From positions 1,665,001 through 1,729,000 of the forward strand of contig NC_092579.1 of the NCBI RefSeq assembly GCF_037975245.1: a stretch of 64,000 nucleotides of DNA, read 5' to 3'. Of this stretch, positions 1-64,000 are shown in pieces (position 1 is the stretch's first letter; every line of letters starts with the position of its first letter). Under the pieces are notes generated by a model. The model saw only the letters and a list, made by a program, of their open reading frames with translations, did not search any database and was not told the origin of the DNA. Source of the DNA: Apostichopus japonicus (taxonomy: Eukaryota > Echinodermata > Holothuroidea > Aspidochirotida > Stichopodidae). Both the position numbers and the translations under genes were made by a program.

Positions 1-58
1 GATAGATATAATAATGAATACAAATATGTATTCATATATGGTATACTTTAATATTAAC

Positions 59-304
59 CTATATGTTAAATCTGTAATACGAAATCTTACTGTATTCGCA
101 AAAGGCACAGCAAACGTCTAGATACAAAAGTCCACACCTTGCACTAGGACAAGTTTCAATTATACAATTCGTTGTTCCATTATTACAACGACACGCAGTA
201 CACGGACCAAGCATAACACGCTGGTCATGAAAAAGTAACACTCCCCTGAAGAAGCAAGGGCTTCCTAAAACAACAAACAAGAAGGGTGTGCAAGATAATA
301 ACAT
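59..304 (-). CDS. Small secreted single-VWC-domain peptide, left copy
   Basis: The 81-residue reading frame starts with a hydrophobic signal-like stretch (about residues 1-16). The rest is a cysteine-rich module with the von Willebrand C spacing: a Cys at residue 18, a CTACRC cluster, two more spaced Cys, then the CC..C ending. Single-VWC peptides in invertebrates are secreted and some respond to infection or stress; that role is family knowledge, not seen here. A possible splice donor (GTAAGA, at 90-85) lies just after the last cysteine, so this may be a first exon rather than a full gene. The ATG at 304 is the first in frame. A paralogue lies at 41,426-41,671. Confidence 0.6.
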   Translation of the reverse strand: MLLSCTPFLFVVLGSPCFFRGVLLFHDQRVMLGPCTACRCNNGTTNCIIETCPSARCGLLYLDVCCAFCEYSKISYYRFNI

Positions 305-1988
305 GCAAGTGTGAACAATTCTTCATTAATCTCGTAAATATAGATTTCAAAAATGTAACTGAGTGGAACAAATACGAAGGCCATTAAACCAGAGGTATTG
401 TATTATCTCGGTCAACTGCCTGGAGGTGTAAGACAAAAGTAGAACTTTATACTTAATGTATCAAAGCTTCACACATTTCATAATCTTTTTAACACACTTC
501 GTATACATTCCATATTTAGAGCATGCGGATATAAATGCATTCATATATACTATAATCCATACATGCTTGCATATCGAGTAAACGCCAAAACAGCCTTTAA
601 AAGCTTTAACCGCATTTAAAACCCCTCAAGGGAAAAGTTGTAATATATACTTTAATTCAATGCCTATTTCAGCATGTACTTTATTGGCGGCTCCAGGATT
701 TACGGGAGAGGAGATATAATATCGATAAATACCGAAATTGCTGCCTATTGAATATGCAGTGAACTCCTGCATTTAGGAAACGACGCTACTAATAAGGAAT
801 GCTATAGTTTCAACACTTTGTATATCGTATACCTTATAGTTTTGAGAAAGCCTAGATGTTGACAGAACCAATAACATTTCAGACGAAAGGGCTCTTAGGG
901 CGCGGATCCAGGGGATGGGGTGGAGGGGTCCAGTAGGTGGGGTGAAGAGGAGGGCAGATACACATCCATGCCTTTACTTAGTTCTTAGGCTAGCAGAACC
1001 TGTAGCGTTTAGACCTAGCTGTAGTCTGTATTAATAGCCTACAGCGTTCCTCACATTGCACCAATTCAGATTTTCTGCTATCGAATAAGACCCACTGTAA
1101 GAGTCGGCTTCAACGAACCCTGAGTCCTCTCACTACCTTTTTAAATCCTAAATCCGCCTTGTTGCCCCCCCCCACCCCTGGCCTTGTTATGGCTTTCCAT
1201 GGTCCGCCATGATATACCCTGCACCTTGTTTAAGCACACGTTAATTGTGGTACTCTAATCAAGAAACGTTATAAAGGTTTAGTAATACCTGAATCTCGGT
1301 AGTCGGACACACTTTCACTACCTGACTGGGCCTGGACCTGGGAAGATAATCCGACCAAGACGACAAAAAATAACCTTGTTAAATGGATCGCTTGTACATC
1401 CATATTTTCTTGAATATATTTAGTTATATATTATATATATATCTTATTATATATAATATATATATATATATATCATATATAATATCTCAGTTTTCATCAC
1501 CAACGTCACCAATAGCATGAAGCCTACGAATGTTGAATTTGCAAAGATATCAAAAACTTTCGTTCTCCATAGAATGACGGTATAAATATATAATAATTGA
1601 GAGTGCAGTGACTGGTAATACTTAGAACCTATTGAAAGACGGTCAATACATTAAGCACAGAAGATAGAACCACCAGTCTGTGTATTTAAATCGATGATGT
1701 GTTTGCTCTTTACTGTCGCACATTATTCAGCATGACAAATAATAACGGTCGAGAGGAAACAGGAAACCACCGTGAAATATCAAGGATTGTTTGAAAGGAG
1801 TTAAAGGATTTAAAGGGGAAAATACCGTAAGTATAATGTATTCCACACCATATCCTGTCAAAACACCTTCGATCTTCATCATACTGTATACGGAGATAAG
1901 CATGTTTTGAACACCTGCACGTTAGTAAAGCAATGATTTGACGTCGGGGGCCATTTTGAAAAGCATTTACACAGTTTGACTTCTTTAC

Positions 1989-1990
<2 letters not shown>
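305..1990. other. Non-coding part of the left block
   Basis: I see no supported gene. The stretch holds a GC-rich segment with TIR-like ends (898-1161) and a short TATA-type microsatellite (about 1425-1475). The rest is unremarkable AT-rich sequence, also present in the right block. Confidence 0.6.
898..1161. mobile_element. Possible non-autonomous hAT-like element, left copy
   Basis: The left end reads GGGCGCGGATCCAGG and the right end, reverse-complemented, CAAGGCGGATTTAGGA. These are imperfect inverted ends of the same CGGATCCAG type seen at 5045-5635 and 50,637-51,655. I find no clean target-site duplication, so the call is tentative. The duplicate lies at about 42,265-42,529. Confidence 0.35.
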
Positions 1991-2073
<83 letters not shown>

Positions 2074-2113
2074 TATATAAATATATATATATTTATATAT
2101 ATATATATATATT
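1991..2113. repeat. TA microsatellite at a SINE tail
   Basis: About 120 bp of TA repeats with a few A insertions. On the minus strand it directly follows the 3' end of the SINE at 2114-2230 and looks like an expanded SINE tail. The same arrangement occurs at 43,361-43,639. Confidence 0.9.
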
Positions 2114-2230
2114 TGATGTTGCAGTGAGTTGTAAAATCCAGAACAGCGAAAAAGTTCCAACCCCACACCGCGATCCGAACCGGGCTCCCGCTTTATATGC
2201 GGACCCACTTACCACTAGGCTATGAACGCT
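2114..2230 (-). mobile_element. tRNA-derived SINE (copy 1, left block)
   Basis: Read on the minus strand, a tRNA-like head carries an A box (TAGCCTAGTGGTAAGTGGG) and, about 30 bases on, a B box (GGTTCGGATCG). An unrelated short body follows, ending in the TA tract. The head does not close an intact acceptor stem, so it is a SINE and not a functional tRNA. A related copy lies at 2446-2563. Confidence 0.75.
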
Positions 2231-2445
2231 GATTGTATGTACAGAGGCTCGAAACCGGCAAGGAAAGTCGTAATTTCACTGTAGGCGGTTGCCACCAGTA
2301 TCGAACAATTATAGTTCTGTTTTGGTGACATATTTTGCCTTACTCTAGAGATCAAACATGATGTCATTTGTGATTCCTAAAGCCGGATCTCGAAAGAGAT
2401 ACTTTGAACAGACTTTATGTTAAATGAAATTGAAATATACGACAA

Positions 2446-2563
2446 AATTGTAGCGAGTTGGAAAATCCAGAACAGCGAAAAAAAATCCAGCCTCCACCAG
2501 GATTCGTATCCGAACCTCTTCCGCTTTATATGCGGACACCCTAACCACTAGGCTATGGACGCC
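2446..2563 (-). mobile_element. tRNA-derived SINE (copy 2, left block)
   Basis: Same family as the element at 2114-2230. It has the A box TAGCCTAGTGGTTAGGGTG, a B-box-like GGTTCGGATACGAATC, and a shared body (CTGTTCTGGATTTTCCAAC). It has no TA tail here. The right block carries its counterpart at 43,901-44,015. Confidence 0.75.
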
Positions 2564-3624
2564 TGTGTCCCCTACATTATTAACCCCTTTGCAAAATACA
2601 AAGTAGCATATGTAAATCACATTATCATAATCACAAGAGAGGGAAGGGGGTCAGAGACCATATTCAACATTGGGAATTTTGACCACAGTGCTTGGGTAAT
2701 AATATATGGGGGCATTTTTAGCTCTATATCAAACAGGAATTTGCTGTATTCCAAGACGATCAGCTGGTTTCGATTGAATTGTTTACCTGCATATAAGTTA
2801 CATTATTATTAATATAGCAGTTGATTGTGATTGAATAAGTTGATTGTGATATAAGTAACATTGTTTATGACTGATTGGTTTGGTCACCATTTGTCTTGTT
2901 GGTAATATATTCTTGGTGATATCTTGGTGATATCAACAAAGGCTAAAAACATATAGGTACTCCGTCTTTACACAGGGATCTTTACAAAGTCAAGAACCAC
3001 TTGGATATATATATATATATATAGCCCAATTTCAAAAGCCATCCATGTGTTGCGTACCAGGCCCTGATATTTTCCTGGCCTAGCATTGGAAACTTATAGT
3101 TGGAAAGATTAATATGTATTATAAAACTGTGACTCTACCACCCCTATAAAAAAAATTATAATAATAACAACAAAAATATCAGGCTTTTTATTAGTTTTAT
3201 TTTAACTAAAATAAAGTAGTCAAAGGGATGACCTCACATGTGAACAGGAATTTCTCTAACATCATCAAACTCTTGCCCTGTTAGTAAGAGATTTCATGCC
3301 TGGTTTACTGCCAAATTCTAAATAATTTATAGGCCACATTTTACATTGAAATATAACAATTTCATTTTTTTTTCTGTATCACAATTTGCTTTTTCAAATT
3401 AAACCCAAGTTGTAAATTCTGTTGGGAATGTTTACGTACTCGTATGTACAGATGTACCTAAAACATTATATCACACGATTAAAGAGGCAATGTCTGTAAG
3501 AGCAAATATATAAATTACCATGAAAGTGAAAAATAAAGGAGTTTGTGAATCAGAAATTTGACTTTGGTCTATTCTTTGATTTTGATTTGCATTTTTGTTA
3601 TCGCTGTATAAATTAAAAATCAAC

Positions 3625-3957
3625 TGTAGCAAAAAGTGACCAACGTTAGAGAATAGTATAGTGCTAGAAATTGAGGAAACATAGCACGTAAGAAATATTA
3701 GCACTTTTTGCTAAACTGTGTTTAGCACAGGTTACTCCTAAACTTTTCTGTAAAATTTGTCATAAATATTGGTTAAATATTACATTGCCCATAGTTTAGC
3801 AACTTAGGTTTTGCCCAATTCTGAAGACAAATGTTACCCTAAAGTTTAGGAAAACCTGTGCCAAACACAGTTAGCAATATGTGCTAATAAAATATCCGTC
3901 TTTGGTTGCCCAATTTCTAGTAATAATATTCTCCAATGGTGGGCACTTTTTGCTACA
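3625..3957. mobile_element. Foldback/MITE-like element, left copy
   Basis: Two arms of roughly 120 bp face each other (about 3625-3748 and 3840-3957). The outer ends are TGTAGCAAAAAGTG and its reverse complement, and the arms share imperfect pairing through the GCACAGGTT / AACCTGTGC segments. There is no coding capacity and no certain target-site duplication. The duplicate lies at 45,079-45,411. Confidence 0.65.
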
Positions 3958-4018
3958 TCGTTCTTACCGTGTATTGGAAGGGACGATATCATTTTGAATC
4001 ATCGATATAATATAATCG

Positions 4019-4144
4019 TAGATTGCTCTTGCATGAAACCCCGCCTTACTATGACCAGGTCGGGTATCAAACCCGAAATCTCCCGATTATTAAGCCTCAT
4101 TGCTTAACATACCACCGTCTGTATCCACTAGGCCACAGCACGGG
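4019..4144 (-). mobile_element. tRNA(Leu/Ser)-like SINE head at the duplication boundary
   Basis: On the minus strand there is a tRNA-like sequence with A box TGGCCTAGTGGATAC, a long variable-arm-like insert and B box GGTTTGATACCC, followed by a short unrelated 3' part. It starts within a few bases of the point where the left and right blocks stop matching, and the right block lacks it. The lack of good stem pairing argues against a working tRNA. Confidence 0.55.
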
Positions 4145-4505
4145 TATAATAAATAAATTGAACTGAACCAATAAAAAACAAAACAAAGGGGAACAGGAAA
4201 CGAATAATGAAGCTTAATCTAACACCGAGTAAGAAAAAAAGAAGAGTAATCCACGTTGGAAATGGGATGTGTGATCTGGTAAATTTTTGTATAATTGGAT
4301 GGAAAATATCGCTATTTTTTGACGTTGGAAATATATTTGATGCTGTATGAATTTCAAGTTTAAAGGAAGCTGAAGAAACGAACAATGATTGATCAAACGC
4401 CCCATCCGTTTCGTCGCCCACATAACATATTAATAATTAAGCTTGAATGCTTTAGTACTTTCTAAGTAGAAAATACAAATATGTAACATGTGTGTAGCGA
4501 CTTAC

Positions 4506-4682
4506 CTTTCTGCAGTAAGAATCCCAGCAAGTCACCATACTTCATATATTCTGTTATAAGGTAGAACGGTTCATTCATTGAGCAGCAGGCAAGAAGACAG
4601 AGGATGTTCACATGGTCGCCCAGCTCTGCGATGAGTTTCATTTCGTTTATCAGGTCTTCTTTTACATCAAAAAATGCTCCAA
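4506..4682 (-). CDS. RTK exon: helix C to hinge
   Basis: This 177-bp exon is bounded by TTTTACAG and GTAAGT. It supplies the helix-C glutamate in NEMKLI, the GDHVNILCLL beta-4 region and the hinge EYMKYGDLLGFL, then stops at phase 1. It is the last kinase exon recognisable toward the window start. Confidence 0.85.
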
Positions 4683-7600
4683 CTGTAAAATCGAATAAAT
4701 GATTGCAAGTGGTTTGGACCAACAATGGAATGGCGACAAAACTATGTCATAGCAGCTCTACATTCCAAATTTGCACGGAATTAGGCTTATATGTATAAAG
4801 CATCGATATTTGGTGTCGTGCAAGTCTTTTCTAATAACAGATAGTTTCGCTTTTGCTCTTATCAAAGACGATTATGAACGCTCAAATTAAGTAGGTTATG
4901 TATACGTAATCATCCTAAACTATCCCCAGTCCATAGCACTTCGTTTGAAACAAGTTTTTACAAAGTTTTTATTTGTCATAACTATGTTATTAATTCCATC
5001 ATGTATCTTGAAAGTTATTGTAACACTCGAGTTAGGTGGTATAGCAGGGGCGGATGCAGGGTTTGTGACAGGGGGGGGGGGTCTGACTGGTCCAGCCGCG
5101 CCTGAACGTAAGACTATCTGAGCGGAGCGTCGCCATCGGTTGGCGCGGAGCGTACCAGAAAATTTTTGGCTTTACAAACCATCCAGATGGCCGGAAACGG
5201 CACTTCCCGAGTATTCTAAGCTGCATGTACCTAGCCTGAAAATATGGATCTCATGTCTGCAATTTCTCAATTGATGAGAAAAAACAATCTGAAATATGGT
5301 AATACATATCAGATGAGTTGAGATGATACAAAAATCATAATGCCTTTAGCCCCCAATCCCCCTCCCGTTCCGTCACCACTGTTTGATGCAGGGCCGGATC
5401 CAGGATTCTGGAAGGGTGAGGGGTTTGGCCTCCAGTGATCCTAGGGTCTAAGGGGAGTGGGTTTCCTTCTATCCATTGTGAAATTCTTGGATATTTAAGT
5501 ACAACAGCGAACCCCCTTCAAGTTAGCCATGCAAAGCACCTCTCTCTCTTTTTTTCTCTTTTTTTTTCTCTTTTTTTTTTGGCCAAGAGCAGGGGGGGTC
5601 CGGACCCCCTGCACCCCCCTCTGGATCCGCGCCTGGTATAGGTCTTTACACGTTTACCGTATACAAGGGCTTGTATAATATAGCAATACCTTCATTGTTC
5701 ACATTGTTGAAGGCTTACTTCTTCCATGTCATATATTTATACTGAAAAAGGACTTTTCTGCTACTTTTAAAGCAACTCAGGGGAAACACAGAACGCACTA
5801 TTAGTACAAAATTGAACAGGATCTCTCTGTGGAAGTAACATCAACATCCCGTAGCATCCATCAATAGGATTCCATGAACTTATGAACGCTTTGCATTTCT
5901 CTTGATACATCATCCTGTTACATTATATTATCTTATATTATAAATGTACGTTTGATGATTAATAAATATCTACATCACCTTTAGTAGTTTTAATAGCAAC
6001 TGTCACATCTTCAACTTTATTCTTCATGCCGGTGACCTTGCCCATATGCACCACACCGAATTCACCTTCCCCTAGCTTTTGCTCGATTATGACTTTATCG
6101 TGGCTAATTTCTTTGTCTGTTAATATGGGATCAACTTCTCGAGTCTTCTCTGTAAATAAAAAAACAAAACATAAATACATACACAGACCGTGAATAGCAT
6201 ATTTTTTTTTTATAAAATGGTGACTTCAGGCAAGAACTTAGGCACGATATTACCAAAACAAAATGATAGAATATCAGTTTTGGTAAGGCGTTTAAAGCTA
6301 TTCCAGTTTTAAAGGTATTCAGCTTTAAGTATTATAATCTCTGGTATTATAAGTTGTCATATTGAGCTTTGTTCTGATCGAGAAATTGACATAATCCCCT
6401 GTTTATCCCAGTAAGTACACCTTTGGATAGATGCTGAAGTGTCATTTCTCAAATATTAAAAAGTGGTATAGAAAACTGGAGGGATTTCATTATTTTTATT
6501 AAACCTAATTTAGTGTCACAATTTAACATTTAAGTATGTAGCTCAACACATATTCACTAAGTTCGTATCTCATATCAATCAGCCGATTCACACAAAGATT
6601 ACCAGTAAATCTTACAGTTTTGTACCACATTAAATACTGGATTGTGCTGACAAATCTGAAAAAAAAAATGTTAGCATGTGCTATTAGGATTACAGCCGAT
6701 TGATAGCACGATCTATTTTTTACTTTGGTACAAAGCTGTAAGATTTACAATAGCAACTGTGTTATCTGTGTATATCCGGTGCATCAATTGCTACTGCTTC
6801 GTGCAACATATTGGCTAAAACCATTCTAAAAACTATTACTTTCTTTTAAAATATTTCCATAAAAATATTACCAATGGCTTTCTCCTGGTACATTTGTTCA
6901 AGATGGAGGTTCTCTAGAATATCTTTTCTTATGCGTCTTCGTCTCTTTGTCAATAGAAAGCATACAATAACAACAACAATCACAAAAACTGCGAAAAGAC
7001 CGATGATTAGGATCATTGTTGTTGACGTAGATGAGACGGATTGAGGGGTAGGCTTTGGCCCAGGGGCAAAGCTTCTTGGTTGGATCCCCATGCTAGCCTC
7101 GTCTCCATTATCACGAACGATTGTGTCAGTCTCTTGTTCAGTCGTGAAGGGATGATCTGTGAAATCTAAATGAAAATATCAATCAGTTAATCCATCAGTA
7201 ATCCATTCAATCAATCAATCAATGAAACAATCAATGCAATCAATCAACCAAATAATCAAACATTCAATCAAATCAACCTTACAACCGATAACCAATTAAT
7301 GGATGGATAAACCAATCTATCAAATCAAATGGATCAATCAAGCAAGCAAATTAAGTGATGATTCTATAAAGCAATATTTAATGCAACCAAATAATCAGAC
7401 ATTCAATAAAATCAACCTAACGACCGATAACCAATTAATGGATTGATCAATCAATCTACGAATCAAATCAATTCGATCAATCAATCAATCAAGCAAAGTA
7501 TTCGATGATTCTATAAACCAATAGTCAACTCAACCAAACAATCAATTTTGTGAGCATAACTTTGCACATTGAGAATAAAGAAAACAGTATATTAGTAGGT

Positions 7601-8614
7601 TAAAATGTAATTATACGAACTTATTTGTGTTCCTCTAATATATTTGAAATCATACCAACATAATTGTAATCGAATTTACCTTCTTCGGAAATTTCGGCCA
7701 AGAATAACTTTGTGGCAAGTCTTCCTGGTTCAGGATTATTTGCATAATCTGATGAAACGTAAGGAATGATCTGTCAAATTTCCAAGGAAAAATAATAAAT
7801 ATTAAAAATTCAAACGACTAGAGCTGAACAATGAAATACAAAAATAGTATGGGATGCTTGAGACGTGTAGTGTGGATTAATGGTAAATGTACCTTTCGAC
7901 TGACATCTGAATAATAAAATATAGAAGTATTTGTTTTTTATCTAACCGTAAGTTTGTACTCAAGGCCTTCTTGAATTTCTGCGCTGATGGTTTCCCACGT
8001 ATTAACTTGGTTCTGTTCAAAATAATTAATAATGTTAACATTATTAAAGTATAAACTATTTTCACTGGGCATTGTTGAACTTCTTTCTCAGAACGACTCA
8101 TACAGTAAAAGCTAACACAGTAGTAGTGATGATCTTGATATCTCTCTTGGACACATCTGAGGCTCGTGTAGATATATAATACAATTATCATGCAGTCACA
8201 TAGCAGTCCGTTAGTCCATCAGAACCCATATACTTCCATTGCATGTGTTGAAGATATGCGCCTTAAGCTAATTCTGTTTATTAATTTTGGATGGGTGTCA
8301 CATTAACAGTACCATCATATTGATAGTATATCTGTAATACACATATTTTCGTATCTGCCATGTAATTTATTTATTATTATTTAAACCCTCTGATATAGGT
8401 AACTTCGGACTTACACTATCATATATTTGGATGGTATGAGACAGGATCAGGTCTCCATCAGTCGTGTGAAGCTGTGTTCGGTATTCCTCTAATGTTCTCA
8501 TATTGTTTACTTGTACCGGAGGAGACCAGATAAACGTCATGCTAACGTTACCGTGTGACGTATATGTAACATGATCAAGGGATACATCAGTGGGCTTACC
8601 ACATCGGTAAACGT
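4506..8614 (-). CDS. FN3-containing receptor tyrosine kinase, partial gene
   Basis: Six consecutive exons join in frame through GT-AG introns: 8614-8415, 8012-7947, 7770-7680, 7165-6872, 6149-5979 and 4682-4506 (minus strand). The first three make the end of a fibronectin type III region. The fourth is a membrane exon, the fifth holds the glycine loop GEGEFGVV and the VAIK lysine, and the sixth holds helix C (LINEMKLI) and the hinge EYMKYGDLL. The sequence is closest in style to FGFR/VEGFR/Tie-type kinases, but I would not assign a subfamily. The catalytic loop, DFG segment and 3' end are not seen between 4505 and 1. The 5' exons encoding the rest of the ectodomain were not found in 8615-12,837. 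The gene is therefore partial at both ends, or truncated at the duplication boundary near 4012. Confidence 0.8.
5045..5635. mobile_element. hAT-like non-autonomous element in a kinase intron
   Basis: The ends are CAGGGGCGGATGCAG and, inverted, CAGGCGCGGATCCAG. They are flanked by the direct repeat GTATAG (5039-5044 and 5636-5641). A second CGGATCCAGG motif at about 5393 suggests a nested or internal terminus. G-rich and C-rich runs near the ends could form a hairpin. There is no transposase. It lies wholly inside the intron between the last two kinase exons seen. Confidence 0.55.
5979..6149 (-). CDS. RTK exon: ATP-binding loop and VAIK
   Basis: This 171-bp exon is bounded by TTTACAG and GTGATG. 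It encodes the juxtamembrane-to-kinase start with the glycine-rich loop GEGEFGVV and the ATP-anchoring lysine in VAIKTT, so the N-lobe looks competent. Confidence 0.85.
6872..7165 (-). CDS. RTK exon: transmembrane segment
   Basis: This 294-bp exon gives an acidic, Ser/Thr/Pro-rich stalk, one hydrophobic helix (MILIIGLFAVFVIVVVIVCF) and a basic stop-transfer run (KRRRRIRK). That gives type I topology with the FN3 part outside the cell. It is flanked by TTTAG and GTAATA. Confidence 0.85.
7245..7545. repeat. Two-copy ~138-bp tandem repeat in a CAAT-rich tract
   Basis: A unit starting ACCAAATAATCA.ACATTCAAT occurs at about 7247 and 7385, set in a wider CAAT/ATCA-rich stretch (about 7180-7560). 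It sits in the intron between the FN3 and membrane exons and has no coding content. Confidence 0.7.
7680..8614 (-). CDS. RTK exons: fibronectin type III region
   Basis: Three exons (8614-8415, 8012-7947, 7770-7680) join at phases 0, 0 and 1. They read as one FN3 domain with the usual landmarks: an early Pro-Thr, a WSPP strand, NTWETISAEI and EGLEYKLTV near the end. The first exon begins with the last two bases of a split codon, so at least one exon lies further upstream. The middle exon uses the less usual donor GTTAGA. Confidence 0.75.
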
Positions 8615-11600
8615 CTGATAAATTAAAAGGAAATTATAGGAAATTATATAATTTAGATATGGCAAAACGATTGGTCAAAATACCATCACGTCTCAATATT
8701 GTAATTTCTCCAAAGTTGTGAAGAATGTTTGTACTTTCGAGTTATGTTTCAACTGAGGGAAAATGACTTTACAGAGGTACATTCGAAGTACGTGTGTTTA
8801 CTTGAAAGTGTATTCACTGAAATTTAAAGTACAGCCACAGATTTTAAGCATTATGGCAAGTTTCTTACATATCGATTCCGTGATAACAATAGCTAAGAAA
8901 TATTTTACCGAACATAATCTCCTTGCAACATAATTGCGATGTCATTGACGCAGATTGACAAAACCTTAAACTCCCTTCTTCAAAAATGGGAATGTACCAT
9001 ATTTTGAATGCAACATGGCAATTTGTATCAGATGCAGTAAACAGTAAATACAGAGCATGGGAATAATATATGTGAGATGGAAGAAGAAGAACAAGAAATA
9101 AGTGGACACTTTTATCGTCTGGTCCCTTTGTAACATAGAAATTGCAATGTAAAACACCCACCTCACCCCCCCCCCTCCCAAAGATAACCGAAAAAAATCT
9201 ATATCTTATTGTGGGACAATATTTACAAATATAAGAAAAAACCAGGAAGTATAACTTAGATGGATTGCTCTGCAGTAGGTATTGTTTTGGTTTTGCTTAA
9301 TTGTATCGAGTGTTGCAAAAATTGACATGAATAAGAGAATTCCAAAAGGATACACCTGTGCTACGAATTTGAGAATGATTGGGACTAGTTCTAGAGTAAG
9401 GATGGTGTAAAATTTTCATCGAACGAGTGTAATAGAAGTGATAGCTTGAATTGCAAGTATAAAAGTTATTAAAAGCTGGCTTGCTCGCGTTACGGATTTC
9501 AATTGGTAGGATGTGAATTTGACAAGAATTGCTCTATTTGCCCAGGGTCTTTGTCGTTCCTACTCGGTGAGATCTGTCTATGTCTGGGTCGGTAATGGTT
9601 ACATATAGCTTTTCTGCTGCAAGTTTCTTTACAATTTGATTTGTGTCTTCACCTTTAACTTGGTTGATTCCGGTAATTCGTACGCTGTTTCTTCGGGAGT
9701 ATTGTTCAGTACTTTTAAGTACAGCATTTTGTGATAGTGGGGCTTTTTCTAAGTTGTTGAATTGAATTTTTCTGCCAGTTTCTTGTAGTCGCTTGTTTTA
9801 TGGTCTAGTTTATTTTCGACTGCAAATAGTCTTCATTCATGCTCATCTATTTGCTCTAAGAGGCTGCTAAATTTGCGTTCAATAGCTTTGGTCACACACA
9901 GTTGTGCCTTTAACTCTCGAAGAGATCAGCTGTAACCATAGACGCGACTTCGGCCATTGACTGCTTGCTTTGTATTGTAGCTATCGCATGTCCTTTGCTA
10001 TTGTTTCCTTTGTTGTCTCCAGTCATTGTTAAGCAAAATAATTCATGAGATCCAAGTATTTGAGAAAGGGTTACATTTTATCTTGGAGGTAAGCAAAGCT
10101 TAAGCTTCTTGCTGTGTGTAGATCCCCTTGGAAGGATATTTGTGTCACATGAGTGCCTCACTGGTTACAGCAGAATCACTGCCTTTATTGCAATACGTGT
10201 TAATGATAGGATGAATAATTGGTCTTGAAGTCGGTCTGTAGTGATTGCTCACATGGTTTTTAGAAATTACCCCATGAGCGTTATGTTGAACATTGCAAAG
10301 ATAAGAGAAGTTGCAAACTGAAGAGATAATTTATAACAACTCCCATTAGGGTATCATATATATGCGCAATGATGGGTCTAAGGAGGGTATAGGGGGAATT
10401 TGTGTACTATCGCTGGGTGTCAGGTTCCAAGAAATCGCATCTAAAGGTATTGAAATTTAAAATTATTTCCGGATGATCCCCACTCGACGTCAAGTTTATT
10501 CCTTCGGTGCTTCGGTTGGGAAATATTCTTTATTCCTTTCATCTAATTTGCAGAATTTCCGCCACCAACCCCCCCCCCCCCTCTTCCAAATTTGAGAAAG
10601 TTCCTACACCTTTTCGTAGATATCATGGCAACCGAACTCAAACAGGCATTCAAATTATCATCTGGGAGTATCAATAAGTAAACCGTTTTGTTTCACTAAC
10701 ATATCGTATTAGTTTTCAGCAGGAATTTAGTGCAACGATGAGGTATACAATACCCTTTAAAATCCTCTGACAGCTTTTTGACAGTTCAGTGTGGCTATGA
10801 ACTTGTTTTCAACATTTGAAGTTGTGACAGTAACAAGCTGGGTTACAGAAAGAAAATAAATATTGAATGTAGAAGAAAAATAATCGCAGACAAAGCAAAA
10901 CACACAAACAGTTATTACTCAAAGCAGAAAATTCTCTTTTTAGTGTCTATAACAATTTATGTCACGATTTACAATTTGTTAGTACATTAGTATACTGTTT
11001 AAAAATAATAGTAATTATTACTTCAAAATGTTAAAAAAAAAGAGAGATAGAACATTAAAGTACTTGTATAACATGAAAAATGTGCAATTCATTCTCCACA
11101 ATGCCTATTTGCTAGGCCTACTATGTGGCTAAACAAAACTTTGTTTGTCTTTCAAAACATGACCGCATGCTATAGACCATCTGAGCCCTAACTCTGTAGA
11201 TATATGAGTCTCGGAGGCAATTTGGAGAGTGTTGGTGTTGTAAACTGCCATTTTTAGACTACCCAATTTGCATGAAAACTAAGTCATGGAATATCAATAA
11301 TGAATGTATTATCAATACATTGTTGGGCTTCGAAGCAATAAATTAAAAGCGTTCTATTGACGACGTTAATACCAAACTATGGTCTTTGGCAATGTAAAAT
11401 GCAATTATAGGGCAACAGGCACACATGTAGCAGCAATGTTAGTCAGTCGTGTACCAGGCATGTCCCTTATTGAAGATATTAATTAGAGACGCGACAGAGG
11501 AAAGGGGAAGTGTGTTAGAATGGAATGCACTGTACCCCATAAGAAAGTGTCTTTTAACTTTTTTAAGTATACGAAAACATCAGATCACTTTCAAATTACA

Positions 11601-12837
11601 TTCTAAGCTGTTTTAGTGCTCACGAGACACATTGATTTCCTCCTTTCTGCGAAAGTTTACGAAAGCTATATTCACCCATCCTTCCGTGCTTATGATTGTT
11701 TCACTCTAGCAACTTTAGATTAGAATATCTAACATCATATAACGCAACCTATGAATTAACTTTAAATCTGGTGGACTTTGTTTTGTTTTTTTCTTTTTAA
11801 ATTTGTTTTAATCATAAATATGTCCCTGAGTGGAACAAGTTAACATCACAAAATATACAGTATTAAGGGATAGTAGAATAAACCTTTAAATTGATAACAA
11901 TTTATAAATAGATATATCTTAGTTATTTGCAAATATTTATTGAAGCTTAGTTGGAGTGAAACTAAAACTTAATTTCGCCAAGGGAAGTTTTACTTTAAAT
12001 GTTTAAGTTACCTTTCAACAATTGATACACCGCGCATGCATCCGGCGTAATAATCAAATCTGCTGATTTATGTTCACATAATCACTGCTTCCTTTTCAAT
12101 ATACATATCTACATATACAGTTTCACATATCATACAGATACAGTTATACATATCATAAAGACACATTCACATGGCTAGGTATACTTTTAAATATTCCGTG
12201 AACTACATGTAGTTACAAATTCGTAGGAATGTTCACTGAAATTTATTATTGTTTAGCGATAGTAATTGAAATTTATTTTAAAAAAATCACTTTAACTGAT
12301 ATCCGTCGTTGAGTCAAATGTTGCCAGGTGCATTCGAAAAACCATTACCCACTACATGATACAAATCATCAAATGCTACATTTCATTCTCTATATCAAGA
12401 TTGCTCTTAGTTGATCTAGCCAAAAAATAACAATATTTATACATAAAACTTCTAACGCCATGCCAAGGGAAAATAAACTACGCTAGCTCTCTCTTAAGCT
12501 TTGGCTTTCGACAGAGCTTTTTTTTATAACAATTTGTAAACGACAGTGGCACAGTTCAAAGCCAAAGGAAAATAGTTGTTTCTCTTTTTATAAGTCTAAA
12601 TTGCTTTGCAGCTGATAATAAGCAAATGTCAGTGGTTTAAAGCCAAATACATGACATATATTACTATAATGACTTCCCCCTTCGAGTAAAAGTATCCCTA
12701 TCATGTGTACTGTATAATTATCATAAGGAATAACGAATCACGTTTAATACATTTACGAGATATTTCTTTTAAATATGAGTGTCACCGCAATAGAAAAGGA
12801 TATAATCAAATGTTAAACGGAGAGCTTAATGTGACAA
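8615..12837. other. Intergenic/intronic region without a supported gene
   Basis: No exon with paired splice sites and a recognisable domain was found apart from the LINE remnant at 9541-10,026. A minus-strand reading frame around 8910-9060 is cysteine-bearing and ends near a GTAAAA, but it has no acceptor, so I do not call it. A C-tract lies near 10,568-10,582. Confidence 0.5.
9541..10026 (-). pseudogene. Decayed non-LTR retrotransposon ORF1
   Basis: From an ATG at 10,026 (MTGDNKGNNSKG) the minus strand gives a frameshifted remnant. Its best part reads EQYSRRNSVRITGI, then GEDTN and DIDRSHRVG. That series is the conserved core of L1-type ORF1 RNA-binding proteins (Transposase_22 family). The middle coiled-coil part is broken by stops and frameshifts, and no reverse transcriptase follows. 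Confidence 0.7.
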
Positions 12838-14157
12838 TTATATCCAACTCCAAGCATTGCGTGATCGATTCTTATGGGTGTTTGATCTCAACACAGCCGT
12901 TAACGGCCCAGGAACCTGGTCGTTGTTGATATGATGTTCGTTGCCAGTATTTGTGTCTGTACTCAAAGGTGGGCTTGACGTACTGGCTTCGTTTCCCTTG
13001 ACTGTCTCAGTCCTTCGAGAGTACGTTTGTTGCGAGAGATCTTCTTTGAACTTCTGCACTGTGACCAATTCAACACTCGTGGTTTGACTTGGGTCACACT
13101 CAACATGTCTTCCATATACTTCATCTTGGCGAGCATAGCGACGAAATTTTTTCTTTGTAGAGTACCACTGATATAAAGTAGCAAAGAGGGTGGCTACAAG
13201 GATTGCCATAATTATCCCCGAAATACCCAAGATATACCACACCAACGAATCGTCGTGAACTGGCATCTGATCTGTTGGTATGGTGGAAACATCTCTTGTC
13301 ATGTATGTGGTGGTCACAGTGTCTAGGAAATACGTTGTCTGAACTGTACTAGTACCAATCGTTTCTGATGTACGTTCTTTTACACATTCAATATCAGGAT
13401 CACATGTATAGTCGCATTGAGTTTGTTTCGGACTGGGGCCATGATATTCGTTGCTACAATCAAACGGATTACCTCCTACGTAAACTTTTGTTTTCTTAAT
13501 GCAGTTTAAGAAAGAAATATTTTTCAACTTGTGACAGGTAATATCCAAAGCTTGTAAGCTGATATTGTCATTTGCTATATCTTGTAGGTTGTTTCTGCTC
13601 AGATTTAGAAATCGCAATAAAGTAGGTGTTTTCGCTTTAAATATTGATATATGATTATAACTCAAGTTTAAGGACTCCAACTTAATAAGATTGGAGAAAA
13701 CCTCACTCGATATGTTAGAAATATTGTTATTAGAAAGATCCAGGTCGGTTAGTTTCATCATTCCAAGAAATGCGCCATCTTGTATTTCAGTAATTTCATT
13801 GAAGCTTAAGTTAAGGTATTGTAATTCTCGATTCTCTTCCACTAAATGATTTCTAAGATCTTTAATTTTGTTCAAGCTTAAATCTAAAAACCTTACGGCA
13901 ATTTGAAGATTCAAATCAGGAAAGGAAGATATTTCATTTTGGCGTAAATAAAGACTCAGAAAATCTCCGCTTTCGATATGCTTCCAACAGTCTTCCTGTA
14001 ACGATGCGTTCGAAAAGCTGGTCATATTCAGATTACTGCATAGGATAACACTCACATTACACTGACAAGAGATTACAAAATCCATATACGAAAGGTTTAG
14101 TGAAACGGCTAATAACATAGAATTAAGGTAGATGAAAGCATTCCGCAATTTTTCCAT
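12838..14157 (-). CDS. LRR transmembrane receptor A1, full length
   Basis: A single-exon gene of 439 residues. It has a short signal-like start, a CQCN..ILCSN amino-terminal cap and about six leucine-rich repeats of the LxxLxLSxNxI type. A cysteine cap follows (NPFDCSNEY ... CDYTCDPDIEC), then a Thr/Ser stalk, one membrane helix (about residues 308-331) and a cytoplasmic tail of about 105 residues. The tail has a basic juxtamembrane run, a RYARQDEVYG motif and ends WSWI. Many N-glycosylation sequons fit an ectodomain. There is no TIR or kinase domain. I do not recognise a named orthologue. The C-terminal S-W-I fits a class I PDZ ligand (Ser at -2, hydrophobic at 0). It is the only A copy that keeps the tail. 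Confidence 0.85.
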   Translation of the reverse strand: MEKLRNAFIYLNSMLLAVSLNLSYMDFVISCQCNVSVILCSNLNMTSFSNASLQEDCWKHIESGDFLSLYLRQNEISSFPDLNLQIAVRFLDLSLNKIKDLRNHLVEENRELQYLNLSFNEITEIQDGAFLGMMKLTDLDLSNNNISNISSEVFSNLIKLESLNLSYNHISIFKAKTPTLLRFLNLSRNNLQDIANDNISLQALDITCHKLKNISFLNCIKKTKVYVGGNPFDCSNEYHGPSPKQTQCDYTCDPDIECVKERTSETIGTSTVQTTYFLDTVTTTYMTRDVSTIPTDQMPVHDDSLVWYILGISGIIMAILVATLFATLYQWYSTKKKFRRYARQDEVYGRHVECDPSQTTSVELVTVQKFKEDLSQQTYSRRTETVKGNEASTSSPPLSTDTNTGNEHHINNDQVPGPLTAVLRSNTHKNRSRNAWSWI

Positions 14158-14307
14158 TTTGAATCCAATATGCCAGATATCCGTATAGTCATTAATGAGC
14201 TGATTCGAATAATACTTTCATGATAACATAATGGTTGCCTCTAATGTTATAACCTTTGCACTTCTTCTAGCACTTGTTATTGCAAAGACTGATTGTTATG
14301 ACGAGGG

Positions 14308-14471
14308 AAATCTCCGCATTCGATATGTTTCCAACAGTCTTCAATTACCGTTGCATTCAAAAAGTCGGTCATATTCAGATTACTGCGTCAGATAACGATT
14401 ACATTAAATTGATAAGAGATTAAAGCCACAGATCAAAGATTCAAACAAATGACGAGCTCATTCTGCAATTC
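14308..14471 (-). pseudogene. Relic of an A-gene amino terminus, unit 1
   Basis: The stretch matches the start of the A gene (about 13,960-14,150): the CGATATG-TTCCAACAGTCTTC segment, the TCATATTCAGATTACTGC segment and the region of the ATG. Substitutions and indels have removed the reading frame. It implies an earlier A-type duplicate between A and B. Matching relics lie in units 2 and 3. Confidence 0.75.
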
Positions 14472-15245
14472 CTTCAGCGAGTCGTGTCGTACTTAGGATA
14501 TAACATACGTTTTTTATGATGTTATGATAACTGGCTATTACGTTGTTCATTGTTCCCTTGGCAAAGCTCGATTATTTGAAAGTATCGTTTAAAGAGCTGC
14601 TTTCATATTCGTTTTAATTTTGCAAGTGCTTGTCATAAAGGGTCTCTTGATGAACAATAGACCTATACATACTTTATTGTCTTCTGCAGGCTAATATATA
14701 GCTAATCGAGTGGTATGATTTGGTAAACATTATTGTATCCAACAGAGAAAATACATTGTTGCAGGAAAAAATGTAAGACAATACAAACAATAAGAACAAC
14801 AAAGCATAAAACTACTAAAACATCTAACAAAAGAAAAGCATGTTCTTCAACATCATTCCTTTAGCCGAACAATCAAATCAGTTGGCGAAAGCATTTAAAC
14901 TCTATATATGCGTGTCGCACTTACACATTACTGAAGCGAAAAAATAAAAATCGGTGATGGTGGCGTACGACTGAATACTAATGATGCATTTCATTGAGTT
15001 ATTGATCACCAATTCACAAAATAATTTGCAATCACACAATTGTCTAATGTCAAAATGTCGGTCAGGGTTCTACGGTTGCGTACGTACCCATTGTTATATA
15101 CTTTACAAACGTTTATGTCACTGCGCAGCCCTGCATATAGGCCCTACGGTTTACTAACGAAATTCACACGAAGCCTACTGTAACTTTTGTATGTAGAATG
15201 TAGTAATTTTCCACATCACTTAATTCAAATGTAATTGGAACCACG
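14472..15245. other. Spacer between the A relic and gene B, unit 1
   Basis: AT-rich sequence with no open reading frame of note. It should contain the A upstream region and the B 3' flank. It is nearly identical in units 2 and 3. Confidence 0.6.
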
Positions 15246-16712
15246 TTAGATCCAACTCCAGATAGTACGTGTTCGAGTTAAAGATCGCTTTGGTCTCAAT
15301 ACCACAACCCTGGAAGCTCCAACAGACTGTTTCATAATATCATTTTCGTTTACAGTGGTTGCCATGATGCGTGTGTTTACTCTACCGAGGTTGTTTTCGT
15401 TAAATGACAATTCCCCTAAACCTGTAACGGATGGTTGTGATTCGTGAGCATCCTGGAACCTTTGCATTGCGATTAATTCAGGACTGGTCCTTGGACATCT
15501 ATGACTCATAGCAGGAAGTCCATACACTTCGTCTTGGCGAGAGTAACGAAGAAATTCTTTCTTCGTTAAATACCACTTATATAAAGTTAGAAAAAGTAAT
15601 ATGAAAGTAGCTCCAGAAACAGCGACAACACACCAAAATGATTTGGATGTACCTAGAAATGTGTTTTCTCCTTTACTACTTTGGCTAGTATTGTTACCAC
15701 CAATTTCGAAGCTTTGTGAAGTAGCTGTTGTTGTTGTGGCATCTAATACAAGAGTACTCATCCAACTATCATTAATGTGAGTACTATAAGCTTGGTCGTT
15801 TGGTGAATTCTCTGAGCTCGTTGTCTTCCCCTTACCACTACTGATTATGATTTTGTTTTCATTGCAGCTGTTCTTACACTGAACTTCAGGAATACAGATA
15901 TAATTGCATGTTGTCGAATTCTGGTGCCGGATGGGGAATTCATCGCTGCAATCAAATTGGTTACCTCCAATATATACATTCGACTTATGGGTGCAGTTCA
16001 GAATAGGAACGCTGGTAAACAGATTGCAAGAGAGATAAATAAATTTAAGGAAGTTAGTGTCAATTGTTATAGTGTTCAGACAGTTTGCGTTTAGATTGAT
16101 CTCCTTTAACAGCTGGGGTGCTTGCAGGCTTAATCTTGAAATAATGTTAAAACTCAAGTTTAAGTACTCCAATTTAAAAAGACTAGAAAATGGCTCAGAG
16201 GATAAAACAGAAATGTAATTATTACTCAGATCCAGGGTTGCAAGTTTCACCATTCCTCGCAATGATTCCTCCGTTATAGACGTTATTTGGTTGAAACTGA
16301 AATTTAGGGATTCCAGTCCTCCGCAGAGTTCCTTTGAAGGATGCGGCAATGCAAGATTGATAATCTTGTTAAAACTAATATCAACAGTGGTTACGGTCGT
16401 AGCGAGATTAAGATCCAGAAAGGAAGAAAACTCATTATGACTTAGATTTAGCGTGAGGATAGATTTTCCAGTAATAATATCCCGGCAATTCTCGTCTAAT
16501 GAATTATTTGAGATATTGTTCAAGTGTAAGTTATTACATGCAATGGAAGTCCCGTTACATTTACAGTAGGTTATTAGAACTCCTGAACAGAAAATTGTTA
16601 AGCAACTTAACAAAAAAACAAGGAAGCAATAGGAAGATAAGCGAAATATCCGAGATACTTCCATCTTCATCGCTGTTTGTGAATATGTCAACATTGATGT
16701 GGGATTTGTCAA
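15246..16712 (-). CDS. LRR transmembrane receptor B1
   Basis: A single-exon gene of 488 residues. The first ATG gives 15-17 polar residues before a strong hydrophobic signal (RIFRLSSYCFLVFLLSCL), so the internal MKME start may be the one used. Next come a CKCNGTSIAC cap, about six LRRs (for example LATLDLSNNYISVL), a NQFDCSDEF ... C..C cap and a long Ser/Thr-rich stalk. The membrane helix is at about residues 365-386, followed by a tail of about 100 residues with KWYLTKKEFLRYSRQDEVYG and a WSWI end. Architecture and tail motifs match A1, so A and B are old paralogues. Surface adhesion or recognition is inferred from the LRR layout; no ligand can be named. Confidence 0.85.
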   Translation of the reverse strand: MTNPTSMLTYSQTAMKMEVSRIFRLSSYCFLVFLLSCLTIFCSGVLITYCKCNGTSIACNNLHLNNISNNSLDENCRDIITGKSILTLNLSHNEFSSFLDLNLATTVTTVDISFNKIINLALPHPSKELCGGLESLNFSFNQITSITEESLRGMVKLATLDLSNNYISVLSSEPFSSLFKLEYLNLSFNIISRLSLQAPQLLKEINLNANCLNTITIDTNFLKFIYLSCNLFTSVPILNCTHKSNVYIGGNQFDCSDEFPIRHQNSTTCNYICIPEVQCKNSCNENKIIISSGKGKTTSSENSPNDQAYSTHINDSWMSTLVLDATTTTATSQSFEIGGNNTSQSSKGENTFLGTSKSFWCVVAVSGATFILLFLTLYKWYLTKKEFLRYSRQDEVYGLPAMSHRCPRTSPELIAMQRFQDAHESQPSVTGLGELSFNENNLGRVNTRIMATTVNENDIMKQSVGASRVVVLRPKRSLTRTRTIWSWI

Positions 16713-16742
16713 ATGAGTTAGACTCGCCTGAATAATGCTTCA

Positions 16743-17121
16743 GTCATGCCAACTAATTTTTGGCAATCACATAACGCAGTTATTTAATTGACTATGAACT
16801 GGATTATTCTATTTCATTATCACTTTCGACAGTATTATTGATGAGAGGCGATTTGCTTAACACTGCCTGTGAAATTAGAGTGCGATACCTTTGTTGTTAT
16901 TCTATATAAAGATAAACTTATTTATAACTGCAATTTTCTATCTTACTATTCATGAGAGATTGTTGATCTCAATTGTACTCTATGTACTTCAGTAGACTTT
17001 CAAAAGTTGTGATCGTCATAAATCATAGTCGACGTTGTTAGTCGATCACGCATTGCCTTTGAGAATCACTGTAGAAACAGAAAACAATATATGATGAAAC
17101 AATGAGCAATATCTAAATACA
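16743..17121. other. Upstream flank of gene B1, deleted in unit 2
   Basis: This 379-bp stretch lies immediately 5' of B1 and is kept in unit 3 (about 35,272-35,650), but it is missing upstream of B2. The deletion ends share a CA dinucleotide. It probably contains promoter or 5' UTR sequence; I cannot place a TATA box with confidence. Confidence 0.65.
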
Positions 17122-20100
17122 ATTGTAGTCAAATAAAAAAATCATAAAAAAAAGTAACTCGGTAATATTGTTTTCAATAAAACCTTTTCAAATGCATTAC
17201 ATAGTTGATTGCAACATGAAGTAGACGAATGATGACACATAAAACCCTATTGTGACACATTCATGATTTTGTTCTAAACTTGCTGACATGCTGAAGAAAT
17301 CACCTCAACGTTAACGTTAAGGATTTGGCAACTTGCCATGGAATTTAAATTAAAACGAGAGAGAGAGAGCGAGGGAGCTTGGACCCTGGCAATATTTATC
17401 ACTCTCAGTATCATCAGACTGAGTGAATATCTCCGTTAAATCGATTTGATCATGATTTTCACGATGTAAGCAGCTTAGATCACTGGTGGTCGCATATATT
17501 TCTAGTCACCGCAAGTTGGTTTTTAAAGCCAACAACGCGGCTCGTGGAACCATTTCGCAAAGAAAAACATGCAATATGCATATTCCGGGGATATTTTATT
17601 GATATGGCCGACATGTGATGTGATATTGTAAACATAACAGATGGACTATGGTGTGATCGTGATAAGTGACATGATTAGAAGGCGTGTGTCTAGAGATGTG
17701 ATTCTACAACGCTATATTTGCCTGACAAGTACTCTAAACTATAACAATTATTTCGTGGAGTGACAGTGACAGCCACAGTGGCATATCGTATCTGTCATCT
17801 TTTTTAGCGCAAGTTATCTCAAAATATTAATATGCATTTGACCAGCATCATATTCATCCTTTTTTCTCTGACAGACAAATTACATCAAAATCCTTACCAA
17901 AAAGTTTATCCTAAATAAGATTTCATTATTTATCGTCCCTGGGTTATATACCAGGGCTGTGGTGGATAACCCCTCTGTAATACCTCCGTGCTTATACAAC
18001 CCACGTTGAGGATACATATACTGACTATAGCTAACGCTTCAGCTTCCCCTGTGAGAATATCCCATAGAGGGCTCAAACTAACCGACGACACCGGCTGCAA
18101 AATGCTATCTGCGCATACCCCCCTCCCCGCACCACACACCCAACGCCTTACCAGTGGCGGTTCTGCTATGAAAAACACCGGCCATTGACGACAATGGGTG
18201 TCATACCTTTGTGATATTTAGAATTGCCGATCGTGCTTTAGATGGTGATGATCTCCACCAATAAACTTCTAGTTCTTAATCGGGCGTCTAAAATATGCTA
18301 ACTCAAAAGTGCGTAAAGGAGGCATAATGTGTTTTTGTTTTCTTTAATTTCTGTCAAAAAAATGTTTTGATGACTTTTCAATATTGAAAATAGCTGCTAT
18401 CGTACCTTTTCAACGCTGAAAATTATCATGGCGGCCTGCCGTTTTTATGAAAACCAATGCAATTTCTAACTTGTCCTGATCCAAATTGCCTGGGATCTAT
18501 CGGTCACTGAATTCGAGCACTGTTTTGCATCCAGATTGAAAGAAGTGGTAATTTGCCGGACATTTATAGACAAATTTGGACACAAGTTATAACAAAGTCG
18601 TTTGCTGAACAACAGAAAACGATATTGGAAAGCCATCTTTTTGTCAGTATTTTCCGCCAATGCATTGGTTCTTTAACACACCTTTTGCTCGTATAAATAT
18701 ACGGTAAAATGCTTGGGAAGAGTCAATCAAGGATGTTAGCCGTCAACGTGATTGGTTATTTAAATACTTAATGACAGGCGGGAAGAAGTTGGGCGAGATG
18801 GAGGGGCGGGGTGGGGGTGGGGGCGGGGGGAGATGGAAATGATACGGGAAAAACGTTTTCTTCTTCTATTACTCGCCATATCAACTAAATGCATTCATCA
18901 TTTCTTGTGACAAGAATATTTCATACATCGATTCGTACTTTGAACGTTACACTCATTATAACTGACTTAATTTGGTTGAAAGAAAAACACGTTAATTTTT
19001 AAATTTTAATAATGAAACTTAAATGGATATACTTTAACAATGCTTTGTATGTATCATATGTCTTTGTTCATTTAACATTGATCAATAGCAATTTAGTGAA
19101 GAATGAGTGAATAATAGGCAAACCAAAAGTAAAATCAGTAATGAAACAGCAAGGTAAACCTTGCTAGATTACCATATTTTATATGTAACATTATCAACTA
19201 CTTCACTGAATTTACTAGAAGCGCAATGTTTCACACGAACGGATAGAGTTGAATCCCCCTCATCCCCCCACCACCACCACCATTTCTCCTCAGCTGCAAT
19301 GTATACTTTAAGGTTATTCTACTCATTTTGCTTTTTATAAACTAAGTGTCTGCTCACATTTGTGAAAAATCCAACCAGAATAATTGCCTATTGTCTTTAG
19401 TGAAAACTACTCGTCATTGAAAAGTAGACTATTTTTGGTGTGAACCTTCAATCGTTCAAGCGATGAAGAGAGGCAAGACGAAGGATACCGGGGGAATCAA
19501 TGGCACATGTTCCCCAATTCAAAGTGATGAACCATGGACATTTACCCATATTTTATAGACTGAAATGTCCTAATGTTCATACGTGCGACTCGCCCTCCCC
19601 ATCCCCAAGCTCAGTCAAGAATCCAGTTACGTCTGTCGTGCCTGCTAAAATGCAAGGAAGACAACACCCGATATATCAAGCAGTTGTTGCAGACCAAACC
19701 TTCCTAAGACTGTTCTTTAGGGTAATCGCTACTCCATCTGTAAATACAATCGCACAGAATGGGAAGGATCAACACCTTAGGAGGACATCATACCCATGAT
19801 AGGGTACAACTGTAAGTTTGAGACAGGACTACAGAAGGATTAAAGACAACTTGCCTAAGAAGATTTTGCAATTGCAGAGACAAAGCTCACCTTGTAAAGC
19901 TACTGATATTCGTTTTGGAACTAAGGAAACATTTCACGGAATAACAATCAGTACTGCATCGTGATTTTTTTATTTCTTTAATCATGTACATTTCTCATCG
20001 CCTAGACAATATACATCGAATTCAATCATTTGCATAACAATTAAGCAGAACATTAAATTTAAAAATATACCCTTGCAATCTAATATATCTTATCTGAATT

Positions 20101-21350
20101 TATTAAAGTTAAATCAACAACAGGAATCTGATTGGAATAACCAATATATTTTGAAAACAGCAGGGAAATTATAAGTTAGAAAGTGATACAAAATTAATAA
20201 TAACACACCTTTAAGTATGTAACGTACGGGGTCTTAACTTCAGGCTGACTCAAATTTTACGTTTCTTGTGAAATACAAGATATATATTTGCTCTGAAGCC
20301 TAATACAACAACAGGGATAAATCAATGTTTATTATTTTCAAATTGATATTGTCATTCTGGGATTTATCTCTAGAATTTGTCAATACCCCCGTCAATACGC
20401 CCCCGCGTGTAACCCCATTCTACACATCTCAGCATAGTTGGCTACAGCTGAACAGAAATGTATGTACTTCATAATATATATATCGATTTACGACGCAACC
20501 TTAATTGTTAGTGAGCCACAGGAGACAATATATAATACCCTATTTGTGCCTTTTAAATAATATGTTTTATAAAATAATGTTTTATTTTAAATTACTAGTA
20601 AAAATTATAGCTTTCAGATTGACTATATAGATATTTTATGAATTAAAAAAAAGTGCGTCTAATTCAGTTGATTACCATTTAGCTTAATTACATGGACAAC
20701 TATGACGGAAAACTCTGCCCCTTATTTTACATAACTAAGAAGGGACTGACTGTCCTGACATGATTCTTTAGTTCATTTATCTGAACATAATTTAATCTAT
20801 AACAAATCATACAAGTGAACACAAAATAATTAAAACTGAACATAGCCGCTGACATTTGTTTTGCTCTTTCAAATATTCTGGGCTAGTATCTAAGAAACTA
20901 TTTGCACTATCAAACTTATAAACATGGCATATTCAGAACTACTAACAATGCACCGCGGTCAAAGACAAAGTAAGAAGTAACTTATGTGACGTTGATAAAT
21001 GTTTGATAAAACTATGTATATAAATACAGTAGTAGCCTATCACACTAACTTAAACATTACTTCTAGGGCACCGTTGAGAATTAAAGTTATAGCACGTGGC
21101 AACCTCCTACTAAATCAATCAACAAATTGTATTTCTTTTAAAAAGCTGCATGATATGCTGAGAATAACATTGAATCTTTAACTACTTACAATTGTTCTTT
21201 ATTTTTGTTAAGCAATGAAGAAATTTGATCAATTTACCAGTCATAATTTCAGAAATGCCTCGGTCGGTTTTGAAAAATAGAGGATTCAACAATGATTTAT
21301 TGCAGTTTTGAAGCCAAATAATGTAGTCCCTTTTAAATATGCATCCTGTG

Positions 21351-21351
<1 letters not shown>
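17122..21351. other. Unit 1 non-coding region
   Basis: No gene is supported. Short frames here (for example 17,930-18,178 and 20,999-21,181) recur in other units only because the whole unit is duplicated, and unit 3 breaks the first one. Notable parts are a G-rich tract at about 18,798-18,835 and a C/CACC tract at about 19,257-19,282. Confidence 0.6.
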
Positions 21352-21387
<36 letters not shown>

Positions 21388-21422
21388 TATATATATCTAT
21401 CCATATATATATTTATATATAT

Positions 21423-21457
<35 letters not shown>

Positions 21458-21466
21458 ATATATATA
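21352..21466. repeat. TA microsatellite left of Penelope fragment 1
   Basis: Interrupted TA repeats between the unit 1 spacer and the Penelope-like fragment. The equivalent tract between units 2 and 3 is at 30,417-30,516. Confidence 0.9.
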
Positions 21467-22506
21467 ACGAAAATCCACGTTCACTCCAAAAGAAAATATC
21501 ATTAGAGAAAACCGGAGAAATCAGATATGACTCATATTTGACAAATAAGGAGTAAATGTTTAGAAAATAAACCTGGAATTTTCGGTCCCCGTGGAACCTT
21601 CGTAAGAAATACTCCGCAGTCGAATGAAAAGAACAAAATGTAAAATAATGAGAGTATGGCGCTAGATACTGTATTCCAAGATGCTGTATTCCAAGAAGAT
21701 CGGTCTGTAGGAGAATCGTTTATGGTACACCCGTGCTAGCATTTCGTCAACCCCCCAACCTTAGATTCCAACTCATTTCCTCCAGACTTCCTTACTCTGT
21801 GTCTACCTCCGCAGGCAATTTCCTTTGCATTAAACCTCGATGCCAAATATGCCCCCATATTACCCCAGGCACCGAGGTAGAAATTCCCAATGTTGACTAT
21901 AGTCTAACACCCCTTCCCTCTCTTATGATTCTATTATTGTTATTCACATTTTCTACTGTGTACTTTGCAAAGAGGGCAATTATGTAGGTGAAACAGGATC
22001 CCGGTTCCGCTTACGTTTTAATAATCACAAAAAAACTATTTGTGATAATTTTGCAGGGTTCTCCTTTTCTGAACATTTCAATCTTCATAGTCATAAAACC
22101 TAAAATGCATTTTAATCGCCTCGAACAACAAATCCACCACTGAACGTAAACGTAAAGACATCGATTGGATCTTTCGTATTTAGTCTCACATCACCGGCCT
22201 CAATAAAGACTTGGGACCCCTTAACAGCTATCAGTTCTACAAACATGTGTAATCCGTTCTTTGCTCCTTAATCCGCTTCCTGTAAAGTCATGGTTTATTT
22301 GGTTCTAATTCCATCTTTGCAACTTACATTTATCTAGCGTCATACTTTCATTGTGTTACATTTTTGTATTTTTCATTCGACTACCAAGTATTGCTGACGA
22401 AGGTCCCAGGGGGACCGAAAATTCCAATATATTTTCTAAAACTTTACTCCTTATTTGTCAATTATGATTCATATCTTAATTCTCTGGTTTTCCCTAAATT
22501 TTATTT

Positions 22507-22510
<4 letters not shown>
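21466..22510 (+). mobile_element. Penelope-like element fragment 1 (GIY-YIG end)
   Basis: A plus-strand coding remnant at about 21,733-22,100 reads FRQPPNLRFQLISSRL and CIKPRCQIC. After a frameshift it continues FYCVLCKEGNYVGETGSRF, then LRFNNHKKTI and SEHFNLHSH. This order (NLR motif, Cys knuckle, GIY-YIG nuclease) is typical of the C-terminal end of Penelope-like reverse transcriptases. No RT domain remains. The two ends carry an inverted repeat of about 120 bp, each with a GACC-GAAAATTCC segment; inverted terminal repeats are known for this group. It lies between unit 1 and truncated gene A2. Confidence 0.75.
22380..22425 (+). ncRNA. Hammerhead-like core remnant in the Penelope end
   Basis: The sequence has CTGACGA (fits CUGANGA), a hairpin GGTCCC/GGGACC, then GAAA. 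That is the central half of a hammerhead core. I see no convincing stem I or cleavage triplet, so it may be inactive or coincidental. The same motif occurs at about 31,450-31,495. Confidence 0.35.
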
Positions 22511-22570
<60 letters not shown>

Positions 22571-22612
22571 GTGTGTATGTTTATATATATCTATATATAT
22601 AATATTGATTTG
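22510..22612. repeat. TA microsatellite abutting A2
   Basis: TA repeats with a TGTGTGTA interruption. They run into the 3' end of the A2 reading frame and supply its last codons. Confidence 0.9.
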
Positions 22613-23612
22613 TTGAGTACCACTGATATACTATAGCAAAGTTGGTGGCTACGAGGATTGCCAAAATTATCCCCGAAATACCCAAGATATACCACACCAA
22701 CGAATCGTCGTGAACTGGCATCTGATCTGTTGGTATGGTGGAAACATCTCTTGTCATGTATGTGATGGTCACAGAGTCTAGGAAATACGTTGTCTGAACT
22801 GTACTAGTGCAAATCGGTTCTGATGTACCTTCTTTTACACATTCAATATCAGGATCACATGTATAGTCGCATTGAGTTTGCTTCGGATTGGGGCCATGAT
22901 ATTCGTTGCTACAATCAAACGGATTACCTCCTACGTAAACTTTTGTTTTCTTAATGCAGTTTAAGAAAGAAATATTTTTCAATTTGTGACAGGTAAGATC
23001 CAAAGCTTGTAAGCTGATATTGTCATTTGCTATATCTTGTAGGTTGTTTCTGCTCAGATTTAGAAATCGCAATAAAGTAGGTGTTTTCGCTTTAAATATT
23101 GATATATGATTATAACTCAAGTTTAAGGACTCCAACTTAATAAGATTAGAGAAAGCCTCTCTCGATATGTTAGAAATATTGTTATTAGAAAGATCCAGGT
23201 CGGTTAGTTTCATCATTCCAAGAAATGCGCCATCTTGTATTTCAGTAATTTCATTGAAGCTTAAGTTAAGGTATTGTAATTCTCGATTCTCTTCCACTAA
23301 ATGATTTCTAAGATCTTTAATTTTGTTCAAGCTTAAATCTAAAAACCTTACGGCAATTTGAAGATTCAAATCAGGAAAGGAAGATATTTCATTTTGGCGT
23401 AAATAAAGACTCAGAAAATCTCCGCTTTCGATATGCTTCCAACAGTCTTCCTGTAACGATGCGTTCGAAAAGCTGGTCATATTCAGATTACTGCATAGGA
23501 TAACACTCACATTACACTGACAAGAGATTACAAAATCCATATACGAAAGGTTTAGTGAAACGGCTAATAACATAGAATTAAGGTAGATGAAAGCATTCCG
23601 CAATTTTTCCAT
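22581..23612 (-). CDS. LRR transmembrane receptor A2, tail-less
   Basis: 343 residues, matching A1 through the signal, LRRs, cysteine cap and membrane helix. After YQWYST the frame enters TA-repeat sequence (NQYYIYRYI, then stop). The whole A1 tail, including RQDEVYG and WSWI, is therefore lost. The ectodomain is intact and nearly identical to A3. Compared with A1 it has clustered changes (SREAF, KEGTSEPICTS) and an Asn inside the membrane helix. It could be a signalling-dead surface protein, a decoy or an unexpressed copy. Confidence 0.75.
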   Translation of the reverse strand: MEKLRNAFIYLNSMLLAVSLNLSYMDFVISCQCNVSVILCSNLNMTSFSNASLQEDCWKHIESGDFLSLYLRQNEISSFPDLNLQIAVRFLDLSLNKIKDLRNHLVEENRELQYLNLSFNEITEIQDGAFLGMMKLTDLDLSNNNISNISREAFSNLIKLESLNLSYNHISIFKAKTPTLLRFLNLSRNNLQDIANDNISLQALDLTCHKLKNISFLNCIKKTKVYVGGNPFDCSNEYHGPNPKQTQCDYTCDPDIECVKEGTSEPICTSTVQTTYFLDSVTITYMTRDVSTIPTDQMPVHDDSLVWYILGISGIILAILVATNFAIVYQWYSTNQYYIYRYI

Positions 23613-23762
23613 TTTGAATCCAATATGCCAGATATCCGTATAGTCATTAATGAGCTGATTCGAATAATACTTTCATGATAACATAATGGTTGCCTCTAAT
23701 GTTATAACCTTTGCACTTCTTCTAGCACTTGTTATTGCAAAGACTGATTGTTATGACGAGGG

Positions 23763-23926
23763 AAATCTCCGCATTCGATATGTTTCCAACAGTCTTCAAT
23801 TACCGTTGCATTCAAAAAGTCGGTCATATTCAGATTACTGCGTCAGATAACGATTACATTAAATTGATAAGAGATTAAAGCCACAGATCAAAGATTCAAA
23901 CAAATGACGAGCTCATTCTGCAATTC
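23763..23926 (-). pseudogene. Relic of an A-gene amino terminus, unit 2
   Basis: Duplicate of the relic at 14,308-14,471. The same frame-breaking changes are present, so it was broken before the units multiplied. Confidence 0.7.
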
Positions 23927-24700
23927 CTTCAGCGAGTCGTGTCGTACTTAGGATATAACATACGTTTTTTATGATGTTATGATAACTGGCTATTACGTTG
24001 TTCATTGTTCCCTTGGCAAAGCTCGATTATTTGAAAGTATCGTTTAAAGAGCTGCTTTCATATTCGTTTTAATTTTGCAAGTGCTTGTCATAAAGGGTCT
24101 CTTGATGAACAATAGACCTATACATACTTTATTGTCTTCTGCAGGCTAATATATAGCTAATCGAGTGGTATGATTTGGTAAACATTATTGTATCCAACAG
24201 AGAAAATACATTGTTGCAGGAAAAAATGTAAGACAATACAAACAATAAGAACAACAAAGCATAAAACTACTAAAACATCTAACAAAAGAAAAGCATGTTC
24301 TTCAACATCATTCCTTTAGCCGAACAATCAAATCAGTTGGCGAAAGCATTTAAACTCTATATATGCGTGTCGCACTTACACATTACTGAAGCGAAAAAAT
24401 AAAAATCGGTGATGGTGGCGTACGACTGAATACTAATGATGCATTTCATTGAGTTATTGATCACCAATTCACAAAATAATTTGCAATCACACAATTGTCT
24501 AATGTCAAAATGTCGGTCAGGGTTCTACGGTTGCGTACGTACCCATTGTTATATACTTTACAAACGTTTATGTCACTGCGCAGCCCTGCATATAGGCCCT
24601 ACGGTTTACTAACGAAATTCACACGAAGCCTACTGTAACTTTTGTATGTAGAATGTAGTAATTTTCCACATCACTTAATTCAAATGTAATTGGAACCACG

Positions 24701-26167
24701 TTAGATCCAACTCCAGATAGTACGTGTTCGAGTTAAAGATCGCTTTGGTCTCAATACCACAACCCTGGAAGCTCCAACAGACTGTTTCATAATATCATTT
24801 TCGTTTACAGTGGTTGCCATGATGCGTGTATTTACTCTACCGAGGTTGTTTTCGTTAAATGACAATTCCCCTAAACCTGTAACGGATGGTTGTGATTCGT
24901 GAGCATCCTGGAACCTTTGCATTGCGATTAATTCAGGACTGGTCCTTGGACATCTATGACTCATAGCAGGAAGTCCATACACTTCGTCTTGGCGAGAGTA
25001 ACGAAGAAATTCTTTCTTCGTTAAATACCACTTATATAAAGTTAGAAAAAGTAATATGAAAGTAGCTCCAGAAACAGCGACAACACACCAAAATGATTTG
25101 GATGTACCTAGAAATGTGTTTTCTCCTTTACTACTTTGGCTAGCATTGTTACCACCAATTTCGAAGCTTTGTGAAGTAGCTGTTGTTGTTGTGGCATCTA
25201 ATACAAGAGTACTCATCCAACTATCATTAATGTGAGTACTATAAGCTTGGTCGTTTGGTGAATTCTCTGAGCTCGTTGTCTTCCCCTTACCACTACTGAT
25301 TATGATTTTGTTTTCATTGCAGCTGTTCTTACACTGAACTTCAGGAATACAGATATAATTGCATGTTGTCGAATTTTGGTGCCGGATGGGGAATTCATCG
25401 CTGCAATCAAATTGGTTACCTCCAATATATACATTCGACTTATGGGTGCAGTTCAGAATAGGAACGCTGGTAAACAGATTGCAAGAGAGATAAATAAATT
25501 TAAGGAAGTTAGTGTCAATTGTTATAGTGTTCAGACAGTTTGCGTTTAGATTGATCTCCTTTAACAGCTGGGGTGCTTGCAGGCTTAATCTTGAAATAAT
25601 GTTAAAACTCAAGTTTAAGTACTCCAATTTAAAAAGACTAGAAAATGGCTCAGAGGATAAAACAGAAATGTAATTATTACTCAGATCCAGGGTTGCAAGT
25701 TTCACCATTCCTCGCAATGATTCCTCCGTTATAGACGTTATTTGGTTGAAACTGAAATTAAGGGATTCCAGTCCTCCGCAGAATTCCTTTGAAGGATGCG
25801 GCAATGCAAGATTGATAATCTTGTTAAAACTAATATCAACAGTGGTTACGGTCGTAGCGAGATTAAGATCCAGAAAGGAAGAAAACTCATTATGACTTAG
25901 ATTTAGCGTGAGGATAGATTTTCCAGTAATAATATCCCGGCAATTCTCGTCTAATGAATTATTTGAGATATTGTTCAAGTGTAAGTTATTACATGCAATG
26001 GAAGTCCCGTTACATTTACAGTAGGTTATTAGAACTCCTGAACAGAAAATTGTTAAGCAACTTAACAAAAAAACAAGGAAGCAATAGGAAGATAAGCGAA
26101 ATATCCGAGATAGTTCCATCTTCATCGCTGTTTGTGAATATGTCAACATTGATGTGGGATTTGTCAA
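24701..26167 (-). CDS. LRR transmembrane receptor B2
   Basis: 488 residues with only a few differences from B1 (for example MELS, KEFC, NNAS), and the same LRR, cap, stalk, helix and WSWI tail. The coding frame is intact. However, 379 bp just upstream of the ATG, present at B1 and B3, are missing, the junction being at about 26,197. Its expression may therefore differ or be lost. Confidence 0.85.
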   Translation of the reverse strand: MTNPTSMLTYSQTAMKMELSRIFRLSSYCFLVFLLSCLTIFCSGVLITYCKCNGTSIACNNLHLNNISNNSLDENCRDIITGKSILTLNLSHNEFSSFLDLNLATTVTTVDISFNKIINLALPHPSKEFCGGLESLNFSFNQITSITEESLRGMVKLATLDLSNNYISVLSSEPFSSLFKLEYLNLSFNIISRLSLQAPQLLKEINLNANCLNTITIDTNFLKFIYLSCNLFTSVPILNCTHKSNVYIGGNQFDCSDEFPIRHQNSTTCNYICIPEVQCKNSCNENKIIISSGKGKTTSSENSPNDQAYSTHINDSWMSTLVLDATTTTATSQSFEIGGNNASQSSKGENTFLGTSKSFWCVVAVSGATFILLFLTLYKWYLTKKEFLRYSRQDEVYGLPAMSHRCPRTSPELIAMQRFQDAHESQPSVTGLGELSFNENNLGRVNTRIMATTVNENDIMKQSVGASRVVVLRPKRSLTRTRTIWSWI

Positions 26168-26197
26168 ATGACTTAGACTCGCCTGAATAATGCTTCA

Positions 26198-29100
26198 ATT
26201 GTAGTCAAATAAAAAAATCATAAAAAAAGTAACTCGGTAATATTGTTTTCAATAAAACCTTTTCAAATGCATTACATAGTTGATTGCAACATGAAGTAGA
26301 CGAATGATGACACATAAAACCCTATTGTGACACATTCATGATTTTGTTCTAAACTTGCTGACATGCTGAAGAAATCACCTCAACGTTAACGTTAAGGATT
26401 TGGCAACTTGCCATGGAATTTAAATTAAAACGAGAGAGAGAGAGCGAGGGAGCTTGGACCCTGGCAATATTTATCACTCTCAGTATCATCAGACTGAGTG
26501 AATATCTCCGTTAAATCGATTTGATCATGATTTTCACGATGTAAGCAGCTTAGATCACTGGTGGTCGCATATATTTCTAGTCACCGCAAGTTGGTTTTTA
26601 AAGCCAACAACGCGGCTCGTGGAACCATTTCGCAAAGAAAAACATGCAATATGCATATTCCGGGGATATTTTACTGATATGGCCGACATGTGATGTGATA
26701 TTGTAAACATAACAGATGGACTATGGTGTGATCGTGATAAGTGTCATGATTAGAAGGCGTGTGTCTAGAGATGTGATTCTACAACGCTATATTTGCCTGA
26801 CAAGTACTCTAAACTATAACAATTATTTCGTGGAGTGACAGTGACAGCCACAGTGGCATATCGTATCTGTCATCTTTTTTAGCGCAAGTTATCTCAAAAT
26901 ATTAAGATGCATTTGACCAGCATCATATTCATCCTTTTTTCTCTGACAGACAAATTACATCAAAATCCTTACCAAAAAGTTTATCCTAAATAAGATTTCA
27001 TTATTTATCGTCCCTGGGTTATATACCAGGGCTGTGGTGGATAACCCCTCTGTAATACCTCCGTGCTTATACAACCCACGTTGAGGATACATATACTGAC
27101 TATAGCTAACGCTTCAGCTTCCCCTGTGAGAATATCCCATAGAGGGCTCAAACTAACCGACGATACCGGCTGCAAAATGCTATCTGCGCATACCCCCCTC
27201 CCCGCACCACACACCCAACGCCTTACCAGTGGCGGTTCTGCTATGAAAAACACCGGCCATTGGGTGTCATACCTTTGTGATATTTAGAATTGCCGATCGT
27301 GCTTTAGATGGTGATGATCTCCACCAATAAACTTCTAGTTCTTAATCGGGCGTCTAAAATATGCTAACTCAAAAGTGCGTAAAGGAGGCATAATGTGTTT
27401 TTGTTTTCTTTAATTTCTGTCAAAAAAAAAATGTTTTGGTGACTTTTCAATATTGAAAATAGCTGCTATCGTACCTTTTCAACGCTGAAAATTATCATGG
27501 CGGCCTGCCGTTTTTATGAAAACCAATGCAATTTCTAACTTTTCCTGATCCAAATTGCCTGGGATCTATCGGTCACTGAATTCGAGCACTGTTTTGCATC
27601 CAGATTGAAAGAAGTGGTAATTTGCCGGACATTTATAGACAAATTTGGACACAAGTTATAACAAAGTCGTTTGCTGAACAACAGAAAACGATATTGGAAA
27701 GCCATCTTTTTGTCAGTATTTTCCGCCAATGCATTGGTTCTTTAACACACCTTTTGCTCGTATAAATATACGGTAAAATGCTTGGGAAGAGTCAATCAAG
27801 GATGTTAGCCGTCAACGTGATTGGTTATTTAAATACTTAATGACAGGCGGGAAGAAGTTGGGCGAGATGGAGGGGTGGGGGGTGGGGGCGGGGGGAGATG
27901 GAAATGATACGGGAAAAACGTTTTCTTCTTCTATTACTCGCCATATCAACTAAATGCATTCATCATTTCTTGTGACAAGAATATTTCATACATCGATTCG
28001 TACTTTGAACGTTACACTCATTATAACTGACTTAATTTGGTTGAAAGAAAAACACGTTAATTTTTAAATTTTAATAATGAAACTTAAATGAATATACTTT
28101 AACAATGCTTTGTATGTATCATATGTCTTTGTTCATTTAACATTGATCAATAGCAATTTAGTGAAGAATGAGTGAATAATAGGCAAACCAAAAGTAAAAT
28201 CAGTAATGAAACAGCAAGGTAAACCTTGCTAGATTACCATATTTTATATGTAACATTATCAACTACTTCACTGAATTTACTAGAAGCGCAATGTTTCACA
28301 CGAACGGATAGAGTTGAATCACCCTCATCCCCCCACCACCACCACCATTTCTCCTCAGCTGCAATGTATACTTTAAGGTTATTCTACTCATTTTGCTTTT
28401 TATAAACTAAGTGTCTGCCACATTTGTGAAAAATCCAACCAGAATAATTGCCTATTGTCTTTAGTGAAAACTACCCGTCATTGAAAAGTAGACTATTTTT
28501 GGTGTGAACCTTCAATCGTTCAAGCGATGAAGAGAGGCAAGACGAAGGATACCGGGGGAATCAATGGCACATGTTCCCCAATTCAAAGTGATGAACCATG
28601 GACATTTACCCATTTTTTATAGACTGAAATGTCCTAATGTTCATACGTGCGACTCGCCCTCCCCATCCCCAAGCTCAGTCAAGAATCCAGTTACGTCTGT
28701 CGTGCCTGCTAAAATGCAAGGAAGACTGTACCCGCACTGTATCAAGCAGTTGTTGCAGACCAAACCTTCCTAAGACTGTTCTTTGGGGTAATCGCTACTC
28801 CATCTGTAAATACAATCGCATAGAATGGGAAGGATCAACACCTTAGGAGGACATCATACCCACGATAGGGTACAACTGTAAGTTTGAGACAGGACTACAG
28901 AAGGATTAAAGACAACTTGCCTAAGAAGATTTTGCAATTGCAGAGACAAAGCTCACCTTGTAAAGCTACTGATATTCGTTTTGGAACTAAGGAAACATTT
29001 CACGGAATAACAATCAGTACTGCATCGTGATTTTTTTATTTCTTTAATCATGTACATTTCTCATCGCCTAGACAATATACATCGAATTCAATCATTTGCA

Positions 29101-30416
29101 TAACAATTAAGCAGAACATTAAATTTAAAAATATACCCTTGCAATCTAATATATCTTATCTGAATTTATTAAAGTTAAATCAACAACAGGAATCTGATTG
29201 GAATAACCAATATATTTTGAAAACAGCAGGGAAATTATAAGTTAGAAAGTGATAAAAAATTAATAATAACACACCTTTAATATGGCACGTACGGGGTCTT
29301 AACTTCAGGCTGACTCAAATTTTACGTTTCTTGTGAAATACAAGATATATATTTGCTCTGAAGCCTAATACAACAACAGGGATAAATCAATGTTTATTAT
29401 TTTCAACTTGATATTGTCATTCTGGGATTTATCTCTAGAATTTGTCAATACCCCCGTCAATACGCCCCCGCGTGTAACCCCATTCTACACATCTCAGCAT
29501 AGTTGGCTACAGCTGAACAGAAATGTATATACTTCATAATATATATATCGATTTACGACGCAACCTTAATTGTTAGTGAGCCACAGGAGACAATATATAA
29601 TACCCTATTTGTGCCTTTTAAATAATATGTTTTATAAAATAATGTTTTATTTTAAATTACTAGTAAAAATTATAGCTTTCAGATTGACTATATAGATATT
29701 TTATGAATTAAAAAAAAAGTGCGTCTAATTCAGTTGATTACCATTTAGCTTAATTACATGGACAACTATGACGGAAAACTCTGCCCCTTATTTTACATAA
29801 CTAAGAAGGGACTGACTGTCCTGACATGATTCTTTAGTTCATTTATCTGAACATAATTTAATCTATAACAAATCATACAAGTGAACACAAAATAATTAAA
29901 ACTGAACATAGCCGCTGACATTTGTTTTGCTCTTTCAAATATTCTGGGCTAGTATCTAAGAAACTATTTGCACTATCAAACTTATAAACATGGCATATTC
30001 AGAACTACTAACAATGCACCGCGGTCAAAGACAAAGTAAGAAGTAACTTATGTGACGTTGATAAATGTTTGATAAAACTATGTATATAAATACAGTAGTA
30101 GCCTATCACACTAACTTAAACATTACTTCTAGGGCACCGTTGAGAATTAAAGTTATAGCACGTGGCAACCTCCTACTAAATCAATCAACAAATTGTATTT
30201 CTTTTAAAAAGCTGCATGATATGCTGAGAATAACATTGAATCTTTAACTACTTACAATTGTTCTTTATTTTTGTTAAGCAATGAAGAAATTTGATCAATT
30301 TACCAGTCATAATTTCAGAAATGCCTCGGTAGGTTTTGAAAAATAGAGGATTCAACAATGATTTATTGCAGTTTTGAAGCCAAATAATGTTGTCCCTTTT
30401 AAATATGCATCCTGTG
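26198..30416. other. Unit 2 non-coding region
   Basis: Counterpart of 17,122-21,351 with small indels. No gene is supported. It keeps the G-rich tract at about 27,869-27,896. Confidence 0.6.
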
Positions 30417-30508
<92 letters not shown>

Positions 30509-30516
30509 ATATATAT
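30417..30516. repeat. TA microsatellite left of Penelope fragment 2
   Basis: Nearly pure TA repeat between the unit 2 spacer and the second Penelope-like fragment. Confidence 0.9.
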
Positions 30517-31574
30517 AACGAAAATCCACGTTCACTCCAAAAGAAAATATCATTAGAGAAAACCGGAGAAATCAGATATGACTCATATTTGACAAATAAG
30601 GAGTAAATGTTTAGAAAATAAACCTGGAATTTTCGGTCCCCGTGGAACCTTCGTAAGAAATACTCCGCAGTCGAATGAAAAGAACAAAATGTAAAATAAT
30701 GAGAGTATGACGCTAGATACTGTATTCCAAGATGCTGTATTCCAAGAAGATCGGTCTGTAGGAGAATCGTTTATGGTACACCCGTGCTAGCATTTCGTCA
30801 ACCCCCCAACCTTAGATTCCAACTCATTTCCTCCAGACTTCCTTACTCTGTGTCTACCTCCGCAGGCAATTTCCTTTGCATTAAACCTCGATGCCAAATA
30901 TGCCCCCATATTACCCCAGGCACCGAGGTAGAAATTCCCAATGTTGACTATAGTCTAACACCCCTTCCCTCTCTTATGATTCTATTATTGTTATTCACAT
31001 TTTCTACTGTGTACTTTGCAAAGAGGGCAATTATGTAGGTGAAACAGGATCCCGGTTCCGCTTACGTTTTAATAATCACAAAAAAAGCTATTTGTGATCA
31101 TTTTGCAGGGTTCTCCTTTTCCGAACATTTCAATCTTCATAGTCATAAAACCTAAAATGCATTTTAATCGCCTCGAACAACAAATCCACCACTGAACGTA
31201 AACGTAAAGACATCGATTGGATCTTTCGTATTTAGTCTCACATCACCGGCCTCAATAAAGACTTGGGACCCCTTAACAGCTATCAGTTCTACAAACATGT
31301 GTAATCCGTTCTTTGCTCCTTACGTTCTTTGCTCCTTAATCCGCTTCCTGTAAAGTCATGGTTTATTTGGTTCTAATTCCATCTTTGCAACTTACATCTA
31401 TCTAGCGTCATACTTTCATTGTGTTACATTTTTGTATTTTTCATTCGACTACCAAGTATTGCTGACGAAGGTCCCAGGGGGACCGAAAATTCCAATATAT
31501 TTTCTAAAACTTTACTCCTTATTTGTCAATTATGATTCATATCTTAATTCTCTGGTTTTCCCTAAATTTTATTT

Positions 31575-31578
<4 letters not shown>
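30516..31578 (+). mobile_element. Penelope-like element fragment 2
   Basis: Near-identical copy of 21,466-22,510, with the same NLR motif, Cys knuckle, frameshift and GIY-YIG remnant and the same inverted ends. It differs by a short duplication (GTTCTTTGCTCCTTA, about 31,309-31,338). It was evidently copied together with the unit rather than inserted afresh. Confidence 0.75.
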
Positions 31579-31654
<76 letters not shown>

Positions 31655-31678
31655 ATGTTTATATATATCTATATATAT
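31578..31678. repeat. TA microsatellite abutting A3
   Basis: TA repeats that end in the A3 reading frame, as at A2. Confidence 0.9.
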
Positions 31679-32690
31679 AATATTGATTTGTTGAGTACCA
31701 CTGATATACTATAGCAAAGTTGGTGGCTACGAGGATTGCCAAAATTATCCCCGAAATACCCAAGATATACCACACCAACGAATCGTCGTGAACTGGCATC
31801 TGATCTGTTGGTATGGTGGAAACATCTCTTGTCATGTATGTGATGGTCACAGAGTCTAGGAAATACGTTGTCTGAACTGTACTAGTGCAAATCGGTTCTG
31901 ATGTACCTTCTTTTACACATTCAATATCAGGATCACATGTATAGTCGCATTGAGTTTGCTTCGGATTGGGGCCATGATATTCGTTGCTACAATCAAACGG
32001 ATTACCTCCTACGTAAACTTTTGTTTTCTTAATGCAGTTTAAGAAAGAAATATTTTTCAACTTGTGACAGGTAAGATCCAAAGCTTGTAAGCTGATATTG
32101 TCATTTGCTATATCTTGTAGGTTGTTTCTGCTCAGATTTAGAAGTCGCAATAAAGTAGGTGTTTTCGCTTTAAATATTGATATATGATTATAACTCAAGT
32201 TTAAGGACTCCAACTTAATAAGATTAGAGAAAGCCTCTCTCGATATGTTAGAAATATTGTTATTAGAAAGATCCAGGTCGGTTAGTTTCGTCATTCCAAG
32301 AAATGCGCCATCTTGTATTTCAGTAATTTCATTGAAGCTTAAGTTAAGGTATTGTAATTCTCGATTCTCTTCCACTAAATGATTTCTAAGATCTTTAATT
32401 TTGTTCAAGCTTAAATCTAAAAACCTTACGGCAATTTGAAGATTCAAATCAGGAAAGGAAGATATTTCATTTTGGCGTAAATAAAGACTCAGAAAATCTC
32501 CGCTTTCGATATGCTTCCAACAGTCTTCCTGTAACGATGCGTTCGAAAAGCTGGTCATATTCAGATTACTGCATAGGATAACACTCACATTACACTGACA
32601 AGAGATTACAAAATCCATATACGAAAGGTTTAGTGAAACGGCTAATAACATAGAATTAAGGTAGATGAAAGCATTCCGCAATTTTTCCAT
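31659..32690 (-). CDS. LRR transmembrane receptor A3, tail-less
   Basis: 343 residues, differing from A2 at only a couple of positions (for example MTKLT for MMKLT, LLRLLNL for LLRFLNL). It shares the truncated end created by the TA repeat. The ectodomain and membrane helix are complete and the cytoplasmic tail is absent. Confidence 0.75.
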   Translation of the reverse strand: MEKLRNAFIYLNSMLLAVSLNLSYMDFVISCQCNVSVILCSNLNMTSFSNASLQEDCWKHIESGDFLSLYLRQNEISSFPDLNLQIAVRFLDLSLNKIKDLRNHLVEENRELQYLNLSFNEITEIQDGAFLGMTKLTDLDLSNNNISNISREAFSNLIKLESLNLSYNHISIFKAKTPTLLRLLNLSRNNLQDIANDNISLQALDLTCHKLKNISFLNCIKKTKVYVGGNPFDCSNEYHGPNPKQTQCDYTCDPDIECVKEGTSEPICTSTVQTTYFLDSVTITYMTRDVSTIPTDQMPVHDDSLVWYILGISGIILAILVATNFAIVYQWYSTNQYYIYRYI

Positions 32691-32840
32691 TTTGAATCCA
32701 ATATGCCAGATATCCGTATAGTCATTAATGAGCTGATTCGAATAATACTTTCATGATAACATAATGGTTGCCTCTAATGTTATAACCTTTGCACTTCTTC
32801 TAGCACTTGTTATTGCAAAGACTGATTGTATTGACGAGGG

Positions 32841-33004
32841 AAATCTCCGCATTCGATATGTTTCCAACAGTCTTCAATTACCGTTGCATTCAAAAAGTCG
32901 GTCATATTCAGATTACTGCGTCAGATAACGATTACATTAAATTGATAAGAGATTAAAGCCACAGATCAAAGATTCAAACAAATGACGAGCTCATTCTGCA
33001 ATTC
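32841..33004 (-). pseudogene. Relic of an A-gene amino terminus, unit 3
   Basis: Third copy of the broken A-type fragment found at 14,308-14,471, almost unchanged. Confidence 0.7.
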
Positions 33005-33772
33005 CTTCAGCGAGTCGTGTCGTACTTAGGATATAACATACGTTTATTATGTTATGATAACTGGCTATTACGTTGTTCATTGTTCCCTTGACAAAGCTCG
33101 ATTATTTGAAAGTATCGTTTAAAGAGCTGCTTTCATATTCGTTTTAATTTTGCAAGTGCTTGTCATAAAGGGTCTCTTGATGAACAATAGACCTATACAT
33201 ACTTTATTGCCTTCTGCAGGCTAATATATAGCTAATCGAGTGGTATGATTTGGTAAACATTATTGTATCCAACAGAGAAAATACATTATTGCAGGAAAAA
33301 ATGTAAGACAATACAAACAATAAGAACAACAAAGCATAAAACTACTAAAACATCTAACAAAAGAAAAGCATGTTCTTCAACATCATTCCTTTAGCCGAAC
33401 AATCAAATCAGTTGGCGAAAGCATTTAAACTCTATATATGCGTGTCGCACTTACACATTACTGAAGCGAAAAAATAAAAATCGGTGATGGTGGCGTACGA
33501 AATACTAATGATGCATTTCATTGAGTTATTGATCACCAATTCACAAAATAATTTGCAATCACACAATTGTCTAATGTCAAAATGTCGGTCAGGGTTCTAC
33601 GGTTGCGTACGTACCCATTGTTATATACTTTACAAACGTTTATGTCACTGCGCAGCCCTGCATATAGGCCCTACGGTTTACTAACGAAATTCACACGAAG
33701 CCTACTGTAACTTTTGTATGTAGAATGTAGTAATTTTCCACATCACTTAATTCAAATGCAATTGGAACCACG

Positions 33773-35239
33773 TTAGATCCAACTCCAGATAGTACGTGCT
33801 CGAGTTAAAGATCGCTTTGGTCTCAATACCACAACCCTGGAAGCTCCAACAGACTGTTTCATAATATCATTTTCGTTTACAGTGGTTGCCATGATGCGTG
33901 TGTTTACTCTACCGAGGTTGTTTTCGTTAAATGACAATTCCCCTAAACCTGTAACGGATGGTTGTGATTCGTGAGCATCCTGGAACCTTTGCATTGCGAT
34001 TAATTCAGGACTGGTCCTTGGACATCTATGACTCATAGCAGGAAGTCCATACACTTCGTCTTGGCGAGAGTAACGAAGAAATTCTTTCTTCGTTAAATAC
34101 CACTTATATAAAGTTAGAAAAAGTAATATGAAAGTAGCTCCAGAAACAGCGACAACACACCAAAATGATTTGGATGTACCTAGAAATGTGTTTTCTCCTT
34201 TACTACTTTGGCTAGCATTGTTACCACCAATTTCGAAGCTTTGTGAAGTAGCTGTTGTTGTTGTGGCATCTAATACAAGAGTACTCATCCAACTATCATT
34301 AATGTGAGTACTATAAGCTTGGTCGTTTGGTGAATTCTCTGAGCTCGTTGTCTTCCCCTTACCACTACTGATTATGATTTTGTTTTCATTGCAGCTGTTC
34401 TTACACTGAACTTCAGGAATACAGATATAATTGCATGTTGTCGAATTCTGGTGCCGGATGGGGAATTCATCGCTGCAATCAAATTGGTTACCTCCAATAT
34501 ATACATTCGACTTATGGGTGCAGTTCAGAATAGGAACGCTGGTAAACAGATTGCAAGAGAGATAAATAAATTTAAGGAAGTTAGTCTCAATTGTTATAGT
34601 GTTCAGACAGTTTGCGTTTAGATTGATCTCCTTTAACAGCTGGGGTGCTTGCAGGCTTAATCTTGAAATAATGTTAAAACTCAAGTTTAAGTACTCCAAT
34701 TTAAAAAGACTAGAAAATGGCTCAGAGGATAAAACAGAAATGTAATTATTACTCAGATCCAGGGTTGCAAGTTTCACCATTCCTCGCAATGATTCCTCCG
34801 TTATAGACGTTATTTGGTTGAAACTGAAATTAAGGGATTCCAGTCCTCCGCAGAGTTCCTTTGAAGGATGCGGCAATGCAAGATGGATAATCTTGTTAAA
34901 ACTCATATCAACAGTGGTTACGGTCGTAGCGAGATTAAGATCCAGAAAGGAAGAAAACTCATTATGACTTAGATTTAGCGTGAGGATAGATTTTCCAGTA
35001 ATAATATCCCGGCAATTCTCGTCTAATGAATTATTTGAGATATTGTTCAAGTGTAAGTTATTACATGCAATGAAAGTCCCGTTACATTTACAGTAGGTTA
35101 TTAGAACTCCTGAACAGAAAATTGTTAAGCAACTTAACAAAAAAACAAGGAAGCAGTAGGAAGATAAGCGAAATATCCGAGATAGTTCCATCTTCATCGC
35201 TGTTTGTGAATATGTCAACATTGATGTGGGATTTGTCAA
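33773..35239 (-). CDS. LRR transmembrane receptor B3
   Basis: 488 residues with the full architecture of B1 and the WSWI end. Private changes include GTFIAC, VDMS, IIHL and RARTIW; it shares MELS and NNAS with B2. The upstream flank deleted at B2 is present here. Confidence 0.85.
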   Translation of the reverse strand: MTNPTSMLTYSQTAMKMELSRIFRLSSYCFLVFLLSCLTIFCSGVLITYCKCNGTFIACNNLHLNNISNNSLDENCRDIITGKSILTLNLSHNEFSSFLDLNLATTVTTVDMSFNKIIHLALPHPSKELCGGLESLNFSFNQITSITEESLRGMVKLATLDLSNNYISVLSSEPFSSLFKLEYLNLSFNIISRLSLQAPQLLKEINLNANCLNTITIETNFLKFIYLSCNLFTSVPILNCTHKSNVYIGGNQFDCSDEFPIRHQNSTTCNYICIPEVQCKNSCNENKIIISSGKGKTTSSENSPNDQAYSTHINDSWMSTLVLDATTTTATSQSFEIGGNNASQSSKGENTFLGTSKSFWCVVAVSGATFILLFLTLYKWYLTKKEFLRYSRQDEVYGLPAMSHRCPRTSPELIAMQRFQDAHESQPSVTGLGELSFNENNLGRVNTRIMATTVNENDIMKQSVGASRVVVLRPKRSLTRARTIWSWI

Positions 35240-38200
35240 AAGAGTTAGACTCGCCTGAATAATGCTTCAGTCATGCCAACTAATTTTTGGCAATCACATA
35301 ACGCAGTTATTTAATTGACTATGAACTGGATTATTCTATTTCATTATCACTTTCGACAGTATTATTGATGAGAGGCGATTTGCTTAACACTGCCTGTGAA
35401 ATTAGAGTGCGATACCTTTGTTGTTATTCTATATAAAGATAAACTTATTTTATAACTGCAATTTTCTATCTTACTATTCATGAGAGATTGTTGATCTCAA
35501 TTGTACTCTATGTACTTCAGTAGACTTTCAAAAGTTGTGATCGTCATAAATCATAGTTGACGTTGTTAGTCGATCACGCATTGCCTTTGAGAATCACTGT
35601 AGAAACAGAAAACAATATATGATGAAACAATGAGCAATATATAAATACAATTGTAGTCAAATAAAAAAGTCATAAAAAAAGTAACTCGGTAATACTGTTT
35701 TCAATAAAACCTTTTCAAATGCATTACATAGTTGATTGCAACATGAAGTAGACGAATGATGACACAGTAAACCCTATTGTGACACATTCAGGTTTTTGTT
35801 TTAAACTTGCTGACATGCTGAAGAAATCACCTCAACGTTAACGTTAAGGATTTGGCAACTTGCCATGGAATTTAAATTAAAACGAGAGAGAGAGAGCGAG
35901 GGAGCTTGGACCCTGGCAATATTTATCACTCTCAGTATCATCAGACTGAGTGAATATCTCCGTTAAATCGATTTGATCATGATTTTCACGATGTAAGCAG
36001 CTTAGATCACTGGTGGTCTCATATATTTCTAGTCACCGCAAGTTGGTTTTTAAAGCCAACAACGCGGCTCGTGGAACCATTTCGCAAAGAAAAACATGCA
36101 ATATGCATATTCCGGGGATATTTTATTGATATGGCCGACATGTGATGTGATATTGTAAACATAACAGATGGACTATGGTGTGATCGTGATAAGTGACATG
36201 ATTAGAAGGCGTGTGTCTAGAGATGTGATTCTACAACGCTATATTTGCCTGACAAGTACTCTAAACTATAACAATTATTTCGTGGAGTGACAGTGACAGC
36301 CACAGTGGCATATCGTATCTGTCATCTTTTTTAGCGCAAGTTATCTCAAAATATTAAGATGCATTTGACCAGCATCATATTCATCCTTTTTTCTCTGACA
36401 GACAAATTACATCAAAATCCTTACCAAAAAGTTTATCCTAAATAAGATTTCATTATTTATCGTCCCTGGGTTATATACCAGGGCTGTGGTGGATAACCCC
36501 TCTGTAATACCTCCGTGCTTATACAACCCACGTTGAGGATACATATGCTGACTATAGCTAACGCTTCAGCTTCCCCTGTGAGAATATCCTATAGAGGGCT
36601 CAAACTAACCGACGACACCGGCTGCAAAATGCTATCTGCGCATACCCCCCCTCCCCGCACCACACACCCAACGCCTTACCAGTGGCGGTTCTGCTATGAA
36701 AAACACCGGCCAGTGACGACAATGGGTGTCATACCTTTGTGATATTTAGAATTGCCGATCGTGCTTTAGATGGTGATGATCTCCACCAATAAACTTCTAG
36801 TTCTTAATCGGTTAATCGGGCGTCTAAAATATGCTAACTCAAAAGTGCGTAAAGGAGGCATAATGTGTTTTTGTTTTCTTTAATTTCTGTCAAAAAAAAA
36901 ATGTTTTGGTGACTTTTCAATATTGAAAATAGCTGCTATCGTACCTTTTCAACGCTGAAAATGATCATGGCGGCCTGCCGTTTTTATGAAAACCAATGCA
37001 ATTTCTAACTTTTCCTGATCCAAATTGCCTGGGATCTATCGGTCACTGAATTCGAGCACTGTTTTGCATCCAGATTGAAAGAAGTGGTAATTTGCCGGAC
37101 ATTTATAGAAAAATTTGGACACAAGTTATAACAAAGTCGTTTGCTGAACAACAGAAAACGATATTGGAAAGCCATCTTTTTGTCAGTATTTTCCGCCAAT
37201 GCATTGGTTCTTTAACACACCTTTTGCTCGTATAAATATACGGTAAATTGCTTGGGAAGAGTCAATCAAGGATGTTAGCCGTCAACGTGATTGGTTATTT
37301 AAATACTTAATGACAGGCGGGAAGAAGTTGGGCGAGATGGAGGGGCGGGGTGGGGGGTGGGGCGGGGGAGATGGAAATGATACGGGAAAAACGTTTTCTT
37401 CTTCTATTACTCGCCATATCAACTAAATGCATTCATCATTTCTTGTGACAAGAATATTTCATACATCGATTCGTACTTTGAACGTTACACTCATTATAAC
37501 TGACTTAATTTGGTTGAAAGAAAAACACGTTAATTTTTAAATTTTAATAATGAAACTTAAATGAATATACTTTAACAATGCTTTGTATGTATCATATGTC
37601 TTTGTTCATTTAACATTGATCAATAGCAATTTAGTGAAGAATGAGTGAATAATAGGCAAACCAAAAGTAAAATCAGTAATGAAACAGCAAGGTAAACCTT
37701 GCTAGATTACCATATTTTATATGTAACATTATCAACTACTTCACTGAATTTACTAGAAGCGCAATGTTTCACACGAACGGATAGAGTTGAATCACCCTCA
37801 TCGCCCCACCACCACCACCATTTCTCCTCAGCTGCAATGTATACTTTAAGGTTATTCTACTCATTTTGCTTTTTATAAACTAAGTGGCTGCCACATTTGT
37901 AAAATATCCAACCAGAATAATTGCCTATTGTCTTTAGTGAAAACTACCGGTAAATGAAAATTAGACTATTTTTGGTATGAACCTTCAAACGTTCAAGTTG
38001 TGAAGGGAGGCAAGGCGAAGGATACCGGGGGAATCAATGGCACATGTTCCCCAATTCAAAGTGATGAACCATGGACAGTTGCCCATTTTTTCATAGACTG
38101 AAATGTACTTTTGTTCATACGTGCGACTGGTCCACCCCAACCCCAATCTCAGTCAAGAATCCAGTTACGTCTGTCGTGCCTGCTAAAATGCAAGGAAGAC

Positions 38201-39773
38201 TGTACCCGATATATCAAGCAGTTGTTGCAGACCAAACCTTCCTAAGACTGTTCTTTAGGGTAATCGCTACTTCATATGTAAATACAATCGCATAGAATGG
38301 GAAGGAAGGAATGGGAAGTTTGAGACAGGACTACAGAAGGATTAAAGACAACTTGCCTAAGAAGATTTTGCAATTGCAGAGACAAAGCTCACCTTGTAAA
38401 GCTACTGATATTCGTTTTGGAACTAAGGAAACATTTCACGGAATAACAATCAGTACTGCATCGTGATTTTTTTATTTCTTTAATCATGTACATTTCTCAT
38501 CGCCTTTAAATAAAATTTTAAAAACACCCTTGCAATCTAATATACCTCATCTGAATTTATTAAAGTTAAATCAACAACAGGAATCTGATTGGAATAACCA
38601 ATATATTTTGAAAACAGCAGGAAAATTTTAGAATGTGATACAAAATTAATAATAACACAATTTTAAGTATATGTAACGTACGGGGTCCTAACTTCAGGCT
38701 GACTCAAATCTTGTGAAATACAAGATATATATTTGCTCTGTTGCCTAATACAATAACAGGGATAAATCAATGTGAATTATTTTCAACTTGATATTGTCAT
38801 TCTGGAATTTATCTCTAGAATTTGTCAATACTCTGACGCCCCGCGTGTAACCCCATTCTACACATCTCAGCATAGATGGCTACAGCTGAACAGAAATGTA
38901 TATACTTCATAATATATATCGATTTACGACGCACCCTTAATTGTTAGTGAGCCACAAGAGACAATATATAATACCTATTTGTGCATTTTAAATATTATGT
39001 TTTATAAACTAATGTTTTATTTTAAATTACTAGTAAAATTTATAGATTTCAGATTGACTATAATGATATTTTATAAATTAAAAAAAAAGTGCATCTAATT
39101 CAGTTAGACGCATGGACAACTATGACGGAAAACTCTACCCCTTATTTTACATAACTAAGAAGGGACTGACTGTCCTGACATGATTCTTTAGTTCATTTAT
39201 CTGAACATAATTTAATCTATAACAAATCATACAAGTGAACACAAAATAAATAAAACTGAACATACCCGCTGACATTTGTTTTGCTCTTTCAAATATTCTG
39301 GGCTAGTATCCACGAAACTATTTGCACTATCAAACTTATAAACATGGCATATTCAGAACTACTAACAATGCACCGCGGTCAAAGACAAAGTAAGAAGTAA
39401 CTTATGTGACGTTGATAAATGTTTGATAAAACTATGTATATAAATACAGTAGTAGCCTATCACACTAACTTAAACATTACTTCTAGGGCACCGTTGAGAA
39501 TTAAAGCTATAGCACGTGGCAACCTCCTACTAAATCAATCAACAAATTGTATTTCTTTTAAAAAGCTGCATGATATGCTGAGAATAACATTGAATCTTTA
39601 ACTACTTACAATTATTCTTTATTTTTTTTAAGCAATGAAGACATTTGATCAATTTACCAGTCATAATTTCAGAAATGCCTCGGTAGGTTTTGAAAAATAG
39701 ATGATTCAACAATGATTTATTGCAGTTTTGATGCCAAATAATGTTGTCCCTTTTAAATATGCATCCTGTGTAA
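35240..39773. other. Unit 3 non-coding region
   Basis: Counterpart of the unit 1 and 2 spacers. From about 37,880 to 39,120 it diverges clearly from both, with substitutions and several small deletions; it matches closely again further right. No gene is supported. The G-rich tract is kept at about 37,337-37,369. Confidence 0.6.
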
Positions 39774-39781
39774 ATATATAT

Positions 39782-39820
<39 letters not shown>

Positions 39821-39973
39821 GATATATATAGATATATATATATATATAGATAGATATATATATATATGTATATGTATATATATAATATATATATATATAT
39901 AGATATATATAGATATATATATATACTATAGATAGATATATATATATATGTATATGTATATATATAATTATAT

Positions 39974-40022
<49 letters not shown>
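39774..40022. repeat. Compound TA/TAGA/TGTA microsatellite
   Basis: TA repeats with GATA and TGTATATG interruptions and a partial internal duplication of about 115 bp. It ends the tandem array where a Penelope fragment would be expected. Confidence 0.9.
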
Positions 40023-40023
<1 letters not shown>

Positions 40024-40101
40024 CTATATATAAGAATTGAATGTGTAGCAAGTGGTATGACAGATATATAGTAAATCAATAAAAATAAACACACCAGAAA
40101 A

Positions 40102-40157
40102 ATTCCACCTTCCCGACCGGTTTCGTCCTATGGGACTCATCAGGCGAAGGTAGGAAT
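40102..40157 (-). ncRNA. Type I hammerhead ribozyme
   Basis: On the minus strand all core parts are present in order. There is a stem I 5' strand, CTGATGAG, a 4-bp stem II with a CATA loop (GTCC/GGAC), GAAA, a minimal self-complementary ACC/GGT stem III and the cleavage triplet GTC. The stem I 3' strand follows: GGGAAGGTGGAAT, which pairs with ATTCCTACCTTCGC apart from one bulged base and one mismatch. Predicted cleavage is between 40,115 and 40,114. Hammerheads with such short stem III are known from Penelope-like elements and related retroelements, where they may act as dimers. Confidence 0.8.
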
Positions 40158-41377
<1,220 letters not shown>

Positions 41378-41425
41378 ATAATGAATACAAATATGTATTC
41401 ATATATGGTATACTTTAATATTAAC

Positions 41426-41671
41426 CTATATGTGAAATCTGTAATACGAAATCTTACTGTATTCGCAAAAGTCACAGCAAACGTCTAGAAACAAAAATCC
41501 ACACCTTGCACTAGGACAAGTTTCAATTATACAATTCGTTGTTCCATTATTACAACGACACGCAGTACACGGACCAAGCCTAACACGCTGGTCGTGAAGA
41601 AGTAACACTCCCCTGAAGAAGCAAGGGCTTCCTAAAACAACAAACAAGAAGGGTGTACAAGATAATAACAT
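41426..41671 (-). CDS. Small secreted single-VWC-domain peptide, right copy
   Basis: 81 residues with the same signal-like start and ten-cysteine VWC pattern as 59-304. The two copies differ at eight bases, six of which change residues (F/L, M/R, L/F, Y/F, A/D and N/H), while all cysteines are kept. The same possible splice donor follows the last cysteine. Confidence 0.6.
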   Translation of the reverse strand: MLLSCTPFLFVVLGSPCFFRGVLLLHDQRVRLGPCTACRCNNGTTNCIIETCPSARCGFLFLDVCCDFCEYSKISYYRFHI

Positions 41672-43360
41672 GCAAGTGTGAACAATTCTTCATTAATCTC
41701 GTTAATATAGATTTCAAAAATGTAACTGAGTGGAACAAATACGAAGGCCATTAAACCAGAGGTATTGTGTTATCTCGGTCAACTGCCTGGAGGTGTAAGA
41801 CAAAAGTAGAACTTTATACTTAATGTATCAAAGCTTCACACATTTCATAATCTTTTTAACACACTCCGTATACATTCCATATTTAGAGCATGCGGATATA
41901 AATGCATTCATATATACCATAATCCATACATGCTTGCATATCGAGTAAACGCCAAAACAGTCTTTAAAAGCTTTAACCGCATTTAAAACCCCTCAAGGGA
42001 AAAGTTGTAATATATACTTTAATTCAATGCCTATTTCAGCATGTACTTTATTGGCGGCTCCAGGATTTACGGAAGAGGGGATATAATATCGATAAATACC
42101 GAAATTACTGCCTATTGAATATGCAGTGAACTCCTGCATTTAGGAAACGACGCTACAAATAAGGAATGCTATAGTTTCAACACTTTGTATATCGTATACC
42201 TTATAGAGTTTAGAAAACCTAGATGTTGACAGAACCAATAACATTTCAGTTTAAAGGGATCTTAGGGCGCGGATCCAGGGAATGGGGTGAAGGGGTCTAG
42301 TAGGTGGGGTGAAGGGGAGGGCAGATACACATCCATGCCTTACTTAGTTCTTAGGCTAACAGAAACTGTAGCGTATAAACCTACACTTGTAGTCCGTATT
42401 AATAGCCTACACCATTCCTCACATTGCACCAATTCAGATTTTCTGCTATCGAATAAGACCCACTGTAAGAGTCGGCTTCAACGAACCCTGAGTCCTCTCA
42501 CTACCTTTTTAAATCCTAAATCCGCCTTGTTGCCCCCCCTCCCCTACCCCTGGCCTTGTTATGGCTTTCCATGGTCCGCCATGATATACCCCTGCACCTT
42601 GTTTAAGCACACGTTAATTGTGGTACTCTAATCAAGAAACGTTATAAAGGTTTAGTAATACCTGAATCTCGGTAGTCGGACACACTTTCAATACCTGACT
42701 GGGCCTGGACCTGGGAAAATAATTCGACCAAGACGACAAAAAATAACCTGGTTAAATGGATCGCTTGTCCATCCATATTGTCTTGAATATATTTAGTTAT
42801 ATATTAAATATATATATCTTATTATATATAATATATATATATATCATATATAATATCTCAATTTTAATCACCAACGTCACCAATAGCATGAAGCCTACGA
42901 ATGTTGAATTTGCAAAGATATCAAAAACTTTCGTTCTCCATAGAATGACGGTATAAATATATAAATATAGAGAGTGCAGTGACTGGTAATACTTAGAACC
43001 TATTGAAAGACGGTCAATACATTTAGCACAGAAGTTAGAACCACCAGTCTGTGTATTTAAATCAATCGTTGTGTTTGCTATTTCCTGGCGCACATTATTC
43101 AGCATGACTAATAATAACGGTCGAGAGGAAACAGGAAACCACCGTGAAATATCAAGGATTGTTTGAAAGGAGTTAAAGAATTTAAAAGGGAAAATACCGT
43201 AAGTGTAATGTATTCCACACCATATCCTGTCAAAACTCCTTCAATCTTCATCATACTGTATACGGAGATAAGCATGTTTTGAACACCTGCACGTTAGTAA
43301 AGCAATGATTTGACGTCGGGGGCCATTTTGAAAAGAATTTACACAGTTTGACTTCTTTAC
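41672..43360. other. Non-coding part of the right block
   Basis: Counterpart of 305-1990, including the TIR-like GC-rich segment (about 42,265-42,529) and a short TATA tract near 42,800-42,850. No gene is seen. Confidence 0.6.
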
Positions 43361-43520
<160 letters not shown>

Positions 43521-43639
43521 TTGATGTTGCAGTGAGTTGGAAAATCCAGAACAGCGAAAAAGTTCCAACCCCACACCGCGATTCGAACCGGGCTCCCGCT
43601 TTATATGCGGACCCACTTACCACTAGGCTATGAACGCTG
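43521..43639 (-). mobile_element. tRNA-derived SINE (copy 1, right block)
   Basis: Counterpart of 2114-2230. The B box here is GGTTCGAATCG, closer to the consensus than the left copy. Confidence 0.75.
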
Positions 43640-43900
43640 ATTGTATGTACAGAGGTTCGAAACCGGCAAGGAAAGTCGTAATTTCACTGTAGGCGGTTGC
43701 CACCAGTATCGAACAATTATAGTTCTGTTTTGGTGACATATTTTGCCTTACTCTAGAGATCAAACATGATTCTAAACAACTCGAAGTCATTTGTGATTCC
43801 TAAAGCCGGATCTCGAAAGAGATACTTTGAACAGACTTTATGTTAAATGAAATTGAAATATACGACAAAAGCGAATGAATACATATCTATAATTGAAATT

Positions 43901-44015
43901 GTAGCGAGTTGGAAAATCCAGAACAGTGAAAAAAAAATCCAGCCTCCACCAGGATTCGTATCCGAACCTCTTCCGCTTTATATGTGGACACCCTAACCAC
44001 TAGGCTATGGACGCC
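43901..44015 (-). mobile_element. tRNA-derived SINE (copy 2, right block)
   Basis: Counterpart of 2446-2563, with the same A and B boxes. The flank beyond its 3' end keeps about 30 bp (AAAGCGAATGAATACA..) that the left copy lacks. Confidence 0.75.
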
Positions 44016-45078
44016 TGTGTCCCCTACATTATTAACCCCTTTGCAAAATACAAAGTAGCATATGCAAATCACATTATCATAATCACAAGAGAGGGAAGGG
44101 GGTCAGAGACCATATTCAACATTGGGAATTTTGACCACAGTGCTTGGGTAATAATATATGGGGGCATTTTTAGCTCTATATCGAACAGGAATTTGCTGTA
44201 TTCCAAGACGATCAGCTGGTTTCGATTGAATTGTTTACCTGCATATAAGTTACATTATTATTAATATAGCAGTTGATTGTGATTGAATACGTTGATTGTG
44301 ATATAAGTAACATTGTTTATGACTGATTGGTTTGGTCACCATTTGTCTTGTTGGTAATATAATCTTGGTGATATCTTGGTGATATCAACAAAGGCTAAAA
44401 ACATATAGGTAATCCGTTTTTACACAGGGATCTTTACAAAGTCAAGAACCACTTGGATATATATATATATAGCCCAATTTCAAAAGCCATCCATGTGTTG
44501 CGTACCAGGCCCTGATATTTTCCTGGCCTAGCATTGGAAACTTATAGTTGGAAAGATTAATATGTATTATAAAACTGTGACTCTACCACCCCTATAAAAA
44601 AATTATAATAATAACAACAAAAATATCAGGCTTTTTATTAGTTTTATTTTAACTAAAATAAAGTAGTCAAAGGGATTACCTCACATGTGACCAGGAATTT
44701 CTCTAACATCATCAAACTCTTGCCCTGTTAGTAAGAGATTTCATGCCTGGTTTACTGCCAAATTCTACATCATTTATAGGCCACATTTTACAGTGAAATA
44801 TAATAATTTCAATTTTTTTTTTTTTTTTGTATCACAATTTGCTTTTTCAAATTAAACCCAAGTTGTAAATTCTGTTGGGAAATGTTTACGTACTCGTATG
44901 TACAGATGTACCTAAAACATTATATCACACGATTAAAGAGGCAATGTCTGTAAAAGCAAATATATAAATTACCATGAAAGTGAAAAATAAACGAGTTTGT
45001 GAATCAGAAATTTGACTTTGGTCTATTCTTTGATTTTGATTTGCATTTTTGTTATCGCTGTATAAATTAAAAATCAAC

Positions 45079-45411
45079 TGTAGCAGAAAGTGACCAACGT
45101 TAGAGAATAGTATAGTGCTAGAAATTGAGGGAAACATAGCACGTAAGAAATATTAGCACTTTTTGCTAAACTGTGTTTAGCACAGGTTACTCCTAAACTT
45201 TTCTGTAAAATTTGTCATAAATATTGGTTAAATATTACATTGCCCATAGTTTAGCAACTTAGGTTTTGCCCAATTTTGAAGACAAATGTTACCCTAAAGT
45301 TTAGGAAAACCTGTGCCAAACACAGTTAGCAATATGTGCTAATAAATATCCGTCTTTGGTTGCCCAATTTCTAGTAATAATATTCTCCAATGGTGGGCAC
45401 TTTTTGCTACA
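45079..45411. mobile_element. Foldback/MITE-like element, right copy
   Basis: Counterpart of 3625-3957, with the same facing arms and TGTAGC / GCTACA ends. Confidence 0.65.
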
Positions 45412-45466
45412 TCGTTCTTACCGTGTATTGGAAGGGACGATATCATATTGAATCATCGATATTATA

Positions 45467-48400
45467 TCTTTACTTCTGTTGTTGAAGTTTTCAGTCGCAA
45501 TTGACAATTGTCAAGATTCAGTGCCAAATAAAAACTTCAGGTTTGGATTTTGTAACGTTGGGAGATGACCAGGCGCCGTTTACGAAAATAAACTGTTGCC
45601 AAGTTAGATGTTTTAAAGGTACACCAGACTCAAAATCTTGGGGACCAGTTGGTAAAATCGCCCGGCGTCTGCTCAATGTACGGCTCGGATGTGTACCACA
45701 TTGAATCGAAGAAGCCTGTTGTCTGTGGTATATATCAGTCTGTATGCTGAATACAAGAAAAGTTTCCATCTCGGTCATCAGCTGCCAATGTGGATATTGT
45801 TTGTCACATCTCAGTTCTTTTTGCTGTGCTACTTAGATTGAAGTATGTTGTTCATTCTGGCTATACCGTACAGCCTAGTGTGTCACATTCTATAAGATGA
45901 TTCATGTGGCATCATCGAAACCACACTGCAGTTTTGCTGTCTGGTTATTCTTATATTTGATGTGTAGATGTGTTTGTAGAAACCAGTGTTATAATAATCG
46001 AAAAGTATTCGGTATATACTCTTTGAGGCGTCAGCGTACATGTAAAAAGTAAAGAACTCGTGTACTTGTGCTCCTTTTAATATAATCGTATGGGACGAGT
46101 ACTTAAAAGAATACTTTCATAATAAAATATTAAAAAATAGTTATGTAAATATGATACGACAGGAAGTTTCATAACTTTTTGATCCTTTGGTCATTCTATT
46201 GTACATTATATGGTATTATACTACAAAAATTTGGGAAAGCAGATTACATGCAGACATCATAAAAAAAAAGTAAACTTGGCCTAAATGATGTCCCAGCGGA
46301 TTGCCGTTAGTGACATTTACATAACGTGAGTTTTGGCATTGTGGCTCTTTCGTGGAAAACTTGATAATAGATTAAACTGTAAGAAAGAAGATTAGAGAAA
46401 CGTACTTTATTTAGCCCTTTATTGGAAGTAGAATATTTGAGCCCAAATACCAAAAATAGATGGTGAGATAAATGCAGATTGTGAAAGTTTCATCGAACCA
46501 TTGCCATTTGTTCATATTGTCTATTGAGAACACAGTAATGATATTTACCACCTGCAGAAAGACGGTAAAACAATTGGATCACTGTTTCGAGTTAACCAAA
46601 ATATTCCATTAGTAAACTAAGGTTTTGTTTTGAGTGATAAATTAGGAACATATGTATACTCCAAGTGGTGACATTTGATGCATTCAATTCCTGTTGTGAC
46701 TTTTTGAGAAGACAACATTTGAACTTGAAGCAACCAGCTGTGTGATTTCCATTGATCAACACTGACATAATTGCTTCTGTCTTGCTTCAAAATGGGCATC
46801 GAATAATGTTTTTGACTAATTTTGGATGCATTCTAATCGGCGTGAACCCAACTCATTGAATGGTGGATCGTAACACTTGACGTCTCCTCCCTTATTTCTT
46901 TTCCAATTTAGAATGTTTCACATATATTAACAAAACGAAATTACCCTTAGACAATCCAATAATAACGTCCAAATATTTGGTACTGATGGATTGCTAGATA
47001 TTCGATGCAATTCTGCATACTCACACACGAATATACACACATGCATACAGACACACACATCCGCCTTCACAACAATACGTAAAATTCTCTATACTTTGGT
47101 TCGTTATTCTCGAATTGAACAAGACAGGTAACATTTGAACGCATTTGAGTTAACAACATCCTGCAAAAAAGTTGCAACAAATGTTAGCGGTATTTAGACT
47201 CGGTGTTATTTGGTGATCTCGGGCACGAACAGCTATAGCCCGTAATGACATGGCATTATATACTACACAGTCATACACACAAGAAATAAACATATGATCT
47301 TAACTTTCAAGTACCTTACGCTAGAAAGAATTTATATAAATATTCCGTCTTTCCCTGCACCCTAGAAGATCAGACATTGTGCATGCACCTAGTCTAGACT
47401 GTTTCAAAGACAAGCTTACTAACTCTTCTTGTTTTGTTATCTAATAGCTAATAGGGGACTACTCTTACTCATACTTTGTAGCGCTCGGTTGGCGTTTATG
47501 TCCTCTAGTAGGAGTTTACCGACTTAACCCATTCAGGGTCAGATTCAGAGTTATAGTTTCCAAGCTAGCTGCTCTGTACGTATATGTCACATATTATGTG
47601 TTTTGGATGATGATACACCAGGGCCAGGAAATCGACCATGCAGTTTTAATAGACCGGAGAGTGTAACATTTGTGCAATGATAGACCTACAATGTATTCGT
47701 TAGATTAATCGTGCATTACACCTTCGTAAACCACAGTATGTTCGAGAAAAACATTAACTATATATGAGAGGATACAGTAACATTAACATGTACTTCAATT
47801 TGACCAATCAATGTCCAGGACGCTGGGTATTCTCTGTCACGTCCGGAACATGAATGAGTCGTGATTGACAACCGGTTATAATCAGTAATGGCTTTAGTCT
47901 AAATGTCTTCGTTTATATCACAGGCGCATGCTAGCTAGAGTCTGTTTATAAATATAGCCTATAGCTTTGGTCTACGTTAAAGGACCAAACGCCGAACTGG
48001 CTTATTCGTGACCGAAATAACTTCTAAAGGGTTGCAGTATTAACAAAGACCCATCCATTGAATATCAACAACTAACTAACTTTCACCTTCACCGCGCACT
48101 ACAATGACACTTATTTGTTTGCAAATACAGTTGTTCTAGTTTGATCAATTGTGTTTGCAAGATACCCATATCTTAGTAGTACTTTAGATATTCTTTTGTT
48201 TACTTGATGTTCATGCATTTATTTATGCCTGAATAATCCGATGATATAAAGAAACCACAGCAAGAACTCCACTCTCGTTTCACCAAGGGTGACAATTAAC
48301 CTACTTAACGGTCCCTTTGTCGTATTTATCGAAACGCTCAGCTTTGATTGTAGGAATTGTCCATTTTTTCACGTGGTTTTGGGCCTTCATATGTTGCTAG

Positions 48401-49894
48401 CGTATGAATATAACAGTAAAGTTCGCATCATCCAATTATATTAACACACGCTCTGTATGAACGTATGTTTTTTTTGGGTCGCTTTCCATTGCCCCTACTT
48501 ATCTGTGGTCCAGTCCGATATGGCCGTTACTTTCGTGTAGCTACTACGGTTTCGTTCGAAGAATGATTAAATGTTACGCAGTACGGGTGAACCATTCCAA
48601 GTGGTTTTCTTCCGTAGAATTCACTGTACTAATGTGCATTATAAACAAATAATTATAGAATGATAATGATTGAACTTTTACCAACAACCATTCTTAGTCC
48701 CTTAAAATTCCTTAATACCTTGTCATGCATTAGTAAAATAAGTTGTTGCTACTTTTCTGGGCCAGTTTAGGGCGTACGGGACTCATACTCACATACCCCG
48801 TGACTGAAGGCCCGCATATCCTATATGCGTACTAACATTAGACCTATGTTGTAGTCTAGGCCGAGTTGGGTTTTATGTTGAATACGCAATGAACGGGTAC
48901 ACAGGGAACGACCGAACCGCAGAGACAGGTACCCGGTACCGATTTTTGTGGCCGATCCCATCTCTAATTTTTTAAACACCCCCCCCCTCTCTCACACACC
49001 AGTCCCCCAGGGCAACAAAATGACATAGGACAATCTTTATCATCAATCTCACGCCGGGTTAAAACAAATTAGCGAATAAGTTATCAACCTTAAGTCTGAA
49101 CAATTAAATATCAAACTAGGAAATATGTAACCAATATGAGTTCCATACTGTCCACTATAGTGTAATGAGAAATATGGAAGGATGTTTTGACCAATTTAAC
49201 TCCTCTTACCAACTGTATTATTAATTCACACAATCCATACTGTCAATGGTGCAATGAGGTTTCCAAAATAGTGACTCGGGACAATCAGGCACAGATGAAC
49301 ATTTAACTTTGCCCACGAATTATGTTGACTGTGATCAAAGTACGTCACCACTTTAAAGTCCCACTAACACTTACGACCACGTGAACCGCATATCTGCTGC
49401 CACCTATTATACCGAAAAGTACGTTCAAAAGATGGATCCTTAGAACCCTGTATGATTGACAGATGACTTCCTGAACAATTTCGACATCCCCACAAAGACG
49501 TTACTAAGGGGCAATTTAAACCTGATACCCATATAATATAATTACTGGGACTCGATGATGTAGTTACCTGCAAGTTCAAGTATGTCTAGTTTTGATTTGC
49601 ATTTCCTTCACCATTACTTCAGAATTTCCAGTAATCACCCCGCAAGCTGAACTGTATACGGATTCATGCATGATTTCTCGCAACGGCGTCGGTTGCATGT
49701 ATACCTCTAAAATGTTTTCCAGATCGCTAGTACTTAGTGAATTTCTGGACTGTCAAAGAGTCAACAGCAGCAGTTTGAAATATAATTTGACAAAAACTGC
49801 GCAGCGACAACGTTGGTTTATTATAAAGATTGAATAAGTCACCTGTATAGACAGTATTGTTGATGTTTACTTAAAAAAATATATAAAAAATACA
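45467..49894. other. Gene-free region between the block and the 7TM cluster
   Basis: I see no supported gene. Short frames at 45,501-45,778 overlap on both strands and show no domain. There is a short CA-rich stretch near 47,025-47,065. A third exon for the 7TM pseudogene at 49,895-51,706 would be expected here, but none is recognisable. Confidence 0.5.
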
Positions 49895-50636
49895 GCTCAT
49901 ATCTTTGGCAGCAAGCCTCAAAAAATGGGGGCGCTGTACAATAAAGCGAGCATTTAGAGTTGTAGCGAATATTCCGGGTCCCCTCAAAGAGAATGCACTT
50001 CTAACCATCGAATAGACGGTCATACACGAAACAAACGACTAGTGGTAAGTAGAATGCTATGTAAGACAACAAATTCACGATGAGATCTTTTTTTAGCGAA
50101 ATAATCTCGTTCGTGTATTTTTATCTCGTAGATCATGTAATGGCCACTGTTATAGTAAGAATAAGAATGGAGATGAACCAACTTCCGGGATGGTTCCAAT
50201 ATTTGAGACGAGACGTAGAAGGGCGAAGAAAATGATGCAGCTCACGTCAGAAATGAAATGCAGAAATGGAACTCCAGGTTCATGACATGTGATTGGGTTG
50301 ACGATACACCGCCATCCCTATAGCCAATTATATGCATACAACACAACAAGATGGCTGCATTCTATTTCTCCACCTTACCATTGTTATAAAGTATATCTTA
50401 CCAATCGATTCTTCTATGTATTTCATCACGTGACCATAATTATCCCACCAAAGTGGGACACATGCCAAACATTCACTAGATGATCCTTCCCGTGTTATGC
50501 TGCTATTATCATAAACCGTCTCGTAGCAGGATGTAAGATCAAAGTCCTCCTGTATTCGGGGGTCGCTGATAACCCATTGATTACTCTTCTGCCGATAATT
50601 CTCAGGATTTCCTGTTAATATTCCATTACATATGAC

Positions 50637-51655
50637 CACTGGCGGATCCAAGGGGGGGCCAAGGGGGGCCATGCCCCCCCCCCCCCCAATGGTGAGCCAA
50701 AAAGTGTTTCCGAACATCCGCTAAATCATATGATTGGAAATTTAAAAAATCGAGAGGAATAGCAGTGGTAGACTAGTCTAAACCTTTTCGTTTTCTGGTT
50801 TAAAATTAAATGCAGAGCTCCCAACTGACCCGCAATTCGCGGGAATTAGACCCGCATTCTAACACCCAAACCCGCTGACCCGCACAAGCGTCCGAAAAAA
50901 CCGCATTGTAATTGTCAAGTATACATAAAAAAATTTGCATCAAATTTTGACTTAGCAACAATCATTTCTTTAGCATTTAGTATAATAGAGTATAAAACCT
51001 CCTTTACAGCATCATTTGAACCTCAAATTAGCCTATATTTCTTTTCATTGGGGCGAGCAGCGAACATTTTCATGCCACAGGAAAGAATGAATTATCACCT
51101 ACTATTCAATTTATTGATGTTACACACAAAAAAATGCATATTTCTCAGAAAATTTTGGGTGACAAAAGCCTTTCTAAGTGCCACCATTTTACATGTAGGC
51201 ATCACCAGGATTCCAAAAAAATTCAAAAGGGGAGGGGGACACCCCCTCCCCTTATACCCCTCCCCCAGGACGGCGATTCGAGGCATGGACCAGCATTTGC
51301 CTTCTCAAGAGTTGGGAGCTATGTAAATGTATGAGCATGAGGATTTACAGTTTAACACCATTTTGCAGTTACAGGCTGGTTGTAAGAAATTTATAACCTA
51401 TGAGAAATAAAATTTCTTGAGAAAGATGATCCCAACTTTGTTTTATAAATATTTCAGAAAATTACACCTGGGAAACATTTTTTTTAGTAAATTAACATCA
51501 CCATTGTACACTTTTGTCGCACCAAATTACATCTGAGGGCATTCAGCAATAGAAAATTTTCAAAAGGGGGAGGGGGCACCCCCTTGGACCCCTCCCCCAT
51601 ATCACTCTAATGCCACTTTGGCCCCTCCCAAACAAAGGCCCTGGATCCGCCAGTG
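50637..51655. mobile_element. hAT-like non-autonomous transposon inside pseudogene exon 1
   Basis: The terminal inverted repeat is CACTGGCGGATCCA at both ends. A perfect 8-bp target-site duplication CATATGAC lies at 50,629-50,636 and 51,656-51,663. Eight-bp duplications and short TIRs are the signature of hAT elements. There is no transposase, so it was mobilised in trans. It contains a second, nested element. Exon 1 sequence resumes on both sides, which fixes the insertion site exactly. Confidence 0.85.
50813..51323. mobile_element. Nested hAT-like MITE
   Basis: Inverted ends CAGAGCTCCCAACT and CATAGCTCCCAACT, flanked by the direct repeat TAAATG (50,807-50,812 and 51,324-51,329). It is 511 bp and inserted within the 50,637-51,655 element, so it is the younger insertion. 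It encodes no protein I recognise. Confidence 0.65.
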
Positions 51656-51706
51656 CATATGACTCACACCTCTGCTCACCTACAATTCATTTTAAATCAA
51701 AATGGT

Positions 51707-53216
51707 AAGAGGCCATGTTCTCATTTCATTAATATGTTTGTCCCTATACAGACTTCTGCTGCCAACATTGGTTAATTCAATCATTCTTCTCGTGTGACGT
51801 CACTGAGTTTTGACTTCCTCTCCGCTGTAGTATTTGCCATTGAAATCGTGAACTGGAGTTTAGCGATTTGCTACGTTATTCCCGTACGAAAAATAGGCCT
51901 TTCTCTGACATTTTTCAAAATATGATACTGTGCATGGTGCGAAATATTACAATGCTTAATAACACTCTGTAATGACATTGGTCGTTTCATTCATAAGTCT
52001 CTTAGATGCATCTTCTTTGTTATGTAAGATAGCCTATTTTGAATATAAGTTTATGAAAGCAATAATAACCAGCAGATCTCTTGATAACCGACAAGAACAA
52101 GGAAAAGGGGAAAAGAAACAGAACGTGAGAATGAAAGGAGTGTATTTAATTTGGAGTAAGGGTAATATATGGTAATATATAGTAATTGGAAATATCACAT
52201 TCTGTAACATTCAGTAATTTGAGAAATTTATATCCATCTTAATTATTTATGGATTGACAATAACTACAGATGATTTATGAAAACTTCACAAGTGGGATAG
52301 GTCATCTGATCCATGATAATTCAAATAGGTCAGCAAGTAACGTGATACACGGCGGTATTTGACTCGTCACGTGACGACATACGCATGCGCATGGTGTATC
52401 TGTTGCTAACGATGATAGCACAGGAATGTACGTGATATACCTAGGACATTAGTTCTGAGAATGAATGTTGTGCTCTAAACTAGTCGTTTTATCTGGAGAG
52501 TGGGGCCCGGTGCAGTAGGTTCATAACAGGGAGAGGTTCTTTCAGTAATAATTCATCAATACGAAATCAATTTCATAGTGGAAAGAGGAAAGAAGATCGA
52601 ATAATACTATTAGTTCTAAGGATAATATACTTTCTTTTAAAAGAACGAAACTTCTTTCAATGATCGTCCAATAAGAGCACGAGAAACTTATATATGTGAC
52701 ATATTTCTTTTAATCAGAGCGATAGAAAACGACATATGTGGCATTGGTCGTCCACTTAAACTTTTTATTTGACTTTCATTACGTAACATTTGAACTCATG
52801 CAGTTACCATGCACTGTAAAACATAGTTTGATTACACTAATCGTGTTCATGATAGTTGTGAAAAACTGTAATCTATTGAAGGTTTCTTGCAAAAGGGAGC
52901 TTTTCGCTTCATTTGATATTTTACTTCTCTGACCTTTGACCTTTCCTGTATTACATGGACTGCAAAGCACAATATGGGTTACCTTTCTACAGAGTGTGAA
53001 GAAAATCAGCAGAGTCGTTTAGGTGGAATTGTAACACAAAATTGCAGATGTAACCGACACACAAATTCGAACAGCGTTCTACCCTTAACCCAGATATGGA
53101 CTTGCATTCACCTTCCACCTTCTTTTAAAATCCATTATAGGAACAGGTCTGTCAATAAAGGGTATCAGATTTTAAGCCGAGGCTTGAAACCGCAATTTAC
53201 TTCTGACATTCCGTGT
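51707..53216. other. Upstream flank of pseudogene C / 3' flank of gene A
   Basis: No gene is seen. About 52,340-52,450 resembles 57,965-58,085, upstream of gene A; both contain CACGTG motifs (52,368-52,373 here). Confidence 0.55.
52340..52450. promoter_or_regulatory. Duplicated upstream block with CACGTG, pseudogene C
   Basis: Contains GTCACGTGAC and a GTATCTGTTGCTA segment that aligns with GTATCTGGTGCTA upstream of gene A. It lies several hundred bases 5' of the pseudogene start. CACGTG is an E-box; regulatory use is inference. Confidence 0.35.
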
Positions 53217-56200
53217 TCACAAGTCAATGGCTTGTTTTCCAAATTCCATAGTTACATAAAAGCTCGTTATGAGAAGGATTGACCTTAGTGAGATCAATGG
53301 GACGTCATATTTCACGTGCTTCAGAAACCAGTCGATTTCATCCCAAAACTTCTTCTCTTTGTCGCGATTCATGAAGATCACGTTCATCTTAAAACTCTCC
53401 CAAATATAGTTGGTGTTGAATCCTCCAACAGCCAGAGGCCCAAGAGAAAAGAACATGGCGACATCGGACCAGATCATAAAATTTACGTTTTTCTCCATTA
53501 CAAACCACTCGTGGTCTTTGCTACCATCGTTGACCATGTCGTTGACCATGTAGAACCACGAGATGCTAGTCGCAGCGCCTAAGATGCAGGCGGGTATCAT
53601 TACAGACATATATGCAGCTACGCATTTTTGATAACATTTAAAATCGACCAACACGCGTCTTATTACTTGTTGGCATAGTTCTGTTTCTCCTTCAAATTTG
53701 TGTAGAAATTTCAAGAGAAGCTGAAAATGATTTTGAAAAGATATTCTTATCAGGAATATCTGGAACATAAAGCAACCCCATATAAGCTCAGCAATAGCCA
53801 CGGTTAGACAACTAATTTTATCAGGTAAGCCAGTCTGTCCCTTAACTCCTAACTTAATATATGCTCTGTAAGTTGCAGCAAAAACAGGCCAAATGAGACA
53901 TAGGACAAGGAAATGTTTCGCCGGTACTCCTGTAAGAGAGAAAGAATGTTGGTATAACTGAATTCAGAGAATTTGTGGGGGCGTGTCACATAATGTCATT
54001 TGCACAAATTACCATGTAAAGAATAGGATACATGTCTGTATTTTGAAATACTACACTTGGTGATCCATATATATATCCATAACAGCGCTTCTTTTAGAAA
54101 GAACATTGATTATCAACTGTAAGAAGACTCAGATACTTAAGTGACATCATTAACTATCTCTAATGTACGTATAGAACCCTCGTAAACATTTGGTCATTTG
54201 AACACTTGGTCATACCCCATACCTTTAGAAAATTATTTGGTGCCACCTTAGCCCCCGCACAACCCCCTTCTGCCCCAAATGAAATGTTCAACAACAAAAA
54301 ACAGGCGATACACAATACTTTAACGACTTCTATAGACCCTAATTAACTTGCTTCCACCTCCAAAATGCTGCTAAATTGGAAGCTGATATAAGCTATGGTA
54401 ATTATGGAAACTGAAATGCGCTCGCACCTCCCGCGCCAGCTTTCATTACCCGCATTCTGTGCCCCACCCTTCCAAATGTTTCCATCATCTTTTTTGCCTC
54501 CCACTTTCAAATGTCTAGCGATGTCACTGACCGTTTGATCAATATTGTATTACGTCCCTGAGTCATATAAAGTGTAAGATCGCAATATTGATCAGGTATA
54601 GGGTGTATGAAAACTGAAGAGCTGTGCAAGGATCTGTGTGGTGCATCGTACGAGTACACACTCAACCACGATAATAGTTGCTACTGTAGAGCTGCAACTA
54701 GACCTGTGTCGTGTATAGACCGGCTAGGGAATCCATTACATACATTATCAATACAACACTATTTTATTTTATTCATTATTTTAAAGATCAGCAGTATTGG
54801 CCTTAGAAATTAAACTATAAACGTTTCCAGCAATATGTTCTTAGTGGTTCTGAGTTCTTATTACATGTTCACATTTTTTTCAGGACTATTAAACTAGAAC
54901 AATTTTAAAGCCTCAACGTGGAAAACAACGTTTATAATGGCAGTAAAAATGATATTTTGAAATTTGATTATGGGGTGACAATTATTATTAATGAACTTCT
55001 GCTGGCATATTTGGGGGCAACCTTGATTACCTTTAAATCAAATGTGGACTGCATTTGATGGGTTTAAGTATTTTACATGGTACCGAAAAACTTACCAAAG
55101 TGAAAGCATGAAGAAAGAAAAAGAAAAAAACAAACAACAGAAGACAGAAGATGAAGAACTGATTTATAACCGTTACCTTTGGCAGAAAGATCCAAAAACT
55201 GAAGGCGCTGAACAATAAAGCGAGCATTCAGGGTTGTAGCCCATATTCCTGGTACCATCATAACACTTCTAACCTTCGAGCAGATGTTCATACATGGAAA
55301 GACAACTAGTGGAGAGTAGAATGCTAAGTAAGACATCAAATTCACGATGCGATCTCTTTTAGCGAAATAAGCTAGTTCCAGTACTATTATCTCGTAGGTC
55401 ATAATGGTCACTATAACAGTCAGAATAAGAATGGAGATGAACCAACTTCCGGGATGGTTCCAATATTTGAGACCTGGAAGGAAGAAAATGATGCAGCAAA
55501 TAATAAAAAAAATGAGAGAAGTGGTGAATAGATATTCAGGTTCAAAACATTGGTATATATTTACACCATTTGATTATTTCACCTATAAACGTATGTAAAT
55601 TACACCAGTCAGGTTCCTATGTCCGTGTTCGAAGCATTTCAAACACACACGCAGTGTCGTCAAAATATCAAGATCTTATCTCTAAATTTTCTGCAAGTCA
55701 TTATGTTGTGTCAAAATGCGGTTGAGTTGGTGAAATATGTTAAGTGATAAATGTTGTTTGTTTAATGTTGTTTGAAAAATAATAATTTCATCATGTTGCA
55801 ACAAACTCTTGAATTCTTCATTTATTTGATTTAAGGAATTTGGCACCCCCCACCCACCCCCACCCACCGCCCCAATTGTTAACATAGTATCTGAAAAGTT
55901 AATCATTTCTTAACTACTATATTCACAGAAAGATCTTAACATTATGATGGCACCTCAAAGTTTCCATAGGTTATCAATCACTCTCTTTCTAAAAGTAGGC
56001 GCTAACTTTTTCATCGGCTTGGGGGTACTGACAACAATAAGGTATAGAATATGTTATATATAATACTGTGTTGGCTGTGGAGACATGCTCACTTAGAAAA
56101 TACACTGAAAATTGAATACCTTGGTTCACCTACTACGTACAAGGTGGTGTTATATCACAATGGTCCAAAAACTGGACCCCATCCACAGGAAGACAGCAGC

Positions 56201-57011
56201 AGAAATTCAAACTGATTTTCGAGGCAGCATCACAATGTAATCCTTATGTTGTAGATAACTGTCACATTCTGTACTGACCATGTCCTGACCATGCAACATT
56301 GTACGATACACGTCCGTTAAACTATATCAACCAATTAAATATAGGCAAGAAGGCTACGCGTCGCAAGCGCAAAGATGACAGAGTGAACGAGTTTATATTT
56401 TTACCGGGACATGATATGATAACTGAACTATTTTACACAAAAATCGTTTATTTCACTATTTAGATTTATCATTTATCATGTTAATTGTCATTTTTTTCTT
56501 GGATATTCTTTATATATTTTGTATTCAACACTGAAAAGGCGACAGGTTGCAAAACTTACAAGTCCACTGACCCACCTTACCCGCCATACCGTTATCTTTG
56601 TGGCCAGTAGCCGACATACACCAAAGAGAAATGGTGATTGGTTATTCCTTAGATACCAATAGTAAAGTATATCTTACCAATCGACTCTTCTGTGTATTTC
56701 ATCACGTGACCATAACGATCCCACCAAAGTGATTCACATGCCAAACATTCACTAGATGATCCTTCCCATGTTATATTGCTATCATCATAAACCGTCTCGT
56801 AGCAGGACGTAAGATCAAAGTCTTCATGTTTACGGGATCGCTGATAGCCGTTAGATACAGTTCTACCGGTGTCGCGTACTCGTCGGGTATTCTTGTAAAA
56901 TTCTTTCTCACATGACATACACCTTCGCTGACCGACAATTTGTCTATGATAAAATATAGCTGATATCTTCATTATAAACCACACGATAGGAGGCCATGGT
57001 CCGTCTTCCAT
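53217..57011 (-). CDS. 7TM gustatory-receptor-like protein A
   Basis: Three exons join in frame: 57,011-56,678, 55,473-55,177 and 53,929-53,217. They use donors GTAAGA and GTAACG, acceptors TTCCAG and TTACAG, and both introns are phase 1. The product is 447 residues. Hydropathy by eye gives seven helices: two in exon 2 (SWFISILILTVIV.., IVNLMSYLAFYSPLVV..) and five in exon 3, ending LLITSFYVTMEFGKQ. The long amino-terminal part has several Cys and no signal peptide. The size, helix count, conserved last helix and lack of GPCR landmarks (no DRY, no NPxxY) suggest the gustatory-receptor-like family, reported in echinoderms and other non-insect animals. This is inference; the TYhhhhhQF motif of insect receptors is not clearly present. 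Confidence 0.7.
54598..54740 (+). pseudogene. WSC-like exon fragment inside intron 2 of gene A
   Basis: The plus strand reads MKTEELCKDLCGASYEY and then SCYCRAATRPVSC, the spacing of the second half of a WSC carbohydrate-binding domain (M.x.E.C...C....Y......CYC). There is no clear splice donor and no neighbouring exon, so it looks like a stray exon piece. Its central part is the source-like single copy of the 84-bp repeat in gene B's intron. Confidence 0.45.
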
Positions 57012-57015
57012 GATG

Positions 57016-57078
57016 TCAAGTCGATTTCTACCAGTATCAAGTCGATTTCTACCAATATCAAGCCGATTTCTACCAAAT
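57016..57078. repeat. Three 21-bp repeats 5' of gene A start
   Basis: Three direct copies of TCAAGTCGATTTCTACCA plus three bases lie immediately upstream of the ATG at 57,011, probably in the 5' leader. No reading frame extends through them into the gene. Confidence 0.75.
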
Positions 57079-59500
57079 ATTGGTTAATTCAATCAATCAT
57101 CTCGTTTTGATATCAATGCTTTCGAAATTAATTTGAAATGTCATTTTTGCTAATGTTCTACAGCCGTTCTTACTCTGCTTTATGACATTTCAATATAAAC
57201 GCAAGTTTCGTTATATATGTCTTTCATACTGGGAATTTTAAAGGAAGTATTATATTGACAGAAAGAAATAGTACAAAAGAGTTCTTTTGAAAGGTTTAAA
57301 CTTAAAAAAGAAACCAGAACTGAGACTAAATTCGAAATACAAAACTTAGAATTGCAATCAACCGTAACACAAACTAAATCACAAACTGCTCCGTTCAGTG
57401 ATTTGTGAAAGTTTAAAGTAATACTTCAGGGGCGGATTCGAAGGGAACATGAGGGGGAACAACGGCATTAACAGCTACCACTTTTGAGTAAAACCTGAAA
57501 AAGTACCACAGTTCTTAAATTAGAAGTGCCCATTCGTCAATGAAAACTACCCCTTGTCTATTTTTAGTTGATTTAATTTGTCTTGTTGTTCTGGTTTGTT
57601 ATACTAAAATGTTCTCTTCCTTTAAAAAAAAAAAGTAAAATTGAAAATGTAACAGATTTATGTTCATAATAACAAATACTATATTTTGGGAAACATTAAG
57701 CTACTGTTATTTCTGGTAAGGAAATCACAGAGGATTAATTTTGTCGTGACTTTTGACTTTTTTCCCCCTCCCTACCCCACCCCCGCAAATCACGGTCACA
57801 TGTCCCGGCACTGTCCCGCGACGTTTGTGCCCATCAGCCCCCACCAGATTCAATCTTTTTCCATTGTTTTCTTTGTTTTGAGTTTTACAAATACAGCTGT
57901 TATAAATTCACAAAAGAAGGATTTCTGTTTATGAGAGATTAATCGTAACAATGATAATATATTACTTCACGTATCACGTGATATTTCATGCAACACGTGA
58001 CGTTACAGATTATGCAATACAGTACCGTATCTGGTGCTAGCGATTAAGGCGCGGGAATGCATGTGCTCTAGGTAATAACGTGTTGCGTGCAAACAGATAT
58101 TGTTATAGAATGAAACAACGTTGTTCTAGAAACTCATTTCCGGGTGCGTGTGTGTTTGTGGGTGGGGGGGGGGCTGAATGTTTGTTGTGGAATGGCGAAT
58201 GAAGGGTCTCATAAAGGAGTGCACTGGGGTCAATTCAATTTCAATATCAATTTAATTATTCCAGTAGAAATATACAAATATTTTATAAAAAGGAGAATTT
58301 AAGAAAATGCGATATTAAAACAACCTATACAAAATGTTTGTTCATAGAAAAAAATATATAAAAACTAGAGCAATTCATTTCAGTTTATCGAATTGACAAA
58401 AACTTGCAGCTCTATGAACAAAGAAATTCTTCAACAACTGTAGGCTACTCTGTATTTTGTCAAAATATTAGGATTTCTTAGCTTTCTGTTTGATTACACG
58501 TTAAGGCTCCTTATAGGGAGGTATGCAAGAGGTGATTCTGATCATCATAAATGTTTGGTGGCCATTCTTATAAATTCAGCTCTAGCAGAGACATTCATGG
58601 TTTCCTTCATACAGTATATCGGTAATCTAAATGAAGAATCTTTGACGTGTACTTTAAAACCTTTACAATTCTATCATTATATTTTTTGCAGATTGGCACT
58701 GCATAAATGAGATGTGTGAGATATGACAGATCATTTAAAAAAAAAACACTTTCCTTTTAGGATCCTAATTTAGAAAGTGACACAATATATGCTTTATATA
58801 TATATCCAGTGGAAAGATCCACTCACTATGTACAGTAACAATACTACGGTATGAAATGTTCCCAGCAAATGAAATGAGGGCGGTATTGAAGAACTTATCA
58901 TGAATATGCTAACAATTTCTGTATCAAACACAACATATTCCAACATTTAAATACATGCTTACTACATGATATTATCCACGTTACGTGTTTATTAGCAAAG
59001 GCTTGCGTTTAGAGCTACTTATATCGAACAACAATATATATATATACCTTAGAATGCAGCATTTGACGTTTAAAATCTGAGATTATTCTGGGAGAAGGCT
59101 TACAAACTCCTTTATACGCATAGAACAAAAGTCTCACGATATAAACTATATGCTTTGTATCACCGTGCTTGATTTCAAATGTCTGTTTTTTTTACAAAGT
59201 TGTCACATAATTACAAAAATAAACAGTTGCACATCAACTCTTATCAAAATCATGTTCCTTGCAGATAACATGTTTCATGACCTCAACAGCACATGCGCAA
59301 ATATAAAATGCATAGTTTCATATAAAATCATTTGAAACTTGAAAGACACGTAACATGTCCTTACAGCGATTTCAAGCCTGGTTAGAGAGATGTCCAACAA
59401 ATCGCCCACGGTGGACAAGACTTAAACTGAGGGCAAAACATCAGGGTGCTAGAGGGATTTAACATGGTACTCATGATAAAGGCGACAGGGGCTCTCATTA
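57079..59500. other. Upstream region of gene A
   Basis: No gene is supported. It contains a lone CAGGGGCGGATTCGAAGG (57,426-57,443) resembling a hAT-like terminus without a partner, C- and G-runs near 57,765-57,785 and 58,150-58,172, and the CACGTG block at 57,965-58,085. Confidence 0.5.
57965..58085. promoter_or_regulatory. Duplicated upstream block with two CACGTG motifs, gene A
   Basis: CACGTG occurs at 57,975-57,980 and 57,994-57,999, about 1 kb 5' of the gene A start, followed by sequence shared with 52,340-52,450. It could be an ancestral regulatory element carried with the gene duplication; no direct evidence of function. Confidence 0.35.
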
Positions 59501-59535
59501 GAGAAGATAACACATTAGTGTAACAGAACAGACTT

Positions 59536-59636
59536 ACATGGAGAAGATTCCAGTGAACGATTGTTGTATTTTCTGTCCACTTCACCCTCAGGAAATGAAA
59601 ACAACAAAACACCATGAGTATCACGAGGCAAATCAA
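59536..59636 (-). CDS. Possible signal-peptide first exon
   Basis: A minus-strand ATG at 59,636 opens MICLVILMVFCCFHF, a plausible signal sequence, followed by about 18 polar residues and a good donor (CAT then GTAAGT) near 59,538. No downstream exon is recognised, so this could be chance. Confidence 0.2.
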
Positions 59637-60723
59637 GATCCATCAACATACAGAGGAGAACTTAATGAAATGTTGCTCTGATATACTAATTATGCTTCTT
59701 GAATGTATATAAACAGCGAGTTATAACTTAGATTAACCAAGCTTGAATATAACTTTACATTGCATTGGTCTTTATTGGGCCATCTTGGGACTGATGCGGA
59801 TGAACTGGCTAATACGACGCGACTGAGTCGGCAGCTACAGTATGATTGGCTGGCACGATGTGGTTAAGTCCAACTAACCACGTATTTTATTCTTGTGTGA
59901 AGATGAGTGTGGGCCTAAGTCGTTGATGTTTGTAATAAAAGGCGGTAGACTCTTGATGTAGCAGTTGATACAGTATAAACCAGGAGGTTGTCCCTGAAAA
60001 GGGCGTCACAGAATATGACCCTGTAAGAAACTGAGTTACACCAATGCTGATATTTGTATCGCAATTAACATATCAAACAAATAAAACACCATTGCTTATA
60101 CATTCCTTTACAATTAGAAATAGCAAATATGATCCGCTCATTTTAGACTTTCCGTTAACAAAAAATTAACGACTTAACGTGTCATCATAACACGTGACAC
60201 AACAATACTACATGTTACTAACTTCGCATCAAATATTTAAAGACACTTTACCTAATTTGCATATAATTAATGTGTAAGTTCATCTTCACAACCTTACAGA
60301 ATACAACAATGTAAGATAACAATGCCATTGTTCTTTTAAACCAGCCCTGACAATCCTGTTCTCTTTTCCATGGATTTGAGTGCTTGCCAGTTGCTAGATA
60401 CCTAACTGACCCAACCGTGTATTACTATGTTACGCTTACACATGCATTACGTAATCCCAGAGTTATAACAAAAGCGAAAATTCGTAGGATTTATTGACAA
60501 CACAAAATAAAAAACATAGATACCAATATCTGCATACTGAATACTTAGCTACGTTGTAATATCATTTGTCTACTGAACTACTTAGAAACTCAAAATATTT
60601 TCCAAAATCAAAATGCATATTTGACAATGAGCAAAAGAAACACGGTACCGCAAATGAAAGAGATACATATCCGACATTGGACTCAAGCGATCAAACGAGC
60701 ATCACGCTGATCGTTCCGTTTGT
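59637..60723. other. Intergenic, no supported gene
   Basis: A short plus-strand segment near 59,778-59,852 reads GHLGTDADELANTTRL, reminiscent of the end of a retrotransposon RNase H domain, but it is too short to call. The rest is AT-rich and featureless to me. Confidence 0.4.
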
Positions 60724-60972
60724 GTGTATGTATGTATTGTATGTATTTTAGATCCTCCTGCAAGCAGTAACTCTCGAAGAAGCCTCATTGGCTTATCAAA
60801 GCCGCAAGCTGACCGAAGTCAGTCTCTTACATTCATATTTAACGTCCACGATTATGAATTGTCAATTGTCAACAACTCTGAAACTGGACGACATACATTA
60901 ATCTTGGAGTGACTCGAACCGGGGACCTTGTGATTGGAAGGCACCGGCGTTAACTACTGAGCTAACACTCCT
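60724..60972 (-). mobile_element. tRNA-derived SINE with TACA tail
   Basis: On the minus strand there is a tRNA-like head (GGAGTGTTAGCTCAGTAG ... CCCGGTTCGAGTC, A and B boxes intact). GGAGTG pairs with CACTCC, but the T-stem 3' strand is missing. A body of about 170 bp follows, then an ATACATACA-type tail. It is a different family from the SINEs at 2114-2563. Confidence 0.7.
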
Positions 60973-61085
60973 TAATCATTTGTCATGTTCTACAGAGGGA
61001 AAAAGTATATATCTGTGACATAAGTGGTGTATCAGATGTTGAAGTTAAAGCTAGATTCGAAGTTTTCTATACCGACGTTCCCTCT

Positions 61086-63631
61086 TCAAAAGTCAACTAC
61101 TTGCTTTCCAAATTCCACAGTGACGTAAAGACCCACCATCGCTAGGACTGTGGTTAAAGAGATGAGTGGCACGTCATCTTGGACTTGCTTCAGAAAACGA
61201 ATGATATCATTCCAGAATTTCCTCTCTTCATCGCGTTTCATGAAGATCACGCTGATCTGAAAGTTCTCCCAAATGTAGTTGGCGTTGAAACCACCAATAG
61301 CCAGAGGCCCAAGAGAAAAGAACATGGCGACATCGGACCAGATCATAAAATTCACGTTTTTCTCCATTACAAACCACTCGTGGTCTTTGCTACCATCGTT
61401 GACCATGTCGTTGACCATGTAGAACCACGAGATGCTAGTCGCAGCGCCTATGATGCAGGCGGGTATCATTACAGACATATATGCAGCTACGCATTTTTGA
61501 TAACATTTAAAATCGACCAACACGCGTCTTATTACTTGTTGGCATAGTTCTGTTTCTCCTTCAAATTTTTGTAGAAACTTCAAGAGAAGCTGAAAATGAT
61601 TTTGAAAAGATATTCTTATCAGGAATAACTGGAACATAAAGCAACCCCATATAAGCTCAGCAATAGCCACGGTTAGACAACTAATTTTATCAGGTAAGCC
61701 AGTCTGTCCCTTAACTCCTAACTTAATGTATGTTCTGTAAGTTGCAGCAAAAACAGGCCAAATGAGACATAGGACAAGGAAATGTTTCGCCGGTACTCCT
61801 GTAAGAGAGAAAGAATGGTTGTTATAACTGAATTCAGAGAATGTGGGGGCGTGGCACATAACTTCATTTGCACAAATTACCATGTAAGGAATAGGATACA
61901 TGTCTGTATTTTGAAATACTACACTTGGTGATACCATAAAAACGCTTCTTTTTAGAAAGAACATTGATTATCAGCTGTAAGGAGACTCAGATACTTAAGT
62001 GACATCATTAACTATCTCTAATTTACGTCTAGTAATCCCGTAAATTTTCGACGCCACGTGTGCCAAATGTAAACGTATGGAAAAAACTCAGTCAATAATA
62101 TACTGCTGCTGTACAGCTGCACGCATACCTGTGTAATAAAGATTTTTCAGAGGCTCTGTTACATACATACACAGTCACGAATAAACTGCTGCTGTACAGC
62201 TGCACGCATACCTGTGTCATGAAGATTTGTCGAGGCTCCATTTACATACATACTCAGTCAAGAATAAACTACTGCTGTAAAGCTGCACGCATACCTGTGA
62301 CATGAAGATTTGTCAGAGGCTCCATTACATACATACTGAGTCAAGAATAAACTGCTGCTGTACAGCTGCACGCATACCTGTGTCATGAAGATTTGTCAGA
62401 GGCTCCATTTACATACATACTGAGTCACGAATAAACTGCTGCTGTAAAGCTGCACGCATACCTGTGTCATGAAGATTTGTCAGAGGCTCCATTTACATAC
62501 ATACTCAGTCACGAATAAACTGCTGTTGTACAGCTACACGCATACCTGTGTCATGAAGATTTGTCGAGGCTCCATTTACATACATACTCAGTCAAGAATA
62601 AACTGCTGCTGTACAGCTGCACGCATACCTGCGTCATGAAGATTTGTCAGAGGCTCCATTTACATACATACTCAGTCACGAATAAACTGCTGCTGTACAG
62701 CTGCACGCATACCTGTGTAATAAAGATTTTGTCAGAGGCTCCATTTACATACATACTCGGTCACGAATAAACTGCTGCTGTACAGCTGCACGCATACCTG
62801 TGTCATGAAGATTTGTCAGAGGCTCCATTTACATACATACTCAGTCAAGAATAAACTGCTGCTGTACAGCTGCACGCATACCTGCGTCATGAAGATTTGT
62901 CAGAGGCTCCATTTACATACATACTCAGTCACGAATAAACTGCTGCTGTACAGCACGCATACCTGTGTAATAAAGATTTTGTCAGAGGCTCCATTTACAT
63001 ACATACTCGGTCACGAATAAACTGCTGCTGTACAGCTGCACACATACCTGTGTCATGAAGATTTGTCAGAGGCTCCATTTACATACATACTCAGTCAAGA
63101 ATAAACTGCTGCCGTACAGCTGCACACTAAGGCAAGAACAACAATACTACTATACAGCTGCACGCATACCTGTGACATGAAGAGCTCCATTAGTACCGAT
63201 TATTCCACTGAGCATCCCGTAGTATCTAGCACTGAACCAAAATCAACGCAGTGGTGGAGAGGTGGGGGGGGGGAGGTGGTGGATGGTGGGGAGTGGACGG
63301 AAAAGAGATAGAAGTTTAAAGCGTTTACCTTTGACAGCAAGATCCAAAAACTGGAGGCGCTGTACAATAAAGCGAGCATTTAGAGTTGTAGCCCATATTC
63401 CTCGTCCCCTCCAAGAGAATGCACTTGCAACCTTCGAATAGACGGTCATACACGGAAAGACGACTAGCGGAGAGTAGAATGCTATGTAAGACAACAAATT
63501 CACGATGCGGTCATGTTTAGCGAAATAATTTCTTTCAAGTACGACAGCTTCGTAAATCACAAGAATAATGATGATAGTCAGAATAAGAATGGAGACGAAC
63601 CAACTTCCTGGATGGTTCCAATATTTGAGAC
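61086..63631 (-). CDS. 7TM gustatory-receptor-like protein B, 5' end outside window
   Basis: Exon 2 (63,631-63,329) and exon 3 (61,798-61,086) correspond to those of gene A, with the same phase-1 junctions and splice sites (GTAAAC, TTACAG). Exon 3 has the same 713-bp length, and exon 2 is 6 bp longer (SAFSWRGRGIWATT). Exon 1 is not found by 64,000. The first two-thirds of exon 3 is almost identical to gene A, but the last third, covering the final loop and helix seven (ending VTVEFGKQVVDF), differs at many positions. Frames are open, so the gene looks functional. Confidence 0.7.
62075..63180. repeat. ~84-bp minisatellite in intron 2 of gene B
   Basis: About 13-14 head-to-tail copies of a unit containing CTGCTGCTGTACAGCTGCA and CATACCTGTGTCATGAAGAT, then CATTTACATACATACTCAG. 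Copies differ by a few substitutions and 1-2 base indels. The unit matches the single WSC-like fragment in the same intron of gene A, so it is an amplified exon scrap. It does not touch the splice sites. Confidence 0.9.
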
Positions 63632-64000
63632 CTGGAAAGAAACAAAATGATGTCAGGTTTTTACTGAGGGTCAAACAGTTATCGCCAAAACGAGACTTCG
63701 CAAAGAACCGTAGAGGTCAGGTTAACACGTCCGTGCCACAAGAATTCCAAGCAAATTCACACGGGTTCTCCTACAGTCAGTACTCTGCATCACTTTATAA
63801 AAGTCAACGTTTCTATCAAAGCACCCTTCTCGAACCCCAGTTTGACAAACAGCAACCACCCACTCCCACCACCCACTCCCACCACCCACGCCCATCCCCA
63901 TGATAACAGCATCGACAACTCAGCAAAGTTTATGCAGTTTATGAAACTTGCTTTACCGACAGTGCCTCGTAACCATTCTACTTGAACACTTTCTCATCCT
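63632..64000. other. Right window edge
   Basis: Intron or upstream sequence of gene B; no exon 1 is recognisable. A CCACC-rich stretch lies at about 63,855-63,900. A G-rich tract lies at 63,251-63,296, just inside the neighbouring intron. Confidence 0.5.

What the first reader, a model, noticed from the sequence alone, without database searches (positions are those of the whole stretch)
40102..40157. Complete type I hammerhead ribozyme next to a TAGA array
The minus strand contains every invariant piece of the hammerhead core in the right order, with a well-paired stem I, a 4-bp stem II and a minimal ACC/GGT stem III ending in GTC. Penelope-like elements are known to carry such ribozymes, and Penelope fragments lie at the other two unit junctions of the array. 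This one sits where the third would be, so it may be all that remains of that element.
Basis: partly seen in the sequence, partly recalled or inferred. Interest (0 to 1): 0.75.

Follow-up and report, generated by a model that had tools for sequence, protein, structure and literature searches.

The report
Penelope-mobilised hammerhead retrozyme, truncated copy
The ribozyme is real, but it is a clipped copy of a dispersed 341-bp non-coding mobile element with tRNA-gene-like promoter boxes, whose insertion scars match those of the genome's own Penelope retrotransposons, which suggests that these supply its copying machinery.

Summary
In detail: Rfam calls a type I hammerhead on the minus strand at 40109-40149 (35.3 bits, gathering 34, E 4.1e-5). 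But window 40030-40158 is a 5'-truncated copy of a dispersed family: a same-genome search gave 44 matches, 40 of 1081 candidates scored. Longer copies are tandem ~341-bp units: tRNA-type box A, box B running into hammerhead stem I, the hammerhead, ~87 nt more. This is a retrozyme (tRNA-type SINE with a hammerhead), as in schistosome Sm-alpha, not a Penelope remnant. Its insertion scars match those of the genome's Penelope-like element (PLE): (AT)n targets; head-to-head inverted clusters (22 of 83, no tail-to-tail); two 3' ends ~37 nt apart (26 of 28 ends in the set not chosen by 3' end); one end of each kind in 10 of 10 inverted clusters that end at both sites. Fetched PLE copies do the same (17 ends, 5 of 5 pairs). 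In that unbiased set no 3' end (0 of 28) lies at the ribozyme cut site, so the copied RNA was circular or uncut there. PLEs were published candidates as partner; this is structural evidence. No RNA, cleavage or enzyme data.

The parts
40102..40157 (-). type I hammerhead ribozyme with full stem I
   Evidence: Rfam RF00163, 40109-40149, 35.3 bits; sequence
40114..40115 (-). predicted self-cleavage site (C17 at 40115, next base 40114)
   Evidence: GUC triplet of the Rfam alignment; not tested biochemically
40116..40121 (-). palindromic ACCGGU stem III, can pair fully only between two copies
   Evidence: sequence; cofold of two copies gives the double hammerhead
40030..40158 (-). 5'-truncated retrozyme copy (monomer about 297-341 then 1-87)
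   Evidence: own-genome DNA search; placement on the monomer
39773..40035 (.). (AT)n-rich array abutting the retrozyme 3' (tailed) end
   Evidence: sequence; same junction type in other copies
40160..41377 (.). (TAGA)n microsatellite abutting the truncated 5' end; not part of the element
   Evidence: Tandem Repeats Finder; not seen beside the other copies listed
30518..31577 (+). Penelope-like 3' fragment with outward-facing inverted ends, inside (AT)n (unit 2 junction)
   Evidence: inverted repeat 135/163 identical and translation; end +85 from the presumed cut on the right, longer on the left
21468..22509 (+). same Penelope-like fragment at the unit 1 junction
   Evidence: self-BLAST, sequence, end position

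Best explanation
Window 40030-40158 is a 5'-truncated copy of a non-autonomous retrozyme. The full unit is ~341 bp and occurs singly or in short tandems: box A, box B, hammerhead, then ~87 nt. Proposed cycle: units are transcribed (inferred: from the tRNA-type promoter or by read-through); hammerheads of neighbouring units cut as pairs through the ACCGGU palindrome (inferred); unit RNAs circularise (inferred); the Penelope-like protein nicks (AT)n DNA and starts reverse transcription about 50 or 87 nt downstream of the ribozyme cut site, often from both target strands, giving head-to-head inserts with one short and one tailed end (the scars are shown; the enzyme is inferred from them). Copies longer than one unit come from going round a circle or from multimers. 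The window copy keeps only the hammerhead and tail, has no partner unit beside it and is probably inert.
For: Hammerhead. Dispersed family. Tandem spacing 336-357 bp in 10 loci. Box A at 249 and box B at 292 of the monomer; strict A+B pair in 0 of 20000 shuffles, 6 with a relaxed box B. 3' ends at ~50 (48) or ~87 (37) of 105; in the body-found set, not chosen by 3' end or hammerhead, 26 of 28. (AT)n beside 79 of 105 3' ends, 22 of 28 in the body-found set, against 1.9% of window 30-mers. No body-found 3' end at the cut site (0 of 28). Head-to-head 22 of 83 clusters, tail-to-tail 0. One short and one tailed end in 10 of 10 inverted clusters ending at both sites, 4 of 4 in the body-found set; P about 0.0009 pooled, 0.002 allowing for the query bias of one set. 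No A8 or T8 run in the 30-bp flanks of 105 3' ends. PLE: 17 of 17 pLTR ends abut an AT run at one of two places (10 short, 7 tailed), 15 of 17 with AT fraction >= 0.4 in the next 60 bp; 5 of 5 inverted pairs short/tailed; of 18 neighbouring matches within 10 kb among all 150 rows, 16 head-to-head, none tail-to-tail. Poseidon work: AT-rich cleavage, extension of both strands, internal initiation, 30-40 bp tail (PMC11167929); head-to-head PLE copies with a tail at one inverted end (PMC3846280 passages).
Against: No expression, circular RNA or cleavage data. Retrozyme and PLE tails share no sequence, and their RNA folds are not unusual against shuffles (z -1.1 and -0.9), so what the enzyme would recognise is unknown. 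A TTTTT run at monomer 12-16, just past stem I, could stop RNA polymerase III before a full unit is made. ARAGORN finds no tRNA in 5 loci. 20 of 105 3' ends fall outside the two classes, and 12 of 22 inverted clusters have at least one end elsewhere. Two of the three search sets are biased: hammerhead and 131-nt queries force copies to span the cut site, and the 131-nt query favours the tailed end. Several clusters are segmental duplicates, so events are fewer than 83. 8 of 61 5' ends lie near the cut site, about twice the 4 expected if spread evenly, which could hint at cut linear templates. The GIY-YIG domain of the PLE is recalled from a motif; Pfam found no family at that end, though RVT_1 is found upstream.
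Confidence: 0.84

Rival explanations
1. The hammerhead is the last remnant of a Penelope element at the third junction.
For: Penelope fragments at two equivalent junctions inside (AT)n; PLEs carry hammerheads (PMC7229834).
Against: The stretch matches a dispersed retrozyme family at 91-95%; the PLE of this genome has a different hammerhead-like string in 17 of 17 fetched pLTR ends.
Confidence: 0.04
2. The retrozyme is moved by a LINE, as most tRNA-type SINEs are (recalled), and the inverted pairs are LINE twin-priming products.
For: tRNA-type boxes; 5' truncation.
Against: In twin priming (recalled) the inverted part should end at a varying site; here its outer end is again at the ~50 or ~87 site in 14 of 22 inverted clusters (left ends), and where both ends are in the two classes they are always of different class, 10 of 10. 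No A8 or T8 run in 105 3' flanks of 30 bp.
Confidence: 0.07
3. The two 3' ends arise only from annealing of (AT)n DNA to AT tracts in the RNA, with no particular enzyme.
For: The ~50 end lies in CTATATAT.
Against: The ~87 end (TTCTTAT) is not an alternating tract; the PLE shows the same two-end pattern with different sequence.
Confidence: 0.06

Closest known systems
Metazoan non-LTR retrozymes (Cervera and de la Pena 2020, PMC7229834; mussel, coral, axolotl)
   Same: type I hammerhead in ~170-400 bp tandem units, low GC, non-coding, PLEs in the same genomes
   Different: has tRNA-type box A and box B, while a review says retrozymes seem to lack promoters (PMC7761336, passages); clear (AT)n target and two-end scars
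Sm-alpha SINE of Schistosoma mansoni
   Same: tRNA-type SINE-like element with a type I hammerhead (PMC2770079 and PMC8490949, passages)
   Different: Sm-alpha is linked to tRNA-Gln; no tRNA identity could be assigned here
Axolotl HHR_Amex1 hammerhead
   Same: helix III of one base pair capped by a palindromic tetraloop, works better as a dimer (PMC7229834); ACCGGU fits that description
   Different: different element; here the dimer is only predicted
Poseidon/Penelope elements (PMC11167929, PMC3846280)
   Same: AT-rich target, internal start of reverse transcription, 30-40 bp tail at one end, head-to-head copies
   Different: the retrozyme has no long frame (longest stop-to-stop frame 85 aa in two units) and shares no 3' sequence with the PLE here
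Rfam Hammerhead HH9 (RF02275)
   Same: family copy L033 aligns at 40 bits, including the UACCU internal loop of stem I
   Different: below the gathering score of 52; the window copy has closed that loop

Membership tests
Hammerhead ribozyme type I (RF00163) | covariance score over the gathering threshold, with core and GUC | tested here: met
   35.3 bits vs 34; all core bases present
Hammerhead ribozyme type I (RF00163) | self-cleavage of the RNA | not testable with these tools
   needs a transcription assay
Metazoan retrozyme | hammerhead in small tandem units of 170-400 bp | tested here: met
   tandem spacing 336-357 bp in 10 loci; the window copy itself is a lone ~129-nt piece
Metazoan retrozyme | expressed as circular RNA | not testable with these tools
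   no RNA data; 0 of 28 body-found 3' ends at the cut site, which fits circles or uncut multimers
tRNA-derived SINE | internal box A and box B at tRNA-like spacing (consensus recalled) | tested here: met
   boxes at 249 and 292 of the monomer; 0 of 20000 shuffles
tRNA-derived SINE | tRNA-like fold of the head | tested here: not met
   ARAGORN: no tRNA in 5 loci
Penelope-like element (the retrozyme itself) | RT plus GIY-YIG open reading frame | tested here: not met
   longest stop-to-stop frame in two units of the L033 monomer is 85 aa
Penelope-like element (the partner element) | reverse transcriptase domain | tested here: met
   RVT_1 E 3.5e-14 in a 666-aa stretch of an open frame, L100
Penelope-like element (the partner element) | GIY-YIG endonuclease | tested here: inconclusive
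   YVGETG string seen, recalled as GIY-YIG; no Pfam family

The most novel reading that the evidence does not exclude
A hammerhead retrozyme with its own polymerase III-type promoter, whose box B overlaps the ribozyme, feeds circular RNA to a Penelope-like enzyme that starts copying at two sites near the ribozyme from both strands of an (AT)n target. The enzyme would recognise the distance from, or shape of, the hammerhead, because the two elements share no sequence there.
Probability: 0.45. Interest if true: 0.78.

Novelty: new variant of a known kind. Interest (0 to 1): 0.6.

Why it matters
How animal retrozymes move is open: PLEs are named as a strong candidate (PMC7229834, passage), and a review says the repeats show no motif that points to a partner (PMC7761336, passages). 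The listings named no paper on shared insertion scars that I could see from titles and abstracts; I read parts of eight papers only, and the library lacks most subscription journals. If the scars seen here hold genome-wide, the partner question becomes testable in other sequenced animals, and with a purified PLE protein.

Tried and rejected
Penelope-remnant reading: rejected. TAGA array as part of the element: rejected. Sequence homology between PLE and retrozyme tails: none found. A special RNA fold at the start sites: not supported (z about -1). 5' ends at the ribozyme cut site, as a sign of cut linear templates: 8 of 61 (monomer 331-341 or 1-12), about twice the 4 expected if spread evenly, with L060/L061 probably one event; inconclusive. 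Strong purifying selection on the ribozyme: not shown; in body-found copies CUGAUGA departs from the majority in 0.5% of 196 cells but GAAA in 5.1% of 117, mostly G12 to A (4 of 29), against 6.9% in the downstream part and 4.7% in the tRNA-like part. Left flank of the window, to see whether the duplicate of region 41368-45467 also carries the retrozyme: L081 reads N for most of its length; not pursued. The organism was not identified. Phage search for the stretch: only weak partial matches.

Full report
Observation. The minus strand at 40102-40157 holds a type I hammerhead. Rfam scores it 35.3 bits (gathering 34), E 4.1e-5, the only one over threshold in 64 kb. Stem III is ACCGGU with no loop. 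Two copies cofold without constraint into the double hammerhead with a 6-bp shared stem III, both for the window and for the family sequence. That fits the amphibian-type weak helix III described in PMC7229834 (parts 1-3 of 6 read; passages).

Family. The own genome (unnamed, 671.6 Mb, 35 contigs) gave 59 RF00163 matches at E <= 0.001 among 74 scored of 66307 first-look candidates, 50 of them over the gathering score (the window's own copy is not in that list, so it is a lower bound). Window 40030-40160 gave 44 matches, with 40 scored of 1081 candidates: the window itself, 40 near-full copies at 91-95% and three short ones. A search with unit body only, without the hammerhead, gave 42 matches (40 scored of 577). 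Copies show a unit of ~341 bp: same-strand neighbours lie 336-357 bp apart in 10 loci (L016, L017, L030, L033, L035, L038, L045, L047, L053, L056); other spacings are 327 (L016), 212 (L023) and 1.6-3.2 kb (L028). On the L033 monomer, counted from the cut site: TTTTT 12-16, CTATATAT 43, TTCTTAT 78, box A 249, box B 292, CUGAUGA 312. A strict box A + box B pair at tRNA-like spacing occurred in 0 of 20000 dinucleotide shuffles, 6 with a relaxed box B. Box consensus sequences are recalled. ARAGORN finds no tRNA in 5 loci. The longest stop-to-stop frame in two units is 85 aa.

The window copy covers monomer 297-341 and 1-87. Against L033 it has a shorter loop II, an inserted G that closes the stem I internal loop, and a G.G mismatch. 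The family hammerhead also aligns with Rfam HH9, including that loop, at 40 bits, below its gathering score of 52. I take the window copy for a weaker ribozyme, standing alone; that is inference.

Insertion scars. I placed 83 insertion clusters from three searches: 31 found by hammerhead, 30 by the 131-nt window query, 22 by body. Some look like segmental duplicates (for example L016/L017, the three of L028, L048/L049, L060/L061, L065/L079). Of 105 outward 3' ends, 48 fall at about 50 (45-60) and 37 at about 87 (74-95). By set: 30 of 34 (hammerhead), 29 of 43 (131-nt), 26 of 28 (body). An (AT)n flank stands beside 27 of 34, 30 of 43 and 22 of 28 3' ends; 1.9% of 30-mers of the window meet the same measure. 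5' ends are scattered; 26 of 61 have an (AT)n flank. No 3' flank of 30 bp holds a run of eight A or T (0 of 105).

Cut site. Only the body-found set can speak on templates that end at the ribozyme cut site, because the other two queries contain the hammerhead. There, 0 of 28 3' ends lie at the cut site and 16 of 16 single-orientation clusters run through it. In the other sets two ends were scored there (L016, L047), but both run on past the alignment (flanks). The template was therefore circular or uncut at that place. 8 of 61 5' ends lie near the cut site, about twice an even spread; I leave that open.

Orientation. Twenty-two of 83 clusters are head-to-head, none tail-to-tail. In the 10 inverted clusters with both ends in the two classes, all have one short and one tailed end: 4 body-found, 1 hammerhead-found, 5 by the 131-nt query, which itself favours one tailed end. 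A permutation on pooled ends gives 0.0009; allowing for the biased set, about 0.002. The other 12 inverted clusters have at least one end elsewhere.

Penelope. A 58-aa piece of the window fragment found 150 matches (150 scored of 526 candidates), six of them in frames of 817-1029 codons. Among the 150 rows, 18 neighbours lie within 10 kb: 16 head-to-head, 1 ++ (the window's own duplication), 1 --, 0 tail-to-tail. Of 18 fetched 3' regions, 17 reach the pLTR (L088 does not). All 17 carry the same hammerhead-like string and stop at an AT run, either 73 nt past its presumed cut site (10) or after a further ~33-37 nt (7); the AT fraction of the next 60 bp is at least 0.4 in 15 of 17 (L089 0.35, L092 0.20). 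The 5 inverted pairs fetched on both sides are short/tailed; the DNA between the two halves was not fetched, except 2 kb at one place. RVT_1 is found in L100. The hammerhead-like string of the window PLE gave no Rfam hammerhead match at E <= 10. In Anolis Poseidon, the protein cuts AT-rich DNA, extends both strands, and starts internally at two sites that bound the 30-40 bp tail (PMC11167929, main-text section read in full; passages). That paper also finds ribozyme cleavage not needed for insertion in vitro, which fits an uncut template as well as a circle. From its numbers (cut site 26 bp, start 111-118 bp into the ORF) I compute +85 to +92; the retrozyme's tailed end is +87, the local PLE's about +110, so the distance match is only suggestive. 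Head-to-head copies and a tail at one of the inverted ends are described for rotifer Penelope (PMC3846280, passages).

Mechanism. Shown: family, tandem unit, promoter boxes as sequence, hammerhead, target, two ends, orientation bias, no 3' ends at the cut site, same pattern in the PLE. Inferred: transcription by polymerase III, dimeric cleavage, circularisation, use of the PLE protein. The TTTTT run past stem I is a difficulty for polymerase III transcription of whole units.

Known or new. tRNA-type SINEs with hammerheads are known (Sm-alpha; PMC2770079, PMC8490949, passages). Retrozymes and PLEs as partners were proposed (PMC7229834 and PMC11722881, passages). The new part, as far as the searches go, is structural evidence for that partnership, and promoter boxes in a retrozyme, which a review says they seem to lack (PMC7761336, passages). 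PMC6155905 was seen in passages only.

Noticed in passing
13154-39885: Three ~9.07-kb tandem units with minus-strand leucine-rich-repeat frames, two in each unit; the two of unit 1 match Pfam LRR_8. Unit borders lie in (AT)n.
   Followed up: partly
1-4013 and 41368-45467: About 96% identical duplication with a tRNA-like stretch in each (Rfam tRNA at 2489-2562 and 43941-44014, minus strand). A similar tRNA-like stretch stands beside some retrozyme copies (L001, L024).
   Followed up: no
62086-63125: 84-bp tandem array, ~12 copies.
   Followed up: no
53217-53963 and 61086-61967: Related minus-strand frames with several hydrophobic stretches; no Pfam family over its cut-off.
   Followed up: partly
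window 30518-31577, L082-L099: The abundant Penelope-like element carries a conserved hammerhead-like string with one extra base next to stem II that Rfam did not recognise in the window.
   Followed up: partly
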